Assembly: GCF_048128805.1 (NCBI RefSeq)
Contig: NC_136000.1
Span: 18,627,796-18,691,795 of the forward strand
Source of the DNA: Centroberyx gerrardi
Taxonomy: Eukaryota; Chordata; Actinopteri; Beryciformes; Berycidae
Length of the DNA stretch: 64,000 nt
Direction: 5' to 3'
The notes beneath the pieces are model-generated. The model was not told the origin of the DNA. It saw only the letters and a program-made list of their open reading frames with translations, and ran no database searches. The position numbers and the translations under genes are program-made. This document shows, in pieces, positions 1 to 64,000 of the stretch; the stretch's first letter is position 1; each line of letters starts with the position of its first letter.

Positions 1-45
1 ATGGAATTACAGGTCGCACAAAACTCAAAAAAAAAATTATCTCAC

Positions 46-3000
46 CCTCTGTACTGAAAGTCTTGAGTTTGGCAACTTCAGCGATGGCTTTGAAGGCGGT
101 GTCAGACAGATGAGGAGTATCCAGAAGTGAAACGGCAGACAGAGAGCGACATTTGGCAAGCAGAGCCTGTTGGACAAGACAAGACTGAGACAGCAACTTT
201 CTTCTCTGCTGTGAGGGAATGCAGGCATATGAACAATAGATACTTCATGAGTTGACAACATGAATTCACTATTCTATTCTATTCTTTTTTTGGGCATGTT
301 GCTTTACTAGATAGTCACAGTAGAGAGTGCCACTGCAATTAGGACTTAGCCTTAATGGTACACGCTCTACCGATTGAGCCACCGGGGTGCCCCATATTCT
401 ATTCTATTCTATTATATTCTATTATATTCTATTCTATTCCTCTGTGCTGGGTATTCTCTGTTGAACATTCCAGAGCTGTGATGCTATACCTGCATTAAAC
501 CTGAAACGTGTTAGAACATACTTACCAAAACACAGCTATCTGACAGAGTGGGCATGTCATTGATCACAATATCTTTGAGTAAAGGACATCCCGCAGAAAT
601 GTATCTGAACCCATTCACTGTCATCTGGAGGGAAAGAGAGGAAGAGGGAAGAATATATATCTCCATGTTGGAATCTAAACCATTTGGCTGCCTGCATGCA
701 GTTTCCCTCCCTCTCCTCACTTTTTCTTCATCCAGTAATGTGAAACCATACCATCTGGAGCCAAACCAACACACACTCCCAGAGGGAAGTGTGTTTATAT
801 GTTGAGGTGGATGTGTGTGATGTTATGGAGTGTGCACGTGGTGGGTGGGTGGGCCAGAGTTTTTTTAGTATAATCCCAACCCTCCACTCTCTCTCTCCTT
901 CAGATCTCTGTTCATTCTCCCGGGGAAACAGTTAGAGTACAAGCCCCAACCTGTGTACAGCTAGAGACAGGAGGGGACTCGCAAGTCCAAGCAGAGAGGA
1001 GTGACTACATTTATTTAAAGGCTGTGACCTGACTGCAGCTGGAGTGGACAGAGGAGAGAATATATACAGAACAAAGAGGAGCATACCAACTGACCTGAGT
1101 GCAGCCGGACAGATTGAGGTGGATGAGATTGTGGCAGCCTTTCCCTGTGCTCAGGTACTGAAAACCTTTATCTGTGACTCTATAGCAGTAGGCCAGACTC
1201 AGGTACTGGAGGTTCAGGCAGCTCCTGTCCAAAACCAGGAGTTAGATTAGTAATACAAGAAATCGAAGACAAATTATGTGTGTTTAAGCTTTTTGTAGGT
1301 TATTGTTGTTTGTTTTTGTTGTTGCTGTTGATTTTTAGCCAAGTAAAAAGTGCAGAGGTGTATTCTGGAAAGGAGCAGTGCACATCATCAGCACACATAA
1401 CAACATCACATTTTGAATGAAAGTGGATACTTTGTCCGGGGAAATGTGAAATTTTCCAAAATATTCTGCATAACAATAGTAACCATGAAAGAGAGCTGCT
1501 GACAGAAAACTGAGGTTTTGAGTTGAAATAATTGAAATGCTTTGAACCCCCAAATTCAATAACATGGCAATCATAAGTCAGCCATTTTAGTTATGAGAGC
1601 AGCATCCACTCCTCTAAATAACTATGATATAACGGCACTGGGCAAGCTGTTTGTTTTCATGACATGAAATACAAGCTGGCAGTTGGCTGTGTCTTGGAGG
1701 AACAGAAACGGGGCTGATTCTGGGAATGTAGGGGCAGGAGGCCAGAAAGGGGGCGTCATACAGGAATTTTTGGATCATTTGGACACTGAGTGAGCTGGGG
1801 GACAGTATACGTTTACCTGGACAGCTCTCTCACAGCTCTGTTTGTCACAAGTGTGCAAGACAGATTCAAGTAGAGCAGGCTGGGACAGCCCTCGACTATT
1901 CTCTGAACCATCATGTCCTATTAAAGAGCACAGTTAGAAATGTCAAGTCCTGTTCACCTTCCCAGCAAGGCACCTGTAACACGTGTGTAAAGCACAGTAT
2001 ATTTATAATCACAAAAGTATATTCTTGAATTTTCAATCAATATTGTAATGTTTTTCACAAAAGTTAAATAATTTGCTCTAAATATATAAATGGCCATTAC
2101 AATGAATACAACATCAGAATGAAAATTCACACCAGAAACTGAAGACATGTGGTGTGTTACTCATGTGCTTGACGTACCACTAGATTGTGAGAATGATGAA
2201 ATCATCAGTCAAGATGAACACTGACTGACTATAAGTTATGCAGCCCCACCTTCCACAGAGCCCCTTATTCACATGTGGTTGTAATTTTACATTGGAGTAT
2301 AGTGCATAAGTACGTAGCACAAGTAAATAGTAAAGTAGATCATGGGATATGAAGAAACTCTCCGATAAGAATTTAGGTTTTCTTGGATTGAGGATTATGT
2401 AATCATCCAGACATTATCAGTTGTTTAAACAGTGTTTTACTTACAGTGATATTAGAGCACTCTGACACATTGAGCTCCTGGAGATTTCTGCATTGACCTA
2501 AGAGAGCAGAGAGCAGACAAGCTGGTGGTCAATCTATATTGTGCATTATTAGAAATATTTTGATAGAATTCCACTGAGGGTGGATTTATCCTCACAACAG
2601 GGAGCCTCGTGGTTTTCTGCTTTGTTTCAAAGCTGTATATACATTCTAAGACTGTTCCTGTCTCTTATATAATGTGCTACCTCTAACTCTCTCTGCAGGG
2701 TAAACAGCAGCTGTGCTTCATCAACAATAACACTCTTGACCTAGAACCCCTGGCTTCTGTTTCCAAGCCCACTTTCCATCCAAAACTTGTGCTTTGGCCC
2801 CAGCTCTTCTCACTGAAAAGACAATCCCAGCTGGACTCAGGATGCATGTGACCTCCTCTCTCCTCTTGACCCTCTGGCTCCTCCTGCTGCTCCCATCCAC
2901 TGAGATGAAGAGAGGAGGCAGGGGTCGCGGCCTCAGAGGGGCGAGACAAGGCCTCACACGAGACAGGTACGGATTTACTCTGGGGTCCAATTTGTTGATT

Positions 3001-6000
3001 CTGTTTATCACCTACTCTAATGACCATGTAGAGACCATGACAAGCCATGCATGAAACATGATGTGGACAAAAAAATTTTCTTGTGTTTGAACACTATGTC
3101 AGGGTAAGAGGTGGAGGACGCCACAGCAGATCAGGCCCCTCCAGGCTTGTGGCAGCTGACTGCGCAGAGTCGACCGAAAATGGAGACGTCTTTGTGGACT
3201 GCCAGGACCGACGCCTCAACTCCATCCCCCCCTCAAAGACCTGGCCTCAAGAACCCAAGCACCTCCTTCTAGCTCGCAACCGGATCAAGGTCCTTCGCGA
3301 CGGGGCCTTCGTTGGGTTCGAGGGTTTGAAGAGCCTGGACCTGCAGCAGAACCAGATCTCTATGGTGGAGGAAGGGGCCTTCCAGGGCCTGACGCGCCTC
3401 ACGACCCTGCTGCTGCAGCACAACCGACTGGGCACGCTCAGTGAGGAGGCCCTTATCCCCATGCCGAACCTGCGCTACCTACGTCTCTATGACAACCCCT
3501 GGAATTGTCTCTGCCCAATGGATAGCCTCATACGCACCCTTCAGGTCCCAAGCAACCGCAATCTAGGAAGTCATGCCAGGTGAATGCCTCCACAAAAAGC
3601 CCTAGAGAGTAATCTATTGCTCTGATTCCACAGGTGTACAAGTCATTAAAGTGTCTCAGAATGATGAATAGACAACAGAAATCCATTATTCAGCTATTTT
3701 ACTGGCAATAACACTTTAGTTTCCTCATGCATCTCATGATATCCCCATGTATCCCCTGTATGTCATCCGCCAGGTGTGCTGAGCCCGTCAGGCAGAAAGG
3801 CAGAAAGCTGAAGCAGGTTGATGCCGAGCTGCTCTGTCGGGAGTCGGACCCCACCGGCGACCCACAGGGCGACCAAACGGACCCCACAGACTCTATAGAG
3901 CCCATTCCATTCCGCAACAAACCAGATGCCACCACCTCCTGCCACACCTACCTTTTCCCCCAACCACGGCTGGACTGCAGTAGCAGAGGTTAGCTCACAA
4001 TCAGCTTTTGTTTTCACACATCATTTTTACTAATTGCACTCTATTGCGCAAACCCGTGCCTCACTATGTTTCAGTGTGTAGGTTCGGCACATGTGTTTCT
4101 TACGTAACAGCTGGGTTAGGAAAAAATACCTCTTGAGCTCCATTGCAGAGAACACGTATGCTCATGATTAACTAGCGCACCCGTCACATGACTGGAACGA
4201 CAAAACCTCCATTTCTCAAAGGAGTTTCAGGGCCAGACGCAGAACGGGTAAAGAGAGGCAGCTGGTTTTTGGCAGGTGTTTTCTATTCTATGTTATGTTG
4301 CTTGCTTCCTTCACTTCTCAATGAGTCTACTTTATTAGTCATTCTCTTGTTATGAACTTGGAAATTTGGAAAGTATTAGCTAAATAAAGTTCTTCTAAAC
4401 ATGTTCTTTCTATCTGGTAAAGCTAATAAGCAAAAACAGTTTCATTTCACTTAAGAATACAAAATCAATCCATGTGTTCCGGCTATAATGTAAGCCTATT
4501 GGCAGAGAGCCTGGACTTTAGTAAGAAACCCAGATTATGGTCAGTTTTACAGTTGCTGTACTTGCAGTGCTTAGAGTGCCCATGGGAGTCTCAAACTGAT
4601 TTCCTATCTGGATTCACCAGAGCTTTTCCCTGGTTTGACAAATATGCATATAGAAGAAAACACCGTAACCCCAAATACTGAACAAATGAATGAAGCAAAA
4701 TTGTCTTTTTATGTAAAATGACCAAATGTGATTGACTAACACAAATAACCCCTTCTCCCTCTCTCTTTAGGTCTAACAGAGGTGCCTACAGGTATTCCAG
4801 AAGATATTGTTCATATGGATCTGTCCCATAATAACATCCATCACCTCCGAGCCAGAAATTTCCAAGGAGCCAGGAGCCTCAGGACTCTTAACCTCAGCAG
4901 TAACAACATGGAGCACATCGACACAGGTATAAGTCTGTATGTGCGTGTAGAGAGAGGGAATATCTCAGTGAATAATGTATGCTTATTAATCATTATCACG
5001 TGCTTCCTATTCACTGTAATATCCAACCTACATGAATAGAGTTGTGTTTTACTTTGGTTGATAGATAACATATGGATTGCCGAAAAGTTGTACGAAATGT
5101 TATACAGCTGGTAGGAGACATCTGCTTTCCTTTTTTACTTTTTAAAGGGGAGCGGGCATTCTGCCATCTTTGTGTATACAGTATTAACTTTATTTAGATG
5201 GGGGAAGACGAGAGGCTTACAGACACAGAGTGATTATAATACATTCAAGTGATGCGGACAGAAGCTGAACCTCGGCCCACACATTCCAGCTTGAGTGTGA
5301 AAGTTGACTGACAGGGCCACTGGCTTGTGCCTTTCTTAGTTAATAATACACTGCAACAGATCTGTCTAAATATAAGTATACTAATGATGGCCGCTGAGAA
5401 AGAAAAAAGGAGAACGGATAAATATAAGCTGCATCCATCCATCACTTTCTTGTTCTCTCTCCAAGCCTCCCTGTTTGGCCTCCTGCACCTTCGTGAGCTG
5501 GACCTGTCGGACAACGGCCTGCACTTCGTCCAGTACGGCGTTCTGGAAGACCTGTACTTCCTGTCGCAACTTAAACTGGGAGGAAACCCCTGGGTGTGTG
5601 ACTACAGGTGGGTTCTTCTGCTCATGAGCACTGATCGCAATGTGAACGTCTGCAATTTCCAAATCGCAGAAGCTGCAATTGCTTAAATAGAGGGGCGTCC
5701 AAACTGGATTTCTAAACAAAGTGTTTTAGTCCTCCGGGTAATCTTTGGTCCGTGAATCAAGTACAATATTGGTGAAAACCTTTCATCATATTCAAAGTCA
5801 ATAAATCCTGAACACTGACATCTTGTTTTTTTTAACATAATCACTTTTCTTTGATCAATTTTAAAGTTCTAAACAATTTATGACAAGAAAAACTCTTCTC
5901 TAACTTCTGTCAAATAATTGCAATTCAATTTTTTGTCCTTCACTGTCTTTCAGCCCTAGTACGCAATCAAGCTTTGTTTGACGCAAATGAAAACTGAACA

Positions 6001-9000
6001 AATAAATCAATTTTTCAGCATCCACTACATGGTGTACTGGCTGCGTCTGCACCCAGTGGTGAAGCACTCTGGCCTGCTGTGTCACTCCCCTCCTGAGCAC
6101 ACTGGGGAGAGTGTGGAGGAGTATGTACATTCCTACAACAGAGAGTGCCCTAAGGACAGACAGCGCAGCCAGACGGACCCGGACCAAACGGACCCCGAGC
6201 TCTGGAACACACCGCTGGAGCTGCAGGGAGAGCTGGAGGAGGAGCTGGAGCCGAGCCACTTGAGAGTGCCCCAGAAATACCAGATCATCAGGCTGTCTTG
6301 ACTGAAGTGATTATTTGACTATGACTTTAAAAAGGCTTCTTCGTTTCTACTTTCCCATCAACACTGAAAAACAGTCTGTATCAGAAGGAGGAACTCACTT
6401 TTTCAGTTTTGCTTTTATGTTTTGTCAATGTTGTATTTTTCATAAAAATAGAAAAATTATATCAACTTTTCAGCTCTTAGGCTAATTATTGATATTATTG
6501 TGAGAGAACTATCATTTGTACATCTGTAAACTATACAAAATGTGTATTTTTTTAACATTGGAAAACATCTGTCAAGAGAATCTGGAATACTCACTGATGC
6601 ATGTTAAGCTGGGCCACATTAAGGACGTGCATCCACGCATGTTGAGGTGGATCACAAATGGGCGGTAGTTCTGCAGAATCTGCTTCACCGTGCTGTCAGT
6701 TATCCAGTCTTTCTCCACAGAGAAGTTGATCTGGCAGAGCCAAACATTTGGAGAAATCATTAATACTCCTGCCTGAGTCTAGTGTTTGTTTGTAAATATA
6801 CACGATTATGAATTAAATGCATCAATCTCAGTATGAGGTACAGACCCGACTCCACAGCAAGCCAGACCGGATGATGGCTTTCCATGTGCAACACACCTCG
6901 GCACATTTCAGCCAGTCTCGCAACTCTAGATACTGAAAGATCTGAGGGAAAACAAACATACAACATGCTTTTTCCAATAGTGGAACTCTAAATATATCAG
7001 CACTTTAAGGTATTCATTTTTTCCACAATTTAAGTTCTATGCAGGAAAAAAACACCACCAAACCAACTGCCAACTGCCTGCAAAAAAAACATTCTTCCAA
7101 GTTGCTGTAATTGCCAAAATGCATAAATATGCTTGAAGTATGATTTGTAGACTTTGTTATCCAAACATGCAAGAATCACAAAAAAATGAATGTTGGTACA
7201 GACTATGATCCCCACTGCAACTAATATCAGTGCTTGACAGTTCATGAAGCTGTGGGGATAAATTCAAGGAAAAATGTTGTTTGCTTTAAGTGCATGTTCC
7301 TGTATCCCCTGATAACTTGACTGATCTTTGGTCCTGAATAGCTGTCCCTTTGGGAATGTGTGGCCAGTCTCAAGGGGGCAGTTTGCCGCCAATAACAAAA
7401 TATGCAACTGCCACCTCTGCCTCTGACCCACAGCCAATGTGCATGGCACTGCCATTTACATGTGTACAAGGCCACTTTCTTTCTCCAAACATAGTCATGT
7501 TGAAGCACTATTTACTGAGAGAGGTGCTGGACAGAAACAGCAGAACAATCAATGCCAAAACCTAGCACTCTGCACCAGAACAAGGCGCTAAAACAAACAA
7601 GGTGCTAAGACTGGATGGTCTAATAATATCCCACTAAGATAGCATACTCACTGGGATTTTTAAACATAGTTATAAATGTAAAATATAGAGGCGCTGGAAT
7701 AAAACATTTATCAAATATTTCAGGAATTATAAAACAAAAATATTATTAATAGAAACAACAAACAAGCTATTCATGCTACTCCTCTGGTAGAAAATGTGCA
7801 CAAAACACTCGGGAAGCAGCTCTGAAACACAGTGATAGATTCCTGAGAGGGAGTCGTCCTGTAAACACAGCCTTTACCATGGTAATGGATAATGGGCCAT
7901 ATTAGACCATAATAAGCCGCAACTGACTTTAATCAACTGACCTCAAAGAGACTGGGAGCATGTTTACAGTGAAGTCCACTTTAAGTCTTACGCAACAGAT
8001 ATGACCTCATCACTAACTGCCTGGAGGGCCAGGAGGTGAAGTTAAACCCAGGGCCATCTCTCTCTGTGAGTGAGCTAATCAGACTTATGAAACATAAGGT
8101 AAACCATATGGATACAACAGGGAGAAACTGGTGGAGTAACAGAGAAATACTGTGGTCACACTGCGAAGATGTAGGAGCGGGTACCTTAAGTAAGAGTTTG
8201 CTAGGGAGTGCCGAAAGTCCATCCCATCCTTCCCCAGTCTGATGCTCTTTGCTGCCCATTTCAAATAAACCCATGTCCAACTTCTGGAAGTGATAAGTAC
8301 ATCAGAGGTCGATGAATGCATCAATACACATACTGTGCACACACACACGCACACACACACACACACAAACACATACACAATTTGGAAAGGTCCTCAATCT
8401 CATTGTCTGAATGGCATACCTCAAAGTACTCTTTTGTCCTCTTTGAGTCCTTCGCAGCGCAGCGCCATGCAACTATGATGCGTTTAAGGCAGACAGCGTT
8501 TAAAACTCTCTTGAGTTTCTCAATGGCAGCTGAGTTGGAAAGGAAATTTAAATCTTGTTTGAATTCCCCAAAATAAGACTTTTGAATTGAATAAATACAG
8601 TATATAATACCACAATTTCTGCCATCTTATCTCGTTTATGAAAGAAAAAAAGATGTGGGATAGACAATGGTAACAATATCATGATCACAAATGTAGGTAG
8701 TTTGTATTCAATCTCCAAAACAAGTTGAGCTTCCAAAAGTAGAAAGTAAAGTTATAGAGTTAAACAGTGAAAGCATAGGGGACAAAATGAGTCACTGGAG
8801 TGGTTGTACAGTGCGAATGACTTTCAGTTTGGACACAGTTCTTAACCACAGTGTATGTTTTCTCTGGCGATATACTTGGTACAGTCATAGTTTGGGGGAA
8901 AAAAAAGTTAATCCACAACAGTTACACTAGTCATTATTATTCCTTTTTTGCTCAGAAATGCTAATCTGGTCACCTACCAGTCTGCGTCTTCTTGCGAAAT

Positions 9001-12000
9001 TTTACCCAGCTCAACCATTTGGCGAGTGCGACCCCCTGGCGCTTCCTCTCATAGTGCTTCTTTGCAATGTCCATCTTCAGATCCAGCTCCACGGCATCGC
9101 TCTTCCTCTTTGCGATGAACCTCTTCCACCTCCTGTCCCCACCCACAAACACAGCTCATCATTAATTCAGTAAACAGGCAGGCTGTCAGGGAACTCAGCC
9201 ACTCAACAAGATAGGAAGAAAAAATATTCAGGGATGAATTCTAAACATTGTGGTATTATCTCTAATTAGCTTCTTCTAATAATTATCTCAACTGAAGTGG
9301 GTTTTTAGATATTCAGATGGTACTTAGTGGTTGGCGGGACAAAAGGCCCCATAGGCCGGGGATGCAGTTCTCTATACTGACAATAGGGAGGTGAAAGGGA
9401 ATCTGGGAGATTGAATGACCTGGCTAACCCTTCAACTTGTTAACCAGTGATCCAGTGATCAAGAGAAAAGGTTCGGGACTTTCATTCACATGGGTCAAAT
9501 TTCTACTCAGCACTACTTCTGAGTCAATCTCTCTTAGTATTATCAGGAGATATATTGATCTTTTTATGGATCTATTTCAAGGCCTACATTTTTTAGGTTA
9601 GGTGAAAGGGCTTAGCATGTCAGTAGGTCTATTCATGAAATGTTATGAAATGACTTGAATGTGACCCCAATAGACTATGTTCCAAAAATATGATCACACT
9701 TAATCTATCTTTCTGTCAATCAAGTACAATTTAATTTGCATGTACCCAAGACTTTAAAAATACATGCAGTGGAAGGCAACAGATGTATTTTAAGCTATCA
9801 TCTTCCAGACAAATCTTTGGATAAGTTTAGTGATATTGAAAGCAAACAGCACACAGCATCCTGGCTCCTCCTGTGTTTGTGTAATTAGGTTGATTTCCAC
9901 ACAGCATCAGCTGTGTGCAATCAGCCAATTTTAATCAGTGTGGGCTGAATCTGAAAAGTTTTAGTATCCTCCCTTGCATTTTCCCCATCATTCCTCACTC
10001 ACAAACCCTCTGAGGAATTTCATGGAGGAAGGGTGAGGTTTAACAAAAGGTGAAACAAAGTTACACAATTAATACTCGGCCATGAATGAGCTGAGATGCC
10101 ATTTCCAGACGAGGTAGGAGGGCTCTCAAAGTGACAATTGTCTGGGCTGGTAGTTTTAATCAAGGGTCTGCTGCCACTGCTGTCACTGGGCGCTGTGGTT
10201 GAACTCACTGCCATGGCTCTTCCATTTGGGTAAGTGGAACAGTAGTGTTCTTTTGGCAAATCTTGGCCCAAGTTATCTTTTTGTCTAACTTTCATGTTTT
10301 TCAGGGTTCCTTGGCTTTGTATTCTGTTGTTCCGGGGCTGCATTTGTTTTCTTGCTGAAGAAGGTTAGAATTTGATATCATTCATTCCATTTAACTTGAA
10401 CTGGCATGATCAACCAGATGAATTCATTGTAGGTGTCCATTTATCCCCTGCTAGGTAACAATATTGCACATGGCTATCCTCTCGGTGATGATGAATTCAG
10501 CAGCTATGGAGGTGTACTTGCCCAGCATACCTCAGACCCATTGTATTATGGAGCATCTTCAAACACTGGCCATGACTCAAATCAAAGGGATCAGATACAA
10601 GCTTTGAGGCCCCAGAGCTTTGTCTCCCTTCAGAGAGATCCTGTCCCCCATGCCCACAGAAAGGAGGGTAGTGGGCCTTTTGCTAGTCCCGCTGAACTGA
10701 GGTGGGTGCAAAGCAACCCTGCATCAGGATTTGAGCCAAACAAGTTTTTTGTGATCCCCTCCACACCTTTTGTGCGAAAACATGAGCATGCCAATACTGG
10801 TTATGATCGACACCCCCTTGGCATTTTAAGGGAGGGCCATACACAAAACAAAGTTGTGGAGGGCGTCAGTTTCCCAACAATCCAACATTTCAAACAATTT
10901 GTAGAATCTATGAAGAGCTCCTTCCTGAAGCCAGGAAGTGACACGGATATACATTTTCAAACAGCCCGGGAAACTATGGAAAATGAGGTGATTTCTTATG
11001 TTCAACATATTAGAGAGGAGTCTGACACTGGCTATAGGTCTAATTATGTTGAGAAAAGGCCTTCCCAAAATGACGCCAGTGAAAATGAAGTTTGGAATGA
11101 ACCTCTAAATGCAGCGTTTGAACAGAATGAACAGGGTGCCAACTACCAAATGCCAGGAGAAAGCCTCTCTGTCCCTGATCCTGCTAGTGATTATAACAGC
11201 CAAGACTCTGGACCAGACCCTGTTTTCTACCCTAGCCCCGATTTAGCAGCAGTGGAACATGTTTCAAGTGCTGATAGAAGTTTCTCTAATGTTGATATTT
11301 TTAGGGAAAACCTTGATAGTTTGACAAGTACTCTTGATGTGCAGGGTGAAGATGAACAAAGTCCATTTCCCTCTAGCTTGTCCTCTGAGGTTTTTTCTTT
11401 TAGTGGCCATGTGACTGCTGCCCCAGCCAACCCTCTAACCAGCCCATCAGAAGGTCTCAGCCACCATTCAGGTAAAACATTTAATTTAGCCTCTGAGCAG
11501 AATAGCCAACAGCCAAAATATCCATCTTATAGTATCTCTGATGGCAATTCCTTTAGAGGCTACAGAAAACCATCTGGCGAGTTTAATAAACCCAGCAACC
11601 AAGTTCTCCAAGGTCAGCAGCTAAGTAAAGTGCCTCAAGCTGATGAAGTCATCTCTGCACAAAAGCCCTCATCCTTTAGTTCCTCCACTGAACAAATTAA
11701 ACCTAGTTCTTATGGTACGAGTTTGTACGTCAATACACCCAGAGGTGATCTAGCTCGGCTACCCAAACGTAAGAAGAAACCAGCCCCATCAGTTCAGACA
11801 TACCGAGTCCCTGTTGGCAAGGAGTCAAAGGACATAAACCGCCCATCCACTGTCCAGCTGCCTGTGTCTAGTGGTTTTGATTCCAGCTCAAATGACCTTT
11901 CACCTCAGAGTAGTGGTGGTGGTCATGTCAGTGTCCAAACAGGCAGCAGCTCGCATGTCCCTCAGGGTGAAGTGTCTCCTACAGAGCAGCCGGTCAGATC

Positions 12001-15000
12001 CCAGCTTAGCTTGGTATTTACTGTGAAACCTTCCAGCTCTCATTATGGCTCAAGTGAACATGATGGTTATCTCGGTGACTACAGAGTCGATGTTGCTCAC
12101 TCCTCCATCCCTGCTGACCAGGCAAAAGATGAGGAGAAATCGGACGTCTCCATGCAGAATCACCTCCCCATCATTCAGGAACCCCAACACATGCCCCACA
12201 CTCAGATTCCTGTTTCCAGTGGCTTCGATTCTACCCAGAGCGGGATCACACCTCAGGTCAGTGATGGCTATGTGAGTTTCAACTCTCCAACTGACCCAGC
12301 TCCAAGCGCAGAACCACAAAGAGCCTTTGCAAGCTTAGTTCCCAATGAAGAATCCATCAAACAAGAACAAAATGACTTTGCCATCACAAACTCTGAAATT
12401 GGCTCATATAGCCTTCATCCTAGCGGCAGCGATGACAAAGGCATGTCCAGGAATTTTGGCACCAAGAATACAATCTCTAGTAGGGTGCCAGTGATACTAC
12501 AACTTGGTGATATACCCAGTGTCAGAAAAAACCCTAGTTCATTCTCTAACCAAAATGGACAAGTCGGTTCTCAAAATAGTGGTGGCTACGTGAGTGGAGC
12601 AAGAGTTGGCCCTTATAAGCCGTTCAACCTGCCTACCATGGAGAAAAGTCAGGTTTTCATGCAGAAGCGTAAAATCAAAGCCAAGAAGCCCAGCAACTTG
12701 ACCTACAGACCTGCTACACAGCTGCCTGTATCCAATGTTTCTGATTCTACTTCTACTCAGAGTGGTGTCTATCAGAGGAATGGTGGCTACGTAAATTCCC
12801 AAAGGCTTACTCGTCAACCGGACTCGAACGTGTCCCCTCCACTTCTGCCCAGTTACGTTGTCAAGTCTAGAAACGGCTATGTAAGGGGCAAAATGTCTTT
12901 CTCACAAACACGCTACACGCCATCTTTGCTGTCTGGTGGCAAGGCTGCTAACGACCTGTGGAAACCTGCCACAAGTCGACGTCAATACAAGAACACCAGA
13001 TCCCAAAATGTAAAAGGACTGGAAGTACAGTGAAGCAGAGAGAACTGTCTTTCCAAGCCTGAGCTGAAATGGTATGAGAAACCTTTAAAATACTTTGCCT
13101 GCCTACATAGCCAGTGTGTTTATAACTAGAACTTAAAGGGCCCATTTGTTTGAATCTGAAACAAAACTGATTCAATGGTTCATCTTTCACATCTCAAAAT
13201 TAACAATGTTGCCCAATTTCATTTGAGTTTGAATTTGTCCTCCAATTATGTTATCGGGAAACTGAATCCTTGTATAGTGTTACCCAAAGCAAAAAAAAAA
13301 AAAAATGTATATATGGATTCAAAAGTAGCATGGCCCAAAGTTTCAGTGATGGATACTATTGTAAAGTCCAAGTTGATAAGTTGAAGTAATTTATCAACAT
13401 AAATAGGGCTCTTTAGTAATTGAGAACAGAGCATTACAACCAAATAAACGATGATTTAAAGAAAAAAACAAAACACGTTCTGGAGGGGCCAATTGCACCA
13501 AAGGGGGTCACTTGGATTATGGGCCATAATCCCCCCTTCAAGAGCATGGCTTGCCCATTTTATAGCCCAGAAAGGATAAAGCAAAAAACTGATGTAGTAA
13601 GCAAAATGTTGTATCAGGTCCAATTCTAGTATGAAAATTGACTGTCAGTACTACAGTGACAAACCTTTTTTCTATTCTTTATTGTATTATAGGCCAAACT
13701 GGTGATTGACAGCAAGTCCTTTGTACGGATAAGTATTCCCATTGTAAATGTTTAATATTCAAAAATTTGACAAATGAAATGCATTTTGGGTGCTACACAA
13801 AAGAGGCCTCACTAATTATGTTTTTTGGCTTTCAATAGGTTCTGTTGCCATGAGCTTCTGAAATGAATAACAACTAGATCTGGTTTCTGCTGCTCAATCA
13901 ACAAAGGAATTGGATTTTTTTTTTTCCAGTTCTTGTGTCTTCAGTATATCACCTGGGATAACCTAATTAAAAAAAAAAATAAAATCTGTGTTTCAGGGTC
14001 AGCGGTCTTTGTTTTTCCATCACAAGAGCCGTGTGTACAGTGAACTCCAATATTTGGCCAGTGGCACATTGTTTTGACCCCTATGTAGGGCGACGGTGAA
14101 CAAAATGGGTTGTAGATCTTTAACTTCCATCTTGTATTGCTCAAAATGCACTGAAAGTGCACAGTCTGAACTTTGACCTTGTTGTTGATGTGTTGTAGAA
14201 CGAAGACAAAAAGTGTTACTGCACAAATGCTTATGGAGCTCATGACTTGTATCCTCTTTTTTTGTTTTTTCCAAATATCATATTTCTTTGACAAATCCTT
14301 CAAAATAATGTATGGGTCTTCACTGCTGTACTTGGGCTTACCTGAAGTAAGAATTTGTTAAATTTCTTCTGTAACAGGAGTAGACCTTCTCAAACAGACA
14401 GGAGGACAGCTAAAAGGGAATATGGAATAGCAATATTTGTAAAAGGCACCAAAACAATCATTTAATTTGACTCAAGTCTGAGCAATTCTTCTGGGATTCA
14501 ACTTGATTTGTGATGGCTGTAAGCTATTGAAGCATACTGTACCACGGTGTCATCAGGGTCCTTACAGACGGTCTCCACAGTGCTACTTGTCAAAGAGGTT
14601 AGGGCAATGTGTTGTTCTGCATCATCAACAAATGTGTGCCTCGAAATAAGGTTGACATCAAAATCAGATAATACAAATTGTAGATTTATATTTCTGGTTG
14701 AAGTGGTTCATAAATTGCTGACTTATAAACTAGCTCACATATAGTAATATAGGCTACAGATATGGCTAGGCTACTTAACTGTCAAACACGCAGTAATGAT
14801 GGGAGTTTGACAATATAAACAGCAGTGTAAGAAGTAATACACAAATCTTATACATATATAAGTGATAAGTGAGTATTTTAAATTCTTTCAGCACACATGG
14901 CCTGTAGTGACCATCACTCATTTACTTTCATTTTGAAAAATCTAAATTGTATTGCAAACACGTATGTAAGAAGAGGCAGGCCATGTTATATCATTCTGCA

Positions 15001-15840
15001 TCCTTGGTCCTAGTTTAAAAATGAATTGTGCCTGTAATTATCATATTGAGGGCTGGGAATACCAGGGTAAGATAGGATTCCCAGGACTCCTGAGCAACTA
15101 CAGATGTGTAAAATGAAAAGTGAATATCACTTGGAAGTAGAAAAGTCCTGATGTAAAGACATCCTGATGAAAGTAAAAATCAAACGATTTTTTTGTGCAG
15201 TTATTTGTTACTTTCAGCAACGTAACATAGCCTAACTGTTGGGGCCAGTGATGCAATTACCGTAAATATTGTTTTTTTTGTTTTTTTTAGTAAAAGTATA
15301 AATAAAAATCATACAATTAAAATGCAAAAGCAGCCTACACGCACTTGAGGATGTAATTAAGATTGGTGCTTGTTTTCACTCCTCAACATCAGGCATCTTG
15401 GATTACACCCCAAGTAGAAATTCAAAACTTGAGAAAGTGAGCCACCAAGTGTTCATCTCATGGAAATTCACAAACCAGTCTGTGGTTCACTTTCACCTAG
15501 AAAGAGGTTTACCTACCAGTCAATATCCTGAAGATTGTGATGTCCCTGAAAGGCCATAAGCTTACTTTCCAGGAACTGTATTGGGTCGTTGGGACATGAC
15601 AGACATGAAGCTGTCAGTAAGGCCTGTTGTCAAAAAAAGAAGATGCTTAAGTTACAGTGAAATGAATTCGTCTGGTTTAGCTAAGTTAACTGTAACAGCT
15701 GACTTTAGCTCGCGTTAATTGTTAAAGTTATAAGGTTAACCAACCTTTATCTAGCCCAGGCAACTTACCTGATATATTTGCGGCAAGGAGTGTTTCAGTA
15801 TGTACTCTTTCAGAGCAGGCTCTGCGTCTTGTAAAGCCAT
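46..15840 (-). CDS. fbxl13: F-box/LRR protein 13 (dynein regulatory complex subunit 6), C-terminus off the left edge
   Basis: Orthologue of FBXL13/DRC6, a leucine-rich-repeat subunit of the nexin-dynein regulatory complex of motile cilia that also carries an F-box. Exons read on the minus strand: 15840-15769 (ATG, starts MALQDAEPALKEYILKHSLP), 15623-15517, 9132-8978, 8529-8420, 8283-8185, 6941-6846, 6730-6595, 2497-2445, 1917-1817, 1224-1095, 624-526, 166-46. The F-box spans the 8283-8185/6941-6846 junction (LSALPSKLLLK then IFQYLELRDWLKCAEVC). LRRs follow with motifs CRNLQELNVSECSNIT, LLYLNLS, LQYLSLAYCYRVTDKGFQYL and HLNLSGCTQ, in the same order as remembered human FBXL13. Donors and acceptors are consensus except the donor after 6846 (GTCTGT). 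Exons between 15517 and 9132 that should link the N-terminal domain to the basic helical middle region were not found. The C-terminal LRRs lie beyond position 1. Two genes on the plus strand sit inside its introns. Confidence 0.9.
269..440. repeat. (ATTCT)n low-complexity repeat, split by a SINE
   Basis: Tandem attct/attat units at 269-286 and 394-440 in an fbxl13 intron. The SINE at 286-393 sits between them, so the pentamer either served as the insertion site or supplied the target-site duplication. Confidence 0.8.
286..393 (-). mobile_element. tRNA-derived SINE, minus strand, truncated
   Basis: Read on the minus strand it begins GGGGCACCCCGGTGGCTCAA and continues with TCGGTAGAGC. That is a Pol III A-box in a tRNA-like head, followed by the AGCGTGTACCATTAAGGCT body typical of fish tRNA-SINEs. 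It ends in TAAAGCAACATGCCC plus an A-run. Attct-repeat DNA flanks both sides and looks like the target duplication. The tRNA B-box region is deleted, so it is not a tRNA gene. Confidence 0.75.
2842..6301 (+). CDS. lrrc17: Leucine-rich repeat-containing protein 17, nested in an fbxl13 intron
   Basis: Secreted LRR protein; mammalian LRRC17 is described as an inhibitor of osteoclast differentiation. Six coding exons: 2842-2966, 3103-3579, 3774-3988, 4771-4926, 5466-5607, 6019-6301, giving 465 aa (human about 441). Start: ATG at 2842 followed by a hydrophobic signal peptide (SSLLLTLWLLLLLP). Two LRR blocks follow. The first carries KSLDLQQNQIS, LTTLLLQHN and YLRLYDNPWNCLCP, the second VHMDLSHNNI, TLNLSSNN and ELDLSDNGLHFVQYGVLEDL. 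Each ends in an LRRCT-like NPW-C segment. The C-terminus has the family ECPKD motif and then an acidic tail (ELQGELEEELE). All splice phases agree. The gene lies inside the fbxl13 intron between exons 6595 and 2497 on the opposite strand, the same nesting as in mammals. A non-coding 5' exon boundary is likely at 2698 (CTCTGCAG). Confidence 0.93.
6302..8184. other. lrrc17 3'UTR and fbxl13 introns
   Basis: Downstream of the lrrc17 stop is AT-rich sequence likely to be its 3'UTR (to about 6560). The rest holds two fbxl13 exons (6595-6730, 6846-6941) and intron. No further gene, RNA or clear repeat was seen at 6942-8184. Confidence 0.5.
8337..8379. repeat. (CA)n microsatellite
   Basis: Imperfect CA repeat between two fbxl13 exons (8185-8283 and 8420-8529). 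Confidence 0.9.
9133..10212. other. fbxl13 intron; upstream region of the nested secreted gene
   Basis: No exon with convincing fbxl13 homology was found here. The last 200 bases are the only upstream sequence of the nested gene starting at 10213. No canonical TATA box is obvious. CAGCTG and CCAAT-like (gccaatttt) sequences occur near 9908-9932. Confidence 0.4.
10213..13033 (+). CDS. Unrecognised secreted, cysteine-free, Ser/Pro/Asn/Gln-rich repeat protein nested in an fbxl13 intron
   Basis: I do not recognise this family. The long open frame (10455-13033) is preceded by two short exons that splice in phase: 10213-10229 (ATGGCTCTTCCATTTGG, donor GTAAGT) and 10305-10363 (acceptor TTTTTCAG, donor GTTAGA). 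Together they give 884 aa starting MALPFGVPWLCILLFRGCIC, a good signal peptide. An acceptor at 10432 would hit a stop, so 10455 is preferred. The large exon contains no cysteine and looks disordered. Three related units start at about residues 493, 609 and 781 (QLPVSSGFDS, QIPVSSGFDS, QLPVSNVSDS), each followed by Ser-rich sequence ending near GGHVS, DGYVS or GGYVN. Two of them are preceded by basic KRKKKPAP / KRKIKAKKPS tracts then a TYR motif. The C-terminus is basic and Tyr/Arg-rich. It could be an extracellular matrix, egg-coat or adhesive protein. Intron phases (2, then 1) argue against the SCPP mineralisation family. Existence is likely, function unknown. Confidence 0.72.
13034..15516. 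other. 3'UTR of the nested secreted gene and fbxl13 intron
   Basis: AATAAA at 13443-13448, about 410 bases after the stop, is a plausible polyadenylation signal. A second possible one is near 13977. The rest is AT-rich. One or more fbxl13 exons linking residue ~60 to the basic helical region are expected between here and 9132 but were not identified. Confidence 0.4.
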
Positions 15841-16487
15841 ATCGTGCCTCTGATTAAAAATGAGCAAGACTGAAAAATGTGTCAGATTTTGCTTTGAACC
15901 TGGTACTCTCCATCTCCAATTGGAAATTGTCCACTTAGTTTACCGTTGCCAGGTAACTGACTAACTAAAGTACACTCAGTGTTGGACAACTAATGTATTG
16001 CAGGGTAAAGATAAACCAAGCTAACTGTGTGAGCCTACCAGGATGCATATGACTGTTCTGTTCAGAGATAGTTAAACGTCTGTTTTGTTAACATATTTAA
16101 TGTTTAATAATTAAAAAAAAATAGATATATCCAAATATAATGGTCAGATTTTGGCCTGATAGCCATGCTAGCAACTCTGTGAAACGTTTGGTCGGCCACT
16201 GTGAGCTGCCAGGAACAACGGAGCAGAACATTGTTGACAACTCTAGCTAGTCAGCCAACTTCTTTACTTCCTGGATAATGAAGGTGTCAAAATGAGTTTG
16301 GCTAGGTTTGTAGTGGTTTCGTTAGATCTTCGTGAACGCTAGCTAACTAATAAGCGGAGTAAGTTTGCTGGTAGCAGACCATTCGACTCACATTTGTAAC
16401 CTAGATCATCTAGCTAGTTAATAGCTAACTTCATGTTAGCTTGCTAACAAATCTCTTAGCTAACATTACCAAAATTCAGATAGCAGC
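15841..16487. promoter_or_regulatory. Divergent (bidirectional) promoter of fbxl13 and armc10
   Basis: The two start codons are 648 bp apart and point away from each other, so this stretch holds both 5'UTRs and promoters. No TATA box is evident. It contains an RFX X-box on the fbxl13 side and many AGCTAAC / GCTAGC words on the armc10 side (for example 16338-16347 and 16411-16465). Confidence 0.7.
15945..15957. promoter_or_regulatory. RFX X-box (GTTGCC-A-GGTAAC)
   Basis: GTTGCC, one spacer base and GGTAAC form an almost perfect inverted repeat. This matches the X-box consensus GTNRCC-N(0-3)-RGYAAC bound by RFX factors. It lies 105 bp upstream of the fbxl13 ATG, the position typical of X-boxes in ciliary genes. 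Because fbxl13 encodes a ciliary axoneme subunit, regulation by RFX (with FOXJ1) is the natural inference. Confidence 0.7.
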
Positions 16488-18624
16488 ATGGGCGATGGCA
16501 GTGTCACTCCTAAGCTGGGCAATATGAAGGCGCTACTTGGTATAGTTGCCGGGGCTGGAGCCTCCTACGGGATTTACAAACTTATCAGCGGGGGAAGCTT
16601 CAAGAGAAACAAGAAAAGTGCCACCAGTGAAAGTCGTGGTGTCAAGGGCAGTCAGCCTGGTGAAGTCACCCTACAACCGGGGAGCCTATTGGCCAAAGTA
16701 TCTGGACTGAATGTTGTTTGTACCCGAGGGGTTGACACTCAGACTGTGGATGTTGCATCAGGTAAGAGCTGTCGAGCTAGCTAACATGAGCTGCTTTGTT
16801 GTCGAAGTATGCTCCTCACTCCCTGCTGATAAGCTTGTGTCTGCCAACGTCAGCCACAGTTGGTCACAAATGCACAGTCTCCTGCATTGCTAACGTGTAT
16901 TAAATATTAAATGTATTATTTTGCTCCACAGGTGACATCATCTCAAAGTCACCTGGGAGCCTGGAGCCACAGCACCTGAAGATGCTGCTGTCATGTCTCC
17001 AGACCAACAGTAATCCATCTGACAGATGTCGGATCCTACTCACTCTAGGAAATGCTGCTGCCTTCACTGTTAACCAGGTACAGTAAAACTAGGCTTTCTA
17101 CAATTTTCACAATTGTAAAGTTATATAGTTGTTGTACTTTGTCAGATATGTCACTCACAGTCACTCACACTCACATTTGTATAATGACATGTCTTGCCAG
17201 CCGTGTAATTCCATCTTTCTGCATTTTTCTGCTCCACTGATCCTTCAGGATCTCATACGGGAATTTGAAGGCCTTCATGTCATAGCTGGCTTCCTTTCGG
17301 ATCCTGTGGCAGAAGTTAGAGTGCAGACTCTGCATGCTTTGAATAATCTGAGCATGAACCTCCAAAACCAGGAACAGCTAAAGGTATGTTGTCATATTTA
17401 CTGCACAACAAATGCCATTTAGTCTATTGTAGAGTCTGAATACTGTAGCATCCTTCTACTCTACCTTTTCTTTTATGTATTCACATCTGTCTTAAGTGAT
17501 GATTTTGGAGAAGACAGGCTCTCTTAAATATTGTATCTTGCCTTCATAGGTTTATGTGCCACAAGTACTGGAGCTGATTGAGATGTCACCAGTGAATTCT
17601 GACCTCCAGCTTGGTGCTCTCAGGCTGTTAACAAACCTCTCAGTCACAGACAAGCATCAACACTTGCTGAAGGGATCAATCACACTTTTACTCTCTTTGC
17701 TCATTGTGAGCAATGAAGCATTACAGGTCAGTAGGATCCTGCCCTCTGCATCCTTTTGGGGTTGCACCTGTGTCAATATTCTCTAAATTGTTCTTCTTCA
17801 AGAGTATCATAGTCCCATTGAACTTTTCATATATCATGATCTGTAATGTGTCACTACCATTCTGAGACACTTGATGCATACCAGCACTAGTTGGAAGACA
17901 GAAAAGGCTGTGAAAAGAAACTGTATGTGAAGTTCTTCCAATATTTTTCTTTCAGGTTCAGGCTTTGAAAGTCCTTGTGAATTTATCATCTAATCCAGAT
18001 ATGATGGACGACATTGTTCAAGCCCAGGTGAGATTAACTAAATTGGTAACATGATTATGCGTATATGGAGCAATCATTTTTGGTAATTGAATATAGGAGA
18101 TATAAGTAAGCCTTCATCACGGCAGAAATACCCATAGGGCAGGAGCTTATCTCTGGTGTGAGCAGGGTCATTACTTTTTACTTCTAAGACCTTTTGCTTA
18201 GCAATAGCATAGCAATAGAAATGATTAACTACAGAAGTTCAGAAAGACTCAAAGGCACCTCTACTCTATATAACTCTCAAATACTAGTCGTTATTTTTAA
18301 TGATGCATATAGAAGCCCATGGTCATTATAAATCCTTATTTTAATCCTGTTCTCTATGTGCTTTTGCCTCAGGCACCAGCTTCTGTTGTGCTGCTGTTCG
18401 ACGTGCGGACCGCCCCTGCAGTGCTTCTGCGACTGCTGACGTTTGCAGGGAACTTAAAGGCCTGGAGGCCCTCTGCCCAGGTGGCTGACGAGCTGAGGTG
18501 GAAGCAGGATTGCCTCTTCCGGGTTCTGTTAGATGAGTCTTCCCAGCTCCACAGCAGACTGGTCCAGCTGCTTTCACACCCTGATGGGGAGGTTCAGGCC
18601 CAGGTGGCCCGTATCCTGACGTAG
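16488..18624 (+). CDS. armc10: Armadillo repeat-containing protein 10
   Basis: Mitochondrial outer-membrane armadillo-repeat protein (SVH in human), linked to mitochondrial dynamics and cell survival. Six coding exons: 16488-16761, 16932-17077, 17249-17383, 17550-17726, 17956-18027, 18373-18624, giving 351 aa (human 343). The N-terminus MGDGSVTPKLGNMKALLGIV has one hydrophobic segment (about residues 14-33, ALLGIVAGAGASYGIYKLI) followed by basic residues, the usual signal-anchor. ARM-type helices include CRILLTLGNAAAFTVNQ, VQTLHALNNLSMN, LGALRLLTNLSVT and VQALKVLVNLSSNPDMMD. All splice phases agree. It is divergently paired with fbxl13, as in human 7q22. Confidence 0.94.
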
Positions 18625-20061
18625 ACCTCCCTCTCGGCACTCTATCAATGCTCAGCCTTTGCTTCTACAACCTTTGCCAAAGCCATCAACCTAACACCCT
18701 TCCATCTAAACCCTAGATCTGTCAACAACAACCGTAAACAGGAGCAGGCTGTGTAGACCCATTCAGGCCTCCAGTGGATCCTCAGCTTGCACTTCCAGAA
18801 TCCTATTTCCACCTACAATAATGTTCCCCAGATCCACATTATTATACATCACTAAATGGCCTATTCCACCTCACCAACCCCATTTGCCTGATGTTTTCCA
18901 GCTGTCTCGACTACAATTGATCAATGAGCAAAGTGGTGGGAGGAGGGGAGCAGGAAGAAGCCATTCAATAAAGAGTTCTTGTGTACAGGCCGCCTCCCAC
19001 TGTTTTTTCCTGCCCCCGGGAGTTTGCAGTCTCGTTGAAAGAGATGGTTCTCCTGCAGAGTTCCACAGTGCCCTTTCTTCTGAGAACCTCACCTGTTTTC
19101 TCTGACGACGTCACGTTCCAGGTGAAATTTCTGAACCCAAACCCACTGCCAAAACTTTTCAGAGAATGTGTTGGTGTGACCTGAGCAACATGACCCAATT
19201 TACTACCCCTGTATGGTGAACTATTCAGAGAGGCATATAGCTGGAGAGAAGAGGTTTCTCACTGCACACCCTAGAATGCCTTGGAGACACCAGTGAATGG
19301 ATGTACAGCCCTAGTCCTAGTAGGCCACTTTGTGTTGGAAATTTTAACCCTTACCCTGCCAGAAACGTGTTGGATTCCATGGTCATGGTCTGTATCACGT
19401 TAATGAAAGCGAAATCTTTCATTTGTGTGTTTCATTTGAAAACTTTGCTATCAAAAATCCAAATAAATGCATCGTTGTTCGAGGAAGTTGCTGTGGAAAT
19501 AGGGACGCCTGGGCTTGCCCTACATTTATTTACCATATGTGAAGATGTTTTGAATGCGTAGAATTGTCGTTTAAGGACAGCAGTGATCGAGTGTTACATG
19601 CCAGGCTTCTCTAAGCCGCTAACTTGATGTCATAAGACAGACCGTGAATGACGGAGCCACATGTTGCCTAGCTGGAGGACTGGAGCTGTGGACCCATCTG
19701 CTGACTTGTTACACTGTAGATTATTTACAGAAAGGGATGGGGTGCGGGGGCTGCATACCTCTTACTTGCATGTAAAATGTGATGACTGTCTTTGGATATG
19801 ATTTTTTTTTAATGTAAGCGTTTTATGGCATGAGCCAGTCCAGGTGTATCGAAATGCTGCACAATTTTCATGTTTGAACACTGATTTTGAACACTGACAC
19901 TTGACCCAAATCCAATCTCTCAGGCATTTGGTTTACCAGAACAGATACAGCAGGAGGCTGATTTTCTTGTGACCTAGATAATCCTATTTATTTTGATGAA
20001 GTTAGTCAGCATTTTGCCTATCAAATGGGGGATATGTTTATTATGTCTGCTTGAATGGTTC
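18625..20061 (+). other. armc10 3'UTR
   Basis: About 1.4 kb of non-coding sequence between the armc10 stop and an AATAAA signal. No other gene is visible. Confidence 0.65.
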
Positions 20062-20067
20062 AATAAA
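20062..20067 (+). terminator. armc10 polyadenylation signal AATAAA
   Basis: AATAAA in the context ttcaataaatacc followed by T-rich sequence. It is the first canonical signal after the armc10 stop. Confidence 0.6.
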
Positions 20068-20445
20068 TACCCTATATCCTATTATTTCAGATAACGTCTT
20101 CAATTCTCTGAATTGTTTTGTCTTCACTTCTCTTGATTCATAAGAATCGTTCACAGAATTTGTGACAACAAGGCCTAGTCCTACAGTACAGGGAAATGCC
20201 GTTTGACTTTATAGCCTAAATTTCATCTAATTAAAAAAGATCTGTGATGATCTACAAGATACCTTTTCTGATTTAGATGTAAAATTAGATAAAAATCAAC
20301 TAGGCCTGACTATTCACTATGACATCTTAATTTTCACAAATCGTGACTTTGTCCATTTGGTCGCAGGTAATGAATCATTGCGACGTCCCCCACTTTAATG
20401 AAACCCAGTGTGTTTTACCACTGATGATGTGTCTTTGTCTGTGCA

Positions 20446-20598
<153 letters not shown>

Positions 20599-20827
20599 CG
20601 GGCCTACAGCCTCCTCCCCCTCTGAACAAACGAGGTGACCAACATCAGATCCACGGCGCATCAGAGTCGGACCGCTGAGCAGCGCAAGTGCAGCAGGCAG
20701 GCGAGCGAGTCATCGCAAGGATAAGAAAAGGACGAGGGTCAGAAATATTTAGGATCAGACGCATCCACTATGACCATCGACAACATTAAGTAGAAGTAAA
20801 CGGAGCTCACACCAAATAACATCGAGG

Positions 20828-21693
20828 ATGAACGGGACCGCTGCGGCCACAGGATCGGCTTCTTGCCGTTTCGCCCACTATTTTGTTGTGTGTGGAGTGG
20901 ATACGGAGACGGGCCTCGAACCCGACGATTTAGCAGGTGGGTTTGACAATAAATCTGAAATTAACAAATATATACTGCAGAAAAAACACATCACGATATG
21001 TTTAATGACACGTGTCAAATTATACAAAACATTGGCCCAGAAATGTATTTATACGTGTAGATGACATTCACCAGAATGTGTTTTGGACGATACATTCCTC
21101 TTCCAAAGCGCTGTTGACACCATATATCTGCAAGCACTAGATTTTAAATGAATGTCATCTGCATGTACAAACAATTTTTTTTGGCAAATTTGATGTATTT
21201 TGAAACGTACCCCATGTCTAAACAATTGTGTTGATGATGACATGTATTTTACATATGGGGACAGAAAGAGAGTAAATGAGAAACCCCAGAGGATGATGGT
21301 CGTGCAACGTCTTGTTTTTGTTGAACTGAGGTATTTCAGCGAAGTGACCATTGTCTCCTTATTAAAAAAAACAACATTAGGACAGCCTGTTATTGCCGCA
21401 TATCTTGTCCTACATTGTTTTTTTAAACACCTATGGGTGGATTAATGGAAAATACACGATTGCACCTACTCCCATCCTGCTCAGTATGTTTTGACAGATA
21501 CTCAAGGCAGTGTAATAAGCCTACAGAGAATACAGCTTTATTGGTTTCTGCTAGTCATCCACTACACCTGGGGACAGAATAGAGAAGAGAAGGGTTGAGC
21601 AGAGGACAACAATATCCTGTGCTGCCCACTGATGCTGTAACACAGATGGAGCTGCAAAGCAGTATATCCTCTGTGGACCGCTGTTAACCTAGG

Positions 21694-21737
<44 letters not shown>

Positions 21738-23770
21738 TGTGAGACCTCCCAGATTACAGTTATGTGACTCAAAAAGCAGTGATAATCTCTTTGGTGACTA
21801 GTTACAGCCTCCCTGAACAGTTCTCTTGTCATCTTCCTGGACCCATATGGCCGTATATTTCACCATGCCAAACAAAACGACTTCACACTCAAATCACACA
21901 AACCCATTCTTCTCAACCAAAAGCAGTGAAGGAGGTTGAAGGCAAGTGGATGGTGGTGGTTTTGGGTTGCCACGGTGATGACAGCCACAGTGATGTGGCC
22001 TTGTGTTAAGTGCTCATGGTGGATTGTTACCATTGACACTATGGATATCTTAATGTCTCTGTCTGATGCGCTGCTAGAAATAGAGATATTAGGTCCCATT
22101 GCTTTCTTGAAGTTGTTGACTCTGGGATTAAGAGGGAGATTCACCCAGAAGCCCCCTGTGAGGGCCGCACGTGTTCTGCTGTGTGTGCCTGGCTCTTTGT
22201 GTGTTTAAGTGAGGAGAAAGCACCACACGAGTGTGCTGCAAACACCTGAATACTAAAACCTTTACAGTGCCAGCTTCAGGTTTGAATCACGGGGCTGGAA
22301 CAATAGTCACACCCTGTATTCTCCCTGTATTCTTGGTAGCAGAATGTCTGCTTATGTAGAGCAGCTCCTCGGGGAGAAGATGGCTCTAAAACCAGACCCA
22401 GCCTTGGTAAAACAGCTGACTTTTTTCAGCCACAACAATGCTTTTGGATAAAAGTGAAGTATTAAGTGGGACAAGAAAAACAAGTATCTGTGGGATGAGG
22501 CGCATATCATATGTTGAAGGGAACAAACACACAGTATCACTTTATTGCATGCTACAATTCCAGATGGATTATTTAGTGTTGTAACTGACCAGTGAGGTCA
22601 GTGATGGCTGGCTCCCTGTGGCGAGTGGCAGCACCGCTGGCTAGTAGATCTGAGCTCCACCAATCTGCTTATGTAACAGCAGGTCATCTCATATCCCATC
22701 CACTGCAGCGGGGGGTTGCTCCTTTCAAGGGATTTGTGTGTGTGTGTTTGTGTCTTTGTTTTCTATCTATTTCACCAGCTAAAAATCTATCGAGGGATGT
22801 TTATTCTTTCATGTACAGCAGCCTTAGCCTATACGTTTGAGCAAATTGTTAGATGTGTGTGTTCCTGTCTGTCTGTGTGTGTGTGTAATTAGTGAATGCC
22901 TGCCGAGGGACAATCTGCTCTTGTTGGCTTCTCAATAGATGCCACTGTGTTTTCTGCAGCCTAATCAAATTTCACATGACGTTCCCTGTTGGAATGCTGA
23001 ATTGCCGTGGCTGCAGCTCCGGCCCGGGGCAGATGACTGTCACAGGGGATGACATCAGTGGAGGGCAGGATCACACTAGCCGTTTGAGATCTGCTTCTTA
23101 GTAGTGAACTGATTGGAGAGACAAGTGGTATTTAAGTCAAGCATGCATCCCATTAGATTTTGCAGTTATCTTTGGTTTCCTTTGTAAGCAGAATATCCAG
23201 CCTGAGTTATCCTATTTTCAGTCTCAGCTACACAGCACATACTTTCATCCTTTATTCTAAGCATATGAGGCAGCATCATGTCTCAGGCTGAGATGAAAGG
23301 CACATTTTGTCATTTAGTTTTATGACTCACCTTCAGTGAACGGTCAAATTTCGAATGCGAAGACACGGGGCTTTCAGTTGTTTGAGCCAAAAATGAAAAA
23401 CTCTTCTTAACTGAAGGCCCAGTTGGCATTTGCTGTCATTTTAATCCACTTTTTTATATCTCCCTTTCTCATCTACTCATCTAATGATGTGATGAATGAG
23501 CTGGTGGGGGTAATTGAGTTGGTGAGTATGACAGATGTCTACCTTTATGTCTGTTCAATCATCCCTGATGAAGCCTTCCTGTCTTGATGGGAGACCATTT
23601 GGGACGCATTAATCTCTGTGATGAATCTCTCAGCCGTGGAACGAATATTAAACCCTTTTTTGTCTTTGTCCACCAACAACATGCATAATATTGATATTAC
23701 AGTGACAATGATAATGACTTTCAAGAACTGATGATGTATGTGAAGGGTACCCCAGCTCGTAGGGCAATGG

Positions 23771-23814
<44 letters not shown>

Positions 23815-26800
23815 GCAGTAGGAGGAGGCAACAGTATGATAATTACAGCCTAACTGGAACAACCATTTAAGCTTTCATTTGAAGACCGAAACAAACCACC
23901 CTCCACCTCCCTCTTCATCTATTCTGTTAGCTCAGAGAGAGAGAGAGAGAGGGAGAGAGAGAGAGACTGCATTTGAGTGAGTTTTGGGGTTGTGTGATCC
24001 CTAGGGTGGGAAGTTGTGTCAGGAGGAGTGTGGGTCTCAATTGGGTCAAGTGGTGACAGTCAGGATGATGTAACTGCTGACGAGCTCCGTCTTGACGGCT
24101 ATCTTCAAGGCCACAGCGCCACAGCGGAAATGCTACCATGGCAACTAGATGTCTTTCTGTGAGGCTGGATTCTCTCTCTCTCTCTCTGTCTCTCTCTCTT
24201 TGTCTCTCGCTCTCATTCTCTCTCCCTCTCTTCCATTTTTTCATCATTTAGCCCTCCAAAGATATCAGCGCCTCAACTCTCAACTTCGCTGTGACAACAT
24301 GATCTCTGGATGTCATGCCAGTTAGGAATTGGAGAGGGTGCAGGTTGTTGTTGCTCCCTGTTTGTTTCCCTGTTAGTCCTCTCCACACCAACGCTAATGC
24401 GTATCCTTGGCAAAGAACATTGCCTCCCCCTCTCGTCATAGTAATGCATTAGCTCCTCTCTCCCACCTGCTAGTCTGACTCAATTTAACTGTGTGTGTGG
24501 ATCCTTCTCGCTCTGCCTACGGCGCCGTTTCCTTTCGCAGGTTCTTGTGCGTCATCTCGGAGGCAGGTGGATGCTGCTTAATAAATGCGTCAAAGCTGAC
24601 AGTCGTTTGCCTTTCGCAGTTGTTTTTGTTCTTGCAATGCAGTGATGTCAGTTACACCTATTGAACTTTGAGAATCTATTAATTAAACAAGGAATTCAGT
24701 CAAGAGTACAAGGGCATCCCCTTAGAAACTGGAAGAATGAGAGTGCCTCACTCATTACTCAGGCTCTCAGTGAGTCACTCACTCACTGACTCACACAATC
24801 ACACACACACTTTCTTTCTCTCCCTCTTAGTCGCTCTCTCTTATTCAGCAGCTCCTCTCCATGCACCCAGGTACTCACACACAAACGCCACTCTTTATGT
24901 AACTGGAGCCGGAAGCTGACACAAGGTGCAGAGAGTGTGACAGAGGAGAGACTTCAGCCAGACAGGGCAATGCATCAAATGTATGCGTTGTGAATGTAGG
25001 AATGCATAATAGATTTTCTTTTTTGCAGGTAATGCAAATTCAACCCATTTGTGTAACTCTAATATAGAAATCTCTCATCCTTTCTCCAGAGCCTCCCTGA
25101 TGTATAACGAATCAGTTTCTTTTATGTCAGTATGTTTGTTCTATGTGCGTCCTAGAAGTGAAAAGAGGTTCCTACTGCAGAGTGACGGGGATGTGGGGTG
25201 TTGTACCGGCTTCTCCAGTCTATCTCTATGGTAATGAGTTGAGTTACATAAGTCTTGGCAGGGTTTCCCCCTCTTTGCTGCAGAATGGCCCCTACTGTCT
25301 AACCTCTGTCTTGCTGTTGACAATAGAGGAGTGTTTTTTTTAGCCGGTGTCAGACAAGGTTGTGCTGTCTGTGCTTTTGCACAGACTTTAGTGTCCTCTA
25401 TTGTGTCCGCTCCTTATGAATTCTGCCTCTGCAGCGATGAAGGTCATCTATCTCTCTGCACTCATACGGCTGTGTCATAACTCTCTCTCTCTCTCTCTGT
25501 CTCTGTCTTTATCTCTGTCTCTCTCCCAGGTGAGGGCTTTGAGCAGAGCCCCATTCGAAGGTCCTTTAAGTCAAAGGTCCTGGTCCACTATCCTGAAAGC
25601 ACAGACAGGAACCCCTTCAATAAAGATGCTGTCAACATGGTGAGATACTGGATTGTATACAAAGGATCTCTTTTAGCGTTGGCCATTTTCTCTCACAATT
25701 GTTTATTCAATGATAAAGATGGGCGAGATTTGCCCTGTTTTGAGGGCAAATGTTTTGTAATTCTTCCAACCAGTCCACATGAATAATGTTACAACTGAGA
25801 GGACAAACAGAACAACAAGATAACAAATTCAGCTCATGAAAAATGTGCACTAAGAGCCCGCGCTACTCCACTGTGTCTTTGCTTGTTCTCTGTTCCCCAC
25901 AGAATACAAACTCTGTTTTGTCCAAATACACAGAACATTTTCATGTTTGTTTTGTTTGTTTTGTTGTCTGTTGGATAAGCAGGTCAATATGATGTTTTAG
26001 TCCCAAAAGAATTGTTAACAGAATCAAATTCAATTTAATCGAGTAAAATGGACATCATATCAAAATTTGCTGTGAACAGCCTCCCAGAGACACTAAAGTA
26101 CCTAAAGTACTTAATGTCATTGTGTCAGTAAAATGTGTCAATGATGATGATATTATACAAACCCCATTTTCAAATGTTATGTTGCAATGATTACAAAACC
26201 CACTTATGCACAGTATCAGTATCAGAAGGGTTAGTGTTTAACAATTTGTTTCTCCCTCTGCCTCTCTATTCTCAACCCTCTCCCACACTTTTTCCATTGC
26301 TCCTCCTCATTCCTCATCCCTCTCTCCTAAGCTTTGCATGCCGAGGGGTTTGGCCTTCCGCACACAGGCCGACAGCCTTGAGCCCCAGTTCCACTCCTTC
26401 ACTGTTGCTACTGACGATGGCACGCGCTCCTACGGCTTTGTCCACACCTTCTACGAGGAGGTGACGAGCGCTCAGATCACCACCGCCATGCAGACGCTCT
26501 ACCAGATGCACCATGTGGAGCACCACTCCTCCTCGTCGGCCTCCTCTCCCTCTTCCTCCACGTCGTCTGCCTCCTCGCCCTCCACCTCCAGCATGGACTC
26601 GCTCGTGAGCAGCTTGGACGAGTCAGACGCCGAGTCCCTGGCCGGGCTGTCCGCCTGCCTCGGCTGCGCGGGCTCCTTCGACTCGGCGCGGGACACCCTG
26701 TACGTGTCCAAAGCCCTCTGCCTCCTCACGCCGCTCCCCTTCCTTCAGGCCGCTCGCCAGTTCCTGTCCCAGCTGCACCAGGCGGTGACGTCGCACACGG

Positions 26801-29800
26801 CCCCGCCCCTCCCTCTGGAGAGCTACATCCACAACATCCTGTACGAGGTGCCCCTGCCTCCTCCCGGCAGGTCGCTGAGGTTCCACGGGGTGCAGGGGCC
26901 CATCGTGTGCCAGCGGCCCGGCCCGGGTGAGCTCCCGCTGGGCGACTTCCCGCTCGGAGAGGCCTTCTCCCTGCTGGGCGTCGACAATATGGTGCAGCTG
27001 CTTACCTGTGTACTTCTGGAGATGCAGGTCCTGCTCTACTCTCAAGGTAACCACTCTTTATTGAGGGGATTTACTTTGGATTGCTTGGAAAGTAGGTTTT
27101 CCCTTGGTACTCTGAGGTGATTTTTATGTCCTCTCTCCATCTTGCCTCCCTCGTCTCCCCAGACTATCAGCGTTTGATGACAGTGGCAGAGGGTGTCACT
27201 ACCTTGCTGTTCCCGTTCCAGTGGCAAAACATCTACCTGCCCATCCTGCCGGCGCCGTTACATCACCTCCTGGACGCGCCTGTGCCGTTCTTCATGGGTA
27301 TCCAGCGGAGAGATGGGGCTCAGCGATCCTCCCTCCACCTACCGCATGAGGTACAGTACTAAACAAGGGGTTTTATGCGTACTGCATCTGTAGTTCTCAG
27401 TGTCACGTTTCTGTTTGTAACATCAGCATTCCAGGAGGCACATGTTCTAGTCCATAACATCACACGTTCCAATAAACATTCATACAGAAGGATCTAAAAA
27501 TTTCTGCAGCATTCTTCTAGCCTTTTTGCTAATCTCCTCCATTCTGCGTGCATAATAATATGCCCCCTGCCTCCGGCCTGGCAAACTCAGACGATGCAGT
27601 TCCTCAGAGCCCCCCCCCCCCCCCCCCTCTTTCTACAAATCCAATTCTCCATCCACACCGAAAGATCACACTGTGCTGCATGAGCATCTCACAAGAGCGT
27701 CTTTGATGTAGCTCTGCCCCAGAAAGGAGCCAGTAGAAAGAAAGCTTGGGGCGATGAAAGGAAAAACACTGAGCATTAGAGTTCCAGAAAAATCTGACAA
27801 AGTGAATAATTAATGCGAATTAGGGATCGCCGCTTATTTCTGGAATTGTGCAAGTTGATGTATGGGTGGTAAATTGCAATAGCAAGCAAGAAGTAAGTGT
27901 AAAGCATTTTAATCATACATGTGTGAGTCTGTGTTAGTCACTGCAGGTGCCTCCAGTTGACTAATTTTATTGACTTATTTGTGATTTGACTGCCCTGAAT
28001 CGAATATGTTATGCAAAATCAATCCAAAACTTGAATATATAGTTTCATCCTTTACTTTGGCTTCTCTCCTGATGGAAAGACATGTTGGGTAGGAAGAGAT
28101 AGGGCAGCATGAAGCTACAGGGAGTAGTCTGCTGGGGCGAGGGTGAGTCTGCAGCTGTCCACTCTACAGTTCATCTCCCAACTTCCCCTGAGGCAGTGAA
28201 CTGACTGTCAGAGGTCACTGTTGAAGGTTGTGTTGCTGCTGACTGGGCTGTTCCCCACTGCTGCTCTGAGATGCAGTTTTATTATCGGTGCATAAATTCT
28301 CCTTAAAATGTTGACTATCTACTATTCATTGCTCAGCACCTTTACAAGTACAGTTTTTGCACGATTTTGTTGTTTGTTTGCCAGTGCGGAAGTCTTGCTT
28401 GTCTAATTTTGCCTTTTTCTCGTATCTCTCCTGTGTAAGTGATAACTGTAATCGTTTGATAATCCTTCATACGCTAATATGTTGGAGTCTCTGGGAGCTT
28501 ATCGTGGTAAAATGCCAAGAATCCATTAATGCAATGTAAATCTCCCTCTCTGATCTTAATTGGATGTTTCTACACTTGCCCCAGTGCTATTAAAGCTTAA
28601 CTACTTTGTCTACATGCGATGAATAAGAGTCCGTACACTGTGAGTGGTTAAACCTATTATGATTATCTGTTGGGTGAGTCAATTGAAAACTGGTTTTAGT
28701 GGCAGCATTCAGGTAGCACATATTCTGATCTGTCTTGTTTGTCTGTTTGTCTCCTGCACAGGCCAACCTGTGTTTTGTGGACATTGACAACCACTGTGTT
28801 GAGGCACCTGAGGACCTTCCTTTGTTTCCGGACCAGACGGAGCTCATCCAGGAGCTGAGTGAGGTGCTGCTGCGTTTCGGCCTCCCTCCACAGGGGGGTG
28901 TGACCACTAAGCCTGCCGCCGCCACCTCCCCCTGCCTCAGCAGCCTGGTCCTGGAGGATCTGATGGAGGACAGAAGGAACGGGAACCTCGGAGGGGAGGA
29001 ACTGGCTGTGCTGGAGAGGCTGCAGGCGCTGGCGAGGAGGTGTGGAGGAGGGAAACCGTCAGATGGAGGGAAGACGCTGGGACGTGTGTTTGAGGAGGAG
29101 GAGGAGGAGCTGAAGTCTGCGAAGATGAACGTACAGCTGAGGGAGGTGTTCGCCGGCCGGTTTGCTACCATGTTTGGCAAATATGAGGAGTTTGTCATTC
29201 ACAGCGCTCCTGATCTGGACTCCTGGCTGAGCAACCGGGAGGGGACATTCAGCTTTGACAAGGTACTCAAGTAGATCAACTATTTTTTTATTATTATCCT
29301 TACTTACCTATTTATTATTATCCGTAGCTACTTTTTTCTTTCTTTTTTAATGTCATTTTACTAGACAAATTACTGTTTTAATTTCTGTTTTGCTTTTGCT
29401 TGTGTTTTTGATTTTGCTTGAAATTTTTGCTTTTGCTTGTAAATGTTTTAATGCATTTATTTTATGTAAAGTACTTTGAGTTGCATTCTATGTATGAATG
29501 GTGCTATAAAAAATAAAGTTATTAAAGTTATTACAGTGAATAGGCCTATAGATACAGTCGGCACAGGAGGAAAACATAATTTCTGTCAGCCGACGTAGGG
29601 GAAAACAAATCACTGGGAAGTACTGATCTTGGCTGCGCGCTATGAAAACATTCTTTAGTTTTGCCTTTTCTAAAGTCTAAAAACAAAGAAGGATATGTGG
29701 AAAAGCTGCTGTGTCGTGCACTGCACGGCAAATAAACATACAAATCCTGAACTTTGTTCTTGTACACACACCTTGTAGGTACATACACCATGTAGTAGTG

Positions 29801-32800
29801 AGAAGACAGCAGACAGGCAATAATAGCAAAGGGAATGCACCCTCCTATAACATATTTATTTGTCATGGGCCAGCAATGTGTTCTGTAAATGCATGAACAA
29901 GATTGCAATGAAATTTGCTTTATTGGCATGGCTGCATAAATTCACTATATTAGCCATAACCATGTAAGGAAAGAAGGCATGACGAGGTTTGTTCCCGGCA
30001 ATCACACTCGCATTTTATACAGGAAATGTAATTTTCTAGTTGTAAATCTAAAATTCCAATGTGCTAGCTTACCGGGCGATTCAATAAGGTAACAGAAAAT
30101 GTCTGGGAATGACACATCTGGCCATTGTGTAGGATCATTTGTCCGTTCTTTCATGGAGTAAGGACAATCAGTTCCGACTATGGATAGTTTTGCGTTATAT
30201 CTAGCCAAGTCCTTTTGACCTAGCCCCTCCATATAACTTCTTTTATTCTTACTTATTTTCCATTATTTGATCAGTAGTTTTCGCATTTTACAATGTCAGA
30301 TTTGGCGCTTGTACCATTAGTTTCAATTGGGGGGGACCCGTTGTTTTCCCCCACGGTGACCACGCCCACAAGTCGATGACGTAACGCCAACTGTATCTAT
30401 TAGATCCACATGCATATTATGTCCAAATAGGCCTCTTATGATCTCCAGTCTGTTTTTTTGTCAAATATTTGTGATCATGATATGAAACAATATTCCCCTG
30501 CCCATGTAGACGGTTTTATAAAAGTGTTAACATGTGGTTTTGACTGTTCCAGGGTTCCTTCCTCTCAGTCCAGCCTGCGACCCACCTGCACTTCTTGTCC
30601 CGGTTCCTGGAGACGGCCATGTTTTCCTCCTTTGTGGATGGGAAGGTGATCTCTCGCTGGGCGGACAGGGAGCCGCTGCAGCAGCTGTTCGACAGCCGCC
30701 TGGAGAGAGAGCGGCTGTACGACACGGACGAGGAGGATTCCCGCAGCTGCCGCTACCGGAAGTGCACCATGCTCTTTGAGTCAGGTACTGTGAAGGTGTT
30801 CAGGAACTAAAGAAGATGGATTATAGGGCTACATCCTATTGTTGCAAGATAAGTTACAAGATAAACAGTTTTATCTCACAAGCCAGAATGTTTGTAAAAC
30901 CACACCGAGATAAAAGTTGGAAGGCATTTTAAACAAACAGCAGTTTCCCTCAGTTATTCTAGCATTTATCAAAAAACACAAAAACATGACAAACAAATTC
31001 TGGCTCATATTTTTTTGTGCTTCATATCTCATGGAAAGTGGTTGCTTTAAGTTATCTTCCTCACCAGGAAAGTCCTTATAATGAGTCCTTGTCCTAACCT
31101 GGCTTAACTTCCTTGGAGTTTTACCTAGTGAATTCAACGATGCTGTGCTCAGAGATAATTGAGTGGTGAAGGCCGCTGCCTCTGGAGCTACAAATGCACC
31201 GCTGCTGGCTGAGGATCAAATCCTGCCAGAGCTTTCTCTCCTGTGTCTTCCCTCCTCTGTCTCCCTCTTTGCTTTCCAACTGTCTGAGTAAATAGAAATG
31301 CTGATTAAAAGTTGGCTGGACTGCCCACTTTCCTTTAAAAAGGTTATTATCTAGCCTTTTTCTGTTATTTTCATAGATGTTACTGTTCTTGCACTATCTC
31401 ATTTGGCTAACCTTTGTTCCAGTTTATTTATAATGCTGGCAAGGTTTGACTCAATTCCGCACAAAATTTAACTTCAAAGTGAATAAAAAAGGTCCATAGT
31501 TGCTCATCTAAGAATTACATGAAAAGATTTCTTTCCTAAGTATCATTGCAATCTCCTAAATACACCCAAGTTTGCTGCCATATATAGTTTTGGTCTCATG
31601 GGCGGAAAGTGTCAATATTGTTTTCTCCTGCATCTTCTTATTAGGCAATGACATCCACAATGAGTGGCACTTTGGCACTTTTGATTTAAATTATAAAATC
31701 ATTTTAAAAAGCCCTAAATTGGAATAACAGCTTGTGACTAACCAAGGGCAACATCATGGGGTTTTACTAGTTTTTTCCACAGCATTTAGACACTATACAG
31801 TAAGAAAATAAATTGAAAACCCCCACTAATGGACTGAGGGAAATTCCCATATGGTGATTAAAGAGGCTGCCAGATTTTGTAGAGGAGATCTGCAAATCTG
31901 TCTCCATCTGCCACTCTCGTTGGCTTTATATGTTGATTATGCTGCTTGGCCTTTCTGAAACCAACATTTCTTTCTCTCTTTTGAACAAAGTAAGATGAAC
32001 AAAGTAAGAAGGACCTTGCTTAAACCTTGCTTAAGGGACCTCATGTACCAGAACAGTGAACTACATGAATAAATTCATCATATTATTTGATTTTGATTGA
32101 AATAGAGTTGAAACACGAAAGGGATGGGACAGAATCTGATATGAAGGGGAAAAGAAATGGGTGGAATTGGTGAAAAAGAGAGGGGGGAACTGCAAGATAG
32201 GGGCTGGGAATAAGCAGTACATCAGGGGAGGAGCGCACATTGTGTCCTATAATGAATGCCTCAAACTTTCTGCTTTGAAGTCCTTCCAACCTCTCTGCAG
32301 AGACACACTGTTCTGCCTCAGTCTCGCCGTCTTTCTCACTCTATTTCACATTTGGACTCGTTCTCCTCAGTTTCGTAGACATTGTTTTATCTCCCTTTTC
32401 TCAGACATCAGTTACTTTATATCACTCTATTTTGTTCTGTATGTTCCAGTGGTTTCATGGAGTCTCAGTTTTTGTACCTCCTATCTTGAATACGAAATGT
32501 TCATGTAAGATATTAACACAAATCCTCCTTTTGAATTTTTTAAAAATGCTTTTCCAGACAAAAGAACGGGAGACCGTAACACCATTCTATATCAAGATGA
32601 CTCATTTTACCTACAGTCGACCTCATTACCCGTTGTGTTGTTGTGTTGTTGCAGCCCAGGCCATTGAACGCCGGCTGCTGAAGGCAGACCACACAGCCAT
32701 ACACCCCCACCTGCTGGACATGAGGATCGGCCAGGGTCGTCACCAGCAGGGCTACTTTCCCAAGCTGCAGGCTGATGTTCTTGCACAGGGTCAAAGCACC

Positions 32801-33128
32801 AACAAGTGAGCCTACCCTTCCTGCTGTTTCCCCAATTAGAATACATTATAAAAACACCAGGTATTTGCCAGCAGCTTATTGTAAAAGAAGCGCCAGTGTC
32901 TACTTTGTTATTACCTGTATCTCATACATAGGCAAAAGGGATGCACAAGCACTGTAAATACACACAAACACACTCGAGAACAGTTGGATTTTATTTTGAT
33001 ATCATGTTATCCGGGTGAACAGGTGGTCCAGCCGTGTCACAGCATCACGCAGGACTGACACCAAGAGATCAACAACAACTGAAACCTCAGGACTGGACAA
33101 TGAGCAGAGACAGGTGCTTGCATATGTG

Positions 33129-33184
<56 letters not shown>

Positions 33185-33589
33185 GCATTTAGGGTGCTTA
33201 TGTCTCATTTATTGCCTTTGGTTTATTCAATAGAAGCACACATTTGGGAGGAAGAACCTACGTCAGTCTAAGCTGCTGAACTCGTCACCTTCGGCTGTCA
33301 CTCAGACCCACCGGGAGTTTGTGGATGGGCTGCTGAGTGAGTGCCGTCTGAAGGTGAGACTTCTCCCCGCCTGCTGAAGTGCACGGTGACATGGTTCATG
33401 GGAGACGCTAATGCTGTTTCTGGCTTTGCAGACCAAACGAATGTTGATGGAGCGGATGGGGAAGGAGAGTGTGGAACTGGGTCAGGGAGAAGCCAACATC
33501 ACGGGCCTGCAGGAGAACACGCTCATCCACGGACTCTGTGACCTACTGGAGAGGACCTGGGGCCACGGGCTGCAGCTAAAACAGGTCAG

Positions 33590-33621
<32 letters not shown>

Positions 33622-36600
33622 ACTGCCAATTTAATGTGCCTTACTAGCCTAAATGACCTACAAAAATGTCTGGAACTGTGTCCCCCCATGTAAGCAAATT
33701 TACATCACACACATGAACACACAAAAATGTCCGGTTGAACAGGTTGAATGTTGATGAGTGTGTCGGTTTCATTGTTTGTTCTGAACAGGGGAAGTCCGCT
33801 CTTTGGTCCCATCTGCTCCACTACCAGGCCACCGAGGGGAAGATGGAGGCACCAGCTGAGTCTCCAGGTCAGAGCACAACCCTATTATATCTTTCTTTAC
33901 ACAAATCATTGAGTTAAGGGTTGAATGATCGTAGCTGTTAAAACTCTCTGCTTGTTTAGTGTCCAATGGGTTGGACCAGAGAACGCTTGATGATGGCACT
34001 CTGCTCCTGAAAGGATCTTTGCTGCAGGATATGAGGTAATGAGAGCTGGCATACTTTGTCTGTGGATGGTGGGAAGTGTGGTAGCAGTTGTTTATGGCAT
34101 GGAAGTTGTGTAGGGCTCTATGAAAAAATAAAAAATTAGAAACCAGGTAAGAAAACAGAATTCAGACCTAAGCACAGAATAAAATATCTTAGGCAGAGGT
34201 GAATGTTGCTTCCCTGCCTCTTCTGATGACTGACATGTTTTCAATGAGGTATAAAAGAAGACCATATTTGAACCTTTTAAATATTTTTAATACATTTTTA
34301 ATTGCTTTTTACCACACATATATCTCTATCATTTATTCTTGTTTGGTTCTGTTCCAGTGAGGTTATGAGATATGATATGTTTTGTTCACTAGTTTGGTTG
34401 TCCTGATGATAAAATTAAATAACAAGCAGACCAAAAACTTTGTTGCATAGAAGAGTCTTTAAATGCAATGTGAGAAAAGGCTGAACCTTAGAGCTTGTTC
34501 CTCATTGCTCATATCAACCTATCCTTTGTCCTTCTAGGTTTGTCCAGACAATGAGTGAGGGTCTGTCTGAGGTGGGACAGGCCCGGGCCTGGATCCATTT
34601 GGCCCTGGAGAAGAAAATGCTATCTCAACACCTCAAAGAGCTGCTTACAAACCAGGAGCTACTCAGGTAAGAATCACTCGGTGAACACAAACCTACAGAC
34701 AGGTAGAAACTAATAGAATCCATAGGATGATATTTGCAGTAAGTCCCTATTTGTTCTTCTTCAGTAACCTCTCCTCTGTGTTCCCTCCGACAGGCAGCTG
34801 TATAAGCCCCATGCATTCCTGCTGTGTGAGGAAGAAAGGGAGCAGTTCTTGTTCCACCTGCTCTCTCTCAACACTGTGGACTACCTCTGCTTCACACGCG
34901 TCTTCACCTCCATCAGTAAGTCCTGCATCCAACAGCATAAAGCTGAGATAGGCAAACGTGCCACGGGAGGGCTGGGAGGCTGCAGGTTTTCATTCCAGCT
35001 AAAGACTACATCAGCTGATTTCACTGATTAGCACAACTTCAACCACAGTAGAGGAACTAATCAGTGAAATCACCTTGTGTAGTGTTTGGTTGGAAGGAAA
35101 ACCTGCTTACTCTCAGCCCTCCAATGCATATCCCTGGTTTTAAAGGATAGTTGACTGTGGCAGTTTTAAAGTCTCTAAAGGGAGGAAGGACGCTGGAGAC
35201 TTGCTTCTGCTTCTATTCATGTTTTATTTTGGCACCAACACAGTAAAGAAATCAGCGTTCCTTATCTTAAAGGAAAATCCTATTTATTTTTCTCTGTAGT
35301 ATTATGGGTTGCATTTCACAATTCAAATGCAAAGGGAATGACTTGTATGTTTAAAGCTTTGCTCTTGGCCTTCTGTGTCTCTCCAGGTATTCCATACCGT
35401 GTTGTTATAATGCCCATGAAGAAGCTTAGCATTGCGATGACAACAGTTAACCCATGGGTGTGTGTGTCAGGAGAAATGGGCGACTCAGGAGTTAGACAGA
35501 TCCCTAAGAATACACAAGAGATCTTTTTCCAGGTCGGTATACAGCCACTTACAGTATGGCCAACACACCCATAAAAAATGCAAAGATATATGCAGCGCTA
35601 CACTTACTCTGGTCCGTGTGTGTTTCAGTGCAAGAACCTTGGCAGGCTGAGCACTCTGCAGCTGGGACAGGAGAACTCTGGCTTGCTGGCCAAGTGTCTG
35701 ATCGACTCTGTCATGGTGTACAACGAGATCACCGGACACACCTACAAGTAAGACTCTTCCTCTGACTCCTCCTCATCGTGGTCACATAAGTAAACAGTGG
35801 TTGTGATGGTGTGCACAGTGGCTAATGGTACAAGCACAGAACAGGAATCATTAGAATGGCCATACCTAATCAAAACAGCACTCTTGAATGGTCATTTGAC
35901 TGGTGCACCTCAAGATGGCTGCCACAGAATGTTCGATAATGTTGCCATGGATATCAGCATCTGTTGTGCCAATGCTCATTTCCATGACTACAACATCAAA
36001 ATGCTATGGCAGCCATCTTGAAGTGTGCCAAATGAAATTACCTTGATCCATCAAGAAGTGACGGTTCTATTCTATTTCTGTGGCCACAAGACGGTGGCTG
36101 TGGATAGCAGTGTGTGATAATGTGTATAAGATAAGATTAAATTTTAATAAACCCCCTGGGGTAATAGTTGGGTCATTGCAGCAGCAAAAGTAACAGGATT
36201 CAGCAAGAAAAAGATATAAACATAAGCAATAAAAAACAGTAAAAACCTAATAAAGCAATCAAATAGAATGTAAATAATTGTGGGGTTCTCTAAATGTATG
36301 CTGATGCCAATTTAATCATACTATATGTAGATGGATTGGCTGGAAATATGGTGGAGTATGGGTGTAATGGACATGTATGGATTAAGTTACAATCATGACT
36401 GCATTTGCTTGCAGTTGTATGTATGTAACCCTCTTCAAATTAAATTAAATCACACATCCTTTACGTCAGATGTCATGAAACGTCCTGTCTCCTTTCCCCT
36501 CCAGGTTCCCATGTGGCCGCTGGCTGGGGAAGGGCGTGGGTGACGGCAGCTTGGAAAGGGTTCTCATTGGTCAGCTGGTGTCACCAGGTGGAGAGGAGGA

Positions 36601-37881
36601 TGCTGGGAGGTGGACAGGGACGCCTCCGGAGCTGTCTTCGCCATCTCAGAGTGTACGCGCGGTGCTGGGAGCGCTCGCCGGCCGCAGCAGTACGTTACCG
36701 GCAAACAACACGCTCCACTCTTTAGTACAATGCCTGACCTGCTGGTTGACACGCTTACTACAATGACAGCCTCCTCCCATATCACCTTTCCATTTGGCTG
36801 CCTTTCTCTTCCTTCTCCTTCTCATTATTCATCCTCGTCCTATTTCTTTCCTTACTTACTCCCTCTCTCTCTCTTTCCATTTATTAATCTTCTCAGGAAT
36901 GATGGCTGTCGAGGTGCAAGAGGACATGAGGGAGGCAGCAAATAACCTTGTCAAACACTTCCACAAACCGGAACAAGAGGTATGTGACTAATATAGTGTG
37001 TGTTGCCCCCCAGGTCCAGCTCTTGAATTCATTTAACCTCTTGGTTCAGACAGCAGACTTTTTTTTTCTGCAGGATCAACAGTGAGTGAAAAATGTATGT
37101 AATGTCTCCGAGGCGTAATGAAAAATCTTGTGACAAAATTCTTCCCAATAGCTCATCACTGATTCATGAGAGAACGGTACAATGGGGAGAGTTGGGTTTA
37201 TGCAAAGCGGAAGAGCGTCTCTGAGGCGAGGTGTTTAGCCTGTTAGACCCCCTGGTAACATTATGTTTATCTCCAACACGGTTCATTAACCCAGTTTCAC
37301 CAGCGCGGGTCGGATCTGTGTTGTTTCTGCGTCTCGGACTAGCTTCTCTCTTCTGAAGCCCGGGTTAAAAGCCTTGGAGAGACCGTTGATGGATCACTAT
37401 AGTTTAACTCTAATGGGCCTCCAGTTCAATGTAATTATGTTTTTATAGCAGCTACTTAGATACTTGGCTACTCACCCCTCAGAACAGACTCACCGCAAAG
37501 GCACTGCGGCTTTAATATACAAGCTTCTGCTCAGTACCGCTCAGTGAGTGGTAAATGAAAGAAGAAGAGCTTTTTAAATCCCCCCAAAAATATACAGAGG
37601 GTTCCACAGAGTTCACTGCTGTGGGTGATTTTGCTAAATTGCATTGCCCTCTATCATTCATATGAGGGGAATTTATTGGAGGTGAGGGATGAGCCTCTTG
37701 CTTAAAATGCCTCTATTATCTGTCTGCTCCCATTCCTGTGCTGCCAGAGGGGAAACCTGACCGTCTTGTTATGTGGCGAGGGGGGGCTGGTGCTCTCCCT
37801 GGAGAACTTCCTCCTCCATGGCTTCAAGTGCAACCGGCTTTTCCAGAGGAATGTGTTTGTGTGGGACTTTGTGGGTAAGTG

Positions 37882-37927
<46 letters not shown>

Positions 37928-39456
37928 ATACAAAGCATCCGGTGAACACTGAAGTGATGTTGCACTTATCTCTGATCTCTACTGGCTGGCTCCATCTAGT
38001 GGCAGAGAATATGAATTTCACCACATATCATATTGCGTGCAACATGGTTGATCTGTTTCGTCAACAAGCAATCTAACTTGCTTCTCTAGAGTTCATCACT
38101 TTCCTCACTGTCTTGTATATTGATAGGTCGAGCCGTGGTTATTCTCCACTGTTCATGTGTACAAACTAACAATTGCTGATCTCACCAACTCTCTCTCCCT
38201 CTCCCAGAGAAAGCAGTGGTTTCCATGGAGACGGCTGATCAGATGGGTGACCTGCGCGGATCGACAGAACCAAAGGGCCCGCCTTGTGACTCACTGTGCC
38301 ACTACGTCAACGCCATCAATGCCTCACCGCGAAACATTGGAAAGGAGGGCAAGTTCCAGCTGCTCGTCTGCCTGGGAATCAGGTGAGGGGTCCAAGTTCA
38401 AAGTTGAAATTGCCCGAACTGTGAATTTAACTTGCACAATCCCTTAGAGTGGTCAATGATGTAGATTTAAATGAGAAAGAAGGATGCATTTGGAAAATAT
38501 TCCAATATTCTCCCCATTGGAGTCTGTGGTTTTAAAGCCTCCTGGTCACTATACTACATCTTGTGCGAAGGCGACACAATGTCCTCCTTCCTGAAGCCCT
38601 GAGGAAGCGGCCTGCAGCAGGACCGGTCTCAGAAGCTCCCAGACTGACCCATTTACATCACATGCAGTTATTTCAGGGAGAGATTGTGGCTGCCGCAGCT
38701 AAAGCGGTCATCTAGACACACAGTATGCAAAGCTGATGAAATGATTTATACAATGATAATCAAGCTGTGATTAGCTATAGCTAATCATGATGTCACGGGT
38801 TTGGGTCCAGCCGATGGCCCGTGTCACATGATATTCTCTATTTTTCTTTCTTTTTCCTATCACTCTCCACTGTGTGCTGTCAGATAAGGCAGTAATGCTG
38901 TAAAATATTAATAATAGTTAATAGAAAATTGATTATCATCAGTGTACTAGTCTGTTCTAGTGCTGTTCCTTGGTGCTTTTGAGAGAGCAGACATTGCTAC
39001 TTGTGTCTGATGCTTTGGATTGAAACTGAATTCATCACCTAAGTATGTGGCAGATCTACTCATCATTTCTACTAATTGGCTGGTTATGAGCAAGGTGGAA
39101 GTTGGTGAACCCTGAAATGATCTGCTCAATTTACTGTGGTTGAATGAAGAGAAAGTACACAACTCTGCATCTGTCTTGCAGTCAAACTCTTCCTCAGTGT
39201 TGAAATGCGATACTTTCCTTCATTACACTTTAATGGGACTATTATTGACCATTGACCTGTTCACATTGGCAGGGACCGGCTCCTCTCTCAGTGGCTCCCC
39301 CTGCTGGCAGAATGCCACCTGACAGCGCGGACTTACGAGGAGGGCGCTCTGCTGCGGGACCGTGCGGCGGTGCACTCCCTGTCCCGCATCCTGCACACAC
39401 TCCATGAGTTCACCGTCACCCTGGAGACGGCCCTGGTGAAAGGGGTCGACCTCTAA
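20828..39456 (+). CDS. dennd5b: DENN domain-containing protein 5B
   Basis: Rab guanine-nucleotide exchange factor (DENND5/Rab6IP1 family), acting in endosome-Golgi traffic. 21 coding exons: 20828-20936, 25530-25639, 26332-27046, 27163-27350, 28762-29262, 30553-30784, 32655-32805, 33023-33113, 33234-33353, 33432-33584, 33789-33867, 33960-34035, 34538-34666, 34794-34915, 35387-35532, 35629-35747, 36505-36689, 36897-36979, 37748-37874, 38208-38382, 39273-39456. They sum to 1264 aa (human about 1274) with all phases consistent. Order: uDENN/cDENN/dDENN (to about residue 650), RUN1 ([20 protein letters not shown], to about 925), PLAT ([15 protein letters not shown], about 930-1040), RUN2 (VKHFHKP to the C-terminal LVKGVDL). 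It fits DENND5B rather than 5A ([30 protein letters not shown]), and sinhcaf is adjacent as in human 12p11. A Ser-rich linker at about residues 137-158 is longer than in mammals. Confidence 0.95.
21696..21736. repeat. (GT)n microsatellite
   Basis: Perfect GT repeat in dennd5b intron 1. Confidence 0.95.
23774..23812. repeat. (GT)n microsatellite
   Basis: Perfect GT repeat in dennd5b intron 1. Confidence 0.95.
24173..24233. repeat. (CT)n-rich tract
   Basis: Imperfect CT repeat in dennd5b intron 1. A GA-rich stretch at 23933-23967 lies about 200 bases upstream and could pair with it. Confidence 0.8.
27351..28761 (+). other. dennd5b intron 4
   Basis: Intron with a C-run (27610-27627). Otherwise unremarkable sequence with no recognised element. 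Confidence 0.6.
29345..29533 (+). repeat. LINE/SINE-type 3' tail
   Basis: T-rich DNA ending in aaagtactttgagttgca, then tatgaatggtgctataaaaa and a taaagttatta repeat. This is the characteristic 3' tail of many teleost retroelements. It abuts the DNA transposon that starts at about 29549. Confidence 0.55.
29549..30400. mobile_element. Decayed DNA transposon with terminal inverted repeats and two converging gene remnants
   Basis: The ends are inverted copies: ATAGATACAGTCGGC at the left, and the complement of GCCAACTGTATCTAT at the right (one mismatch). Near the left end on the plus strand is a short frame from about 29695 with [20 protein letters not shown], which resembles the start of a THAP-type zinc finger. 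On the minus strand (30238 down to about 30073) is [20 protein letters not shown], continuing to a TYPDI-like [14 protein letters not shown] and a splice-donor-like GTAAGC. That segment resembles the N-terminus of a protein repeated widely in fish transposons. The catalytic part is missing, so this is an internally deleted copy. It lies in dennd5b intron 5. Confidence 0.65.
30785..32654 (+). other. dennd5b intron 6
   Basis: A 1.9 kb intron. It contains a SINE-like segment at 31145-31300. The remainder is AT-rich with no recognised element. Confidence 0.6.
31145..31300 (+). mobile_element. tRNA-derived SINE fragment
   Basis: A degenerate internal region (gaggatcaaatcctgccaga, a B-box-like GGATCAAATCC) is followed by ctttctctcctgtgtcttcc and further CT-rich tail, as in common teleost tRNA-SINEs. 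A related copy lies on the minus strand at 57645-57785. Confidence 0.55.
33132..33182. repeat. (CA)n microsatellite
   Basis: Perfect CA repeat directly after dennd5b exon 8, starting 18 bases past its donor. Confidence 0.95.
33590..33616. repeat. (CA)n microsatellite
   Basis: Perfect CA repeat starting 6 bases after the dennd5b exon 10 donor. Confidence 0.9.
34967..35121. mobile_element. Palindromic MITE
   Basis: The left arm GAGGGCTGGGAGGCTGCAGG continues TTTTCATTCCAGC...CTGATTTCACTGATTAG. The right arm is its approximate reverse complement, ending ...CAGCCCTC. The whole 155 bases can fold back on itself. Located in dennd5b intron 14. Confidence 0.7.
35851..36068. mobile_element. Palindromic MITE, copy 1 of a two-copy family in this window
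   Basis: Inverted arms share CTCAAGATGGCTGCCA (35909-35924) and its near-complement TGGCAGCCATCTTGAAG (36006-36022). The right side reads ccaaatgaaattaccttgat. A second, diverged copy lies at 62367-62671. Located in dennd5b intron 16. Confidence 0.7.
36069..36504 (+). other. Remainder of dennd5b intron 16
   Basis: AT-rich sequence with a short tTTTaataaaccccctgggg stretch of the kind seen in fish retroelement tails (36139-36165). No gene. Confidence 0.4.
36980..37747 (+). other. dennd5b intron 18
   Basis: Non-coding. No repeat or gene recognised. Confidence 0.5.
37883..37925. repeat. (GT)n microsatellite
   Basis: Perfect GT repeat 8 bases after the dennd5b exon 19 donor. Confidence 0.95.
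38383..39272 (+). other. dennd5b intron 20
   Basis: Non-coding, AT-rich in its second half. No element recognised. Confidence 0.5.
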
Positions 39457-40753
39457 CCCTGTCAAACGACGCGCTGTGGGGATGCGGAGTCCGGCCCCCC
39501 GCTCCTACGACCCGCCGCAGGAACGCCGATGGGTCGGCCTCGGTGGTGTTGAATATCCATCTTTCCATGGGTGGGGAAAGGAAGTAAATTCAGACAATTG
39601 AGGAGAAACCCAGGGCCTGCATGTTCAGAAGTGGGACTTTGTTGCGGAAAGGACACCGGACCGGATGAACTCGCTGGGATTTTAGGATGGGTATGGGTAA
39701 TGGCAGGCCACCGGCCGCTCTGTTGCCTTGTTCTCTGATGTAAATGCCCTATATATTTGCTTAAGGAAATATTGTTTGATTTTCCTATGCTTGTTTACAC
39801 TGTGATATTCTGTTTCCTCAAGGAGAAATAGACAGTCATTCCTTATCTCACATCTACAGTAGGCATTTTCACAGCTCACACCATGAACCCGACTCTAGGA
39901 CGACTATAACTCTCCTACGATTGCTGTAATGCTTGCACTTGAATTCTAAACTAAGCACATGCATGGCCAAATCTGTTGTTACCTTTTGTCTCAGCGTGTT
40001 GTGACCCGATGTTCTGAAGTTGCAGGACTCGGGCCGCACTATATAAACTATTTTTCTTGGCTTTCTTAATGGGACGTCTTAGTAAATATATTCAAGAAAG
40101 AGGAAATGTCCCCAGTTGAGTTTTCTCTTCTGATGCTCTCGCTGTAGTGTAACTTCTGGCCCGTTCCTTATTGTTTAGTTCACTTCTGGGTCATATACAG
40201 GGTCGTGCCTGTTTTGCTCTTGAGATGCTGGGCCGGTGAAACACTGAAACCAAACTTGTGTCCTAATTGTGTCAGTTCAAATAGTCTTTGTCACTGTCAA
40301 AAAGATTTTTTCTCTCTCACTGTGAATATTTTGCTTTATTAAATCTTTGACAGAATTGTACCCATTTGTTATATGGTGTAATCAATTTTGACATATTTAA
40401 TGTATAATGGCATCTTGTTTGTGTCGGTGTAAAACATTATATTCAACTGTTGGCACATTTTACTGATTATGTGGATACTGGTCATGCTGTTTGTTTCTAA
40501 ATTGTTCAGTTGTCTTTGCAAGATTGAGACATTGAATAGAGCACAGGTTCTTGAAAAAGCTAGTTATTATGTTGATGTTGCATTTAATTTGATTAACTGT
40601 TCAAGGATTATGAAAATGCTGTCTCCTGCACTGTCCTGCAAGCACTATCTAACCCACAATGACCAAGCCTCTATTATTCAAATATAGATTAGAGTAAGCA
40701 ATAATGAATTGTTGTTATTTCGATATTTATGAAATGTGTTGTTAAAGATTAAA
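39457..40753 (+). other. dennd5b 3'UTR
   Basis: About 1.3 kb from the stop to an ATTAAA signal at 40748-40753, becoming AT-rich toward the end. No other gene. Confidence 0.6.
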
Positions 40754-41700
40754 GTTAATATTGACATAACTGACACCTCTTTGTATTATTTGTGCTGTTT
40801 AAATCCTAAATCTGGGATGTTTGATATCATCAGATAATCAGATTCTTGCTGGGTTAACAATGATTTGCAGCTGCAAAACAAGGTTTTCTTAACTTTCTCA
40901 TCTCACAGGACTATTTGGCTCTGATAGTTACAAACACAACACAGCCTTTAAAACTTTACCATTTACAGATGCAAAACCTGACCTTTTCTAAACGCTGTGT
41001 TTTTCGGTATCTTCTGACAGAAGCTCCTTTGATTAACATGACAACGGAGTATGGTGTAATTTTAATCTATGAGGACTCTTGTAATGTTTTGATCAAGCGC
41101 TAGTCTTACAAGATGCATTGTCAAATAGATTGGCTTGGGGTTAGGCCTTCACGTTCTCTTGAAACTGTAGATACTAAAGTCCGCTGCCGGCAGTGTTTTT
41201 ATGGTGTTAGGGTTAGGGTTAGGGATAATAATGATTTACCAAGCGTCCATAACAGGGATGCAGTGACTCAGTTTATCCACCTTTTTATTTGCGGAACAGA
41301 GTTTACCCAGCTTTGTAGGCTGACATAAATTAATAGTACACATTATAATAAGTGATTCCAAACTGATGTAGCGTTACATTCTATAGGCCTGTATATGATC
41401 TATTAAGGAGAAAACAAAGTAATGCTTTTCTGACTGTATAATAGATATTGGTGGTTGTTCGCCTCATGCTGACCACCGACTGGAGGTCATGTTTTCCTCA
41501 CCTTCTATTTACCACTACATCACCAGTCCGGAGTCACGCAATTGAAATCAACAATGCGCATCCCTGCGTGAGACTCCTAAACCGTAGGCCTCCAGACAGG
41601 CCATCTGGCGTTCTGTAGTAAAACGACAGGCTCCACCCCTTTGCTTACATTCTCCAATGTGCCATAGCAACCGGAGCCGAGCCCCCTGTTCCCGCGCAAT
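40754..41700. other. Intergenic, dennd5b to sinhcaf
   Basis: No gene recognised. It contains three TTAGGG units at 41207-41224. Confidence 0.5.
41207..41224 (+). repeat. Three telomere-like TTAGGG units
   Basis: TTAGGG repeated three times. Short interstitial telomere-like words are common by chance or by repair, so this alone does not mark a fusion point. Confidence 0.8.
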
Positions 41701-41708
41701 GTTCCCAT

Positions 41709-41718
41709 CCTTATAAGG
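41709..41718. promoter_or_regulatory. Perfect CArG box (CCTTATAAGG)
   Basis: CCTTATAAGG fits the SRF-binding consensus CC(A/T)6GG exactly and contains a TATA-like core. It lies in a CpG-containing region that probably holds the sinhcaf promoter, about 280 bases before a good splice donor at 41990/41991. Confidence 0.5.
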
Positions 41719-41739
41719 CCAGTAGAATGCAGACGCACT

Positions 41740-41990
41740 GAAACGTCACACGTCGTTTATGTAAATAGGGTTGATTGAAGAAAAAGAAAAAGCCCTCCGC
41801 TCTACTCTGAAATGGAGGTGTGGATAGAGCGCATGCGCACTTGGTCCACAACTATCCAGTCCCGTCCACAAGCGCAGACATCAACAAGAGAGCGGGTTAC
41901 TGATGCGGGTTGATTTTCATAATAGTTACATTGTAACGACGCGCTATCAAGAATATCACTTTGTATCAACTTCACGCAACTTGCAACAAG
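41740..41990 (+). other. sinhcaf: Candidate sinhcaf non-coding first exon
   Basis: The sequence ends CTTGCAACAAG followed by GTAATG, a good donor. The first coding exon has its acceptor immediately before the ATG (ggcag/ATG at 44530/44531), so at least one upstream non-coding exon must exist. The start coordinate is a guess from the TATA-like CArG box. Confidence 0.35.
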
Positions 41991-44530
41991 GTAATGAATG
42001 CGACTGGCTTTTATTTGTCTTGTCGAGTCTTTGAACCTTTGCGGGGTTTTGGAGTCTCGTGTTTTCAATTCTGTAATTCAAAACAAGCTTCGAGTTGTCT
42101 AAGAACAATTGCTCGTTTTGGGCCTACAGCAACACAAACTGGGCGACCAACTTGAGCTACAGGCCACCTTTTAAATACTTTTTTATAATAGGGCGAAGTG
42201 AAAGGCATGCAGAATGTAATTGAGGAGGTGAATAGGTGTCAAAAAGAGCTTCTTATGCAAGCAGCATGAGCAAGAATGGCTGTTGTTATCATTTGGTGGA
42301 TAAAGATCATTTGGTGGATAAAGTGCATTTGGTTGTTGGAGGCAATCACTCCTTTTCTCGCGCCGAGCATTTGACTAAAGTCAGTTATTATGAATGTTAC
42401 AGTAGGAAAAATGCTCTTCTGAAATGCATTTGTGTCCACATTGTAGCTGTAGTGCACCAACAGCCTAGCCTACTACACATTTACGACTGCTATAAGCCAA
42501 GTTGAATCTCTCACGCCCACCCGTACGGGAAATGCGCCTCAGCACGCGGGCGCCGCTGTCAACAAAATACTGCAAACACCTATCCGTGAAGGCTTTCTTA
42601 AACTTAATCGAGTAATAAACAGTATTCAATATTAAAAACGGGCCCAGACATTGACTTTCAAAAGCCGTCGCATTGAACTTCATGCACATGTAGTAGGTGG
42701 ACTGTTGCAGTGACGCGGTTCTTGAATAACAAAGAGTAAAGATCAAATTACACGATAGTCTAGGAACAGTTTCCCCTCAAAAATGAGACGGAGATATTTT
42801 GCTTTCGAAATGTGTTCGCATAATTTAGTTTATCCTACTGCGTAAAGTTAAACTTGGAAAGGAAAGGGTCGTGCATCGTCGACTACAGGACGGTCATCAT
42901 AAAATGGGTGCGCAAGAAGCAGGTCGTGTGGCATGCCATGCTTCCTCGCTAGAGTGGGCGGTGAATTTATCGATTTACACTTTTATCTCGAATAAAACCG
43001 CGCCTTTTCGCGAAGTCACCATTTATTTTTAAGTGTCTTGCGTTATTTGCGCACGCCTTAATTGCTTTAAAAATAATGCGTACAGTTAACTTTTAATTAT
43101 ACAGGTTTTGCGGAAAATCGCATCACACCCCCTTATCCACACTGCCTCCGCCTTTGAAGTGTGTTGCCATGTTGAGTTGCGTCACGTACTGTATTCTGCT
43201 GCTACAGCGAAGATCGTCTGTGTTTTGGAAGATGAAGCACTCAATAGTGAAAAATTGTCCCGGTTTCTGGTCAGTAGCCTACATGCGCTCCTCTCTCTAA
43301 TCTTTCCTAGAGAGACAACATAGCGACTGATATAAAGGTGAAACAAAGTTGTTGTTTTTTTAAGAAAATTTGGATTGTTTTAAGAGGGAACTTAAAACGT
43401 AGCTTTTTAACATTGTTTTTACTTGAGTTGTTGGTTTTATACATTTTTTGTACACTGAGTCTACCTTGTTTCATTTATTTTATCATTGGTCTGTTGTCTT
43501 TTTTCTCATTTCTTTATTATTTTATGCTAAGCATTTGTATTGCTCTTAAGTGTATGAAATGTGTTACATAAATAGCCTAGACTTTGATTGATTGAAGAAA
43601 TTCTAACCACAAAGAAATATATAATTATAGCTCTGGGTGTGAACAATACTTTCGCGTTAATGTGCATCTTGGTCCAGATAAACCTTAGATGTTTTTAACG
43701 TAAAATATCTACAACAGTATATCATATCTGGAAACTTTTTGGCCAAGATTTGAGATTACGTTTCTGGTACCGGGAAAAGGGGTCAGAGTGAGAGCTCGCT
43801 GCTTTTACCTAATCTCTGGCTGCACTCTGTGGCACTGCACTGTCAGGAGACCCCGAGGACTGATGGCAAAAAAAAAAAAAAAAAAAAGCCCAGTCTGGGG
43901 GGCGCGGCTCGCAGTTTTGCCGCAGTTCAGGTCTACATGTGCTGGGTATATTAAATTTTGCCTAGCAACATAAATCATAATAATCCCCCCGCATGAATCG
44001 GTGCGCTCGAGTGAACCCTCGTGGATGCAACCTCTCTATGTATTATTTCTTTACATTCTATGGCAACAGAAGCTCATATTTTATAGTGTTTTTTTTCAAC
44101 GATGCCAAATATCTATCTTCTGCAGCCTGCGTGCATCCGACTAAGCCTGTGTTTATGTCATATTTTGAATTGCCAAAATTAAGAGCGCATAAGCCTCTGA
44201 GCGCAGCATGGTGACATGATCTGTCTGACGCGCTGTCTGACTGTTGACCTACTTCCCTCATTTGGGTCACAGCAGAGCAGGAGCACGGCAAGATGCTCCT
44301 ACACGCTCGCTTTCTACAGAGGTTCAGGGATTGTGACCAATCACCTAATTTCATGATTAATTACATGCGTTTAATTTTAAAGGGAACACCAAAATACCGC
44401 CCTTCATATGAACCAGAGAAATACAGGCCTATACAGGGAGGATTCGTACCTGCACGCAATTTACTCACAATGATAACTTGATCAGACCCCGAGATGTTGC
44501 ATTTTAAAATCATTGCTGTTTTGTTGGCAG
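41991..44530. other. Presumed sinhcaf 5' intron
   Basis: A 2.5 kb stretch with scattered CpG-rich segments (42520-43000), an A-run (43868-43887) and a retroelement-tail-like segment (43340-43600). No coding exon recognised. Confidence 0.45.
43340..43600 (+). repeat. LINE-type 3' end fragment
   Basis: It reads as a decayed GNLKRSFLT... tail, then T-rich DNA ending in cttaagtgtatgaaatgtgt, tacataaa and a gattgattga repeat. This matches the 3' ends of L2-like fish LINEs. Confidence 0.5.
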
Positions 44531-44753
44531 ATGTTTGGCTTTCATAAGCCGAAGATGTACCGGAGTTTGGACGGCTGTTGCATCTGCCGGGCCAAGTCGT
44601 CAAGCTCTCGCTTCACGGACAGCAAGCGGTATGAGAAGGACTTCAGGAGCTGCTTCGGGTAAGATGCAAAACACAGCATGTGGGGCTAGGAGAGAGAACC
44701 AGCTATAATATGTAGGCTGTAGCATACCTTACTTACCTTGATTTAATGCATTT

Positions 44754-44809
<56 letters not shown>

Positions 44810-46739
44810 AACACACACAATGTTATTAATTAACTGCTGCATACATTTCCCCCCTAATCTCCCTGAAGGTTGTGTGAAAGTCGATCTGGGGACATTTGTA
44901 ATGCCTGTGTGCTGCTGGTGAAGCGATGGAAAAAACTCCCTGTGGGGTCCAAGAAGAACTGGAATCATGTAGGTGACTCTGGGCCTGTGTTTCCACTTAT
45001 TCCCATAATGTCAGCCTGTCCCTTCATTACAGTCACCTGCTGTCCTGAGAAGGTCACATGGTGATACAGTGGAATGCTACAGTATGAATATTCATTTCCT
45101 CTCCTGTCCTCTCCCCTCTCCTCCCCTCCTCTCCCCTCTCCTCTCCTCTCCTCTCCTCTCTCCTCTCCTCTCGCCTTGTCTCTCCTCTCCCCTCTCCTCT
45201 CGCCTTGTCTCTCCTCTCCCCTCTCTTCTCCTCCCCTCCTCTCTCTCTCCTCTCCCCTCTCCTCTCCTCTCCTCCTCTCCTCTCTCCTCTCCCCTCTCCT
45301 CTCCTCTCGCCTTGTCTCTCCTCTCCCCTCTCCTCCCCTCTTCTCCCCTCTCCTCTCCTCTCCTCTCCCCTCTCCTCTCTCCTCTCTCTTCTCCTCTCCT
45401 CTCCTCTCCTCTCCTCTCCTCTCCTCTCTCCAGGTGGTTGATGCTAGAGGAGGTCCAAGCCTAAAGATAGCTGCCAGGCCAAAGAAGATAAAGTCTGTCT
45501 CCAAGAAAGCGAGGCCAAGCCAGATCAGCAGGCTGCAGAAAGAGCTTAAAAGAAACAGTGAGTTCTGCATTTTGCCGTTTGATTTGTAACTTTTGGTGCA
45601 GTGAATGGATTTTGTTTGACGTCACTCACATCTGTTCCTTGAAGGAATATATTTTTTTTTTGTCATATACATTCCCTATGCATGAACCCTTAAAAAATTT
45701 AGATTGCACACTACATCTTCATTTAATGTGACTGTTCTTCCCACCAGACTCAGACGCCCACAGCACCACCTCCAGCGCTTCTCCGGCTCAGTCTCCCAGC
45801 TACAGCAACCTGTCGGACGAGGGCTCCGACACTGAGCTCAGCCCCGGGTCCAGCCGCTCCCCTGTCTTCTCCTTCCTGGACCTCACCTACTGGAAGAGGT
45901 AAGTCAGCCAGTTCAGTTCATGTTGCTATCACAGCTTTCTTTGAACACGGCACTAACTGCTCCAGGACAACAACACTGTGAGGGAGTCTAAGCCTAAACC
46001 TGTCCTCTCATTTTAGATGCAAAATGACAAATAAGTACATAATGGCAGCTGTAATTTTACATTATTTTAAGCAATATCACATGGACAAGTAAAGAGCCCT
46101 ATTGGTTTACAGTAGCACATTTTAAGATGCCCAAAAATAAAAACAAGCATGTAATTAATGACAAAGCTATGACCAGCTTGTCACTTTGGAATTGACTCAC
46201 TCTGGATTAGAACCCAGCATTTCTGGTGTAGCAAATTTATGGTTTACAAATCAACAGAGTAACTTATACTAGCTGCTGGTCACAGCTAAAAATGGGATTA
46301 TATTCAATAAAGTTTTTAGTATCTATGTTGCATTACAATTTGGGAACTTTTCGGTAAAGTGAATAGCTCCGTTTGGCCTGTAGTGCAGTTTGATGGCTGT
46401 TGCATCGATCGCCCAAGTGCATAAACATGGTGGCCTCCTGGAATGACATCATTGGGTGCTACAGCTACTCATCTGCCACTGATGGATGTTGAAATATGGC
46501 CACTTTGCAATGTGGAATGGGTGTAACAAAAACAGCAGACTGCCATCTTTATGCACTTAGACTAATACTACAAAAAACTTGGACCGCTGACTTCCTTGTC
46601 GCTACATATTACGATTGAATTAAATTCTGTTTATTGTTGTCCAGGCAAAAGGTGTGCTGTGGAATCATCTACAAGGGCCGTTTTGGGGAGGTGCTCATTG
46701 ACCCCCATCTGTTCAAGCCCTGCTGCCGCAAGAAACAGC

Positions 46740-46782
<43 letters not shown>

Positions 46783-47008
46783 AGAGGAGGAGGGCTACGA
46801 GGAGGAGGAGGAGGAGGAGGAAGAGGTGGAGGTAGAGGAGGGGCAGGCGGGGGAGGAGGTCAGTGGGAAAAAGCCCCAGATGGAAGAGGAAGTGAAGGAG
46901 ACACCAACCTGTGAGGAAAGTGCAGAGGCTCCGCAGCTATGCGTTACCATGGCAACACCTCCAGCTCCAGCCAAGAGCGAGGTGGTGGCAGAGGAGGAGG
47001 AGTGGTAA
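44531..47008 (+). CDS. sinhcaf: SIN3-HDAC complex-associated factor (FAM60A)
   Basis: Subunit of the Sin3-HDAC co-repressor, acting in the nucleus. Five coding exons: 44531-44658, 44869-44968, 45434-45557, 45748-45898, 46645-47008, giving 288 aa (human 221). The N-terminus MFGFHKPKMYRSLDGCCICR begins the Cys-rich zinc-binding region (CCICRAKSSSSRF, GDICNACVLLVKRWKKLP). The middle has the family ASPAQSPSYSN and FSFLDLTYWKRQKVCCGIIY, then GRFGEVLIDPHLFKPCC. After that comes an insertion: 13 glutamines encoded only by CAG (residues about 201-213, nt 46742-46780) and a glutamate-rich tract. The protein still ends EEEEW, comparable to the QEW ending of the human protein. Splice phases agree. The exon 3 acceptor is embedded in a 330-base CT tract. 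Confidence 0.95.
44755..44808. repeat. (CT)n microsatellite
   Basis: Perfect CT repeat in sinhcaf intron 1. Confidence 0.95.
45097..45433 (+). repeat. CCTCT/CTCTC polypyrimidine tract adjoining the sinhcaf exon 3 acceptor
   Basis: About 335 bases of ctcct, cccct and gccttgtctctcctctcccc units, uninterrupted up to the CAG that starts exon 3. All three frames on each strand are open, producing spurious Ser/Pro/Leu and Arg/Glu/Gly proteins. Confidence 0.95.
46415..46559. repeat. Inverted repeat, possible MITE
   Basis: AAGTGCATAAACATGGTGGC (46415-46434) and the complement of actgccatctttatgcactt (46539-46558) pair with few mismatches around a 100-base loop. Located in sinhcaf intron 4. Confidence 0.5.
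46742..46780 (+). repeat. sinhcaf: (CAG)13 coding trinucleotide repeat
   Basis: Thirteen perfect CAG codons inside the last sinhcaf exon, encoding polyglutamine, followed by a GAG/GAA-rich acidic stretch. Confidence 0.97.
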
Positions 47009-48931
47009 TGCCGAACCCCCCACCCCCGCCCCGTGCACATCTTTGAGGAAGTCTTGGGGTGCTCTTGTGTTTCAAGCACTTACAGAAAGAAGTTGCCTCA
47101 GATTGCCTTCAATCATAAAGCAGCTGAAAATCCTTTGGTCTTCTACATAATACTGTCAGCGGTTTGTTTTATTATGTTTAAATGGTAACTTATGGACTCT
47201 TGTTTTTCCACTTTGTCTGTTTTTTGTATATTTAATACTCATCCCAACCTGATGATTTACCGTCATCTGTGGTGTTTTCATCTACTTTAGGTAAAATGCT
47301 GGAACTCTAGTTTGCTGGTACATTTAAAACGATTTTTTTTATTCCAAAACGCTATAGATCCATTTTGAGAAAAAGCATACTTGAAATTCATCCCTCAAAC
47401 ATTTCAAAAATACAGCTGAACCCATTCTCAAAATTGTTGCTATTTTGTAAGCATAGGTGTTAACGATGACTAATATAATGTGATTAGTTTTACTTTTCTT
47501 TCAAGAGTAGACGTCACTTTCTTTTTTTTGAAATGGTGGATATCTCGTTTTGGAATGAAACTCCACATTAACAGATCACAGACCTGTACAGAAGCCTTTG
47601 TGTTTGCATCTATTCATATTTACATCCACTCTCAGCAAAAACAGTTTGTTTGTCTAGACTGGATTAGCGTATATGTGTGTGTGAATATGTGGGTCCCATT
47701 TGAATAAGGCCTATTCACAGCGCCAACAGCAAATACACCAGCCTTAATTATGTGTTACAGACAGTGCTAGTGTTAATTCTGAATTGGTATTAAGGAACAA
47801 TAAGGGACAGTAGCTATATTTATTGTGGCCTCAGCAACACATAGTGCATTTTGCATGAATGGCAACAAGCCCACTCATCCAAAAGACCTAATGATCGGAT
47901 GCATGAGTCTACTAAATTGCATGGCCTTGAAAAAAAACTGTAAATCTTACTTTTATTTTTTTGGATCCATTTCTCTGAACTTTTAAATTATTTTTATATG
48001 TAAAAAAAAAAAAAGAAAATGGAAAAATAGAAAAAGTGTCTTTGCATAATAATACAACACAATACAACAGCGAAACATACCAATCGGTCTATAGTCATTC
48101 AGCAATATCAATATCAGTGAAATCTGTCATTCCCGGGTCAGTAGATGTTAAAAGACTTTATACAAGTTGAAATGCTATGCCATTGCCTCTTATATACCAC
48201 AAAGGTGTTGTGATATATAGCCTAATATTACTTTATTTATCAAATGAAAGCCAAAGCACATTGAAATTCACCCAATGTCAAATCAATGCAGGTTTTCTAT
48301 GGACACGTGTGCTTGTCCGAGGTCATTTGTATGTATGTTTATGGTATTCTAAAAAGAACACTAATACGGAGTTTCCTACATGTGACGTAGTAGTTGGGAG
48401 CAGCGGGTGTGACGTGTACATAAGGGGTTGGGTGAGCAATACGGCTCTTATATGGGTTCCATTATTTATTTATTTCATATTTATTTGTATCACTGCATCC
48501 CCAGTTAGAAGTGTAATACTATGAATTCTGTTAATCTTTTACAAATAGTATGGATTTGTACATCAGTAATTGATCGAATGTAATTCTCACACAGGCGGTG
48601 TTTGGCATTGCCTTGAATTACCGGTTGTCAATATTTGTGAAATGTTTAAGTATTTATTTACTCATCAGTTGAGTTGCGTGCAACCTAACTTATTCTGTAT
48701 CATCACTTTGGATCTGTATCATGTAGACTAAGAGATAGATTACAACCAAACTGTACTTCCCCCCTTTCCCCTGTAGCCTAAACATGTTACAGAATGGTAG
48801 AATAGCTGCACTCTAGGCTTTAGTGCTACTTGCATGTATTGTAGCTATGCATTTACTTAGCTTACAAGTTAGGCAAGGCGGTTTTGTATTTTTTATACAT
48901 CATGTACTTTTTTTACTTGTCCCTTAATAAA
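47009..48931 (+). other. sinhcaf 3'UTR
   Basis: A long AT-rich 3'UTR ending at AATAAA (48926-48931). No separate gene recognised. Confidence 0.65.
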
Positions 48932-50210
48932 AGTAATTTTGTGAGTTTTCTGGACTTGATGAGTTTTTGGACTTATTGGAAAAGTGGGTGAACCAGGAAC
49001 TCAAAGAGGATGAATCCCATTAAACAACCACCAATGCAAACTAACAAAAAGTTAGTATTTAGAAGGATTTACTTTATTTTCTTGAAAAGACAATTTTCAT
49101 GTCACTTATATATCATGTAGGTATTGTCTGATACTACTTTTTCCAATAACATATTAAAAATTGTTACATGAAGATTTATGTCAATTTAAAAAGGTCAGTA
49201 ACTCTATTGTATGAATAAAAAGAGTTAACTGAGTTTGATTTACCCTCCACAACATCCCAGTGTAAATAGATCAAATGTTGCTTAACACTTTCAGTCTGGA
49301 ATCCAAATTTAGAAATTAGTTTTGCCTTTGGGCATTTGAGGAATGGGGTCACAGCAGAGACAAGGCAGTGGCCCATTTTTGACCCAATCCAAAAAAAAAA
49401 AAATCCCCTCTCCTATTCATTGAAAATTCACAGAATATGCAGAAAAATGTATAGACAAGTATAGGTTGTTCAAATAAACAATCCATCATAGCCAGGGGGA
49501 CACGGACACACACAACAACATTATGAATTGTGTAGTGATTAAATGTCTTTATTTATGTATTGTATGTATTACGAGAAGAGGAATACTTGGCCTATGTTAT
49601 TTCGGTTATTTCTCATCATGCACGAGAGGGAACCAACGCTACTAAACAGCAGCGGAAGTGGTTGTCATGTGACAGGGACATTTTCAACAAACACGGAAGT
49701 GTCTTGTTTTTGGTCGACAGCTGTCAAATGCCCCTTTGTATTCGGGCTGCAGATGTACAGTTTTCAATCTGTTATTTACACAGCAAGAGACTGACGTGAA
49801 CAACGACAGTGGAACCTGCAGTAGGTAAAATTAAACCGCCGTAGTAGCTTCGCTTGTATTTTAGCTAGCAAGCTAATGTGATGATGGCTCATTCAGCCTG
49901 CTACAGGAGCAGTCGGCTTAACTGACATGAAAGTTATTTAACGTTACAGCATGCTGCATTTCAAATAACTTCATTGCAGTAACTGAGCAGCTGTAGACGA
50001 TGATAAAACAAGCTTATTACTGAATGTAAAGCCAGTGTGTTTCTGGATTTTACCCATTGGTTTCATAGTTCCTCAAGGTTGTTCTCTCCATTGTTTTCTA
50101 GCGTTTTGTTTAATGTCACGTGTTTATGTTGCTGACTTCGGTGAATTTGATACAGTACCTTTGCAGCAGGACGTTTCTAAAAAGAGGTTTGCATCTGCAG
50201 CGTCTTCATC
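48932..50210 (+). other. Intergenic DNA and kxd1 promoter/5'UTR
   Basis: 48932-49500 is AT-rich with no recognised element. 49640-49880 looks like the kxd1 promoter. It has an ETS-type GCGGAAGTG (49652-49660), an E-box/M-box GTCATGTGAC (49664-49673), a second GGAAGTG near 49695, and a TTAGCTAGCAAGCTAA word at 49861-49876. Confidence 0.5.
49664..49673. promoter_or_regulatory. M-box/CLEAR-like E-box (GTCATGTGAC)
   Basis: TCATGTGA is the M-box bound by MiT/TFE factors (MITF, TFE3, TFEB). It is one base from the CLEAR consensus GTCACGTGAC. It lies about 540 bp upstream of the kxd1 ATG. KXD1 is a lysosome-positioning protein, so control by TFEB-type factors is a reasonable but untested inference. 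Confidence 0.4.
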
Positions 50211-51600
50211 ATGGTGGAGCCCACGGCATCTGGCATGTTCTGCAACAGGATGCTGAGCATGGTCAACTCTGAGGATGTCAACGCCATCATCCAGGCTCAG
50301 AGACACATGTGAGTATCACGCTCTGACGAGGCTGCTCAGCTTCATGTGGGGATATATAAAATGACTGCACTGCTGAGAAACCTGCCCCATTCTTTGTAAA
50401 AATGGAACCTGAAGATTGTTTGTGCTTTGCTGACTTTACTCTGAAACCAGGCTGGACCGCTTTGAGAAAACCAATGAAATGCTGATAAACTTCAACGGGC
50501 TGTCCAACGTGCGGCTGCAGCAGATGAACGAGCACTTCATGCTCCACACCCGCACCCTCGTGGAGATGAAGAAAGATCTGGACAGCATCTTCCGGAGGAT
50601 CAGGTGAGTCATGGTCTCCCCCCCCCCCCCCCCCCCCAGACCAAACACACACACACAGCCTCGACCCTGTGATTAATGGTCTCACTCCTCTGTTCCTCCA
50701 GGACGCTGAAGGGAAAGATTGCTAAGCAGTACCCAGAAGCTTTCAGCAGTGAGTTGGCTTTTTCAGTACATTCATCATGCCATAACCACCTGACACTGTC
50801 AATGCCTGTCTTATCAGTTGGTCTAAACAGAGGAAAATTGGACATAACTTGTGTCCAGTTTTTCCAGATTTCACTCCTTTTGTGTTTATGCTCATCATGT
50901 TGAAAACACTTCAACTCTAAATAACCACCTTTAAAGTCTTATATTGTTAAAAGTATCTTAAAAACGAGACAGTAATACAAAAGTAAGTTCCTGTAACAAC
51001 ATGAACTGTTTTCAGTTCAAAACTACCATGGTATTATGTCTTGAGACACACTAGTCTTATTCTAATTGCAACAAAACTGGACAGCCGTAAGACACAAAAC
51101 TCCAGTGTCTCAAGACAAAGTGATGTCTAAAGATATTTAATGTCTTAAAGACACAAAATCTGGCTCTTATGTCTCAAGACGTGCTCTTTAATGTCTGAAG
51201 ACAAATGCTGTATGTCTTCAGTTTAAGTCTGAAGATGTCTTTAGATGTCTTGATATACAGAAATATCTCCAGACATCATGTTTTCAGTTATTAAGACATC
51301 TCAAGGCATGGCGATGACTGGGTATGATCTTTTTTTTTGACAGATATCCATGAGTCTCCCATCCTGGAGGATGACGATGACGAGTTTGACCCGATTCCCC
51401 CCAGTGTTGCCACGACAGTCATGACGGCGACCTCGGAGCAGAGCACAGAGTCCTGCGACACGAGTCCGGACGTGATCTCCCCCACCGTGAGCCGATGCTC
51501 CGAGGATCTCTCTCAGGAGCCGCCAGACACGCCCACCTCCGACATCCCAGACACAGCCGTCCTGAGGGACGAGGGTCCCGACTCGGTACCTGCAGAGTAG
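50211..51600 (+). CDS. kxd1: KxDL motif-containing protein 1 (BORC subunit)
   Basis: Subunit of the BLOC-one-related complex (BORC), which couples lysosomes to Arl8 and kinesin for outward movement. Four coding exons: 50211-50308, 50451-50603, 50702-50748, 51344-51600, giving 184 aa (human 176). The N-terminal KxDL domain includes [54 protein letters not shown] and KQYPEAFS. The KKDL within it is the name-giving motif. The C-terminal part is acidic and Ser/Thr-rich ([30 protein letters not shown]), matching the human tail. All phases agree. It follows sinhcaf in tandem and precedes ergic2. Confidence 0.95.
51036..51300. repeat. Cluster of palindromic GTCT(N)AAGAC words in kxd1 intron 3
   Basis: At least eight copies or near copies of an interrupted palindrome (atgtcttgagacaca, gtgtctcaagacaaag, tgtcttaaagacaca, atgtctcaagac, atgtctgaagacaaa and others) occur within 265 bases, ending just before the exon 4 acceptor. 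Confidence 0.75.
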
Positions 51601-51693
51601 AGCGACCGTGCGGCTGCAGCTCGATCTGACGGTCCTCACCTCCTCTCTCAAATGCACCGCGCTTTTTGAATGAAAACTGATGAATGGACAGTC

Positions 51694-52141
51694 CAGAGTT
51701 GGGGCCAAGTGAATTGAGAATCCATGGTAAATTCCAATTCTACTCCTGGAGTTGGAACTGGAGTTGGAAACAGAATTGGAATTGAATTGGAATGAAAGGA
51801 AACAGAATTGAATTCCATTAAATTCCATTAAATTCCACTTCCAAGACAGTTGAACAAATCAAATACATTCAATCATAATGTATGTATTAGGATTACATGC
51901 ATCAAATACCACTTGAAAGGTACCTTTAACATTTTATGATATTCAGTATTGATAATAAGACTCTGTGCAATCTCAGATATGTGGTAAGAAAAAACAAAAA
52001 AACATGGAATTTCACAGAATTTCACTGAATTAAATTCAACTGCCTGAAATTCCAATTCAGTTCCAATTCTGTTTCCTGAAGGTTTTTTCCAGTTCCTCAG
52101 TTGGAGCTGATGAGTTCATTCATGAATTGACCCCAACCCTG
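51694..52141. mobile_element. Non-autonomous DNA transposon, hAT-like termini
   Basis: The left end CAGAGTTGGGGCCAAGTGAA matches the complement of the right end (ttgaccccaaccctg). Inside, inverted GGAATTG / CAATTCC words recur on both arms. The CAG...CTG termini resemble hAT elements. No matching 8-base target duplication was seen (ggacagtc versus tttacgat), so the family is uncertain. Confidence 0.6.
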
Positions 52142-52659
52142 TTTACGATATCTGCATAATTTTTCAGTCATTAATCTATCTACACAATGCTGATAGAGCA
52201 TCACAGCCTTGATTCTGGCAGTGGCTATGAACTGTTTACAATAATGATGGGATTTTTGTTGACATGCTTGCTAAACCTGTCCAGCACTAAAAACAGTGCC
52301 GATAACACTTGAAGTTGTGTTAAAGAACTAAATCCTCTGTTATTGACAGTGAATTGGGGCAGTGGTCCTCAATTATCATGTGAATAAGTTCATTTTATTT
52401 ATTTTTATTTTTTTTCATTTTTGGAGATACACAGTTAACTAAAGGCAGCCATCTGTCTTGATGATGAGTCCCCATGTTAGAGGAAAGACAGAATTTATCA
52501 CAACGTTCACAACCTACCTGAATGCTATTAGGGCTTGCAAGTAATTACTAGGTACCGGCACATATTATGATATTGTCTGTGTATTGCAACATCTATGGAC
52601 ACTTGTTAGTAACAGGGAGTATGTTTGTTAATGCATACATAAATGTTTTCAACAGCGTT

Positions 52660-52810
52660 TAATAAGATGCATTATTGATCCCCATAGGGAATCACAGGGA
52701 GGACAGATTACAGGGTCAGCTACAGATCAGCGTCTTGCTCAAGGACACTTCAGCAGGGCAGGAGCTTACCAATGTAAGAGCTGGAAACAGGACGGTCTCT
52801 CTAACCACTA
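52660..52810 (+). repeat. Dispersed teleost repeat fragment
   Basis: attattgatccccatagggaa, followed by ggtcagctacagatcagcg and cttgctcaaggacacttcag. These words recur throughout fish genomes as a retroelement 3' region. A related piece is at 63831-63990. Confidence 0.6.
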
Positions 52811-52978
52811 GTTTTTGTTTTAACTTGAACTTAATGTGAGAATTGTGATTATGTCATGATTAAATGTTTTTTTGCTTAAGTATCTGTACAAGAAATGTCG
52901 TTCATAAACCGTGTCCTGTGTGATAACATGAGACTGAGTGAGTTAGATCTAAAACTGTAATAAATCGACGGTTAGCTG

Positions 52979-52994
52979 CCAAAAGAGGGCGCTA
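52979..52994 (+). promoter_or_regulatory. Putative CTCF site between kxd1 and ergic2
   Basis: CCAAAAGAGGGCGCTA matches the core AGRKGGCRS of the vertebrate CTCF consensus, with mismatches only at the two bases after CCA. It falls 15 bases after the kxd1 polyadenylation signal and 414 bp before the ergic2 ATG. Confidence 0.4.
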
Positions 52995-53407
52995 AGTCAG
53001 AATGGGTGCAGTTTTCCGACCGACTACGGGGTCAAAGGGCAAGATAGTCCACAACAGTTAACAGATAGTTATGCTGCTAGCCGGAGATACTTTATGTTTG
53101 GTGAATTCCTGATGTTTGACTGTGAAAAGGAGCACCTTAACCGCGGACGAAGCTGACGGTACGATAAAGTTATTTCTCTTACATTGACCGCACACAGTTT
53201 GCTGTTAGCTTCCTACATCCTGATGCTAAACGAGCTAGCTTGGTTGCTTTCATGGCCAACGTCAGCATAGGGAAGCACGGAGTAGTTACAGGTAAACAAA
53301 TTACTTCACACTGTCCGTCGCACAGACTTAATAGTTAACGTTAACCCATGATATTTTACACAGTCACTTTATGAGGGGTCGTCCAAAGCCACACCGTTGC
53401 TCCCAAG

Positions 53408-56400
53408 ATGAGGAGACTGACCAAGAAGAAGGCTTTGAATTTAGTGAGGGAGTTGGATGCTTTCCCCAAAGTCCCTGAGAGCTACGTGGAGGCCACAGCG
53501 AGCGGTGGGACAGGTAAACAGGAAACACCAGACAATGTAGCCTTCAATTAGGGAGGGAATAATTTACACCGTGACTCATTTTGCAACTCTTTACACCTTC
53601 TAGTGTCTTTGATAGCATTCACTTTCATGGCTGTCCTTGCCTTCCTGGAATTCTTTGTGTACAGAGACACATGGATGAAGTATGAGTATGAGGTGGACAA
53701 AGATTTCAGCAGGTAAGAGCTGAAGAAATGGCTTTAAAATCTGTGTCTTGAATACAGACTTGATAGTGTATTTACTTGAGTTCTAGCCTAATTGTGTCTT
53801 CTCATCATTCACAGTAAATTGAGAATAAATGTTGACATCACGGTGGCCATGAGATGCCAGTGTAAGTACTAAGATTGATGTATTTGTGTTTAAATTCTGT
53901 AAAAAGTAGCACTCACTCATACCTAGTTCACAGTTACATCATGAAGTGTTTGAATTGTGTATTTGTGGATGAATGCAGATATAGGTGCAGATGTCCTAGA
54001 TCTGGCAGAGACCATGGTTGCATCTGATGGCTTAAAATATGAACCAGTGAGTATGAGCGCGTACACGGTGCTTCAGCAACTTATTCACCCTCTACTAAAG
54101 TTGAGGAGCTAAGAGTAACACTAGACAGTGATAAAGTGGGATCTCGAAATCCAAAAAAGCACACAATAGCCTTTGTTCTCACCCTTCATTCTTCTTCCTT
54201 ACAAGCCAATTTTGTTATTTGCATAAGGGGAAGTTACATTGAATCCTTTGTATTGGTTGTGTTTCTGTGTTTCTGTGACAGTACCTTTCTTTTGTTTTGC
54301 GGTCACATTCTAGGTCAACTTTGAGCTTTCTCCACAGCAAAGATTATGGCACATGTAAGATTTAATTTATTAACTTGCATAAGATTCACTTCTGTAACCT
54401 CTCATCTATTTACAGAGACTCCCTAAAGGGATATGGTGACATGTTCAACTTTGGTCTGTTGTTTACCTTCGCCAGGCAGTTGTCTTTTTGTGGCAAAAAG
54501 TGTTTATATTTACACTTCAGCTGAGCATTGGAAGCATTGTTTGCAACTCTAAAGGACACCAAATTATATTGGGTGCCTAGCTCAGTTGGGACCATTTGGT
54601 TTTCCATTTGTAGAAATGACAGTGCTATCAAGCAGGACAAACTTTACATCTAGAAGCTTTTATTGTCTCATTTCATACTTTAATTTTTGCTCTTAACCTT
54701 TGCTCCCCTGTCCCTCACCGTCAGGACTCTGCTGCACATCCAGGAGCGTCTGAGAGAGGAACACTCGCTCCAGGACGTTCTCTTCAAGACCGCGCTGAAA
54801 GGAGCTCCTCCTGCTCAGCCTCCCAGGTATGTGCTGCTCAAGATGGGCTCTTTTCTGTGTTGGGGGTGGGGTGGGTGTTAGGGGCTGAAAATATGATCAG
54901 TATGATGAGTATGTAGTTTTGGTGATGAAATAACTTCTTGGTACTTTTATTCCCCCCCCATGTTGCTGTTTTTCCCCTAGCGAGGACAGTGCCACTCCCC
55001 CTGGTGCCTGCAGGATACATGGACATATGTACGTCAACAAGGTCGCAGGAAACTTCCACGTTACTGTGGGCAAGTACGTATCCACATGGCAATAAACACT
55101 GCACTCAAAACGAGACTGTTTAGTAATCATTAGAGATTCAACACCTAGGTATGACTGACCGTATCAATTTATCAATGTGTTGTTTCACACCCTTCATCCT
55201 AAATGATAATGTTAGAAGTATAGGACGATAGCAGCCTTGCAGAGCCTGACCTCTGACCTTTTCGTCCCCCCCACAGGGCCATCCCACATCCCAGAGGCCA
55301 CGCCCATCTAGCTGCCCTTGTTAGTCATGACAGTGAGTTTCTTATTCTTTTGACAAAGCCTTGGGACACTTTATACTGTACACATGAATTAAAGTAAGTA
55401 CATGTGTACTGTATATATGTGTTTATTTTTTGACAGCATGACGTTAATATATCTTAAGTCACGCTATAACTCAAGTGAGATAAAACTACTGAAACTACAC
55501 TTTTTTTTGGCTGATTATTGACTGTTTTGACTTGTATTACAGCTTATAACTTCTCCCACCGGATCGACCACCTGTCGTTTGGAGAGGAGATCCCAGGGAT
55601 TATCAACCCTCTGGACGGGACAGAGAAAATCTCTCCTGATCGTATGTTTGTGTTGTCAAATACTAGATGAGTCGTCTTTTCAAACTTAAATGTTATGTAG
55701 TATATAGTTGATATAGTTCATAGGTACTGTTTCCACCAGAATTAAACCATTTCTATCCTTTGAGCTTAAGAAGGTCTCTAATTTCCTTTTTTTTTTAAGA
55801 CACTCAAAAGTCCTCTCACATCTTTTGCAGCAGCAAGGCACTAAACCTGGTGCCAAAATGCCAAACGACATCATCCGAATTTTAACAACTGCACAGTGGT
55901 TGGCTGTTAGCTTTACAATCAATTTTGCTGATTACTTTTTCAGCACAGCTGGGTCTCTCCGCTAGCGAAACTCCCTCCACAAGATCCTCAGGAACAACCT
56001 TTTTGGCTGCTAAAGTGTAGATTAAAGATAAAAGGTGACCAGGTCTTTGCCTTCAGTGCTGTTAGACTTTGGAATTCAGGGAAGCAAAACTGCTACCATC
56101 TATCAAACAACATTTTAAACACTTGCAAACTTGCTATTTTGTAATGTTATATCATGAAGTTCAAGTCACTGTTAACCCCTTGTTTTCTTTTAATGTATGC
56201 TTTTATGTTTATTTTTTCTCTTACGTGTACTATTTTGTCTTTTTGTACAACACTTAACCAATGTTTTAGGAAAAAATGCCGTATATAAAGTTAATTATTC
56301 TTATCGTACATTACGCATTGATTCTTTAACCCCTGCTTCACTGAGCTCTACGGTGACAGACATTTTTAATGTTTCTCTCCAGATAACCACATGTTTCAGT

Positions 56401-57921
56401 ACTTCATCACCATAGTGCCCACCAAACTGAACACCTACCAGATCTCTGCGGACACACACCAGTACTCAGTCACTGAGCGGGTAGGTTTGAGTTTATACCA
56501 TTTTATATGTTTGTTTACCTCAACTTGTGTCTTGATGTACTAACAGTATGTTCTGTATATGCTTATTACCCCTCTTGTTCTTATACAGGAGCGGGCCATA
56601 AACCATGCTGCAGGCAGCCATGGAGTCTCAGGGATTTTTATGAAATATGACATCAGCTCCCTAATGGTTAAAGTCACTGAGCAGCACATGCCTCTCTGGC
56701 AATTTCTCGTCCGACTCTGTGGCATCGTTGGAGGCATTTTCTCCACCACAGGTCTGAACCTCTCACACACACTCTCTCTCTCTCTCCCTCTTTCTCTTGC
56801 TCTTCTAGCACACAGCACATGCATAACAAGGCCTTGGTACCCCCACACAAAATTGGGTACTGCTTCACGCTATGCCAGATACATCTTTAACACATCACAC
56901 ATACCCCTTTCGTATCATTCTCCTTCTATGTCAAACTGCGTGCTTCCTTGGTCACATACAAACATTCCAACCTCTTGGAGCAGGACTTGAGACTTTGACA
57001 AATCACTCGGCGTCTAATCCAGCAAGAAGCATTCATTAAAAAACAATTAACTTTTAAAACTGGCTTGCCAGGTTTTTGTGCAGAAATATCGGAGACCATG
57101 GGAGGAGGGTAATGAACTTGGTCTCTTCTGGTATGCTGAAGATGATGGAGCAACTGGCAAGCCCATTTTAAAAGTTGAAATTTTATTGGAATAAGTGCTG
57201 CTTGGTAGATTAGATGTTTGCTGAAATGAGGAGTGGAATTTAACGGCTTGGAAAAAGCCAGAAAACCATGCTGTATGAATTATTTATGGATGTGTGTGAG
57301 CAAGGAAACATTAAGTTCTCAAACACCGACATGCAGTTTGAGTTGACATCCTCTCCTACATAAAGACAGAACAGCTAACATAACCATAACATAATGGGTC
57401 TTTATTCCCTTACAGGCATGCTTCACGGGATGGTGGGCTTCATGGTTGATGTGGTTTGCTGTCATTTCCGAATGGGAGTTTACAGACATCCGGAGGTAAG
57501 GGAACAAATGTATGAATGCAAGCCTTGCAGACAGAGAAAGAGAGCATTACAGTTTAATTGAAATGTTACTTCAGGTTGTTGTGTTGCGTATGTTATATAC
57601 GTTTAAACAAACTTGAGTGGGCAGTCCACTCACCTTTTTTTAGTATTTTGTTTTTTATTCAGACAGCTGGAAAGTAGAGAGTGAGACAGAGTAGGAGAGA
57701 AAGTCCTGGCAGGATTTGATCCTTGGCCAGGAGTTGGCACATGCAGTATGTGATGGTCTTAACTGCTCGACTGTCTGGACACTGTTAAAAGTGAGAGTTT
57801 TGAGTTCCTATTTTAAACACTACAGCTCACGATTTCTTATCCCCTCCTTCCTCAGGAGGATCCTCCGAACGAGCAGCTGATTAATGAAGATCCAGTTCCT
57901 ACAGAAAATCACACTCAGTGA
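53408..57921 (+). CDS. ergic2: ERGIC and Golgi protein 2 (Erv41 orthologue)
   Basis: Cargo-receptor-like protein cycling between ER, ERGIC and Golgi, working with ERGIC3/ERGIC1. 13 coding exons: 53408-53513, 53604-53712, 53815-53861, 53979-54046, 54314-54354, 54725-54826, 54981-55073, 55277-55332, 55543-55641, 56383-56480, 56589-56751, 57416-57495, 57856-57921, giving 375 aa (human 377). It starts MRRLTKKKALNLVRELDAFP. One membrane segment is at about residues 37-55 (SLIAFTFMAVLAFLEFFVY) and a second at about 308-335 (WQFLVRLCGIVGGIF onward). The lumenal domain between them carries CRIHGHMYVNKVAGNFHVTV, HPRGHAHLAALV and HAAGSHGVSGIFMKYD. All phases agree. The short acidic tail (EDPPNEQLINEDPVP) faces the cytosol in this family. 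Confidence 0.96.
55925..56310 (+). mobile_element. Decayed L2/Maui-type LINE 3' end
   Basis: Within ergic2 intron 9 a broken frame reads IKGDQVFAFSAVRLWNS (56028-56078). This resembles the C-terminal GDRAFSVAAPKLWNSLP signature of fish L2 reverse transcriptases. T-rich DNA and a tataaagttaattatt tail follow, the usual 3' end of these elements. Confidence 0.6.
57645..57785 (-). mobile_element. tRNA-derived SINE fragment, minus strand
   Basis: The minus strand reads GCAGTTAAGACCATCACATA, then GGATCAAATCCTGCCAGGAC and TTTCTCTCCTACTCTGTC, the same body as the segment at 31145-31300. Located in the last ergic2 intron. Confidence 0.55.
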
Positions 57922-58406
57922 CACGAGTCCCTAGACTCAACTAGTAGACGTCTCTCCTTGCAGTTTCCTCCCCTAGTCTAGCCCACTAGGCAGCCATGGA
58001 ATAACCAGGAACTCTGGGAAACACAATGTTTACAGGTTGCTTTGTTATGAAACGAGTCCCTGCTTCATTCAAAATTCTGTAAATATTTTTATGATTTTTA
58101 ATTTGTGGGTGTAAGCCACTCATGACTGTTCATCCATCCGGGAAGCATTAACACTCAAGACCTACGCTATTTTCGTCAATGTCAGTATCCCTGGCAACCT
58201 GCACCAGGAATAACTGGCAACCATTCTCAGGAAAGCAATTGTAACACAAATTATGTACACCATCATTGTAGATCTGACCTCATTATATATGATGCCAGCT
58301 GGTGTTATAGGGGGATTGTGTGAAAAGGCTAGAAGGATGCCAGATTCCCTCCCAAATGTGCCTATGTATGGATAATGAGTTTTACATATATGAGGCTGAT
58401 TTGACA

Positions 58407-58412
58407 AATAAA
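58407..58412 (+). terminator. ergic2 polyadenylation signal
   Basis: AATAAA within aaataaataaataataaaa, about 490 bases after the ergic2 stop. The opposite-strand signal of magi2 lies about 165 bases further on. Confidence 0.6.
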
Positions 58413-58574
58413 TAAATAATAAAATCCACCTTCAACTTAATTTGCATTCATTTTCCATATTTGGTATAGTCTCTTGGAATATTTTCATCATTACTCTTGT
58501 AATTAAAAAAAAATAAAAATGGTTATCAGTAAAATAATCTCTGAAAAAAAGAATATTTTACACCATGTCAAGAG

Positions 58575-61321
58575 TTTATTTGACAGTATTTCAGAATATC
58601 TTTCAGTAAACAAGTTTTTTGTTTTTTAGCAAAATGTAATATATCAGTACTGTCGCATTTCATAAAAATAGTTGTTCACGTCTTTGAAACTACAGTATCA
58701 ATGATACAGTAAACCATATTTGTAGGAATACAGCTGTACAGGGTGGATAATACACAGTTAACACTACACAGTTATACTTGATCTCAATGGGGATTCATGA
58801 ACGTGCCATCCTTCACAGATTCCAATATAGCAATTTTTTTTTCTGTATACAAAATCACTCACAGCAGGCAGGGGACGGCCTCGACGGAGACAGAGGGCTG
58901 GATGACATATTCTTTCACCTTTTCTGAACTTGGACATTTGTACATACAGTAAACACATTTCTACAGCCTAATGGCACATTCGCACGCTCCTCGTTAACAA
59001 GTTAACCGGTAAATTTATCATGAACTACAGTTGTATGCAATGTATTAATGTTCAGGTCAGCTCAGAAAAGTCACGACCAACAATATCAATAATGACAAAA
59101 CGTTTTTTACTTAATGCATATGTTTTGATCATGTCTTGGGAACCACTGCAGGTCTGTTTTACTGTTTTATGCACAAGGTCATTCTAGTTAACCAGTCGGA
59201 TTTATGACTTGGTTGGCCTTGGAGGTAAACTCATAAGTCTACCAGTATACCAGTTTACGAGTATAGCCTGGAGGTGCCATCATGTTGCATTCAGTCAATA
59301 CATTGTCACAATGCATTGTGATTCTTTTTTTAAACCTCATCTAGTCCTCCGGTACTAAAAGGCTCTGGGAGCAAGATTGGTGATTTATTTTTAATGAGAG
59401 CAAACATCTTGTGGAGAGAAATGGAGGATATCAAAATGGAGAAATGCAGGAGGATAGTGACTTCATGTTGTGTGTTTCAGTTTAATAGCAGCATGCCTTT
59501 ACTCTATGCCAGTGACAAACTTTGTGACTCCAACAGATGTGTCATTGCATTTCAGATATCATCTAAAATGTTGGGTTCAGATTTAACAAGCATTGGCACC
59601 ACGTGCGACAATGCAAAGTTGGTATATTTTCTCCATAGAACAGATCAATAAAGCTGAAATGAGGCTCATTTGACACAACAGAAACCAAAGCCCACTTAGA
59701 TAACACTGTCTTCATCCACTTTTGCAGGTCTGCTCTCCAAGAGGAGAACATAATGCTACAGGCTACATTTGATCCCCTTTAGAACACTAGGGGAAAAGGG
59801 CAAATACTGATACAGGCTGTACAGTTGAGAGTGCATCAAGATAATTGTATATATAGCTTGGGGATTAATCCAAAGAGAAGCAGGCTCCACAACCCAATAG
59901 TTTGTTGATATGTGTACATGGCCACTAACATCTGTTTTGCATTCAATTTCCAAAACAAACTTAAAACGAAAAAAGACTATCGATCACAATGGTAACAGCT
60001 CTGCATTAGTTTCAGTAAGGCACTCCGCCCCACCTCATATCCCATCGGCCTCCTCTTCCCCGCACCGACGCCCCTCTCCCACAGTGATGTGGTACACTTA
60101 GCACAGTAAAAGGCATAGAAATGGGAAATACAGACTGGACAAAATCTTCTGTTGAGCATTAAATGAATACAACACAGCTTATAATTCTGCACAATGACTG
60201 CATGATTGATTTGTGATCAGGTTGCGTACATAACCCACAGAACAGTAATATGAGTTCTTGTCAAGCCAACTGTTTTCAGCCACTCAAAAGTTCAATTTGA
60301 TGAAAAAAAGATTTTTGTTTCACATGAGTACCAAATGGTTAGCTCCACAGAGGATACCCTCTCTATATTCTACCTCTAAAAGACATGTCAGTCCCTGTAT
60401 AATGACATGGTGGTTAACGTCCATGCACAAGACCGCCGCCTCCCTCAGCAGTCTGGGTTCGGTGACTTCCACAGTCTTTGATATGTAGTTATAGATGAGG
60501 CCATGGAAATATGGATCTTAAAATACCGTCCTGATGTTTTTTTTTTTCCTTTACAATGTATCTAACTACAACACTGCCTCAAAAAAACACCAACAGGTAT
60601 GTTTTTGAGATTACCAAATGTACATATTTTTCACATCTTTACATTTACAGTATATGATATATTGATAGGCATGTGAGATCTAACATATGTCTTGTTAACC
60701 GCGCTGTCTCTTGGGTTAGTGCCATGTCCTCCAGGAGCTCATGTTTCAGGAGAAGTTTCAGTGTCACTGCCTCCATCTGACACAGATCTGCAGTCTCGTT
60801 CTCTCCACTGCGCAGAAAGAAAATAGAGCAGAAGTAAATCTCTTCAATGTATATCTCTCTCTCCTGCGAGAAGCCTCGTCCCATCTGAGGTTACGTTGCA
60901 CTAACCATTCAATCTGAGCCAGATATGGTTGAGTGGTTAAAGGTACACGTCGAAAAGCACAACTCCGCTCAGCATCGTACATTGTTACTCCATCTGTGAT
61001 CAGATCAATAAGTCTCATGTCTGAGGGTCTGAAATGACTAGGTATTGAGTCTCCATCATGTTTTATACTGTATATTACAATAGCTGTGGAAGTCCCTCTG
61101 TTTTTTTTAAGGTGGTGGGTGTAATAATCATCTTGTACGAACAAATGAAACATAAAATATGATTTCAGAAGTTGATGGAGAAAAAAAACAGGGCAGAAAA
61201 GACAGAAAGAAAGGGAGAGAGAGCGAGGGAGATATATTTCTCGAAGATCTGATAGTGAATTGAATGGGGAGCCTAAATCGAGCCAGACAGTCTGATCCGG
61301 TCCAAACCAGCTAGATCCAGT
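58575..61321 (-). other. magi2: magi2 3'UTR
   Basis: About 2.7 kb of AT-rich sequence between the magi2 stop and a minus-strand AATAAA at 58580-58575. Minus-strand frames here (for example 61153-60764) have no recognised homology and are taken as chance. Confidence 0.5.

Positions 61322-64000
<2,679 letters not shown>

Follow-up and report, generated by a model that had tools for sequence, protein, structure and literature searches.

A predicted secreted, serine-rich protein with a cysteine-free mature chain, encoded opposite an F-box/LRR gene in Centroberyx gerrardi

A long open exon was found in a 64,000-nucleotide stretch of Centroberyx gerrardi DNA, referred to here as the window, with an F-box/LRR gene on the other strand. 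The exon very probably belongs to a real gene, whose secreted product would be long, floppy and rich in serine. The reading that we prefer, with a probability of roughly 0.55, is a genuine gene whose product is a matrix or coat protein, secreted, disordered and rich in Ser, Pro, Gln and Asn; its secretion, disorder, matrix role and tissue we infer. Egg coats, enamel, scales and otoliths are built with the help of long secreted proteins that are disordered and poor in cysteine, and many proteins of this kind evolve so fast that family searches miss them. A clearly coding example that has no family model is a concrete candidate for placing by expression.

Coding status and gene model

On the forward strand, the interval 10433–13033 is a stop-free frame of 866 codons, compared with a maximum of 221 codons in 60 first-order Markov windows. 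Each of the other five frames of this interval contained 27 to 90 stops. Exon 3 (10455–13033, forward strand) comprises 858 complete codons and a stop and would encode nearly the entire mature chain. Its period-3 signal-to-noise ratio was 19.7. In 81 control windows of 2577 bp, which overlapped and had starting points 600 bases apart from 13.1 kb onward, the ratio had a median of 1.44 and reached 4.99 at most. Based on this length and three-base periodicity a chance open frame was rejected, in agreement with the original prediction, which had considered the 2.58-kb exon too long for chance.

Three exons (10213–10229, 10305–10363 and 10455–13033) join in frame with GT/AG borders to a model of 2655 bp, encoding 884 amino acids and a stop. 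Predicted exon 1 (10213–10229, forward strand) is 17 bp long and encodes MALPFG with the last codon split. Its donor, TGG/GTAAGT, is in the top 0.6% among the GT sites of the window, and its ATG has a G at both −3 and +4. Predicted exon 2 (10305–10363, forward strand, 59 bp) would carry the hydrophobic core of the signal peptide; its acceptor is in the top 0.8% of the AG sites and its donor in the top 2.6% of the GT sites of the window. Given these exon lengths, the predicted introns are in phases 2 and 1. The first internal methionine of exon 3 lies as far in as residue 178, with 152 open codons ahead of it, and upstream exons are therefore needed. Downstream of the stop, the first AATAAA (13443–13448, forward strand) is a possible polyadenylation signal, identified as a string match only.

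Two in-phase micro-exons upstream of the large exon had been proposed before. Their in-frame joining was confirmed, and of the 10 models enumerated this one scored highest, but starts other than exon 1 are possible, as the same downstream chain also results from an ATG at 10022 or 10082 spliced to exon 2, or from the unspliced ATG at 10294. Exon 2 was used in the proposed frame in four models, leaving six without it in that frame, and in another frame in one. The signal peptide, called textbook in the original prediction, is credible in the top model, where the hydrophobic core has a best 10-residue Kyte-Doolittle mean of 2.33, but a hydrophobic N-terminus was present in five of the ten models and absent in the other five.

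These ambiguities at the 5′ end, together with two basic tracts that resemble nuclear localisation signals, would also fit a coding but intracellular, probably nuclear protein, in which the true 5′ exons would differ and KRKKKP and KRKIKAKKP would act as the localisation signals of a disordered regulator. We regard this as unlikely. Splice scores of 17.9–19.4 were obtained for the top model and the two runners-up, each of which includes the hydrophobic core of exon 2; the one-intron models, whose score is summed over fewer sites, reached at most 7.8. To our knowledge, an 860-residue cytosolic or nuclear chain entirely without cysteine would also be unusual. Cysteines occur only at residues 11, 18 and 20, all within the signal region. 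No later transmembrane stretch was found, with no 19-residue stretch after residue 26 exceeding a Kyte-Doolittle mean of 0.63. Judging from the sequence, it is credible that the 5′ exons supply a predicted signal peptide and that the chain is secreted.

Composition, repeats and possible function

The mature chain had been described as cysteine-free and rich in Ser, Pro, Asn and Gln, which was borne out by the absence of cysteine after residue 20 and by a composition of 15.2% S, 8.6% P, 6.9% Q and 5.5% N in the 884-residue model. The N-terminal half is acidic (computed pI 5.0) and the C-terminal half basic (pI 9.7). On a charge-hydropathy plot the protein falls barely on the disordered side (0.410 versus a boundary of 0.417). 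A single-sequence AlphaFold2 model of the exon 3 translation was mostly unstructured with a mean pLDDT of 35.9, which is weak evidence for disorder because low confidence in this mode is common for folded proteins too. A possible helical pair was located in this model at residues 167–221 (10877–11041, forward strand; block pLDDT about 47–68), with helices at 141–156 and 162–195 in the numbering of the exon 3 translation. From these predictions, the mature chain of about 860 residues would be mostly disordered.

Three spaced units of the QLPVSSGFDS type, announced in the original prediction, were located at residues 493, 609 and 781, with basic tracts ahead of the first and the third. Unit A, QLPVSSGFDSSSNDLSPQSSGG (residues 493–514; 11855–11920, forward strand), has the core QLPVSSGFDS and follows the tract KRKKKP at residue 463 (11765–11782, forward strand). 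Unit B, QIPVSSGFDSTQSGITPQVSDG (residues 609–630; 12203–12268, forward strand), has the core QIPVSSGFDS, starting at 609. Unit C, QLPVSNVSDS (residues 781–790; 12719–12748, forward strand), follows the tract KRKIKAKKP at residue 763 (12665–12691, forward strand). Ungapped self-matches scored 71 for A–B and 54 for A–C, against a maximum of 51 in 30 shuffles, while the B–C match (45) was not above this maximum. A GYV motif occurs in four copies, a count reached in none of 20,000 shuffles. The PVSSGFDS and GYV repeats and both basic tracts are located in the C-terminal half, and no tandem-repeat array was found between 9000 and 14500. Units A and B share nine of ten core residues, five of these through synonymous codons, a count that is flattered since the two units were chosen for protein similarity. 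The synonymous codons point to constraint at the protein level.

A predicted signal peptide and basic tracts ahead of two of the three units would also be expected of a secreted, prohormone-like precursor that is cut at the basic tracts to free repeated peptides. This is quite improbable, considering that only two long basic tracts are present in 860 residues, none of them before unit B, and that the repeats sit in long unlike segments without dibasic sites on both sides.

For the preferred matrix or coat protein, the likeliest mechanism can be sketched. The short 5′ exons would provide the signal peptide and the single large exon a cysteine-free secreted chain of about 860 residues, which could serve as the flexible scaffold of an extracellular layer such as an egg coat, skin, or the matrix of a skeleton or of an otolith-type structure. 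Sulphated glycans or acidic partners may be the ligands of the basic tracts, or convertases may cut there, and the repeated Phe/Tyr/Gln motifs might be sites of self-association or cross-linking.

Searches for relatives and comparison with known proteins

The original prediction could match the protein to no family, and no relative came to light in the searches made here. No Pfam family was matched by the complete 884 residues at E values up to 10, and the 858-residue exon 3 translation, in which residues 1–26 are missing, had no relative in NCBIfam, PHROGs or the PDB and no match in a phage search. Six peptide patterns from this translation matched no stretch in IMG/VR, a scan that detects close relatives only. 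In prokaryote contigs scanned with the exon 3 translation, 29 stretches fitted a peptide pattern and none of them encodes a relative. In listings of fbxl13 and lrrc17 papers, nothing described this gene.

The lack of a known relative could also indicate an exapted or recent transposon or viral open frame, or a chance frame, which we consider extremely improbable. Transposon homology had been named beforehand as refuting the gene; no transposon domain was found by Pfam, nor was there a match in the IMG/VR peptide-pattern scan or the phage search, and on these searches a transposon or virus protein was rejected. No second copy of the gene is present in the window, and a 601-bp piece of it had a single match in the 779-Mb host genome (DNA query, very common words skipped), which counts against a multicopy transposon. 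Chance is excluded by frame length and periodicity.

SCPP proteins are typically secreted, disordered, P/Q-rich or acidic chains, encoded in clusters near sparcl1. The P/Q-rich members, such as ameloblastin, resemble the present protein in a predicted signal peptide and a cysteine-poor, predicted-disordered chain rich in Pro, Gln and Ser, and five S-x-E phosphorylation-type sites would fit an SCPP or P/Q-rich tooth or scale mineral-matrix protein. Such an identity is very improbable, however. Five such sites are few for 884 residues, the SCPP clusters probably lie elsewhere, and the present gene has one giant exon and no Pfam match. SCPP introns are virtually all in phase 0, according to a passage of PMC6732285, and SCPP membership was rejected on the intron phases of 2 and 1 in the predicted gene model.

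Like the chain predicted here, elastin-, resilin- and calymmin-type matrix proteins are secreted low-complexity chains with short repeated Gly/Tyr/Val motifs, but the repeats found here are sparse and diverged, Gly accounts for only 7.1% of residues and there is no Pfam match. Zona pellucida egg-coat proteins share at most a speculative secreted coat role. Their hallmark is a disulphide-bonded ZP domain, and with no Pfam family at E values up to 10 and no cysteine past residue 20 this identity was rejected. PMC13079451 puts ZP-domain proteins first among the families of the zebrafish chorion proteome.

A more tentative possibility is that the gene is the founding member of a new, fish-restricted family of secreted disordered scaffolds which arose inside the fbxl13 locus, its basic tract, PVSSGFDS and GYV modules building a matrix of egg, skin or skeleton that is specific to the lineage.

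Locus and neighbouring genes

The gene had been placed antisense in an intron of fbxl13. FBXL-type LRRs are indeed encoded on the minus strand, opposite the gene, but a direct match to fbxl13 was not obtained; from these LRRs and the neighbours, the host is probably fbxl13. In a Pfam scan of eight neighbouring stretches, DUF7183 (E 0.08) was the sole hit of the presumed F-box exon. Another neighbouring stretch gave only RGI_lyase (E 0.021, under the cut-off), one presumed N-terminal fbxl13 exon matched neither Pfam nor the PDB, and the presumed first ARMC10 exon (16467–16781) had no Pfam match. Among 15 stretches scanned in the window, the neighbours recognised by Pfam were LRR, Arm_2 and DENN genes.

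LRR exons at 3.06–5.7 kb, on the same strand as the gene, are probably lrrc17. The LRR stretch was not matched in a tblastn search of the window with the protein at E values up to 10. The present gene differs from LRRC17 in its position and in having no LRR or other domain found by Pfam, but shares with it a location within the same presumed host. LRRC17 is tabulated as nested in FBXL13 in a table of PMC3933685, and if the host is fbxl13, the gene described here would be a second one nested there.

Coding capacity and 5′ structure

An 866-codon open reading frame at 10433–13033 on the plus strand is a coding exon. When the 64-kb window was simulated 60 times with a first-order Markov model, frames reached at most 221 codons; in the interval itself, each of the five remaining frames contained 27 to 90 stops. 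The three-base periodicity of this exon was 19.7, against a maximum of 4.99 (at a DENN exon) and a median of 1.44 in 81 overlapping control windows of 2577 bp, taken at a 600-base step from 13.1 kb onward. Four 516-bp blocks of the exon scored 3.40, 10.15, 3.32 and 5.17; for windows of that size the 95th percentile is 3.08, which all four exceed. Third codon positions are AT-rich; with a GC3 of 0.41, versus 0.67 for the LRR exon (probable lrrc17) and 0.79 for the uDENN/DENN exon (26242–27120, plus strand, about 13 kb away), the gene differs in composition from both.

The earliest methionine in this exon is residue 178, preceded by 152 open codons, so upstream exons must join the frame. The original prediction had proposed three exons (10213–10229, 10305–10363 and 10455–13033) encoding 884 residues with a signal peptide, and these were found to be in frame with GT/AG borders. 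Alternative 5′ structures were enumerated from 32 ATGs (about 9450–10960), nine donors and 12 acceptors above set cut-offs, scored with splice-site weights, and ten models remained open. The proposed model had the top splice score (19.4); rivals starting at 10022 (19.1) and 10082 (17.9) differ from it in exon 1 alone, and an unspliced start at 10294 gives a similar hydrophobic beginning. A hydrophobic core within residues 1–30 was present in five of the ten models, four of which (ATGs 10213, 10022, 10082 and 10294) read exon 2 in the proposed frame and one in another. On this outcome the signal peptide is credible and the 17-bp first exon a best guess. The exon 1 donor and exon 2 acceptor each rank in the top 1%; those of moderate strength are the exon 2 donor, among the best 2.6% of GT sites, and the exon 3 acceptor, among the best 3.6% of AG sites.

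Properties of the predicted protein

Cysteines occur at residues 11, 18 and 20 and nowhere else. Cleavage after Cys20, which we take to be plausible by the −3/−1 rule, would leave the cysteine-free mature chain expected originally. The protein is composed of 15.2% Ser, 8.6% Pro and 6.9% Gln, with three N-glycosylation motifs (residues 773, 786 and 817) and computed pI values of 5.0 for residues 21–452 and 9.7 for residues 453–884. Past residue 26 no hydrophobic stretch was found, the 19-residue mean hydropathy never exceeding 0.63. An AlphaFold2 single-sequence model of the exon 3 translation had a mean pLDDT of 35.9 and one possible helical pair (residues 167–221); since it was made without an alignment, it hints only weakly at disorder. 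The charge-hydropathy value is borderline (0.410 against a boundary of 0.417).

Ungapped self-match scores of the repeat units at residues 493 (QLPVSSGFDS), 609 (QIPVSSGFDS) and 781 (QLPVSNVSDS) were 71 for 493/609 and 54 for 493/781, both higher than any of 30 shuffles (at most 51), whereas 609/781, at 45, is not. Identical, synonymous and nonsynonymous codons in the ten-residue core numbered 4, 5 and 1 for 493/609, 4, 3 and 3 for 493/781, and 5, 1 and 4 for 609/781. Across 22 codons of the first pair pS was 0.71 and pN 0.24, for units chosen for protein similarity. The tripeptide GYV, chosen after inspection, occurs four times, a count reached in 0 of 20,000 shuffles, and is the most enriched among those occurring at least three times. 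TYRVP comes after the basic tract at residue 463 (KRKKKP) and TYRP after that at residue 763 (KRKIKAKKP); in both cases a PVS unit comes next.

Relatives and putative function

The 884-residue model had no match in Pfam, nor the exon 3 translation in PDB, NCBIfam or PHROGs (E up to 10), in agreement with the earlier remark that it matches no familiar family. No relatives were found in IMG/VR or phages, and 0 of 29 pattern matches in GTDB contigs were confirmed as relatives. Pfam and PDB cover all life and the remaining sets prokaryotes, their viruses and viral contigs; these results therefore count against known domains and transposable elements and bear nothing on lineage restriction. A 601-bp piece matched the window's genome (779 Mb, 278 contigs) once, at its own locus.

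The gene is real, and the most likely product is a secreted, disordered protein so far undescribed or without a name; fish databases may already carry it as an uncharacterised locus. Judging from composition, the chain would be secreted and act as a flexible extracellular scaffold, in which the basic tracts may bind glycans or partners and the repeated Phe/Tyr/Gln motifs may associate or cross-link. Egg coat, skin and skeleton are candidate tissues. ZP membership fails on domain and cysteines, and SCPP membership on predicted intron phase.

Neighbouring genes

FBXL-type leucine-rich repeats lie at 1014–1241 on the minus strand (best match FBXL2, E 2.8e-24), and Arm_2 matches (Pfam) at 17.1–18.6 kb on the plus strand; FBXL13 typically adjoins ARMC10. 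On the plus strand, LRRs at 3065–3580 (LRR_8, E 3.4e-25) and a weak Pfam LRR at 5315–5683 belong to stretches (3062–5700) that are probably lrrc17, within the stretch covered by the FBXL-type gene on the minus strand. FBXL13 with nested LRRC17 is listed as a pair in a table of PMC3933685. Against an fbxl13/ARMC10 assignment, Pfam matched neither an F-box in the presumed F-box exon nor the presumed first ARMC10 exon, and a presumed N-terminal fbxl13 exon had no Pfam or PDB match.

A short minus-strand frame at about 15769–15840 reads MALQDAEPALKEYILKHSLPQIYQ followed by GTAAGT, an excellent donor (CAG/GTAAGT), and lies about 0.6 kb from a plus-strand frame that resembles an ARMC10 start. It has the look of an initial coding exon, possibly belonging to the F-box/LRR gene. 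If so, the gene described here would be nested antisense within that host, as first proposed, and a shared bidirectional promoter would be suggested.

Elsewhere, a 282-codon frame at 61322–62170 (minus strand) is overlapped by a 158-codon frame on the opposite strand, both without Pfam match at E up to 0.01. The purine/pyrimidine low-complexity region at 44965–45621, strongly strand-skewed and with several open frames on both strands, is a simple repeat and not a gene.
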